NCBI GenBank assembly: GCA_018971105.1
Contig: JAGWVB010000009.1
Location: 1 to 37,281 of the forward strand
Reading direction: 5' to 3'
Source of the DNA: Burkholderiales bacterium
GTDB taxonomy: Bacteria; Pseudomonadota; Gammaproteobacteria; Burkholderiales; Burkholderiaceae_C
DNA: 37,281 nucleotides
In this document: piece by piece, positions 1-37,281 of the stretch
How the letters are laid out: each line of letters begins with the position of its first letter
Numbering within the stretch: position 1 is the first letter of the stretch
Made by a program: the position numbers and the translations under genes
The notes under the pieces: model-generated
What the model saw: only the letters and a program-made list of their open reading frames with translations
Database searches by the model: none
Told to the model about the DNA's origin: nothing

Positions 1-1
1 G

Positions 2-1425
2 CTGTGCGGTGCCGGCGCGGCCGCCGCGGCCGAGACCCGCCCCGGCCTGCGCGCCTGCCGCCTCGACGGCGTCGAACACGAGGCCTGGTGCGGCAGCCTG
101 CAGCGCCCGCTCGACCCGGCGGCGCCGCGGGGCACGCAGATCGAGATCCATTACGCCGTCCTGCCGGCGCTGGCCCGCAACCGCCAGGCCGACGCCGTCT
201 TCGTCTTCGCCGGCGGCCCGGGGCAGAGCGCGATCGAGCTCGCGGGTCCGATCGGCCAGCTGCTGGCGCGCCTGTCGAACCGGCGCGACATCGTGCTCGT
301 CGACCAGCGCGGCACCGGCCTGAGCGCGCCGCTGGCCTGCGACGACGACGCGCCGACCGAGCCGCTGGCGCTGTCGCTCGACGACCGGCGCATGATCGAG
401 CGCCTGCAGGCCTGCCGGCAGCGTCTGCAGCGCCTGCCCTGGGGCCGGCTCGACCTCTATCCGACCTGGATCGCGGTGCAGGACGTCGACGCCGTGCGGC
501 AGCGGCTCGGGTTCGACCGCATCGACCTGGTCGGCGCCTCGTACGGGACGCGGGCCGCGCTCGAATACCTGCGCCAGTTTCCGCGCGCCGTGCGCCGGGT
601 CGTGATCGACGGCGTGGCGCCGCCCGACATCGCGCTGCCGGCCTCGTTCTCGACCGACAACCAGGCGGCGCTGGACGCCCTGCTCGCGGCCTGCGATGGC
701 GCGGCCGATTGCCGGCGCCGCCACCCGAACCTGCACGCCGACTGGGAGGCGCTGCTCGCGCACCTGCCGCGCACGGTGGAGGTGACGCAGCCCGTGACGG
801 GCGTGCCCGAACGCTTGACGATGACGCGCGAGATGCTGCTCGAGCTGGTGCGCGCGCCGCTGTACGTGCCGGCGCTCGCGGCAGCGCTGCCGGCGGCGAT
901 CGAGGCCGCGGCGCGGGGCCGCTTCGACGCCCTCACCGGCCTGGCCAGCGCGCTCGGCGGTCAGGGCGATGCCAAGCTCTATGCCGGCATGCATTACTCG
1001 GTCGTCTGCGCCGAGGATGTGCCGCGCCTGCCGCTCGCGTCGGATCGCCCCGGGGTCGACTTCGGCGATGCCCTGGCGCGCCAGTACCGCGAGATCTGTG
1101 CCGACTGGCCGCGGGCGCGCATACCGGCCGCGTTCTATGCCATCCCGCCGTCGCGCGCCCCGGTGCTGCTGCTCTCGGGCGGCGCCGACCCGGTGACGCC
1201 GCCGCGCCACGCCGCGCGCGTCGCGCGCGCGCTCGGGCCGCTGGCGCGTTCGGTCGTCGTCGCGCATGCGGGGCATGGCGTGATGTCGCTGCCCTGCATG
1301 CGCGACGTCGTCTTCCACTTCATCGATGCCGAGGACGATGCGGCAGCGCTGCGCGTCGATGCGGGCTGCGCGCGCGACGTGCCGCGCCCGCCGGCCGCGA
1401 TCGTGGTCGGGGCACCGGGGGCGCC

Positions 1426-1429
<4 letters not shown>
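2..1429 (+). CDS. alpha/beta hydrolase, S33/TAP-like peptidase family (5' truncated by window edge)
   Basis: Open frame continues upstream of the listed 293 start: ...VFVFAGGPGQSAIEL...DIVLVDQRGTGLS; nucleophile motif GASYGTRAALEYL; C-terminal SGGADPVTPPRHA and GHGVM. Confidence 0.88.
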
Positions 1430-2183
<754 letters not shown>

Positions 2184-2187
<4 letters not shown>

Positions 2188-3362
2188 GCGCGACGCTGCT
2201 GCGCGCCGGCTGGACCGTCTACCTCAAGGAGCTGGTCGATGCGCTGCGCGACCGGCGCACGCTCGCGATCGTGTTGCTGAGCTCGGTGGCAGTGGGGCCG
2301 CTGGTGCTGATGCTGGTCTCGACGCTGGCCGCGGGCAACGAGGCGCGCGCCGAGGCGCGCGTCGTCGTCGCCGACGGCATCGAGCGCGCGCCGACGCTGC
2401 GCAACTACATCGAACGCCAGACCTACACCATCCGCCCGGCACCCGCCGGTTACGAGCACCGGTTGCGCGAGGGCACGCTGGGCGATCCGGTGCTCGTCGT
2501 GCCGGCGCATTTCGAGGACGACCTCGTTGCCGCGAAGGCGCCGCGCCTGCTCGTCGTCAGCGCCAGCGGCAACCGGCGCGCGCAGGCGGGCAGCGCGGCC
2601 CTCGAGGGCCTGCTCGCCGGCTTCAACCGCGAGCAGGCGACGCTGCGGCTGGCGCTGCGCGGGGTCTCCCCGGCACTCGTCGAGGCGGTGCGGGTCGAGG
2701 ACCGCGACCTCGCGGACCCGGCCGCGCGCGCGGCCCAGCTCGCGACCATGGTGCCGTTCTTCGTGCTGATGGCCGTGCTCTACGGCGCCACCGGGGCCGC
2801 GCTCGACACCACGGCGGGCGAGCGCGAGCGCGGCTCGCTCGAGCCGCTGCTGATGAATCCGGTGCCGCGGCTGGCGCTGGCGCTGGGCAAATGGGGCGCC
2901 GTGGCCAGTGTCGCGATGCTGATCGCGCTGCTTTCCTGCCTGAGCTTCCTGCCCGGCCAATGGCTGCTGCGCAGCGAGACGCTGGCGGCGATGTTCCGCT
3001 ACGGCGTGGGCGACGCGGCGGCCTTCGTCGGCCTGCTGGTGCCGCTGGCGGGCATGCTGGCCGCGCTGCTGATGGCGATCGCGATCCGCTGCAAGTCGGC
3101 CAAGGAGGCACAGGCCAATGTCGCGTTGCTGCTGCTCGGCTTCTCGATGCTGCCGCTGGTGTCGGTGCTGGACCCGCAGGGCGACAAGGCCTGGCATTAC
3201 TGGGTGCCCGGGCTGGCGCAGACAGCCCTGATGGGGCGCGTGGTCAAGGGCGAGGCGCTGAGCTGGGCCGCGGTGCTGCCGTCATTCGGCGTCGGCGCCG
3301 TCGTCGTCGGCCTGGCACTGGCCTATGTCGTGCGCATGCTGCGACACGCGGCGCTGAAGTAG
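2184..3362 (+). CDS. ABC transporter permease (NatB-like, ABC-2 type)
   Basis: Starts GTGA overlapping the ATPase stop; VYLKELVDALRDRRTL, multiple hydrophobic segments, DTTAGERERGSLEPLLMNPVPR typical of NatB-like permeases. Confidence 0.87.
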
Positions 3363-3369
3363 CCCGGGC

Positions 3370-3795
3370 TCAGGACCAGGCGCGCGAATCGAGCGCGCGC
3401 TGGACCTCGCGCTGCCATGGCAGTTCGTGCAGCAGCTGGTTGAGGAAGCAGGCCGCTTCGTGCGCGGTCAGCACCTCGCCGCCGTCGCCGATGAGGCGCA
3501 GATTGGTGACGACCGACATCGGGTCGGCGATCGCGACCACGCCCTGCGTCAGCTCGACCCAGTCCCAGGCCATGCCGGCGGCGCCCCGGTCGCCCTGCGC
3601 CGCCCAGACGGTCTGGCCGGTGGCGGTTCCGGGCGCATCGTCGTAATGCGCGATGAGCGTGCTGAGGTGCTCGAAGCGAGCAGGCGTCGGCTCGCGAGCC
3701 TGCCACAATAGGGGCGGCCATGCGCGCAGCGACCAGGCGGTGGCGGGGAGCGGATGTCGAGTCGCAATACTGTTCGCGTTTTGCTGCATGGCCAA
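3370..3795 (-). CDS. conserved hypothetical protein (~140 aa)
   Basis: Coherent ORF divergent from the luxR gene; start (TTG 3795 or ATG 3789) uncertain. Confidence 0.55.
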   Translation of the reverse strand: MAMQQNANSIATRHPLPATAWSLRAWPPLLWQAREPTPARFEHLSTLIAHYDDAPGTATGQTVWAAQGDRGAAGMAWDWVELTQGVVAIADPMSVVTNLRLIGDGGEVLTAHEAACFLNQLLHELPWQREVQRALDSRAWS

Positions 3796-3823
3796 ATGGT
3801 TGGGCAGCAGGGCAAAATCGGAA

Positions 3824-3843
3824 AGCTGTAAACCCTGTCAGGG
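3824..3843. promoter_or_regulatory. candidate lux-box-like element upstream of luxR (AGCTGTAAACCCTGTCAGGG)
   Basis: CT-N12-AG spacing; 13/20 identity to the element at 4619-4638; in the divergent intergenic region. Confidence 0.4.
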
Positions 3844-3878
3844 CCACGGGCCGCAGGGTGGGGCGAGCGAGGAGAGTG

Positions 3879-4592
3879 ATGCTCTCGGGTGCATACACGA
3901 GCGTTCTGCAAAGCCGGAGTCGCGATGAACTTCGCGAAGAGATCGTGCGCTTCACGCGGGACCTCGGATTCGAGACCGTCACGGCGGTCACGATGGTCGA
4001 GCATGGGCTCGGGCGTAACGAGGTGTATATCGTCGACAACACGCCGGCAGCCTATGCCGAAGCTTATGTGGACCCGAACAACAGCAAACGGGATCCGGTG
4101 CTGCACCATTGCCGCCGCCAGTCGATGCCGATAGTCTGGAACCAGGCCACCTATGTCGAGCGCGGTGCGGGCGACCTGTGGGAGCATCAGGCGCGGTTCG
4201 GCTATCGAACCGGCATTGCAATGGCCCTGCATCTGCCCGAGGGCAAGCATTTCATGTTGGGCGTCGACCGTGATCAGCCCTTGCCCGGCAACAGCACCGA
4301 GTTGCAGCGTCTCGTCGCGGATCTCCAGCTATTCGCGGTGCATGCCCAGGATGCCGCGATGCGTTTGTTGCTGCCGCCGGCCCACCGGCCGGAACGGCCT
4401 GCACTGACGCCGCGCGAACTGGAATCGTTGCGCTGGACGATGGAAGGCAAGACGGCCTGGGAAGTCGGCGCGCTGCTCGGCATCAGCGAGCGGACGGCGG
4501 TGATGCATGTCAACAATGCGATGCACAAGCTCGATTGCGTCAGCAAACATCAGGCGGTGCTGAAGGCCCTGCGTCTCGGTCTGATCGACTGA
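3879..4592 (+). CDS. LuxR family transcriptional regulator with autoinducer-binding domain
   Basis: N-terminal autoind_bind-like (DPVLHHCRRQSMPIVW, TGIAMALHLPEGKHF) and C-terminal GerE HTH (LTPRELESLRWTMEGKTAWEVGALLGISERTAVMHVNNAMHKL); no luxI in window. Confidence 0.92.
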   Translation: MLSGAYTSVLQSRSRDELREEIVRFTRDLGFETVTAVTMVEHGLGRNEVYIVDNTPAAYAEAYVDPNNSKRDPVLHHCRRQSMPIVWNQATYVERGAGDLWEHQARFGYRTGIAMALHLPEGKHFMLGVDRDQPLPGNSTELQRLVADLQLFAVHAQDAAMRLLLPPAHRPERPALTPRELESLRWTMEGKTAWEVGALLGISERTAVMHVNNAMHKLDCVSKHQAVLKALRLGLID

Positions 4593-4618
4593 ATCGATTC
4601 GCTGCTCGCGCGCCCGTA

Positions 4619-4638
4619 ACCTGTAAGAGCTGACAGTT
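4619..4638. promoter_or_regulatory. candidate lux box upstream of the peptide gene (ACCTGTAAGAGCTGACAGTT)
   Basis: CT-N12-AG core with imperfect dyad (7/10 half-site symmetry), 76 bp upstream of the peptide ATG. Confidence 0.6.
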
Positions 4639-4673
4639 CCGTCGATGAATGTCCGCTGCTTCAATGCGTCCAA

Positions 4674-4693
4674 TTCGTGCGGTTTTGCACGAA
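4674..4693 (+). other. inverted repeat/hairpin in predicted 5' leader of the peptide gene
   Basis: TTCGTGC-GGTTTT-GCACGAA, perfect 7-bp stem with 6-nt loop. Confidence 0.5.
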
Positions 4694-4714
4694 CCACTCT
4701 GTCGGAGCCGCACC

Positions 4715-4879
4715 ATGAAGAGCCTTTTGAACCTCGTTCGCCGCACCCAAGTCGCACAACCCCTGAAGGCGCCGCAATTGCTGCCGGTGGCCGATCTCAA
4801 GAAGGTCGGCGGCGGATTGCCGCGCGTTGGCGGGCTGACCGGCAACTGTACCGTTTCGCCGTCGGGCGTGACGTCCTGA
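4715..4879 (+). CDS. double-glycine leader precursor peptide (54 aa), candidate substrate of the adjacent C39 exporter
   Basis: MKSLLNLVRRTQVAQPLKAPQLLPVADLKKVGGG|LPRVGGLTGNCTVSPSGVTS; DLKKVGGG fits the ELxxIxGG leader pattern; GGAG upstream of ATG; directly upstream of HlyD and C39-ABC genes. Confidence 0.75.
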   Translation: MKSLLNLVRRTQVAQPLKAPQLLPVADLKKVGGGLPRVGGLTGNCTVSPSGVTS

Positions 4880-4893
4880 GCCGGCGTCCCGGG

Positions 4894-4912
4894 CGGCCGC
4901 TGGAGGCGGCCG
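4894..4912 (+). other. GC-rich hairpin 1 between peptide gene and hlyD-like gene
   Basis: CGGCCGC-TGGAG-GCGGCCG. Confidence 0.6.
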
Positions 4913-4923
4913 TGAAGTCCTTG

Positions 4924-4943
4924 CGGGCCGCTGATGCGGCCCG
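4924..4943 (+). other. GC-rich hairpin 2 between peptide gene and hlyD-like gene
   Basis: CGGGCCGC-TGAT-GCGGCCCG, 8-bp stem; no long U tract. Confidence 0.6.
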
Positions 4944-4949
4944 TCGTCG

Positions 4950-6206
4950 TTGGTGGTAGCGAGTCCGCGTCCGCTGTTCCGGCCGGAGGCCATCGAGGCC
5001 CAGCGGCAGCAGTGGCTCGGCCGGGTCCAGCTCGCGCGACCGCTCGCTCTGGGTTGGATCACCGCCGGCGTGATCTGCACCGCGGTCGCCATCGGTGCGT
5101 TTCTCGCGCTGGCGCATTACACGCGCAAGACCACCGTGGCCGGGGTCCTCGTCCCCGACCGCGGGCTCATCCGCCTCGTGCCCGCGAGTGCCGGCACGGT
5201 CGTCGAACGCGATGTCGTCGAGGGGCAGTCGGTGCGGGCCGGGCAGACGCTCTTCATCCTCGCGCTGGCGCGGCCGCTGCTCGCCGATCCGGTGCAGTCG
5301 GAGGTGCGGCGCAGTCTCGACGAGCGCCGCAACAGCCTGAGCGCGGCCGTGCGGGAGCAGGAGGCGCTCGAGCGGACCCGGCTGGTGGCGCTGGACCGCC
5401 GGCTCGATGCGCTGGCCACCGAGCTCGTGCGCATCGATGCCGAGGCCGCGCTGCAGCAGCAGCGCATCGCGCTGGCCCAGCAGGCGCTGGCGCGGCTGCA
5501 GCAGTTGCAGGCGGACCATTTCATCTCGGCGGCGCAGGTGCAGACGAAGTCCGAGGAACTGCTGGGCCTGCAGGCGGCGGCGCAGGCGCTTGCGCGCCAG
5601 AAGGCGGCGCTGCAGCGTGACCGCGCCGAGATCGACGGCGAGCGGCGTGCATTGCCATTGCTCACCGGCAGCGCGGTCGGCGGCATCGAACGCGACCTCG
5701 CGCAGGCCGATCGCGAATCCGCCGAGCAGGATGCCGACCGGCACCTGCTGGTGCAGGCACCGCAGGCGGGCACCGTCGCGAGCGTGCTTGCCGAGGTCGG
5801 CCAGAGCGTATCGCCGGCTTCGGCCCTGGCGACCCTGGTCCCTGCCGGCTCGAAGCTGCAGGCCCGACTTTATGCTCCTGGCAGTGCCGTCGGCTTCGTC
5901 CAGGCCGGGCAGCTCGTGCGCATGCGCTACGAAGCCTTTCCGTACCAGAAATACGGCCAGCAGCTCGGCCATGTGGTCGAGGTCTCGCGCGTGCCGCTGG
6001 GCGCCGCCGAACTGGCGGCGCTGACCTTGCCCGCCGCCGGCGGCAGCTCCGAGCCCTTGTTCCGCATCACGGTGGCGCTGGATCGCCCCGCCGAGTCGAT
6101 GCCGCTGGCGGCCGGGATGCGGCTGCAGGCCGATGTCGTGCTCGAGCGTCGTCGGCTCGTGGCCTGGCTGTTCGAGCCGCTGGTGGGGCTGCGGAGGCGC
6201 TTGTGA
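4950..6206 (+). CDS. HlyD family secretion/periplasmic adaptor protein
   Basis: Single N-terminal TM segment, KTTVAGVLVPDRGLIRLVPASAGTVVERDVVEGQSVRAGQTLF (lipoyl half), coiled coil, C-terminal VVEVSRVPL; TTG/GTG start uncertain. Confidence 0.9.
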   Translation: MVVASPRPLFRPEAIEAQRQQWLGRVQLARPLALGWITAGVICTAVAIGAFLALAHYTRKTTVAGVLVPDRGLIRLVPASAGTVVERDVVEGQSVRAGQTLFILALARPLLADPVQSEVRRSLDERRNSLSAAVREQEALERTRLVALDRRLDALATELVRIDAEAALQQQRIALAQQALARLQQLQADHFISAAQVQTKSEELLGLQAAAQALARQKAALQRDRAEIDGERRALPLLTGSAVGGIERDLAQADRESAEQDADRHLLVQAPQAGTVASVLAEVGQSVSPASALATLVPAGSKLQARLYAPGSAVGFVQAGQLVRMRYEAFPYQKYGQQLGHVVEVSRVPLGAAELAALTLPAAGGSSEPLFRITVALDRPAESMPLAAGMRLQADVVLERRRLVAWLFEPLVGLRRRL

Positions 6207-8311
6207 TCGGTCGCCGGCACCGCGTTCCGGTCGTGCTGCAGACCGAGGCTGCCGAATGCGGCCTCGCCTGCCTCGTGATGGTCGCCGCGGCGCACGGGCT
6301 GGAAAGCGACCTGCCGACGCTGCGGCGGCGCTTCTCGCTCTCGCTCAAGGGCGTGACGCTGGCCGAGATGGTGCACATGGCGCATGGGCTGCAGTTCAAT
6401 GCGCGCGCGCTGCGGGCCGAGCTCGATGAGCTGAGCCAGCTTCAGCTGCCCTGCGTGCTGCATTGGGATCTGAGCCATTTCGTCGTCCTCGTCGGCTGGC
6501 GCGGCGGGCGCGCCGTGATCCACGATCCGGCGCGCGGCGAGCGCCGCGTCGGCATGGATGAGCTCTCGCGCCATTTCAGCGGTGTCGCGCTCGAACTGCT
6601 GCCGGCGGCCGGCTTCGTGCCCGCGGTGGAGCGCCGGCGCGTGACGCTGCGCCAGCTGATGGGTCCGGTGCTCGGACTCAGGCGCTCGCTGGGGCAGATC
6701 CTCGTGCTCGCGCTGGCGCTCGAATGCTTCACGCTGCTGAGTCCGTTCTTCATGCAATGGGCCGTCGATGGCGCGATCGTCAGTGCCGATCGCGATCTGC
6801 TGCTGACGCTGGGGCTGGGCTTCGGGCTGCTGGTCCTGATCCAGGGCGCGACCTCGCTCGCGCGCTCCTGGGCCGTACTGGTGCTGTCGGTCTCGCTCAA
6901 CCTGCAGTGGCTGGTCAATGTGTTCGCGCATCTGCTGCGGCTGCCGCTGGTGTGGTTCGAGAAGCGGCATATGGGCGACATCTGGTCGCGCTTCGGTTCG
7001 GTGCAGCAGATCCAGCGCACGCTGACGACGAGCTTCATCGAGGCCTTCCTCGACGGGCTGCTCGTGCTGTTGACGCTCGTGATGATGCTTGTGTACAGCG
7101 TTCCGTTGAGCGCGGTGGCGGTGACCGCGGTCGCTGCCTATGCGCTGCTGCGCTGGGCGCTGTATCGCCCCTTGCGCGCGGCGAGCGAGGAGGCGCTGGT
7201 GTTCGATGCCCGGCAGTCCAGCCATTTCCTGGAATCGCTGCGCGGCGTGCAGGCGATCAAGCAGTTCAACGCGCAAGGGGACCGGCAGTCGCGCTTCTCG
7301 AGCCTGGTCGTCGAGACGATGAATGCGCAGGTGCGGGTGCGCAAGCTCGAGCTCGCGTTCGCGGTCTGCAGCCGCGCGATCTTCGGGCTCGAGCGCGTGG
7401 CGGTGATCTGGATCGGCTCGCTGCTGGTGATGGACGGGCGCTTCTCGGTCGGGATGCTGTTCGCCTTCTTCTCGTACAAGGAGACCTTCGCGCTGCGCAC
7501 GAGCGCGCTCATCGACAAGGGGGTGGAGCTGACGATGCTGCGCCTGCAGGGCGAACGGCTCGCGGACATCGTGCTGACGGCGCCCGAGATCGTCGGCGGC
7601 GAGGTGCTGCGCCGCGGCGCCGCGGCGCCTGCGACCATCGAGTTGCGGGACATCCATTTCGCCTACAGCGACGGCGAGGACGAGGTGCTGCGCGGCGTGA
7701 GCCTGACGATCGAGGCTGGCGAGTCGGTGGCCATCGTCGGCCCCTCGGGTTGCGGCAAGACGACGCTGCTGAAGATCATGCTCGGCATTCTCGAGCCGAC
7801 GTCCGGACAGGTCCTGATCGGCGGCGTGCCGCTGGCGCGGATGGGTCTGCAGGCCTGGCGCGAGGAGGTCGGGGTCGTGATGCAGGACGAGCCGCTGTTC
7901 TCGGGGTCCATCGTCGACAACATCAGCTTCTTCGGTGCCGAGCCCGATTCGGAGCGCATCGAAGCGTGTGCTCGCATCGCCGCTGTACACGATGAAATCG
8001 AGGCGATGCCGATGGGCTACAACACCTTGATCGGCGATATGGGCACGGCGCTGTCGGGTGGGCAGAAGCAGCGCCTGCTGCTGGCGCGGGCGTTGTACAA
8101 GCAGCCGCGCTTCCTGATGCTGGACGAGGCCACGAGCGCGCTCGATGTCGACCGCGAGCGGACGGTGAACCAGGCGATCAGGCAGTTGGCGCTGACGCGG
8201 GTCATCGTCGCGCACCGGCCCGAGACCATCGCCTCGGCGGGCCGCGTGATCGCACTCAACGAGGGCCGCGTGGCGCAGGACCTGCGCAGCGTTCAGGGCA
8301 CGGCGCCCTAG
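6203..8311 (+). CDS. C39 peptidase domain-containing ABC transporter (PCAT, bacteriocin/peptide exporter)
   Basis: C39 motifs [15 protein letters not shown] (catalytic Cys), [10 protein letters not shown] (His), IHDPARG (Asp); TM domain; Walker [41 protein letters not shown] overlap with hlyD-like gene. Confidence 0.95.
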
Positions 8312-8571
8312 CCTGTTTCCGGTCGGGTGGCCTGTTCCAGGCGCGTGAGCCAATGCATGGCCTGTGCGCGCGACGATCCGCACATCTCATCGGTCGGCTG
8401 CAGCGACACGCACACGGCTGGCCGTTCCGGGCAAGCGAAGAGCCGGCAACGGTGCTCGGCGTCGAGTTGCGGACAGGCCAGGCCCGCGGGCTTGCCTTGC
8501 GGCAGGCCCGGTATGGGCGAGCTGATCGAGGGCGCGGTGCAGCAGGCGGCACAGCCGTTTCGGCATTCCAT
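8308..8571 (-). CDS. YkgJ family cysteine cluster protein
   Basis: [10 protein letters not shown]...[22 protein letters not shown]; stop overlaps convergently with PCAT stop. Confidence 0.85.
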
Positions 8572-8603
8572 CGTCCGGATGCTAGGCCACCTAAAATCGA
8601 TGC

Positions 8604-10544
8604 ATGCTGCATCCCCAGGAATTCGACGTCATCGTCATCGGCGGTGGCCATGCCGGCACCGAGGCCGCGCTCGCCGCGGCGCGCATGGGCTGCACGACGC
8701 TGCTGCTGACGCACAGCATCGAGACCCTGGGGCAGATGAGCTGCAATCCGTCGATCGGCGGCATCGGCAAGGGTCATCTCGTGAAGGAGGTCGATGCGCT
8801 CGGTGGCGCGATGGCCGCTGCGACCGACGAGGCCGGAATCCAGTTCCGCATCCTCAACGGCAGCAAGGGGCCGGCCGTGCGTGCGACGCGCGCGCAGGCC
8901 GATCGCGTACTGTACCGGGCCGCGATCCGACGCCGCATCGAGAATCAGCCGGGCCTCTGGGTGTTCCAGCAAGCGGTGGATGACCTGGTGCTCGAGGGCG
9001 ACCGCGTCGTCGGTGCCGTGACGCAGGTCGGGATCCGTTTCCGCGCGCGTGCCGTCGTCCTGACCGCGGGGACCTTCCTCGATGGTCGCATCCATGTCGG
9101 ACTGCAGAACTACAGTGCCGGCCGCGCTGGCGACCCGCCGGCGGTGAGTCTGTCGTCACGGCTCAAGGAGCTGAAGCTGGCTCAGGGTCGCCTCAAGACC
9201 GGGACACCGCCGCGGTTGGACGGACGGACCATCGACTGGTCGCGTCTGGAGGAGCAGCCGGGTGACCGGGATCCGGTGCCCGTATTCAGCTTTCTCGGGC
9301 GCGCCGAGCAGCACCCGCGGCAGCTGCCCTGCTGGATCACCCATACGAACGAGCGCACGCACGAGATCATCCGCGGAGGCCTGGACCGGAGTCCGATGTA
9401 CACGGGCGTCATCGAGGGGGTCGGGCCGCGTTATTGCCCGAGCATCGAGGACAAGGTGCAGCGTTTCGCCGGCAAGACCTCGCATCAGATCTTTCTCGAA
9501 CCCGAGGGGCTGGACACGCATGAGGTCTATCCGAACGGGATCTCGACCTCCCTGCCTTTCGACGTGCAACTTGCCGCCGTGCATTCGATGGCGGGGCTGG
9601 AGCGCGCCCACATCCTGCGGCCGGGTTACGCGATCGAATATGACTATTTCGACCCCCGCGATTTGAAGCCCAGTTTCGAGACGCGCGCGATCGGCGGGCT
9701 TTTCTTCGCCGGCCAGATCAATGGCACGACCGGCTACGAGGAGGCCGCGGCCCAGGGCTTGTATGCCGGCGTCAACGCGGCCTTGCAGGTCTCGGGTCGT
9801 GAGCCTTGGTCGCCGCGACGGGACCAGGCCTACCTGGGCGTGCTCGTCGACGATCTCGTCACCAAGGGCATCACCGAGCCGTATCGCATGTTCACGAGCC
9901 GGGCCGAATTCCGGTTGCAGTTGCGCGAGGACAACGCGGATCTGCGCTTGACGGCTGCGGGGCGCGCCTTGGGTTTGATCGACGATCACCGTTGGCGGGC
10001 GTTCGAGCACAAGCGCGAATTGATCGAGCGCGAATTGCAGCGTCTGCGCTCGAGCTGGATACGCCCGGCCACCGCGCCCGCAGCCCTGTGCGTGTCGTTG
10101 CTGGGCAGGCCGCTCGAGCATGAGTACAGCCTGGCCGAATTGATGCGTCGACCGGGGGTGGGTTTCGACACCGTCGCGCGGCTTGCCGAGGCGAGCGGGC
10201 ATGGCGGTGTTTCACGTGAAACCTTGCGCGCCGAAGTCGGTGCGGCCGAAGCCGATGCGGTGATTGAACAGGCGGAGACGCAGATCAAGTACGCCGGGTA
10301 CATCGACAAGCAGAACGATGCGGTCGAGCGTGCACTGTCCCTGGAGACCCTGGCCCTGCCCGAGGATCTCGATTACGCCGAAGTCACCGCGCTCTCGTTC
10401 GAGGTACGCCAGAAACTGGCGCGACATCGTCCAGCGACGCTGGGCATGGCCGGTCGCATCTCGGGCGTGACCCCGGCAGCGATCTCCTTGCTGCTCGTGC
10501 ATCTGAAGAAGCGGCGTCGCGTGGTCCAGGACCTGGCGGATTGA
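8604..10544 (+). CDS. mnmG: tRNA uridine-5-carboxymethylaminomethyl(34) synthesis enzyme MnmG
   Basis: [57 protein letters not shown]. Confidence 0.98.
10208..10223. promoter_or_regulatory. parS-like ParB-binding site inside mnmG
   Basis: TGTTTCACGTGAAACC, 15/16 match to TGTTTCACGTGAAACA; encodes VSRET in mnmG frame. Confidence 0.9.
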
Positions 10545-11188
10545 CGGCCGATCCGCGATCCCGGCTGCAGGCCATCGCCGACGAACTGGGCGTCGATCTC
10601 GGCGATCGGGAGGGGGGTCGGCTGCTCGACTATCTTGCGCTGCTCCAGCGCTGGAACGCCGTCTACAACCTGACCGCGGTGCGCGACCCTGAAGCGATGT
10701 TGGTCCAGCATCTGGCGGACTGCCTCGCCGTCATGCCGTCGCTGCGGCGGCGCTTGCCAGCGGGTCGGCTGCTGGACGTGGGCAGCGGGGGCGGGCTGCC
10801 CGGTGTCGTGATCGCCTCGTTGATCGACGAAGTCGACGTCACCTGCGTTGACACGGTCGGCAAGAAGGTGGCCTTCCTGCGCCAGGTGGCCGGTGTCCTG
10901 GGCCTTCGCAACCTGAAGGCTGTCCACGGACGAGTCGAAACCCTGCGCAGCGAACCCTTCGAGGTCATCACGTCGCGGGCCTTCGCGAGCCTGGGTGATT
11001 TCACGCGCCTGACGGAGGGATTGCTGGCGGTCGATGGTGCCTGGATGGCGCTGAAGGGCCGGGTTCCCGGCGCAGAGATCGCCGCGCTGCCGGCTGCAAT
11101 CGAGATGTTTCACGTGGAACCCCTCGAGGTCCCCGGGCTCGACGCCCAGCGCTGCCTCGTCTGGATGCGAAAACGTCGGGAGGGCTGA
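10541..11188 (+). CDS. rsmG: 16S rRNA (guanine(527)-N(7))-methyltransferase RsmG
   Basis: [44 protein letters not shown]; overlaps mnmG stop. Confidence 0.97.
11106..11121. promoter_or_regulatory. parS-like ParB-binding site inside rsmG
   Basis: TGTTTCACGTGGAACC, 14/16 match to consensus; encodes MFHVEP in rsmG frame. Confidence 0.8.
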
Positions 11189-11287
11189 GCCCGCGCCGGC
11201 GGTCGGTGCCGAATTCTGCGCTACGCTCGTGGATGCCCCGGTGAACGGCCCCGAGCCGCACCGAACTCCGCAAAGCAAAGGACACCC

Positions 11288-11395
11288 ATGCTCGGGACCG
11301 CCGACGCCGCCGCTGACTGCGGCGACTCCTCTTCGACGGGCGCCCCGCCCCCTGCGCGCCCCCGCCTGCACCCGGTTGGGGTCGCCGCGGCATGA
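11288..11395 (+). CDS. possible small ORF (35 aa) overlapping the parA start
   Basis: AAAGGACACCC-ATG; TGA overlaps parA ATG as ATGA: MLGTADAAADCGDSSSTGAPPPARPRLHPVGVAAA. Confidence 0.25.
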   Translation: MLGTADAAADCGDSSSTGAPPPARPRLHPVGVAAA

Positions 11396-12162
11396 GCGGC
11401 CCGCGCATCTTCTGCGTCGCCAACCAGAAAGGCGGCGTGGGCAAGACGACGACCACCGTCAACCTCGCCGCCGGCCTGGCCCAGATCGGCCAGCGCGTTC
11501 TCGTCGTCGACCTCGATCCGCAGGGCAACGCGACGATGGGCTCGGGCATCGACAAGCGCGCGCTCGAAGCCACCGTCTACGACGTGCTGCTCGAATCGAC
11601 TACCGTCGCCGACGCGCGTCGCCGCAGCCCCGAGGGCGGCTACGACCTGCTGGGTGCGAACCGCGAACTGGCCGGCGCCGAGGTCGAACTGGTTGAGCTC
11701 GAACGCCGCGAACGTCGCCTCAAGGCCGCATTGCAGGCCGCGCAGGCCGACTACGACTTCGTGCTCATCGACTGCCCGCCTTCGCTCAGCCTGTTGACGC
11801 TCAACGGCCTGTGCGCCGCGCACGGCGTCGTCGTGCCGATGCAATGCGAGTATTTCGCGCTCGAGGGCCTGTCCGATCTCGTCAACACGATCAAGCAAGT
11901 CCACGCCAACCTGAACCCCGACCTGCAGATCATCGGCCTGCTGCGCGTCATGTACGACCCGCGCATCACGCTGCAGCAGCAGGTCAGCGACCAGCTCAAG
12001 GCGCATTTCGGCGACAAGGTGTTCGACACCGTGATCCCCCGCAACGTCCGCCTCGCCGAGGCGCCGAGCTATGGTCAACCCGGGGTCACCTTCGATCCCG
12101 TCTCGAAGGGCGCACAAGCCTTCGTCGCCTTCGCGAAGGAGCTGGTGGCCCGCCTTGGCTGA
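11392..12162 (+). CDS. parA: chromosome partitioning ATPase ParA
   Basis: IFCVANQKGGVGKTTTTVNLAAGLA, LVVDLDPQGNATMGSGIDK. Confidence 0.97.
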   Translation: MSGPRIFCVANQKGGVGKTTTTVNLAAGLAQIGQRVLVVDLDPQGNATMGSGIDKRALEATVYDVLLESTTVADARRRSPEGGYDLLGANRELAGAEVELVELERRERRLKAALQAAQADYDFVLIDCPPSLSLLTLNGLCAAHGVVVPMQCEYFALEGLSDLVNTIKQVHANLNPDLQIIGLLRVMYDPRITLQQQVSDQLKAHFGDKVFDTVIPRNVRLAEAPSYGQPGVTFDPVSKGAQAFVAFAKELVARLG

Positions 12163-12928
12163 ACCGGACGACCTGCTTTCCCGCGTCGAGGATGCCGGCC
12201 TGAATGCCTCGGCGCCGCCTCAACAGCGCTGGCTCGACGGCTGGATCCTCCGCTTCTCGCCGGGCCAGGCCAAACGCGCCCGTTGCGTCAACGCCGTGGC
12301 TCTCGGCCGCACCGGCGTCGACATCAAGTTCCAGCGCGCGAGCCGGGCCTACGCCGAGGCCGGGCTGCCGCTGATCTTCCGCGTCACGCCGTTCAGCCTG
12401 CCGGCCGACCTCGACGCCGAACTCGAGCGCCTCGGCTGCACTGCGTTCGACGACACCCGGGTGATGGTGCAGGCCTCACTGCCGCCGCCCGCCCCGCTGG
12501 CCCTGCCGGCCGGGTGCGTATGGGCGCCGCTGGCCGGCCGGGCCTATGCCGAGGCCCTCGGCGCATTGCGCGGATCGACGCCGATCGAGATCCGCGCGCA
12601 CGCCGAGAGGCTGGCCCTGTCGCCGGTGCCGTATCGCGGCCTCGCCATCCGCCGCGCAGCCGATGGCGAACTGCTGGCCTGCGCACAGTTCGCACGCGAG
12701 GCCGATCTCGTCGGCCTCTACGATGTCCATACGCGGATCGAGCACCGCGGGCGCGGGCTGGGACGGCTGCTGTGTCGCCGACTGCTGGCCGAGGCGGCCC
12801 GCGAAGGAGCCCGCAGCGGCTACCTGCAGGTGGACGGGGGCAATGAGGCGGCGCGCCGCATTTACCGCCACCTGGGTTTCGACGATGCCTATGCCTACCA
12901 TTACCGGCAGGCGCCGAACACCGGTTAG
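12155..12928 (+). CDS. GNAT family N-acetyltransferase
   Basis: RIEHRGRGLGRLLCRRLLAEAAREGARSGYLQVDGGNEAARRIYRHLGFDDAYAYHYR; probable TTG start overlapping parA. Confidence 0.88.
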   Translation: MAEPDDLLSRVEDAGLNASAPPQQRWLDGWILRFSPGQAKRARCVNAVALGRTGVDIKFQRASRAYAEAGLPLIFRVTPFSLPADLDAELERLGCTAFDDTRVMVQASLPPPAPLALPAGCVWAPLAGRAYAEALGALRGSTPIEIRAHAERLALSPVPYRGLAIRRAADGELLACAQFAREADLVGLYDVHTRIEHRGRGLGRLLCRRLLAEAAREGARSGYLQVDGGNEAARRIYRHLGFDDAYAYHYRQAPNTG

Positions 12929-12929
12929 C

Positions 12930-13868
12930 TCAGAGCCCTGCCCCTTCGTCCAGCCCCAGATGCAGGTTCATCGCCTGCACCGCCGCACCGCTGGCGCCCT
13001 TGCCCAGGTTGTCGAGACGGGCGATCAAGAGGGCCTGAGTCCGGCTGCCGAAGACGAAGAGGTCGACCCGGTTCGTTCCGTTGCAGCCCTGGACGTCGAA
13101 GTAGCCGCCCTCGAGCGTCGCCGCGTCATGCAACGGCATCACGCGAATGAAGCGCTCTCCCGCATAGCGCTGCTCGTAGACCTGCTGCACCGCCTCGGGT
13201 GTCGTACCCAGCAGCGCGAGTTCCAGCGGCACCGAGACCGCGAGTCCCTTGTAGAAACTGCCGACGATGGGCATGAAGATGGGCGGGCGCGCCAGCCCGG
13301 TGTGACGCATCATCTCCGGCACATGCTTGTGCGCCAGCGACAGCGCATAGGGTCGCGGTGAAGTGAGCGCAGGCTCCGGCGTCGTCTCATATTGCTCGAT
13401 CATCTTCCTGCCGCCACCCGAGTAACCGGTGATCGAGGTCGCGCTGACCGCTTGACCGGGCGCGATGATGCCGGCGTCGACGAGCGGTCGCAGCAACAGG
13501 ATGAAGGCGGAGGCGTGACAGCCCGGATTGGCGATGCGCTTGGCGCCGCGGATGGCCGCGCGCTGGCCGGACGCAAGCTCGGGCAAGCCGAAGGTCCAGG
13601 CCGGATCGGTGCGGTGCGCCGTGCTGGCGTCGATGATGCAGGTGCGTGGATTGTCGACCAGGGCCACGGCCTCGCGCGCCGCCGCGTCGGGCAGGCAGAG
13701 AAAGGCCACATCGGCGGCGTTGAGCAGCCGGGCGCGCTCGGTCGTGTCCTTGCGTCTTTCGGGGGCGATGCGCAGCAACTCGATCTCCGGCCGCTGCGCC
13801 AGGTATTCATGGATCCGCAGTCCGGTCGTGCCCTCCTGGCCATCGACATAAGCGGTATGGGAGCTCAT
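12930..13868 (-). CDS. argC: N-acetyl-gamma-glutamyl-phosphate reductase
   Basis: [56 protein letters not shown]. Confidence 0.95.
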
Positions 13869-13925
13869 CGCCATCCTTCTCGTGTCGCGGCGACAATGCC
13901 GCGAACAACCGTCGAGGATAAGGGA

Positions 13926-14471
13926 ATGCCCGCAAGGCCGCGCGTCCTGCTCCTGCCCGGGTGGCTGAATTCCGGTGCCGACCATTGGCAGACGCATTGG
14001 GAAATCCTGCATGGCCACGAGCGCGTCGAGCAATCCGACTGGAAGACGCCCCTGCGTGGCGACTGGATGATCCGGCTTGAAGAGACCCTGCTTGCCGACA
14101 GTCGACCCGCCGTGCTGGTCGCCCACAGCCTGGGCTGTCACCTCGTGGCCGCCTGGGCGGCGCACACGCGCCACCCGGGCCGGGTGCGCGCCGCCTTGCT
14201 GGTCGCGCCACCCGAACTCGACAGCCCCGTGGTGCTGGGCCCGCTCCACAGCTGGCCGCCCGTGCTGCGGCGACGTTTGCCCTTCGCCGCGACGCTGGTC
14301 TACAGCGACGACGATCCCTGGGCCGCGGCGGCCTGGTCGCGCACGTTGGCCGAGGATTGGGGTGCTTCGGCGCACTCGATCGGTGCGGTCGGTCACATCA
14401 ACGGTGCTTCGGGTCTCGGGGCCTGGCGCGAAGGGCTGGTCCTGCTCGCCAAGCTGATCGAGGCGACATGA
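13926..14471 (+). CDS. RBBP9/YdeN family alpha/beta hydrolase
   Basis: [48 protein letters not shown]. Confidence 0.88.
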
Positions 14472-14980
14472 AGCTCTGGCAGCGCTCGGTCGCCATCGGC
14501 GGTGCGATCGCCGCGGTGCTCGGCGTGCTCGACGTCTGGGGTGTCGGACTGCCGCTGCTGACAGCGTCGCTGGCCGCCTACGCCGTCATCGCCCTGACGA
14601 CGCCCTGGATCGGCGTGCGCCTGCTCGACGCCCTCATCCTGCGCCTGCGCGGCTGGTTCTGGGCCGCCGACCAGGGGCGCTTCCACGCCTTCGCCGGCAA
14701 CGCGCTGCGCGTCGAGGACGACGGCCGACAGGTCTGGATCCCGGCTGCCGACCTGCAGCGCATCCTCGGCCGCGTCGAGCCCGAGGCGGTCACGGCGGCG
14801 CGCCACGCCGGACGCTGGCGCCGCGATGAAGAAGGCACGCTGATGCTGCGCGTCGACGCCGTGGTCGAGAACCTGAACCTGATGCGCGGCCGGGACGACC
14901 CGCGCGTGCTGCGGCTGCGCCGCTATCTCGAGCGCGAGCTGCTCTACCCGGCGGCGCGGCGGCGCGAGCGCGCTCGGTGA
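14468..14980 (+). CDS. hypothetical protein with predicted N-terminal membrane segment(s)
   Basis: ATGA overlap with preceding stop; [47 protein letters not shown]. Confidence 0.7.
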
Positions 14981-14992
14981 CAATGCGCCCCC

Positions 14993-15874
14993 ATGGTCAC
15001 GAAGAAACCCAAGGGCCTCGGCCTCGGACTCGAAGCGCTGCTCGGACCCAAGGTCCGGGAAGGCGGCGCCGACGCCGACGCCGCGCCGACGACGCTGGCG
15101 CTGGACCGGCTGCGCAGCGGGCGCTACCAGCCGCGCACGCGCATGGACGAGGGTTCGCTCTACGAGCTGGCCGAGAGCATCCGCAGCCAAGGCGTCATGC
15201 AGCCGATCCTGGTGCGGCCCGTCGGTGGCGGCGACTACGAGATCATCGCCGGCGAGCGCCGTCACCGCGCTGCCAGGCTGGCCGGCCTCGAGACGGTTCC
15301 GGTACTCGTCAAGGAGGTCGCCGACGAGGCGGCCGCCGTGATGGCGCTGATCGAGAACATCCAGCGCGAGGACCTGAATCCACTCGAGGAGGCGCAGGGA
15401 CTGCAGCGCCTGGTGACCGAATTCCAGCTCACGCATGAACAGGCGGCGCAGGCCGTCGGCCGCTCGCGCAGCGCCGCGACCAACCTGCTGCGCCTGCTCC
15501 AATTGAGCGAACCGGTGCAACAGATGCTGATGGCCGGCGACATCGACATGGGCCATGCGCGGGCGCTGCTGATGCTGCCGGCGGCGCAGCAGGTGATGAC
15601 GGCGCAAGAGATCAGCGCGCGCAAGCTCAGCGTGCGCGAGGCCGAGCGCCTGGCCGCCCGCGCCGGCCACGAGGGCGCCGAGAAGCCGCAGGCCAGGCCG
15701 CCGGCGAAATCGCGCGATATCCTGCGCCTCGAAGAGCGGCTGGCCGACCAGCTCACGGCCGCGGTCGAGATCCGCATGCAGCGCCGCGGCCAGCGCGGTG
15801 AGATCGCGATCCGATTCGACACGCTGGACGAACTGAGCGGCCTGCTCGACAAGCTGGGCGCGACCGAGCGTTGA
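14993..15874 (+). CDS. parB: ParB/RepB/Spo0J family partition protein
   Basis: MVTKKPKGLGLGLEALLG, IIAGERRHRAARLAG, ALIENIQREDLNPLEEAQG. Confidence 0.97.
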   Translation: MVTKKPKGLGLGLEALLGPKVREGGADADAAPTTLALDRLRSGRYQPRTRMDEGSLYELAESIRSQGVMQPILVRPVGGGDYEIIAGERRHRAARLAGLETVPVLVKEVADEAAAVMALIENIQREDLNPLEEAQGLQRLVTEFQLTHEQAAQAVGRSRSAATNLLRLLQLSEPVQQMLMAGDIDMGHARALLMLPAAQQVMTAQEISARKLSVREAERLAARAGHEGAEKPQARPPAKSRDILRLEERLADQLTAAVEIRMQRRGQRGEIAIRFDTLDELSGLLDKLGATER

Positions 15875-15893
15875 ATCGGAATACCTAAGCATA

Positions 15894-15912
15894 GACGCCA
15901 GCTCGTGGCGTC
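15894..15912 (+). terminator. hairpin downstream of parB, possible terminator
   Basis: GACGCCA-GCTCG-TGGCGTC; lacks a U tract. Confidence 0.3.
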
Positions 15913-15944
15913 CTGCAGCCGGAACAAAACCGGACCGAACCGAT

Positions 15945-15967
15945 CCATCGACCGGCAGCGTCGATGG
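15945..15967. promoter_or_regulatory. inverted repeat, candidate enhancer-binding site for the sigma-54 promoter
   Basis: CCATCGAC-N7-GTCGATGG perfect 8-bp arms, about 55 bp upstream of the -24 element. Confidence 0.45.
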
Positions 15968-16022
15968 TCAGCCGACGGGGCCTGTCCCGCGTTGTAGGGG
16001 CATGGGTCGGAGCTCGGGCTGC

Positions 16023-16037
16023 GGCACGGGAATTGCT
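16023..16037 (+). promoter_or_regulatory. sigma-54 (-24/-12) promoter of prkA-yeaH-spoVR
   Basis: GGCACG-GGAA-TTGCT matches TGGCACG-N4-TTGCW except the first T; GG-N10-GC spacing. Confidence 0.85.
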
Positions 16038-16283
16038 GAATTGGTGCAGACTGTCGTCATGTAAATCCGGAACTGGACGAGGAAGGACGCGTACTTTCAC
16101 CGACACCCGAGCGCAGAAAGGCGGATGCTGTACACAGGCCCCAACCCATCCCCGGGGCCGCCGGTTCGAAGGAAAGCTCTGATGGAGCCCGGGCCCGACA
16201 GGCCAGGACTTCATCAGAACTTCCCAGCAGTGGTCAGGAGCAGGGCCGTCCTCTCCGCCGTCTGCTGGAAACCGGAGGTCCGC

Positions 16284-18206
16284 ATGGACGTGATCAGCCA
16301 CTTTGCCGCGCGCTACGAGCGCACCCGCGAAGAAGAACTCTCGCTCGAGGATTACCTCGCCGAGTGCAAGCGCAACCCCCTGGCCTACGCCACCGCCGCC
16401 GAGCGCATGCTGCGCGCCATCGGCGAGCCGACGTCGATCGACACGCGCAACGATCCGCGGTTGTCGCGCCTGTTCGCCAACAAGGTGATCAAGGTCTACC
16501 CGGCGTTCGCCGAGTTCTACGGCATGGAGGACTCGATCGAACAGGTCGTCTCCTACTTCCGCCACGCGGCCCAGGGACTCGAGGAGAAGAAGCAGATCCT
16601 CTACCTGCTCGGCCCCGTCGGCGGCGGCAAGAGCAGCATCGCCGAGCGGCTGAAGCAGCTGATGCAGGACGTGCCCTTCTACGCCATCAAGGGCTCGCCG
16701 GTGAACGAATCGCCGCTGGGCCTGTTCGACGCGACCGAGGACGGCGCGATCCTGGAGAGCGAATACGGCATTCCGCGCCGCTATCTCAATCGCATCCTCA
16801 GCCCCTGGGCCGTGAAGCGGCTCGAGGAATACGGCGGCGACATCCGCAAGTTCAAGGTTGTCAAGCGCCACCCCAGCATCCTCAAGCAGGTCGGCATCAG
16901 CAAGACCGAGCCGGGCGACGAGAACAACCAGGACATCTCCAGCCTCGTCGGCAAGGTCGACATCCGCCAGCTCGAGACCTATTCGCAGGACGACCCCGAC
17001 GCCTACAGCTACAGCGGCGGCCTGTGCCTGGCGAACCAGGGCCTGCTCGAATTCGTCGAGATGTTCAAGGCGCCGATCAAGGTCCTGCACCCGCTGCTGA
17101 CGGCGACCCAGGAAGGCAACTTCAAGGGCACCGAGGGGTTCGGCGCGATCCCCTTCGACGGCATCGTGCTCGCGCACAGCAACGAGAGCGAGTGGAAGGC
17201 GTTCCGCAACAACAAGAACAACGAGGCCTTCCTCGACCGCATCTACATCGTCAAGGTGCCGTATTGCCTGCGCGTCTCCGAGGAGATCCACATCTACGAG
17301 AAGCTGCTGAAGAACAGCTCGCTCGCGAAGGCGACCTGCGCGCCGGGCACGCTGAAGATGATGAGCCAGTTCGCGATCCTGACGCGGTTGAAGGAGCCCG
17401 AGAACTCGTCGCTGTATTCGAAGATGCTGGTCTACGACGGCGAGAACCTCAAGGACACCGACCCGCGCGCGAAGAGCTACCAGGAATACCGCGACTACGC
17501 CGGCGTCGACGAGGGCATGAGCGGCGTCAGCACGCGCTTCGCCTACAAGATCATCTCCAAGGTGTTCAATTTCGATGCCGCCGAGATCGCCGCGAATCCG
17601 GTGCACCTGATGTACGTGCTCGAACAGCAGATCGAGCGCGAACAGTTCGCCAAGGAGACCGAGGACAAGTACGTCGGCTTCATCAAGGAGCTGCTGGCGC
17701 CGCGCTACGCCGAATTCATCGGCAAGGAGATCCAGACCGCCTACCTGGAGAGCTACAGCGAATACGGGCAGAACATCTTCGACCGCTACGTCACCTACGC
17801 CGACTACTGGATCCAGGACCACGAGTACCGCGACACCGACACGGGCGAGGTGTTCGACCGCGGCTCGCTGAACGCCGAACTCGAGAAGATCGAGAAGCCG
17901 GCCGGCATCGCGAACCCGAAGGATTTCCGCAACGAGATCGTCAACTTCGTGCTGCGCGCGCGCGCCAACAACCAGGGCAACAACCCGGTGTGGACGAGCT
18001 ACGAGAAGCTGCGCACGGTGATCGAGAAGAAGATGTTCTCGAACACCGAGGAGCTGCTGCCGGTGATCAGCTTCAACGCCAAGGCCAGCGCCGACGAGGC
18101 CAAGAAGCACGAGGACTTCGTCACCCGCATGGTCGCCAAGGGCTACACGCAGAAGCAGGTGCGACTCTTGTGCGAGTGGTATCTGCGCGTCCGCAAGAGC
18201 AGCTGA
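16284..18206 (+). CDS. PrkA family serine protein kinase (YeaG-like)
   Basis: LYLLGPVGGGKSSIAERLKQLM, PFDGIVLAHSNESEW, AFLDRIYIVKVPYCLR; RBS GGAGG upstream of ATG. Confidence 0.96.
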   Translation: MDVISHFAARYERTREEELSLEDYLAECKRNPLAYATAAERMLRAIGEPTSIDTRNDPRLSRLFANKVIKVYPAFAEFYGMEDSIEQVVSYFRHAAQGLEEKKQILYLLGPVGGGKSSIAERLKQLMQDVPFYAIKGSPVNESPLGLFDATEDGAILESEYGIPRRYLNRILSPWAVKRLEEYGGDIRKFKVVKRHPSILKQVGISKTEPGDENNQDISSLVGKVDIRQLETYSQDDPDAYSYSGGLCLANQGLLEFVEMFKAPIKVLHPLLTATQEGNFKGTEGFGAIPFDGIVLAHSNESEWKAFRNNKNNEAFLDRIYIVKVPYCLRVSEEIHIYEKLLKNSSLAKATCAPGTLKMMSQFAILTRLKEPENSSLYSKMLVYDGENLKDTDPRAKSYQEYRDYAGVDEGMSGVSTRFAYKIISKVFNFDAAEIAANPVHLMYVLEQQIEREQFAKETEDKYVGFIKELLAPRYAEFIGKEIQTAYLESYSEYGQNIFDRYVTYADYWIQDHEYRDTDTGEVFDRGSLNAELEKIEKPAGIANPKDFRNEIVNFVLRARANNQGNNPVWTSYEKLRTVIEKKMFSNTEELLPVISFNAKASADEAKKHEDFVTRMVAKGYTQKQVRLLCEWYLRVRKSS

Positions 18207-18225
18207 TGAACCTCGCCCAGCGCGC

Positions 18226-18317
18226 GAATTTCCCAAGCGGACGCCGCGGAACCGGCTTCGCCGGGCCGCTGGCGTCGCCCCCCTGGGGGGGAGCGCCGAA
18301 GGCGCTACGGGGGGGGG
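18226..18317. repeat. Burkholderiales-type GC-rich palindromic intergenic repeat between prkA and yeaH
   Basis: Successive hairpins CCGGC-TTC-GCCGG, CCCCCC-T-GGGGGG, AGCGCC-GAA-GGCGCT, ending in G9; resembles repeats recalled from Burkholderiales genomes. Confidence 0.6.
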
Positions 18318-18320
18318 CTG

Positions 18321-19607
18321 ATGCAGCAGATCATTGATCGTCGGCTGGCCGGCAAGAACAAGTCCATCGGCAACCGCGAGCGCTTCCTGCGCCGCCACAA
18401 GGAACAGATCCGCGAGGCGGTCAAGCGCGCGATCGACGGCCGCGGCATCCGCGACATCGAGCGCGGCGAGGACATCCACATCCCGAAGAAGGACCTCAGC
18501 GAACCGGTGTTCGGCCATGGCCAGGGCGGCGTGCGCGAGGTCGTGCATCCGGGCAACAAGGATTTCGTCCGCGGCGACCGCATCGAGCGACCCAAGGGCG
18601 GCCAGGGCGGCGGCGGCGGCAAGGGCCAGGCGAGCGACCAGGGCGAGGGCGAGGACGATTTCGTCTTCGCGCTGTCCAAGGAAGAATTCATGCAGGTCTT
18701 CTTCGAGGATCTCGCATTGCCGCACCTGATCCGTACCCAGCTCGCCGAGGTGCCGGAATGGAAGAGCCACCGCGCCGGCTACAGCAGCGACGGCACGCCC
18801 AACAACCTGCACGTCGTGCGGTCGATGCGCGGTGCCCTGGGCCGGCGCATCGCCTTGGGCATGGGCAAGCGGCGCGACCTGGCCGAGCTCGAGGAGCGGC
18901 TCGCTGTCTGCATCAGCGCGCTCCAGCCCGGCGACGTGGTGGCCGAGGCCGAGATCGACGACCTGAAGGAGCGCATCGCTCTGCTCAAGCTGCGCATCGA
19001 GCGCATCCCCTACCTCGACCCGATCGACCTGCGCTACCGCAGCCGCATCCGCGTTCCGGTGCCGACGAGCAAGGCCGTGATGTTCTGCCTCATGGACGTC
19101 TCGGGTTCGATGGACGAGGCGCGCAAGGAATTGAGCAAGCGCTTCTTCATCCTGCTCTATCTCTTCCTGACGCGGCATTACGAGAAGATCGAACTCGTCT
19201 TCATCCGCCATCACACGCAGGCCCAGGAGGTCGACGAGGAGAACTTCTTCCACGCCCGCGAGACCGGTGGCACGGTCGTCAGCAGCGCACTCGTGCTGAT
19301 GGAAGAGATCATCCGCGCGCGCTACAACCCGAGCGAGTGGAACATCTACGGCGCGCAGGCCAGCGACGGCGACAACTGGCACCATGACAGCGGCCGCTGC
19401 CGCGAACTGCTCAACGACAAGCTGCTGCCGCTGGTGCGCTATTTCGCCTATGTCCAGGTGGCCGAGGAAGAGCAGAACCTGTGGGAGGAATACACCCAGC
19501 TGCTCGACGCCCACAAGCATTTCGCGATGCGCAAGGCGACCGAGCCGTCGCAGATCTACCCGGTCTTCCGCGATCTCTTCAAGAAGGAAGGGGCGAAAGC
19601 CGCATGA
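18321..19607 (+). CDS. YeaH/YhbH family protein (DUF444, VWA-like)
   Basis: IDRRLAGKNKSIGNRERFLRRHKEQI, MFCLMDVSGSMDEARKE, IELVFIRHHTQAQEVDEENFF. Confidence 0.95.
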   Translation: MQQIIDRRLAGKNKSIGNRERFLRRHKEQIREAVKRAIDGRGIRDIERGEDIHIPKKDLSEPVFGHGQGGVREVVHPGNKDFVRGDRIERPKGGQGGGGGKGQASDQGEGEDDFVFALSKEEFMQVFFEDLALPHLIRTQLAEVPEWKSHRAGYSSDGTPNNLHVVRSMRGALGRRIALGMGKRRDLAELEERLAVCISALQPGDVVAEAEIDDLKERIALLKLRIERIPYLDPIDLRYRSRIRVPVPTSKAVMFCLMDVSGSMDEARKELSKRFFILLYLFLTRHYEKIELVFIRHHTQAQEVDEENFFHARETGGTVVSSALVLMEEIIRARYNPSEWNIYGAQASDGDNWHHDSGRCRELLNDKLLPLVRYFAYVQVAEEEQNLWEEYTQLLDAHKHFAMRKATEPSQIYPVFRDLFKKEGAKAA

Positions 19608-21169
19608 GGACGAGCAAACCCAAGCCGATGGCGCTGGACGCGCCGTTGCCGCTCGAACACCGCCCCGGCGAACATCTGCCGGGACCGAGCGACTGGTCGT
19701 TCGAGCTCATCGAGACCTATCACCGCGTGATCCGCGCCACGGCCGAGCGCTTCGGCCTCGACACCTATCCGAACCAGCTCGAGATCATCACCGCCGAGCA
19801 GATGATGGATGCCTACGCCAGCGTCGGCATGCCGGTGAATTACCGCCATTGGAGCTACGGCAAGGAATTCATTGCGACCGAGAAGAACTACAAGCGCGGC
19901 CACATGGGCCTGGCCTACGAGATCGTCATCAATTCGAATCCCTGCATCAGCTACCTGATGGAGGAGAACACGATGGCGATGCAGGCGCTGGTGATCGCCC
20001 ATGCCGCCTACGGCCACAACAGCTTCTTCAAGGGCAATTACCTGTTCCGCATGTGGACCGACGCGGCGTCGATCATCGACTACCTGGTCTACGCCAAGAA
20101 CTACGTCGCCGCCTGCGAGGAGAAATACGGTCTCGACACGGTCGAGGCCTTCCTCGACAGCTGCCATGCGCTGTCCAACCACGGCGTCGACCGCTACCGC
20201 CGCCCCAGCCGCAAGAGCCTGGCGCAGGAACTCGCCGACCGCATCGACCGCGAGTCCTACGCGCAGCGCCAGGTCAACGACCTGTGGCGCACGCTGCCGC
20301 GGCGCGCCGAGAAGGAGGACAGCGCGCCCGAGGCCAAGCGCTTCCCCGACGAGCCGCAGGAGAACCTGCTCTACTTCATCGAGAAGAACGCGCCGCTGCT
20401 CGAGCCCTGGCAGCGCGAGGTCGTGCGCATCGTGCGCAAGGTCGCGCAGTATTTCTATCCGCAGCGCCAGACCCAGGTGATGAACGAGGGCTGGGCCACG
20501 TTCTGGCACCACAAGCTGCTGAACACGATGTACGACGACGGCTTCCTCACCGACGGCGTGATGGTCGAATGGCTGACCTCGCACACGAACGTGATCTACC
20601 AGCCCCCGGTCGGCCACCGCGCCTACAGCGGCATCAATCCCTATGCGCTGGGCTTTGCGATGTACACCGACATCAAGCGCATCTGCGACGCGCCCACCGA
20701 CGAGGACCGCGAATGGTTCCCCGAGATCGCCGGCAAGCCCTGGCTGCCGACGCTCGACCACGCGATGCGCAATTTCAAGGACGAGAGCTTCATCGGCCAG
20801 TACCTCAGCCCCAAGCTGATGCGCGAGCTGCGCCTGTTCGCGATCACCGACGACGAGCATCAAACCGAACTCGAGGTCAGCGCGATCCACGACGACAGCG
20901 GCTACCGCCGCGTGCGCGAGGCGCTGTCGCACCAGTACGACCTCGGTTCGCGCGAACCGAACATCCAGGTCTGGAACGTCAATCTGCGCGGCGACCGATC
21001 GCTGACCCTGCGCCATTTCCAGCACAACGACCGCCCGCTGCACGACAGCGGCCAGGAGGTGCTCAAGCATGTGGCGCGGCTGTGGGGCTTCGGCGTCCAG
21101 CTCGAAAGCGTCAACGCCAAGGGCGACATCACCAAGCGCTGGGCCGTGCCGGCGCCGCCGACACCCTGA
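19604..21169 (+). CDS. SpoVR family protein (YcgB-like)
   Basis: YRHWSYGKEFIATEKNYKRGHMGLAYEIVINSNPCISYLMEENTM; NEGWATFWHHKLL; ATGA overlap with yeaH stop. Confidence 0.95.
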   Translation: MRTSKPKPMALDAPLPLEHRPGEHLPGPSDWSFELIETYHRVIRATAERFGLDTYPNQLEIITAEQMMDAYASVGMPVNYRHWSYGKEFIATEKNYKRGHMGLAYEIVINSNPCISYLMEENTMAMQALVIAHAAYGHNSFFKGNYLFRMWTDAASIIDYLVYAKNYVAACEEKYGLDTVEAFLDSCHALSNHGVDRYRRPSRKSLAQELADRIDRESYAQRQVNDLWRTLPRRAEKEDSAPEAKRFPDEPQENLLYFIEKNAPLLEPWQREVVRIVRKVAQYFYPQRQTQVMNEGWATFWHHKLLNTMYDDGFLTDGVMVEWLTSHTNVIYQPPVGHRAYSGINPYALGFAMYTDIKRICDAPTDEDREWFPEIAGKPWLPTLDHAMRNFKDESFIGQYLSPKLMRELRLFAITDDEHQTELEVSAIHDDSGYRRVREALSHQYDLGSREPNIQVWNVNLRGDRSLTLRHFQHNDRPLHDSGQEVLKHVARLWGFGVQLESVNAKGDITKRWAVPAPPTP

Positions 21170-21230
21170 ACCCGGGGGGCCGGAGCGGCCCTAAACCCAC
21201 TGTTGGTACGGTGATTTCGGTCGGGCTCCT

Positions 21231-21243
21231 GGACAAAATGTCC
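21231..21243. promoter_or_regulatory. palindrome immediately upstream of gntR-type gene, candidate operator
   Basis: GGACA-AAA-TGTCC, 2 nt before the ATG. Confidence 0.35.
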
Positions 21244-21245
21244 TG

Positions 21246-21920
21246 ATGGACAACGGCTACCGACCGCAGACGCTGCAGGAGCAGGCGGCCGCGCAATTGC
21301 GGACGATGCTGGTCGAAGGCCGCATCGAGCCCGGCACCCGGCTCAACGAGCGACAGCTCGCGTTGACGCTGCGCGTCTCGCCCACGCCGCTGCGCGAGGC
21401 GATGGCGCTGCTGGCCGCCGAGGGCCTGCTCGAACTGCTGCCCAGCCGCGCCGCGGTCGCGGTCAAGCTCGGCGCCGACGACATCCGGCACAGCTTCGAG
21501 CTGCTGGCGATGCTCGAATCGCAGGGCGGCGAGCTGGCGGCCGGGCGCATCGACGAGGCGGCGCGCGACGCCTTGCTGGCGCTGCACCGCGAACTGCGCG
21601 CCTGCCACGCGCGCGGCGATCTCTCGGGCTATTGCCGCATCGACGAGCGCATCCACGCCGCCATCAACGCCGCCGCGGCGAATCCGCTGCTGACCGAAGC
21701 GCATCGATCGATCTGCGGCCGCGTCCAGCATCTGCGCTTTCGCGCGCTGCAGGACCCGGTGCTCTGGCGCCAGGCGCTGGTCGAGCACGAGGAGATGATG
21801 GCCGCGCTGGCGGCGCGCGACGGTGCGGCGCTGGGTGCGCTGCTGCGCTCGCATCTCGAGCGCAAGCGCGAGGTGCTGCTGGCGCGCCTGCACGCCCAGG
21901 CCTGCCAGCTCAACGGCTGA
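21246..21920 (+). CDS. GntR family transcriptional regulator, FCD domain
   Basis: QAAAQLRTMLVEGRIEPGTRLNERQLALTLRVSPTPLREAMALLAAEGLLEL; FCD-like C-terminus. Confidence 0.93.
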   Translation: MDNGYRPQTLQEQAAAQLRTMLVEGRIEPGTRLNERQLALTLRVSPTPLREAMALLAAEGLLELLPSRAAVAVKLGADDIRHSFELLAMLESQGGELAAGRIDEAARDALLALHRELRACHARGDLSGYCRIDERIHAAINAAAANPLLTEAHRSICGRVQHLRFRALQDPVLWRQALVEHEEMMAALAARDGAALGALLRSHLERKREVLLARLHAQACQLNG

Positions 21921-21968
21921 GGCGGCGGCGCTTCTGGCGCCGACCTAGCAATAACCCGGGTTGAAGCC

Positions 21969-22021
21969 GATAGTCGCGCAAATTGCGCGATTGCCGCGCA
22001 GCGATTGCCCATTCGACTATC
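21969..22021. promoter_or_regulatory. nested inverted repeats between gntR and shikimate dehydrogenase gene, candidate operator region
   Basis: Outer GATAGTCG (21969-21976)/CGACTATC (22014-22021); inner palindrome TCGCGCAA-A-TTGCGCGA (21974-21990); direct repeat GCGATTGCC at 21987 and 22001. Confidence 0.5.
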
Positions 22022-22064
22022 CAAGGGACTAATCTCTCGCGTCCCGACGGCGAATGGAAACGCA

Positions 22065-22919
22065 ATGACCCGCATCACCGGCACGACCCGCGTGTTCTAC
22101 ATCCTCGGCGATCCGGTCGCCCAGGTGCGCGCGCCCGAGGTCTACAACCACCTGTTCGAACGCCATGGCATCGACGCCGTCGTCGTGCCGCTGAAGCTGC
22201 CGGCCGCAGCGCTGGCGGGCTTCCTGCAGCAGGGCATGAAGGCCGAGAACCTCGGCGGCTTCTGGGCCACGATCCCGCACAAGGGCGCCCTGGCCGAACA
22301 GCTGCAACCGACCGACCCGGTGGCCCAGGTTGCGGGCGCCGTCAACGCCGTGCGGCGCCTGGCCGACGGCCGGCTCGAGGCCCGCCTGTTCGACGGCATC
22401 GGCTTCGTCAAGGGGCTCGATCACTTCGGCATCGCGGTCGAGGGCCGGCGCGTGCTGGTCGTCGGCGCCGGCGGCGGCGGCCATGCCGTGGCGGCGGCGA
22501 TGGCGCAGCGCGGACCGGCGCGGCTCGCCGTCTACAACCGCACGCGCGACCGCGCCGCGGCGCTGGTGGCGCGGCTGCAGCCGCTCGTCGGCGCGGCCGC
22601 CGTCGTCGCCGACAGCGCCGACCCGGCCGGCTACGACCTGGTCGTCAACTGCACCTCGCAGGGCCTGAAACCGGGCGACCCGCTGCCCTTCGAGCCGCGG
22701 CGCGTCGATGCCGGCGCCGCCGTCGTCGACATCATCATGAGCCGCGAGCCGACGCCGCTGCTTGCCGCCTGCCGCGCCCGCGGGCTGCGCGCCGAGGCCG
22801 GCTTCGAGATGCTCGTGCAGCAGGTGCCCGAATACCTGCGCTTCTTCGGCTTCGACGATCTCGCGCTGAAGCTGCAGGCCGACCTCGGCGAGGTGCGCAC
22901 GCTGCTCGCGCCGAAGTGA
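22065..22919 (+). CDS. shikimate/quinate dehydrogenase family protein (AroE-like)
   Basis: FYILGDPVAQVRAPEVYNHLF, GFWATIPHK, VLVVGAGGGGHAVAAAMA, VVNCTSQGLKPGDPLP. Confidence 0.9.
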   Translation: MTRITGTTRVFYILGDPVAQVRAPEVYNHLFERHGIDAVVVPLKLPAAALAGFLQQGMKAENLGGFWATIPHKGALAEQLQPTDPVAQVAGAVNAVRRLADGRLEARLFDGIGFVKGLDHFGIAVEGRRVLVVGAGGGGHAVAAAMAQRGPARLAVYNRTRDRAAALVARLQPLVGAAAVVADSADPAGYDLVVNCTSQGLKPGDPLPFEPRRVDAGAAVVDIIMSREPTPLLAACRARGLRAEAGFEMLVQQVPEYLRFFGFDDLALKLQADLGEVRTLLAPK

Positions 22920-22955
22920 TCCCCCCGACCCCCCCCCCCAGAACGGAGACAAACC

Positions 22956-24101
22956 ATGAATCCCATCCGACGCCTGCTGCTCGCCGCCGCGTTCAGCCTC
23001 ACCGCCTACGCCGGCGCCCAGGCCGCCGAGCCGATCAAGATCGCCGCCCTCGTCGAGCTCTCGGGCGCGGGCGTGACCTCGGGCACCAACTTCGCCAACG
23101 GGGTCGAGCTCGCGGTCAAGGAGATCAACGCCGCGGGCGGCATCCTGGGCCGGCCGCTGCAGCTCAGCGTCTCGGACACGCAGAGCAATCCGGGCGTGGC
23201 CAAGGGGCTGGCGCAGAAGGCCGTCGACGACGACGTCTTCGCCGTCTTCGGCCCCGTGTTCTCCGGCTCCATCCTCGTCAGCATGAACGAGACGCGGCGC
23301 GCCGGGGTGCCCAACTTCACCGGCGGCGAGGCCTCGGAGATCACCAAGCAGGGCAACCCGTACATCTTCCGCACCAGCTTCACGCAGGACTCGGCGATGC
23401 CGCGCGTCGCGCGCTACATCGCGCAGACGCTGAAGGCGAAGACGCTGGCGCTCATCTACGTCAACAACGACTACGGCAAGGGCGGGCGCCAGGCGCTGCT
23501 CTCGGCGCTCGCGCCGCTGGGCATCTCGGTCATCGCGGACGTGTCGACCGAACAGGGCCAGCTCGACTTCTCGGCCGCCGCGCTCAAGGTCAAGCAGAGC
23601 AACGCCGACGTCGTCTTCGTCTACACGAACGAGGAAGAGGCGGCGCGCGCGCTGCGCGAGCTGCACAAGCTCGGCATCACGAAGCCCATCGTCGGCGAGA
23701 CCGTGCTGACGAGCCAGAAGGTGATCGAGCTCGCCGGCGACGCCGCCAACGGCGCCATCGCCCACGTCGGGCTCACCGTCGACGCGCCGATCCCGGGCCT
23801 GCAGGTCTTCCGCTCCAAGTTCGAGAAGGCCTTCAAGTACACGCCCGATCACAACGGCATCAAGGGCTACACCGGCGTGTACCTGATGAAGGCCGCGATC
23901 GAGAAGGTCGGCAAGGTCGACCGCAAGGCCGTCGCGCAGGCGCTGCACGGGCTGAAGGTGACGGTGGCGCAGCAGCCCGGCGTGCTGATGGACGTCAGCA
24001 TCGACGCCCACGGCGACATCGACCGCGAGAGCTTCATGACCCAGGTGCAGGGCGGCAAGCAGGTCGTCACGGCCATCCTGCCGGCACTGGGCACGAAGTA
24101 A
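22956..24101 (+). CDS. branched-chain-amino-acid-type ABC transporter substrate-binding protein
   Basis: Signal peptide; IKIAALVELSGAGVTSGTNFANGVELAVKEINAAGGILGRPLQLSVSDTQSNPGVAKGLAQK. Confidence 0.93.
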   Translation: MNPIRRLLLAAAFSLTAYAGAQAAEPIKIAALVELSGAGVTSGTNFANGVELAVKEINAAGGILGRPLQLSVSDTQSNPGVAKGLAQKAVDDDVFAVFGPVFSGSILVSMNETRRAGVPNFTGGEASEITKQGNPYIFRTSFTQDSAMPRVARYIAQTLKAKTLALIYVNNDYGKGGRQALLSALAPLGISVIADVSTEQGQLDFSAAALKVKQSNADVVFVYTNEEEAARALRELHKLGITKPIVGETVLTSQKVIELAGDAANGAIAHVGLTVDAPIPGLQVFRSKFEKAFKYTPDHNGIKGYTGVYLMKAAIEKVGKVDRKAVAQALHGLKVTVAQQPGVLMDVSIDAHGDIDRESFMTQVQGGKQVVTAILPALGTK

Positions 24102-24120
24102 GGGCAGCGGAGCGCGCGCC

Positions 24121-24945
24121 ATGAGCCTGTTCGACGAGCCCAAGATCGACAGCCATTGCCATGTGCTCGACCCCGCGCGCTTCCCCTACCCGGCCGACAT
24201 GGCGTACCGCCCGGCGGGGCAGGAGGTCGCGCCGCTGGAGCAGTACCTGCAGGTGATGGATGCCTACGGCATCCGCCATGCGCTGATGGTGGGGCCGAAC
24301 TCGGGCTACGGCCTCGACAACCGCTGCCTGCTCGACGCGCTGGCGCGCGGCGCCGGGCGCTTCAAGGGCATCGCGGTCGTCCCGCCGACGATCACGCGCG
24401 ACGAGCTGATCGAGCTGCGCGCCGGCGGCGTCATCGGCCTGGCCTTCAACGCGACGCTGCTCGGCACCGAGTACTACCAGGGCTGCGGTCCGCTGCTGCG
24501 CAGCCTGGCCGACCTGGGCATGCTGGTCTCGCTGCAGGTCGAGCGCGACCAGCTCGTCGAGCTGCGCGGCCTCATCGAACGCAGCGAGGTGCGCGTGCTG
24601 ATCGACCATGGCGGGCGCCCGGCGCCCGGCGCCGGCGTCGAACAGCCGGGCTTCAGGGCGCTGCTCGAACTCGCGCGCACCGGCCGCGTCGCGGTCAAGC
24701 TCTCGGGCTTCCAGAAGTACTCGGCCTTGCCGCCGCCGTACGCCGACATCGGCCCCTTCCTGGCCGCGCTGCTCGAGGCCTACACGCTGGACGCCTGCCT
24801 CTGGGCCAGCGACTGGCCCTTCCTGCGCGCGCCGCAGCGGCTCGATGTCGGCCCGCTGCTGCGCATCATCGAGCGCCTGCTGCCCGACCCGGCCGCGCGG
24901 CGCCGGCTGTTCTGGGACACGCCGCAGCGCTGGCTCGGCTTCTGA
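24121..24945 (+). CDS. amidohydrolase family protein (TIM-barrel, 2-pyrone-4,6-dicarboxylate hydrolase-like)
   Basis: PKIDSHCHVLDPARFPYPA, VLIDHGGRPAPG, VAVKLSGFQKYS, CLWASDWPFL. Confidence 0.9.
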   Translation: MSLFDEPKIDSHCHVLDPARFPYPADMAYRPAGQEVAPLEQYLQVMDAYGIRHALMVGPNSGYGLDNRCLLDALARGAGRFKGIAVVPPTITRDELIELRAGGVIGLAFNATLLGTEYYQGCGPLLRSLADLGMLVSLQVERDQLVELRGLIERSEVRVLIDHGGRPAPGAGVEQPGFRALLELARTGRVAVKLSGFQKYSALPPPYADIGPFLAALLEAYTLDACLWASDWPFLRAPQRLDVGPLLRIIERLLPDPAARRRLFWDTPQRWLGF

Positions 24946-24949
24946 ACCC

Positions 24950-24967
24950 CGGGCGCCGGCGCGCCCG
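24950..24967 (+). terminator. hairpin downstream of amidohydrolase gene, possible terminator
   Basis: CGGGCGC-CGGC-GCGCCCG; no U tract. Confidence 0.3.
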
Positions 24968-25050
24968 CGGGTCGGGATTGCGCCGGCCGGTTCAGGGCGC
25001 GGCGCCGGCGGTGGTCCAATGGTGCCTTCACCACCACCGCCAGCCGCACC

Positions 25051-25632
25051 ATGAGCAATCGCCTGACCCAGATCGCGACCCGCACCGGAGACGACGGCAG
25101 CACCGGCCTGGGCGACGGCAGCCGGGTGCCCAAGCATCACCTGCGCGTGGCGGCGATGGGCGATGTCGACGAGCTCAACTCGAACCTCGGCCTGCTGCTC
25201 GCCGAGCCGCTGCCCGCCGATGTGCGCGAACTGCTGGTGGCGATCCAGCACGAGCTGTTCAACCTCGGCGGCGAGCTCTCGATCCCGGGCTACGAGCTGC
25301 TGAAGGCGGCCGCGGTGGTGCAGCTCGACGCGGCGCTCGAGCGCTACAACGCGACGCTGCCGCGGCTGCAGGAGTTCATCCTGCCGGCCGGGACGCGGGC
25401 GACGGCTGTCGCCCATGTCTGCCGCACGGTCGCGCGCCGTGCCGAGCGCGCGGTCGTCGCGCTGGCGGCGATCGAGCCGGTGCACGAGGCGCCGCGGCAA
25501 TACCTGAACCGGCTCTCGGACCTGATGTTCGTGCTCGCCCGCGTCCTCAACCGCGCCCCCGAATGCGGCGGCAGCGGCGACGATGTCTATTGGCGCAGCG
25601 AGCGGCTGGCGCGGGCGGCCGAGGATCGATAG
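25051..25632 (+). CDS. cob(I)yrinic acid a,c-diamide adenosyltransferase (PduO type)
   Basis: TRTGDDGSTGLGDGSRVPK, GDVDELNSNLGLLL, CRTVARRAERAV, YLNRLSDLMFVLARVLNR. Confidence 0.95.
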   Translation: MSNRLTQIATRTGDDGSTGLGDGSRVPKHHLRVAAMGDVDELNSNLGLLLAEPLPADVRELLVAIQHELFNLGGELSIPGYELLKAAAVVQLDAALERYNATLPRLQEFILPAGTRATAVAHVCRTVARRAERAVVALAAIEPVHEAPRQYLNRLSDLMFVLARVLNRAPECGGSGDDVYWRSERLARAAEDR

Positions 25633-25714
25633 CCGGCGCGCGCGGCCGCCGTCGACCGCGCGCCGCCGCATGCGGCACACTCGGCCCCGTTCGACCAGCC
25701 CGGGGGAGACGTCG

Positions 25715-28513
25715 ATGATCGCAAGCCGCCTGCGGCGCGCCGCAGGCGCCGCCGCCCTGCTGCTGGCCGGCGCCTCGGCGCCGGCCGCGGCGCAGGTGAT
25801 GGCCGACCCCTGGCAGCCCTGGTCGAGTGCCGACAGCGCGCATTTCCGCGTCCATTACCGCAGCGCGCAGCGCGCCCAGGCCGAGGCCGTGGCCGCCGCC
25901 GCCGAGCGCGCCTGGCCCAGCGTCACGGGCCGCCTGCAATGGCGGCCCGCGGGGCGCACCGACATCGTCGTCCATACCGAGTCCGACCTCGCCAACGGCG
26001 ACGCGACGGCGCTGCCGTACAACGAGATCGGCGTCTACCTCGCGCCGCCCGACGACGGTGAACTGCTCGACGACAGCGCCTGGCTCGATCTGCTGCTGCG
26101 CCACGAATACAGCCATGTGGTCCAGTTCGACGAGGTGCGCGGCGCGCCGCGCTGGCTCCAGGCCGTGTTCGGACGCTGGCCCTGGTTCGTGCCCAACCTG
26201 CTGCAACCGGGCTGGGCGATCGAGGGTCTGGCCGTGAGCGGCGAAGGCGACCCCGCGGCCGGCCGCGGCCGGCTGCGCGGCCCGCTGTACGAAGCCTGGC
26301 TGCGCGCCGATCGCCGCCACGGCTTCATCGGCCTGGCCGAGCTCAACGCCGACGGCCGCGCGCTGCCGGTGACCAAGCAGTATCTGTACGGCGCCTATTT
26401 CTACGATTTCCTGGCGCGCCGCTACGGCGCCGACAAGATCCCGGCCTGGGTCGCGAACTACAGCGGCAACCTGCTGCCGCGCCTTTACAGCAACCCGCTG
26501 CCGCTCACCGGCAAGACGATGGATGCGCTGTGGGCCGAGTTCCTCGCCGACCTCGCGCAGCAGGTCGATGCGCGTGCCGGTGCGCCGCAGCCCGAGGCCC
26601 TGGGAGCACGCCTGCTCGGTCCGGTCTTCGACATCCCCTCGGTCGTCGCCCTGCCCGGCGGCGCCCTGCTCGCGGTCGTCGACGATGGCTGGCAGGCACG
26701 GCGCATCGTGCGCATCGCCGCCGACGGCAGCCGGCGCGACGGCCCGCGCGTCGACCCCGCCGCACGCCTGACGGTCAACGCGACCGGCGCCGTCCTCGTC
26801 ACCCAGCCCGACCTGTGCCGGATCACCGACCTCGCCTACGACGTCTACCGCCTCGAGGGCGACCGCCTCGTCCAGCTCAGCCACTGCGCCCACCTGCGGC
26901 GCGCGATCACGCTCGGCTCCGAAGTGCTGGCGCTGCAGCTCGACGCCGGCGCGACCCGGCTCGTGCGGCTCGAGGCGGGCGGCGCCGTGACGCCGCTGTA
27001 CCAGCCGCCGCCGGGCACCGACCTGATCGATCTCGCCGCCGCCGGAGCGGGCCGCCGCGTCGCCCTCATCAGCCACCACGACGCCGACTGGCGCCTGATC
27101 GAGATCGACCTCGACCACCCGGGCGCGGCGCCGCGCACCCTCGTGCAGCGCGCGGCGCCGCTGCTGTCGCTGCGCCGCGGGCGCGACGGCCTCGAGTTCA
27201 TTGCCGCCGTCGACAACCGGCTCGAGGTCTGGCGTCTGGCCGGCGCCTCGATCGAGCGCCTGACGCGCAGCGATACCGCGGTCGTCGCCCAGGGCGGCAG
27301 CGGCTCCGACGGCAGCCTGGCCACCGTCGTCGTCGCTGCCGGCGGCTATGAGCTGCACCGCCTGGCCGCGCCGCGGCCGCTGCAGACCCTGCCCGCCGAT
27401 GCCGGTGCGCCGGCGGCCGTCGCGGCGGCGCCTGCCACCGTCGCCGTGCTCGGGCCGGCACGCCCCTACGCGGCCTGGCGCAGCGTCTATCCGCGCGCCT
27501 GGATGCCGGCCGTGACGCTGGACCGCGGACTGCGCGCCTGGGGCGCGACGACCTACGGCAGCGACGCGCTGGCCTGGCACCAGTACGCGGCGACGGCGCA
27601 ATGGGAGACGCAGACGCGGCAGTGGCTGGGCAGCGCCGAATACCTGTTCTGGCAGACCGCGGGACTGGCCGTGAGCCGCACGCTGTCGACGCTCGAGGTC
27701 GCCGGCGACCGGCCCGTCGTCTACGACCAGCGCACCCAGGCCCAGGGCATCGTCGTGCTGCCGCTGGACCGCCTCGAGCGCCGCATCCACCTCGGCGCCG
27801 GCGCCGCGCTCGACCGCACGCTGCGCACCGACCGCACGGCCGGCACGGTGACGCGGCTGCAGGACCAGCGCCTGCTCGCGCTGCTGGCGCAAGTCGACAG
27901 CAGCATCGGCAACTGGTATTCGGAAGGCCCGAACCGCGGCCTCACGGCGAGCCTGCAGTACGAGACCTACCGCCCCTTCGCCGGCGCCGACCCGGCGCGC
28001 TACGACGGCGCCGTCACGCGCGCCGACCTGCGCGGCTACCTGCCGCTGGGCCGCAGCGTGCTCGCGCTGCGCGCGACCGAGGTGCGCGCCAGCGGCCGCA
28101 CGGCGCCGTTCCAGCTCGGCGGCGCGAACGACCCGCTGCTGCAGCTCGGCCCGCTGCTCGACAGCCGCACGCTCGCGCTGCGCGGCTACGACGGCCACGA
28201 CGCGGCGCTGCGCGGCGCGAACGCGGCGGTGGCGAGCGTCGAATGGCGCATGCGGCTGTCCGACATCGACCGCCATGCGATGGTGCCGGCGCTCGGCATA
28301 GCCCGCCTCTCGGCCACCGCCTTCGTCGACGTCGGCGGCGCCTGGAACCAGGGCCATGGACCCGCGGGCTGGCATCGCGGCGTCGGCTTCGAGCTGCTGG
28401 GCGAAATCAAGATCGCCTACGCGCTGCCGCTGCTGCTGCGCCTGGGCCTGGCGCAGGGCCTCGACGCCCCGCGCGGCATCCACGGCTACCTGACGCTGGG
28501 CCGTTCGTTCTAG
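25715..28513 (+). CDS. predicted outer-membrane HExxH metalloprotease-like protein with propeller-like middle and beta-barrel-like C-terminus (932 aa)
   Basis: Signal peptide; LLLRHEYSHVVQFDEV + GWAIEGLAV; C-terminal LALRGYDGHDAALRGANAAVASVEWRMRL and terminal YLTLGRSF. Confidence 0.8.
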   Translation: MIASRLRRAAGAAALLLAGASAPAAAQVMADPWQPWSSADSAHFRVHYRSAQRAQAEAVAAAAERAWPSVTGRLQWRPAGRTDIVVHTESDLANGDATALPYNEIGVYLAPPDDGELLDDSAWLDLLLRHEYSHVVQFDEVRGAPRWLQAVFGRWPWFVPNLLQPGWAIEGLAVSGEGDPAAGRGRLRGPLYEAWLRADRRHGFIGLAELNADGRALPVTKQYLYGAYFYDFLARRYGADKIPAWVANYSGNLLPRLYSNPLPLTGKTMDALWAEFLADLAQQVDARAGAPQPEALGARLLGPVFDIPSVVALPGGALLAVVDDGWQARRIVRIAADGSRRDGPRVDPAARLTVNATGAVLVTQPDLCRITDLAYDVYRLEGDRLVQLSHCAHLRRAITLGSEVLALQLDAGATRLVRLEAGGAVTPLYQPPPGTDLIDLAAAGAGRRVALISHHDADWRLIEIDLDHPGAAPRTLVQRAAPLLSLRRGRDGLEFIAAVDNRLEVWRLAGASIERLTRSDTAVVAQGGSGSDGSLATVVVAAGGYELHRLAAPRPLQTLPADAGAPAAVAAAPATVAVLGPARPYAAWRSVYPRAWMPAVTLDRGLRAWGATTYGSDALAWHQYAATAQWETQTRQWLGSAEYLFWQTAGLAVSRTLSTLEVAGDRPVVYDQRTQAQGIVVLPLDRLERRIHLGAGAALDRTLRTDRTAGTVTRLQDQRLLALLAQVDSSIGNWYSEGPNRGLTASLQYETYRPFAGADPARYDGAVTRADLRGYLPLGRSVLALRATEVRASGRTAPFQLGGANDPLLQLGPLLDSRTLALRGYDGHDAALRGANAAVASVEWRMRLSDIDRHAMVPALGIARLSATAFVDVGGAWNQGHGPAGWHRGVGFELLGEIKIAYALPLLLRLGLAQGLDAPRGIHGYLTLGRSF

Positions 28514-28561
28514 GGTGGCGGGCGGGCGGCCGCGGCGTGGCCTCGGATGAGCGCCGCGGCC

Positions 28562-29680
28562 TCAGCGCGCGCGGCGCTTGCGCACGTCCAGCGCCAGCCG
28601 GTCGAGCAGGCCCACCGTGTCGTCCCAGGCGATGCAGGCGTCGGTGATGCTCTGGCCGTAGCGGAGCTGGGCCGGATCGTCCTTGCCGGGCGTGAACTTC
28701 TGCGCCCCGTCGTGCAGATGGCTCTCGACCATGACGCCGAAGATGCAGCGGCTGCCGCCGGCGACCTGCGCGCCGACATCGTTCATGACCTCGATCTGGC
28801 GCTGGTGCTGCTTGGAGCTGTTGGCGTGGCTGGCGTCGATCATCAGCCGGCAGGGCAGCTTGGCGGCCTCGACCTCGCGGCAGGCGGCGGCGACGCTGGC
28901 GGCGTCGTAGTTCGGCGCCTTGCCGCCGCGCAGGATCACATGGCAGTCCTTGTTGCCGCGCGTCTCGACGATCGCGACCTGGCCGTTCTTGTGCACCGAG
29001 AGGAAATGGTGCGGCCGCGCCGCGGCCTGGATGGCGTCGATGGCGATCTTGATGTTGCCGTCGGTGCCGTTCTTGAAGCCGACCGGCGCCGACAGGCCGG
29101 AGGCCAGCTCGCGGTGCACCTGGCTCTCGGTCGTGCGCGCGCCGATCGCGCCCCAGGCGATCATGTCGCCGATGTACTGCGGGCTGATGACGTCGAGGAA
29201 CTCGCTGCCGGCGGGCACGCCGAGGCGGTTGATGTCGACGAGCAGCTGGCGCGCGATGCGCAGCCCCTCGTGGATGCGGTAGCTCTCGTCGAGGTAGGGG
29301 TCGTTGATCAGCCCCTTCCAGCCCACCGTCGTGCGCGGCTTCTCGAAATACACGCGCATCACGATCTCGAGCTCGCCCTGGTGGCGCTCGCGCACCGTCT
29401 TGAGCCGGCGCGCGTATTCGAGCGCCGCCGCCGGGTCGTGGATCGAGCAGGGTCCGACGACGACGAGCAGGCGGTCGTCGCTGCCGGCCATGATCTCGCG
29501 GATGCGGCGCCGCGTGTCGGCGATCAGGGTCTCGATCGGCGTGCCGGCGATGGGGAAGAAGCGGATCAGGTGCTCGGGCGGCGGCAGCGGCGTGACGTCG
29601 CGGATGCGCTGGTCGTCGGTCTGGCTCGTCTTCTCGCTCAGGGCATACCAGCCCTCGGCGCTGGCGGGCTTGGAGTTCAT
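28562..29680 (-). CDS. aroG: 3-deoxy-7-phosphoheptulonate synthase, class I
   Basis: LLVVVGPCSIHDPAAALEYA, MRVYFEKPRTTVGWKGLINDP, IDASHANSSKQHQRQ, SITDACIAWDDT. Confidence 0.96.
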   Translation of the reverse strand: MNSKPASAEGWYALSEKTSQTDDQRIRDVTPLPPPEHLIRFFPIAGTPIETLIADTRRRIREIMAGSDDRLLVVVGPCSIHDPAAALEYARRLKTVRERHQGELEIVMRVYFEKPRTTVGWKGLINDPYLDESYRIHEGLRIARQLLVDINRLGVPAGSEFLDVISPQYIGDMIAWGAIGARTTESQVHRELASGLSAPVGFKNGTDGNIKIAIDAIQAAARPHHFLSVHKNGQVAIVETRGNKDCHVILRGGKAPNYDAASVAAACREVEAAKLPCRLMIDASHANSSKQHQRQIEVMNDVGAQVAGGSRCIFGVMVESHLHDGAQKFTPGKDDPAQLRYGQSITDACIAWDDTVGLLDRLALDVRKRRAR

Positions 29681-29710
29681 CGCGGGTCCTTTCGATGGGT
29701 TCTGATCGGC

Positions 29711-29750
29711 TGCCTGAAAAGCAAAAAACCGCCGGGGCGGCCGGCGGTTT
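29711..29750 (-). terminator. intrinsic terminator in aroG leader (attenuator)
   Basis: Minus strand AAACCGCCGG-CCGCC-CCGGCGGTTTTTTGCTTTTC: perfect 10-bp stem followed by U tract. Confidence 0.85.
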
Positions 29751-29775
29751 CGGTTTGCATGAGCGCTGTTTCGGT

Positions 29776-29868
29776 CTACGCGCCTGCCTCTCCGACCGCC
29801 GGGCGGTGCGAGAACCAGAAGCTGCCGAAAAAGTACGAGGCGCCTTGCATGGGGTCGAACTCTAGCAT
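29776..29868 (-). CDS. aromatic-amino-acid-rich attenuator leader peptide upstream of aroG (30 aa, or 24 aa from internal ATG at 29850)
   Basis: MLEFDPMQGASYFFGSFWFSHRPAVGEAGA; cluster YFFGSFWF ahead of the terminator. Confidence 0.75.
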   Translation of the reverse strand: MLEFDPMQGASYFFGSFWFSHRPAVGEAGA

Positions 29869-32800
29869 GCCGCGACGACCGCGCGGCGCGGCGCGGCGCG
29901 GCCGATCCAGTCGACGAGCGCGGCCGGCGTGAGCGGGCGCGCGTAGAGATAGCCCTGCAGCTCGTCGCAGCCGGCGGCGCGCAGCGTCTGCGCCTCGCGC
30001 TCGGATTCGACGCCCTCGGCCACCACCTTCAGCCCCAGCGTGTGGCCCAGGCCGATGATGGCGCGCGTGATCGCGAGATCGGTCGGGTTCTCGAACATCG
30101 ACCGCACGAAGGAGCGGTCGATCTTGAGGCGGTCGATCGGGAAGCGGTTCAGGTAGGCCAGGCTCGAGAAGCCGGTGCCGAAATCGTCGATCGCGAGCTC
30201 GACCCCCAGCGTCTTGATCGCGCCCAGCCGCGCCAGCGTCTGTTCGGCGCGGTCCATCAGGGTCGATTCGGTGAGTTCGAGCTCGACCGTTCCGGGCGGC
30301 AGCGCATGGCGTTCGAGCGCCGCGCGCACGGTCTGCACCAGGCCGTCGTCGCGCAGCTGCAGCGCCGAGACGTTGATCGACACCTGGGGTACCTCGATGC
30401 CGTCGGCGCGCCATTGCGCGAACTGGCGGCAGGCCTCGTCGATGACCCAGGCGCCAATCGGCACGATCAGCCGCGTCTCCTCGGCGATGGGGATGAAATG
30501 CGCGGGCGCGACCGCTCCCAGCTCGGCGCTGCGCCAGCGCAGCAGCGCCTCGACCCCGAGCAGCCGGCCGCTGGCGGCGTCGACGCGCGGCTGGTACTGC
30601 AGGCTCAGTTCCTCGCGCTCGAGGCAATGGCGCAGGTTCGATTCGACCTTGAGCCGGCGCTGCGCGCGCTCGTTGAGCTCGGGCGAATAGAAGCGCGCGT
30701 TGTCGCGTCCCTGCGCCTTGGCCTGGTACATCGCGGCGTCGGCATGGCTCATCAGCGTGTCGAGGTCTTGCGCGTCGTCGGGAAAGAGCGCGATGCCGAT
30801 CGAGCAGGTGACGTGCAGCGCCGCGCCCGCGACCTCGTGCATGGCGCGGATGCGCGGCACGAGCCGGTCGTCGACGATGGCCATCACCTCCTCGCCGTCC
30901 TCGACCCCGTCGAGCACGATGACGAACTCGTCGCCGCCGAGGCGGCACACGGTGTCGCCGGCGCGCACCGATTCCGAGAGCCGCCGCGCCACCGAGCGCA
31001 GCAGCCCGTCGCCGACATGGTGGCCGAGCGTGTCGTTGATGTTCTTGAAGCGGTCGAGGTCGATGAACAGCGCCGCCACCTTCTGCTGGCGCCGCGGCGC
31101 CCGCTGCAGCGCCAGCCGCAGCCGCTCGGTGCACAGCGACCGGTTCGGCAGCTCGGTGAGCACGTCGTGCTGGGCGAGGAAGCGGATGCGTTCCTCGTTG
31201 CGCTTGCGGTCGCTGATGTCGATCGTCGTCGCGATCGCGTGCGAGATCTCGGCCTGCTGCCCTTCGCGCACGACGCTCAGCATGAGCCAGGCCGGATACG
31301 AGCCGCCGTCGCGGCGCTGCAGCGTGATCTCGCCCTGCCAGTTGTTGCCCTGCTGCAGCGCCGGCGCGAAGACCGAGAGCAGGCCGCTCGCGCCATGCGC
31401 ATCGGCGTCGGCCAGCACGCGCTCGCCGATCAGCTCGCCGAGCTCGTAGCCGGTGCTGCGGCAGAAGGCGCGGTTGGCGGTCAGCACATGGTGGTCGGCG
31501 TCGACGATGAGGATGCCCTCGCCCGAGGCCTCGAAGACCTTGGCCCAGAGCTCGAGCCGGCGCTCCATCAGCTTCAGGTGGTTGATCGGCGTGAACGCCG
31601 TCAGCACCGCCGCCTGGCCCTGGAATTCGAGCTGGCGCGCCGAGATCACGGCCCACGAGGGTTCGTCGCCGATGCGCCAGCGGACCTCGAATTCGTCGAC
31701 CGCGTCGCGGTCGGCCAGATGCTGGAAGAAGCGCGAGCGCACCGCCGCCTCGAGCCCGCGCCCCCAGGGATCCGCGGTCGACCCGGCCAGCCAGCGCTGT
31801 GCCGGCTGGTTCGCGTGCAGCACCTGGTGGCCCGGGATCGCGGTGACCATGAGCGGGATCGGGATCGCCTCGACGAGCTGGGTCTGCGCCTGCGCCGCGC
31901 GCGCCCGCGCCGCCAGCTCCTGCTGCGCGGCGCGCTCGCGGTCGAGCTGGGCGAGCATGTCGTTGAAGCCGGCGACGAGGCGGCCGATCTCGTCGCGGCT
32001 GTCCCAATGCGCGCGCAGGCTGTGGTCGCCGCTCAGGCGCACCCGCTCGGTGATCTCGGCCAGCCGCTGCAGCGGCAGCGCGATCTGGCGCGCGACGAAG
32101 AAGACGGCCGAGAGGATGAGCGTGAGCAGCGCGCAGGCGGTGCCCAGGTGCAGCCACATGCGGTTGAAGAAGGCCTGCACGCGCGCCTCGAGCAGGCGGT
32201 CGAGTTGCAGCGACGCCGCCGTCCAGGCCTGCCCGACGCTGTCGGCGAGCGCGTCGCGCGCCGCCGTGACCGCCTGCAGCTCGGCCGGGCCGGTGCGGTC
32301 CAGCGTGTGCCGGGCGGCGAGCCTGAAACGGTCCAGCGCCGCGTCCATCGCGCGCCGCGTCGGGTCCAGCGCAAGCGCCAGCGCGGGATCGCTCGCGGCG
32401 ATGGCTTCGCCGTAGTCCGAATCCATGCCGGCGCGGCCGGTTTCGAGCCGCCCTTCGAGCAGCAGGAAGCGCGCCCTGGCGTCGTGGCCGTGGCGGTCGG
32501 CGCCGGCGTCGCCGCGCCCGACCGCTGCGGCCATGTCGGCGGCCGCCTGCAGGATCTCGGGGATGCGCAGCACGACGATCGACATCGTGTAGTAGCTGTC
32601 GAGGTCGGGGTCGAGGATCAGGTTGGACTGGTTGCCGACGCGCGTGAGCAGCGCGCGACCGCGGTCCAGCGCCTGCATCGAAGCGGCGGGGTCGGCCGGC
32701 TGCGCCTGCTGCGCCCGCAGCGCGGCGGCGAAATCGAGGCTCGCCCGGGCGCTGTCGAGCCCCTGGCCGAGCCGGTGGTCCAGCGCCGTGATCGATGCCG

Positions 32801-33023
32801 GTGCCGGGGTCGCGCGCCCCGAGGCGAGCGCCAGCAGCGTCGGCTCGAGCTCGCGCAGGTAGGCGCTGCCGGCGAGTTCCTTGCGCGCGAAATCGATCGC
32901 GATGAACTTCTCGTGCACGAGGATGCCGCTGATGTAGGCGACCGCGCTCATGTCAAGCAGGAAGATCAGCAGCAGCTTGCGACCGACGCTCAGGCGGGCG
33001 AGAAGGCGGGAAGGGAAACCCAT
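29862..33023 (-). CDS. membrane-associated GGDEF/EAL protein with HAMP and PAS domains
   Basis: HAMP-like LPLQRLAEITERVR; RLGGDEFVIVL; GVEALLRWR; IDDFGTGFSSLAYLNRFPIDRLKIDRSFV; start at MGFPSRLL chosen. Confidence 0.93.
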   Translation of the reverse strand: MGFPSRLLARLSVGRKLLLIFLLDMSAVAYISGILVHEKFIAIDFARKELAGSAYLRELEPTLLALASGRATPAPASITALDHRLGQGLDSARASLDFAAALRAQQAQPADPAASMQALDRGRALLTRVGNQSNLILDPDLDSYYTMSIVVLRIPEILQAAADMAAAVGRGDAGADRHGHDARARFLLLEGRLETGRAGMDSDYGEAIAASDPALALALDPTRRAMDAALDRFRLAARHTLDRTGPAELQAVTAARDALADSVGQAWTAASLQLDRLLEARVQAFFNRMWLHLGTACALLTLILSAVFFVARQIALPLQRLAEITERVRLSGDHSLRAHWDSRDEIGRLVAGFNDMLAQLDRERAAQQELAARARAAQAQTQLVEAIPIPLMVTAIPGHQVLHANQPAQRWLAGSTADPWGRGLEAAVRSRFFQHLADRDAVDEFEVRWRIGDEPSWAVISARQLEFQGQAAVLTAFTPINHLKLMERRLELWAKVFEASGEGILIVDADHHVLTANRAFCRSTGYELGELIGERVLADADAHGASGLLSVFAPALQQGNNWQGEITLQRRDGGSYPAWLMLSVVREGQQAEISHAIATTIDISDRKRNEERIRFLAQHDVLTELPNRSLCTERLRLALQRAPRRQQKVAALFIDLDRFKNINDTLGHHVGDGLLRSVARRLSESVRAGDTVCRLGGDEFVIVLDGVEDGEEVMAIVDDRLVPRIRAMHEVAGAALHVTCSIGIALFPDDAQDLDTLMSHADAAMYQAKAQGRDNARFYSPELNERAQRRLKVESNLRHCLEREELSLQYQPRVDAASGRLLGVEALLRWRSAELGAVAPAHFIPIAEETRLIVPIGAWVIDEACRQFAQWRADGIEVPQVSINVSALQLRDDGLVQTVRAALERHALPPGTVELELTESTLMDRAEQTLARLGAIKTLGVELAIDDFGTGFSSLAYLNRFPIDRLKIDRSFVRSMFENPTDLAITRAIIGLGHTLGLKVVAEGVESEREAQTLRAAGCDELQGYLYARPLTPAALVDWIGRAAPRRAVVAAC

Positions 33024-33205
33024 GCGGCAGTGTTCGATGCGAAACGGACAGCGATGCCGTCGGGCCCGGGGCCGACGCATCCGACTCGTGGCTATCGACT
33101 GTCGCAGGTAATACTGAAGTAGCAGGAAACGGGCCGTCCCGCATTTTGCAAAGGATTGCATGATTCACGCGGCATCCAGCCGCGCAGCGGGCGGTCTCGA
33201 GGAAA

Positions 33206-33300
33206 CGCCGGGCCGCTCCCAGGTTTCCTGGACCCCAAGGGCCACGCAGGGGCCGTTTGGGGTCCCGTGGGGCCTGACGCGTAGCGCCAGGTCTGGGGGC
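33206..33300. repeat. GC-rich intergenic palindromic repeat downstream of threonine ammonia-lyase gene
   Basis: GGACCCCAA (33230-33238)/TTGGGGTCC (33257-33265) with inner GGCC/GGCC pairing; CCAGG-TTT-CCTGG alongside. Confidence 0.5.
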
Positions 33301-33302
33301 GC

Positions 33303-34526
33303 TCAGTACGACTCGGCGGCGAATCCGGCGCCCTGCAGCGCCGCGACGACGGCCGCGACATGGGCCGGATTGCGCGTCTGCAGCACGAGCTCGACCTCGA
33401 CGTTCTGCGCCGCCAGCGTGCTGAAGGCGCGCTGGTGGTGCACTTCGTCGATGTTCGCGCCGGCCTCGGCGACGATGGTCGTGATGCGCGCCAGCACGCC
33501 CGGCGTGTCGCGCGCGCCGACGCGGATGCGCGCCAGCCGCCCGGCGCGCGCCATGCCGCGCTCGATCAGCGCCGACAGCAGCATCGGGTCGATGTTGCCG
33601 CCGCACAGCACGAGGCCGACCTTGCGTCCGGCATAGCGCGCCGGCTCCTTGAGCATCGCCGCGAGCCCGGCGGCGCCGGCGCCCTCGACCAGCGTCTTCT
33701 CGATCTCGAGCAGCATCAGCACCGCCTGCTCGATGTCGCCCTCGTCGACGAGGACGAGGTCGTCGACGAGGCGGCCGACGATCGCGCGCGTGATGCGCCC
33801 CGGCTGGCCGACGGCGATGCCCTCGGCGATGGTCCCCGTGCCCTGCGGATGCGCCGTGCCCTTGACGGCGTTGACCATGGCCGGGAAGCGCGCCGTCTGC
33901 ACGCCGACGATGCGGATGCCGGGCCGCAGCGCGCGCGCCGCGGTCGCGATGCCCGAGATCAGGCCGCCGCCGCCGACGGCGATCACGAGCGTGTCGATGC
34001 CCGGCTGCGCACGCAGCATCTCGAGGCCTATCGTGCCCTGGCCGGCGATGACGAGCGGATCGTCGAAGGGGTGGACGAAGGTCAGGCCCTGCGCCGCGGC
34101 CAGCCGCAGCGCCTCGTCGCGCGCCTCGTCGAAGGTCTCGCCGTGCAGCACGACCTCGGCCGCGAAGCCGCGCGTGCGCTCGACCTTGACCATCGGCGTC
34201 GTCACGGGCATCACGATCACCGCGCGCAGCCCCAGGCGCTGCGCATGGTGCGCGACGCCCTGGGCATGGTTGCCGGCCGACGCGGCGATGACGCCCTCGA
34301 CGGGCGCGCCCGCGGCGACCATCGCGGCCAGCTTGTTGAGCGCGCCGCGCTCCTTGAACGAAGCCGTGAACTGCAGGTTCTCGAACTTCAGGAAGACCTG
34401 GGCGCCGACGATCTCCGACAGCGTGCGGCTCTCGACGCAGGGCGTGTCGAGCACCTGGCCGGCGATGCGTTGCGCCGCCGCCTCGATGTCGGCGATGCCG
34501 ACCGCGTCGGCCGCCGCGTCGGTCAA
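33303..34526 (-). CDS. ilvA: threonine ammonia-lyase with C-terminal ACT domain
   Basis: FLKFENLQFTASFKERGALNKL, ASAGNHAQGVAHHA, VGGGGLISGIA, ACT-like TPGVLARITTIVAEAGANIDEVHH; TTG start overlaps tldD stop. Confidence 0.92.
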   Translation of the reverse strand: MTDAAADAVGIADIEAAAQRIAGQVLDTPCVESRTLSEIVGAQVFLKFENLQFTASFKERGALNKLAAMVAAGAPVEGVIAASAGNHAQGVAHHAQRLGLRAVIVMPVTTPMVKVERTRGFAAEVVLHGETFDEARDEALRLAAAQGLTFVHPFDDPLVIAGQGTIGLEMLRAQPGIDTLVIAVGGGGLISGIATAARALRPGIRIVGVQTARFPAMVNAVKGTAHPQGTGTIAEGIAVGQPGRITRAIVGRLVDDLVLVDEGDIEQAVLMLLEIEKTLVEGAGAAGLAAMLKEPARYAGRKVGLVLCGGNIDPMLLSALIERGMARAGRLARIRVGARDTPGVLARITTIVAEAGANIDEVHHQRAFSTLAAQNVEVELVLQTRNPAHVAAVVAALQGAGFAAESY

Positions 34527-35998
34527 GCGGTCCCTCCGACGGTCAGCTTCTCGATGCGCAGCGTCGGCTGGCCGACGCCCACCGGCACGCTCTGGCCCTC
34601 CTTGCCGCAGACGCCGACGCCGGTGTCGAGCTGGAGGTCGTTGCCTATCATGCTGACCCGGGTCATCGCCTCGGGGCCGTTGCCGACGATGGTCGCGCCC
34701 TTGACCGGATAGAGGATCTTGCCGTCCTCGACCCAGAAGGCCTCGCTGGCCGAGAACACGAACTTGCCGCTCGTGATGTCGACCTGGCCGCCGCCGAAAT
34801 TCGTCGCGTACAGGCCGCGCTTGATGCTGGCGACGATCTCCTCGCGCGTGCGCGTGCCGGCCAGCATGTAGGTGTTGGTCATGCGCGGCATCGGCAGGTT
34901 GGCATAGCTCTCGCGGCGGCCGTTGCCGGTCGGCGGCACGCCCATCAGGCGCGCGTTCAGGCTGTCCTGCATGTAGCCGCGCAGGATGCCGTCCTCGATC
35001 AGCACGTTGCGCTGCGTCGCATGGCCCTCGTCGTCGATGTTGAGCGAGCCGCGGCGGTCGGCGATCGTGCCGTCGTCGAGCACGGTCACGCCCTTGGCGG
35101 CGACGCGCTGGCCGATGCGGCCGCTGAACGTCGAACTGCCCTTGCGGTTGAAGTCGCCTTCCAGGCCATGGCCGACGGCCTCGTGCAGCAGCACGCCGGG
35201 CCAGCCGGGGCCGAGCACGACCGTCATCTCGCCCGCCGGTGCGGGCCGGCTCTCGAGGTTCGTCAGCGCCGCGTTGACGGCGTGGTCGACATAGCCCTCG
35301 ATCACCGCGTCCTGGAAATAGCCGAGGCCGAAGCGGCCGCCGCCGCCGCCGCTGCCGAGCTCGCGCCGCAGCTCGCCGGCGACGCTCTGCTCGGCGATCA
35401 CGGTGACGTTCAGGCGCACCAGCGGCCGCACGTCGGCGGCGCGCGTGCCGTCGGCGCGCGCGACGAGCACGACGTCGTATTCGGCGCCCAGGCTGGCCAT
35501 GACCTGGACGATGCGCGGATCCTTGGCCCGCGCCAGCTTCTCGACCTTCTCGAGCAGCGCCACCTTCTGCGCGCTGTCCAGCGTCGCGATCGGGTCGGTG
35601 GGCGCGTACAGCACGCGGCTGGGCGCGATGCGCGGCTTGCCGGGCACGCGCACGCGGCGGTTCTGGCCCGCGGCGGCGATCGTGCGCACGGTGCGCGCGG
35701 CGTCGAGCAGCGATTCGACGCTGAGGTCGTCGGAATAGGCGAAGGCGGTCTTCTCGCCGGCGACGGCGCGCACGCCCACGCCCTGGTCGATGCTGAAGCT
35801 GCCGCTCTTGACGATGCCCTCCTCCAGGCTCCAGCCCTCATGGCGCGTGGTCTGGAAATAGAGGTCGGCGTCGTCGACGCGATGCTCGCGTATCGTCGCC
35901 AGCGCCTGCGCGATCGAGGCTTCGGAGAGGCCGAAGGGTTCGATCATCAGCGCCTGCGCGATGGCCAGGCGTTCGATCGTGGGTTCGCGTTGGATCAT
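34523..35998 (-). CDS. tldD: metalloprotease TldD
   Basis: GPGWPGVLLHEAVGHGLEGDFNRKGSSTFSGRIG, TNTYMLAGTRTREEIVASI. Confidence 0.96.
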   Translation of the reverse strand: MIQREPTIERLAIAQALMIEPFGLSEASIAQALATIREHRVDDADLYFQTTRHEGWSLEEGIVKSGSFSIDQGVGVRAVAGEKTAFAYSDDLSVESLLDAARTVRTIAAAGQNRRVRVPGKPRIAPSRVLYAPTDPIATLDSAQKVALLEKVEKLARAKDPRIVQVMASLGAEYDVVLVARADGTRAADVRPLVRLNVTVIAEQSVAGELRRELGSGGGGGRFGLGYFQDAVIEGYVDHAVNAALTNLESRPAPAGEMTVVLGPGWPGVLLHEAVGHGLEGDFNRKGSSTFSGRIGQRVAAKGVTVLDDGTIADRRGSLNIDDEGHATQRNVLIEDGILRGYMQDSLNARLMGVPPTGNGRRESYANLPMPRMTNTYMLAGTRTREEIVASIKRGLYATNFGGGQVDITSGKFVFSASEAFWVEDGKILYPVKGATIVGNGPEAMTRVSMIGNDLQLDTGVGVCGKEGQSVPVGVGQPTLRIEKLTVGGTA

Positions 35999-36057
35999 CG
36001 GAATGCTCGCTGCGCCTGGGAAGCTTGGGATTGTAGGAGGCGGCCGTCATCGGCGTG

Positions 36058-36963
36058 TCACGTCGTCCGGGCGGCGCGCTCGCGCCGCGCCACCCACAGC
36101 GTCGAGCCGCTGATCACGGCGCCGCCGATCAGCGTCGATTGCGTCGGCAGCTCGGTGAACATCGCCCACGACAGCAGCGAGGACCAGAGCAGGTCGAGGA
36201 ACTTCACCGACTGCGTGGCCGAGATGTCGGCGCTGCGGAACGAGCGCGTCAGGCAGTAGTGCCCGCCGCTGCCCAGGGCGCCGCAGGCGGCGAAGCCCAG
36301 CCATTGCCAGGCGTCGGGCCAGCGCCAGACGGTGACGGCCAGCGGCAGGCTGAAGAGCGTGATCGAGATCGCCTGCCAGACGACGATGACGCCGGCGTTC
36401 TCGGTCTGCGTGAGCCGTTTCGTGAGCAGGTACGAGAGCGCGAACAGCGGCGCCGAGCCCAGCATCACGATCTGGTAATGGCCGCCGGCGCCCGAGACCT
36501 TGGGCCCGACGACGAGCATCACGCCGGCGAAGCCGACGGCGGTGGCGACCCAGCGCTCCCAGCGCATCGCCTCGTGCAGGAAGAGGTGGGCGCCGATCAT
36601 GATGAACAGCGGCGTCGTGAAGCCTATCGCCGTCGTGTCGGCGAGCGCGATATGCGGCAGCGCCGCGAACCACAGCAGCAGCCCCGCCGTGTGCACGGCG
36701 CCGCGCGTGAACTGGGCGCCGACGCTGCGCGGCCAGTACGTCGCCGCGCCGCTGCGCAGCACGAACGGCAGCATGACGAGGAAGCCGAAGCCGTAGCGCA
36801 GGAACTGCGCCTGCAGCGGGTCGAGCTCCTGCGCCAGGCCGCGCATCAGCGCATTCAGGGTGCAGAACAGCAGGCCGCTGACGGTCGACCAGAGCAGGCC
36901 GCGCGCCGTCGGCGACAGCCGCGCCAGGCGTCGGCGCAGGCGTGTGACCGCGGTCTCAGCCAT
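36058..36963 (-). CDS. EamA/DMT family transporter
   Basis: Ten-TM-like pattern; LCTLNALMRGLAQELDPLQAQFLRYGFGFL; ADTTAIGFTTPLFIMIGAHLFLHE. Confidence 0.9.
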   Translation of the reverse strand: MAETAVTRLRRRLARLSPTARGLLWSTVSGLLFCTLNALMRGLAQELDPLQAQFLRYGFGFLVMLPFVLRSGAATYWPRSVGAQFTRGAVHTAGLLLWFAALPHIALADTTAIGFTTPLFIMIGAHLFLHEAMRWERWVATAVGFAGVMLVVGPKVSGAGGHYQIVMLGSAPLFALSYLLTKRLTQTENAGVIVVWQAISITLFSLPLAVTVWRWPDAWQWLGFAACGALGSGGHYCLTRSFRSADISATQSVKFLDLLWSSLLSWAMFTELPTQSTLIGGAVISGSTLWVARRERAARTT

Positions 36964-37001
36964 GGCCGCGGCGCATCCCCGGGCGCACGCGAGGCGCCGC
37001 G

Positions 37002-37281
37002 TCAGCCACCGCCGCGCTCCTGCAGCGCGCGCTGGTAGAGCGCGTTGCGCGGTGCGCCGCTGATCTCGGCCGCCAGCGCCACCGCCTGCTTCAGCGGCAG
37101 CTCGCGCAGCAGCACGCGCAGCATGTGCAGCGTCGCGGCAGGGACTTCATCGTCGATCGGCGCGGCGGCCGGCGCGTGCAGCACGAGCACGAACTCGCCG
37201 CGCAGGCGGTTGGCGTCGGCCTCGAGCCAGCCCGGCAGCGCGGCGGCGTCCATCGTCGCCACGGTCTCGAACTGCTTCGTC
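37002..37281 (-). CDS. rsmI: 16S rRNA (cytidine(1402)-2'-O)-methyltransferase RsmI, C-terminal part (truncated by window edge)
   Basis: Reading through the edge: TKQFETVATMDAAALPGWLEADANRLRGEFVLVLHA...EISGAPRNALYQRAL. Confidence 0.85.
   Translation of the reverse strand, partial: TKQFETVATMDAAALPGWLEADANRLRGEFVLVLHAPAAAPIDDEVPAATLHMLRVLLRELPLKQAVALAAEISGAPRNALYQRALQERGGG

Follow-up and report, generated by a model that had tools for sequence, protein, structure and literature searches.

The stretch of DNA analysed here (the window, 37,281 nucleotides of a Burkholderiales genome) holds a short open reading frame between a luxR-type gene and the genes of a peptide exporter, and the question raised by this locus is whether the frame is a gene and, if so, whether its product is a bacteriocin or a signal. 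Features of the locus, and of two other contigs of the same genome, are listed in Table 1. The genes are compactly arranged in the order divergent DUF4902, luxR, peptide, HlyD and C39-TMD-NBD transporter (PCAT). The luxR start was placed at ATG 3879, with AGGAG ahead of it. The catalytic Cys, His (in LSHFVVL) and Asp (in IHDPARG) of the C39 domain were all present in the transporter sequence, and no other C39 domain was found in the genome, in keeping with the original prediction that the locus encodes a cognate C39 exporter for the peptide. The genes downstream resemble mnmG, rsmG, parA and parB in sequence, and we take this part to be ordinary housekeeping DNA. No luxI was seen in the conserved module and, judged by gene order only, no immunity-like ORF.

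Table 1. Coordinates of the features discussed (window positions unless a locus is named).
Feature	Position	Strand	Basis or remark
DUF4902 (RsaM-type) gene, divergent from luxR	3370..3795	-	Pfam PF16245 E=0.001; homologue adjoins luxR in 66/68 loci
lux-box-like site CTGTAAACCCTGTCAG between DUF4902 and luxR	3826..3841	.	position shared by most relatives
LuxR-type regulator, 237 aa: autoinducer-binding domain and GerE HTH	3879..4592	+	Pfam PF03472 6e-26, PF00196 1e-13
lux-box-like site CTGTAAGAGCTGACAG	4621..4636	.	94 nt before peptide ATG
Double-glycine precursor ORF, 54 aa	ATG 4715 to TGA 4879	+	MKSLLNLVRRTQVAQPLKAPQLLPVADLKKVGGG (leader), then LPRVGGLTGNCTVSPSGVTS (core)
Double-glycine leader, 34 aa, DLKKVGGG at end	4715..4816	+	leader divergence tracks C39 domain
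Core, 20 aa LPRVGGLTGNCTVSPSGVTS	4817..4876	+	stop codon 4877-4879
Conserved motif unit LPRVGGL, presumed signal	4817..4837	+	motifs of relatives
HlyD-type membrane fusion protein	4950..6206	+	PF13437 5e-13; TIGR01843 1e-25
Peptidase-containing ABC transporter, C39-TMD-NBD	6203..8311	+	PF03412 1e-32, PF00664, PF00005
Second, unlinked GG-peptide gene, contig C277 of window genome	L274:1152-1304 (also L281)	-	...VSGG then QTVYLEKATVRPTQTVYLE
LuxR paralogue and boxed GGDEF locus, contig C490 of window genome	L273:7978-8694 and 6309-7415	both -	

The frame can also be read as a longer form of 76 amino acids from an ATG at 4649. The start at 4715 is supported by its distance from the lux box, since the 94 nt found in the window match the spacing of about 93 nt that most homologues show ahead of the ATG of the short form. 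The 54-aa peptide had no family match in Pfam or NCBIfam. Direct tblastn with it against 60 relatives gave mostly noise, with a sole convincing match (4.7e-4, in genome G007), and an apparent second copy of the precursor in the window genome was discarded as a chance match. As the direct search was too noisy, homologues were reached via the exporter: 80 loci, each encoding a close relative of the transporter, were fetched from a species-level genome collection, and the regions upstream of transporter matches among congeneric genomes were added. A precursor was found between LuxR and the exporter wherever the contig was long enough and LuxR was present, and removal of duplicates left 68 distinct precursors in Burkholderiales. 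Every one of these follows a LuxR-type regulator; LuxR, HlyD and PCAT genes were present in all 68 loci and a divergent DUF4902 (RsaM-type) gene in 66. The set was gathered partly with a motif filter. Few precursors are likely to have been hidden by it, because the sole LuxR-bearing locus first listed as precursor-less (L116) proved to carry one, with two copies of APRSRW; this locus, in which no HlyD gene was seen, stands outside the 68.

In the closest relative (L128; PCAT 94% identical) the precursor is in frame and consists of MKTFLNIVCRKPVAPSLKAPLVLQPSDLKKVSGG, the cleavage point and LPRAGGLTTNGVTAPPAGTSST. Its DLKKVSGG lines up with the DLKKVGGG of the window, so the predicted cleavage after the third Gly, proposed at the outset, is in the right register, and DLKKVGGG also fits the ELxx[VI]xGG-like motif of double-glycine peptides exported by PCATs. 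Together with the 68 homologous precursors, this in-frame relative upholds the reading of the ORF as a coding double-glycine precursor; by the measure of conservation, not of length, the frame at 4715-4879 is a real gene. Its LuxR/DUF4902/lux-box context points to signalling rather than to a bacteriocin. The DUF4902 assignment of the window protein itself is a match of 19.4 bits to PF16245, below the curated cut-off of 25; a remote homologue, beside the LuxR gene of L271, scored 34.7 bits, above that cut-off. The latter locus (L271:2609-3463, in genome G228 of another family of the order) combines a LuxR relative (42%), the DUF4902 gene, a lux box and a small GG-like ORF; with neither HlyD nor PCAT adjoining that ORF, it was not counted.

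Core lengths ranged from 6 to 37 amino acids, and the window core, described beforehand as unusually short, is of ordinary size within the family; its dissimilarity to known microcins stood. The cores carry a motif of five to seven residues, usually xPxxxW (for example SPFHRW, or LPRGTW in four copies). The xPxxxW form was present in 57 of the 68, with mostly L, S, A or G at position 1, K, R or N at position 3, mostly G at position 4 and mostly G or T at position 5. In the smallest core (L090) the motif stands alone, as SPFHRW, and 26 precursors have two to four copies. Copies agree inside one precursor and differ between species. Copy pairs were identical in protein in 29 of 31 cases, mostly with differing DNA, and the codon differences between copies comprised 63 synonymous and 4 non-synonymous changes, the expected non-synonymous share being 0.68 (p=8e-27). 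These counts strongly indicate that it is the motif on which purifying selection acts.

Alignment of homologues, one of the checks suggested for the original prediction, showed the leaders of the 68 precursors ending in [VA]xGG or, in some, GA. The window precursor falls in a small Trp-less clade, with LPRVGGL in the window, L072 (Rubrivivax rivuli) and L073, LPRAGGL in L128, LPRIGGL twice in L063, LPRVS twice in L065, L066 and L142, and LPRVG in L071 and L074. In sister clades the LPRVGGL-type unit is replaced by LPRVS, LPRVG or xPxxxW. One of the two copies in L063 lies at the extreme C-terminus, ending in ...GGL. Since LPRVGGL, LPRIGGL and LPRAGGL recur as one unit in relatives, the second GG of the window core is, by this comparison, part of the motif and not a second processing site. 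Thus the second VGG is present as first reported, while the alternative or sequential cleavage proposed for it falls away. The single Cys is likewise present as described; it is not conserved, Cys occurring in 5 of the 68 cores. A distant PCAT locus without LuxR in Photobacterium jeanii (L140:4109-4612) also encodes GG precursors with repeats (DEEGRPIGGGGS, twice), and repeated-motif GG peptides may, from this case, be wider than the LuxR-linked family.

The box upstream of the precursor is a palindrome (consensus CCTGTAAGAgcTGACAGT) at about -93; 67 of the 68 precursors are preceded by a match to CTGT[AC]AGN6CAG, and most loci have a second box (AGCTGTAAACCCTGTCAGGG) between DUF4902 and luxR. 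The strict pattern CTGTAANNNNTKNCAG had two sites in the 4.82-Mb window genome, both at the peptide locus, and across 81 congeneric genomes it marked mainly this locus. A wide regulon, sought by loose matching (two mismatches), was rejected, with 125 sites against 229 in the reversed control and thus no excess. The search for further GG-leader peptides in the window genome, also advised at the start, succeeded: the second, unlinked gene has a box 95 nt upstream and a core with QTVYLE twice. With a single C39 transporter seen in the genome, this second peptide presumably shares the pump of the window locus. By profile search, relatives were found in seven more congeneric genomes (G018, G025, G093, G097, G098, G003 and G100; loci L239, L280, L282, L283, L284 and L285), no second-family precursor being resolved in G100. 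The cores of this second family have partly repeated motifs and mostly LSE or LE ends (GFILSE, GFLLSE, GVLLSE), and the box lies at -89 to -95 in seven of the eight genomes, the window genome counted in. A LuxR paralogue (L273; 49% identity) has its own divergent DUF4902-like neighbour and, downstream, a GGDEF (diguanylate cyclase) gene preceded by a lux box; no peptide of its own was found for it in the window genome. In two other genomes, boxes also precede an RHS-repeat protein (L229:566-3501) and a large protein that looks related to it (L236:2-803). These sites suggest, from their positions, that the system may act on the second peptide, on c-di-GMP and perhaps on contact-dependent competition; every link in this network is inferred from the boxes.

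Which partner reads the motif was approached by co-variation across 55 loci with complete genes, 45 of which formed the Trp-type (W-type) subset. In partial Mantel tests, which are inflated by phylogeny, the motif was associated with the LuxR LBD given PCAT, HlyD and DBD (r=0.30 for 55 loci and r=0.38 for the 45 W-type loci, both p<=5e-4), and no association was found between the motif and PCAT, HlyD or the LuxR DBD given the LBD. The leader co-varied with the C39 domain (r=0.235, p=5e-4) and, more weakly, with the LBD given PCAT (0.159, p=0.018). Co-variation of the motif with DUF4902 was as strong as with the LBD (r=0.24 each), the partial of each on the other being marginal; in the W-type subset the values were 0.147 (p=0.036) for the LBD given DUF4902 and 0.035 (p=0.29) for DUF4902 given the LBD. 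With DUF4902 and the LBD on a par in this respect, these data point to the LuxR/DUF4902 module, undivided, as the probable reader of the peptide. Linkage, or DUF4902 as the sensor, may possibly lie behind the motif co-variation. The LBD columns that best tracked the loss of Trp were 49, 39 and 75 (LasR 50, 40 and 76), all ligand-pocket positions, and those tracking motif position 1 include 126, 114 and 37, also in the pocket; the division into loci with and without the Trp probably reflects a single clade. The list of pocket positions was checked against the residues given in two papers (PMC7230538; PMC12061423).

By sequence (PF03472 and GerE) and by predicted fold (pLDDT 89; best matches QscR, RhlR, SdiA and LasR), the window regulator is of the LuxR family, and its sequence resembles LasR, RhlR, QscR and SdiA. 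The textbook AHL receptor is a LuxR-type protein, and many LuxR solos have yet to be matched with a ligand. In LasR, 3-oxo-C12-HSL is hydrogen-bonded by Tyr56, Trp60, Asp73 and Ser129 (PMC7230538). The family LuxR proteins retain only Asp73 of these four, unlike an AHL-responsive LuxR: Thr mostly stands in the place of Tyr56, Tyr or Phe in that of Trp60 (59 of 61) and Gly in that of Ser129. In LasR numbering, Thr75 is replaced by Val and Thr115 by Ala, and Asp73, Pro74, Trp88, Tyr93 and Gly113 are kept. LuxI (PF00765) was absent from the window genome, which thus has no LuxI/LuxR pair; it was found in 3 of 81 genomes of the genus, none of the three with the peptide exporter, and in 3 of 35 carriers reached via other loci.

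We lean, by a modest margin over even chances, towards a gene product that is processed into a short linear pheromone peptide, exported and recognised by the LuxR LBD with or together with DUF4902, in a positive feedback. LuxR would bind the lux box at 4621-4636 and switch on the peptide, hlyD and PCAT genes; cleavage by the C39 domain after VGGG would free the core from its 34-aa leader, and HlyD/PCAT would pump the core out. The signal would be the short core motif (LPRVGGL here; xPxxxW, often in two to four copies, in most relatives), trimmed out of the core and returned to the cell, for example by an oligopeptide permease. Recognition of the returned motif, as above, would close the autoinduction loop. 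Trimming, re-import, direct binding, autoinduction, LuxR at the boxes and the C39 cut after VGGG are steps that we infer. The weakest are trimming of internal copies and re-import; the locus encodes neither a dedicated protease for the former nor a dedicated peptide importer for the latter.

The LuxR protein might instead be a solo that eavesdrops on AHLs or some other exogenous small molecule, with the peptide serving as an effector that is secreted under LuxR control (for instance bacteriocin-like, surface-active or metal-binding). A small-molecule ligand is possible, given that Asp73, Trp88 and Tyr93 are kept; the GG peptides that PCATs export often prove to be bacteriocins, and the box before RHS-repeat proteins in two genomes means that competition genes can share the control. 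Solos for exogenous AHLs or plant compounds are also common (PMC10134790). The equivalents of Tyr56, Trp60 and Ser129 are nevertheless lost, and an effector would sit poorly with cores of 6 to 12 amino acids in half of the family, exact multi-copy motifs, a conserved module without an immunity gene, and a motif whose divergence follows that of the LuxR LBD but not that of the exporter; this account is unlikely, though it deserves some weight.

It is more doubtful that the peptide is a signal sensed by the DUF4902/RsaM-type protein or by an outside receptor, with LuxR providing no more than the transcriptional output, perhaps after the peptide has released it from DUF4902. The presence of DUF4902 in 66 of 68 loci and a motif co-variation as strong as that of the LBD speak for it, as do RsaM-LuxR fusions in Massilia, which suggest contact (PMC10710839). 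However, the W-type association with the LBD survives correction for DUF4902 and the reverse does not, and the columns that change with Trp are LuxR pocket columns. Least credible, and very improbable, is the idea of a microcin-like bacteriocin that can be cut either at GGG or at the second VGG. The double-glycine leader and C39 exporter would suit it, but the 14-mer LTGNCTVSPSGVTS expected from a second cleavage requires a cut at a GG that belongs to the motif unit repeated at the L063 C-terminus and that most homologues lack; moreover, the conserved module has no immunity gene and the Cys is not conserved.

With class C LuxR solos (PluR with photopyrones, PauR with dialkylresorcinols) the pheromone reading shares a LuxR-type receptor without LuxI and a presumed self-made non-AHL ligand; of the own-cell ligand that binds, which defines that class, what was observed here is co-variation of the motif, and the presumed ligand differs in being a ribosomal, exported peptide. 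A review of solos ties none to a peptide exporter, leaves HlyD unmentioned and has no peptide among class C ligands (PMC10134790). The closest earlier case of a LuxR protein with a peptide is PipR, of the PipR/OryR subgroup of PAB solos, which was reported to respond to the tripeptide Ser-His-Ser, for which an ABC peptide importer is needed (PMC4981722). The proteins of this subgroup have peptidase and importer flanks and a plant-compound response (HEHEAA later), and neither a peptide precursor nor a C39 exporter of their own; here the neighbours are DUF4902, GG peptide, HlyD and PCAT in place of a proline iminopeptidase and peptide transporter. Divergent rsaM-luxR solo pairs (type 6 topology) are on record in Pelomonas, Kinneretia, Albitalea and others, with peptides unmentioned (PMC10710839). 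The divergent pair is the same and the taxa overlap (the Pelomonas CA6 locus, L132, is type 6); the new part is the peptide-HlyD-PCAT cassette behind luxR.

In pneumococcal Rtg, the RtgR/RtgS Rgg-pheromone pair controls a PCAT and GG peptides (PMC7018657). Rtg is similar in placing a cytoplasmic pheromone regulator over a PCAT locus with GG peptides; it differs in being Gram-positive, in its Rgg-family regulator and in a pheromone, RtgS, separate from the GG peptides. RRNPP systems (PlcR/PapR, Rgg/SHP) would share a short linear exported peptide of five to eight residues and a cytoplasmic transcription-factor receptor. Their receptor family is unrelated, the regulator here being LuxR-type and not a TPR-domain protein, and the present family has C39/HlyD export over two membranes and a lux box promoter. 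Class II microcins also have a GG leader, HlyD and PCAT, whereas the present cores are far shorter, with a repeated motif, LuxR control and, by gene order only, no adjacent immunity gene. In the literature searched (most subscription journals lie outside it), neither a paper that connects a double-glycine peptide to LuxR in these bacteria nor the combined LuxR/DUF4902/GG-peptide/PCAT arrangement was found, and a family that pairs a LuxR-type regulator with a tiny exported peptide instead of an acyl-lactone synthase is apparently undescribed.

That the family forms a new Gram-negative quorum-sensing class is about evenly balanced in our judgement. In such a class, LuxR and an RsaM-type partner would have as autoinducer a short ribosomal peptide (xPxxxW; LPRVGGL here), made from single- or multi-copy precursors via C39/HlyD; receptor-ligand co-evolution would diversify the peptide between species, and in some species a second GG-peptide gene would be co-regulated. 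The findings suggest that mutual sensing in some Gram-negative bacteria relies on short peptides acting through a LuxR protein. If the peptides are read in this way, the 68 precursor-receptor pairs would amount to a species-specific, genetically encoded ligand code legible from genomes and would offer ready pairs for studying how the LuxR pocket changes specificity. Gram-negative quorum sensing would then be tied to peptide pheromones of the Gram-positive style, and the divergent rsaM-luxR solo arrangement known in these genera would have a function.
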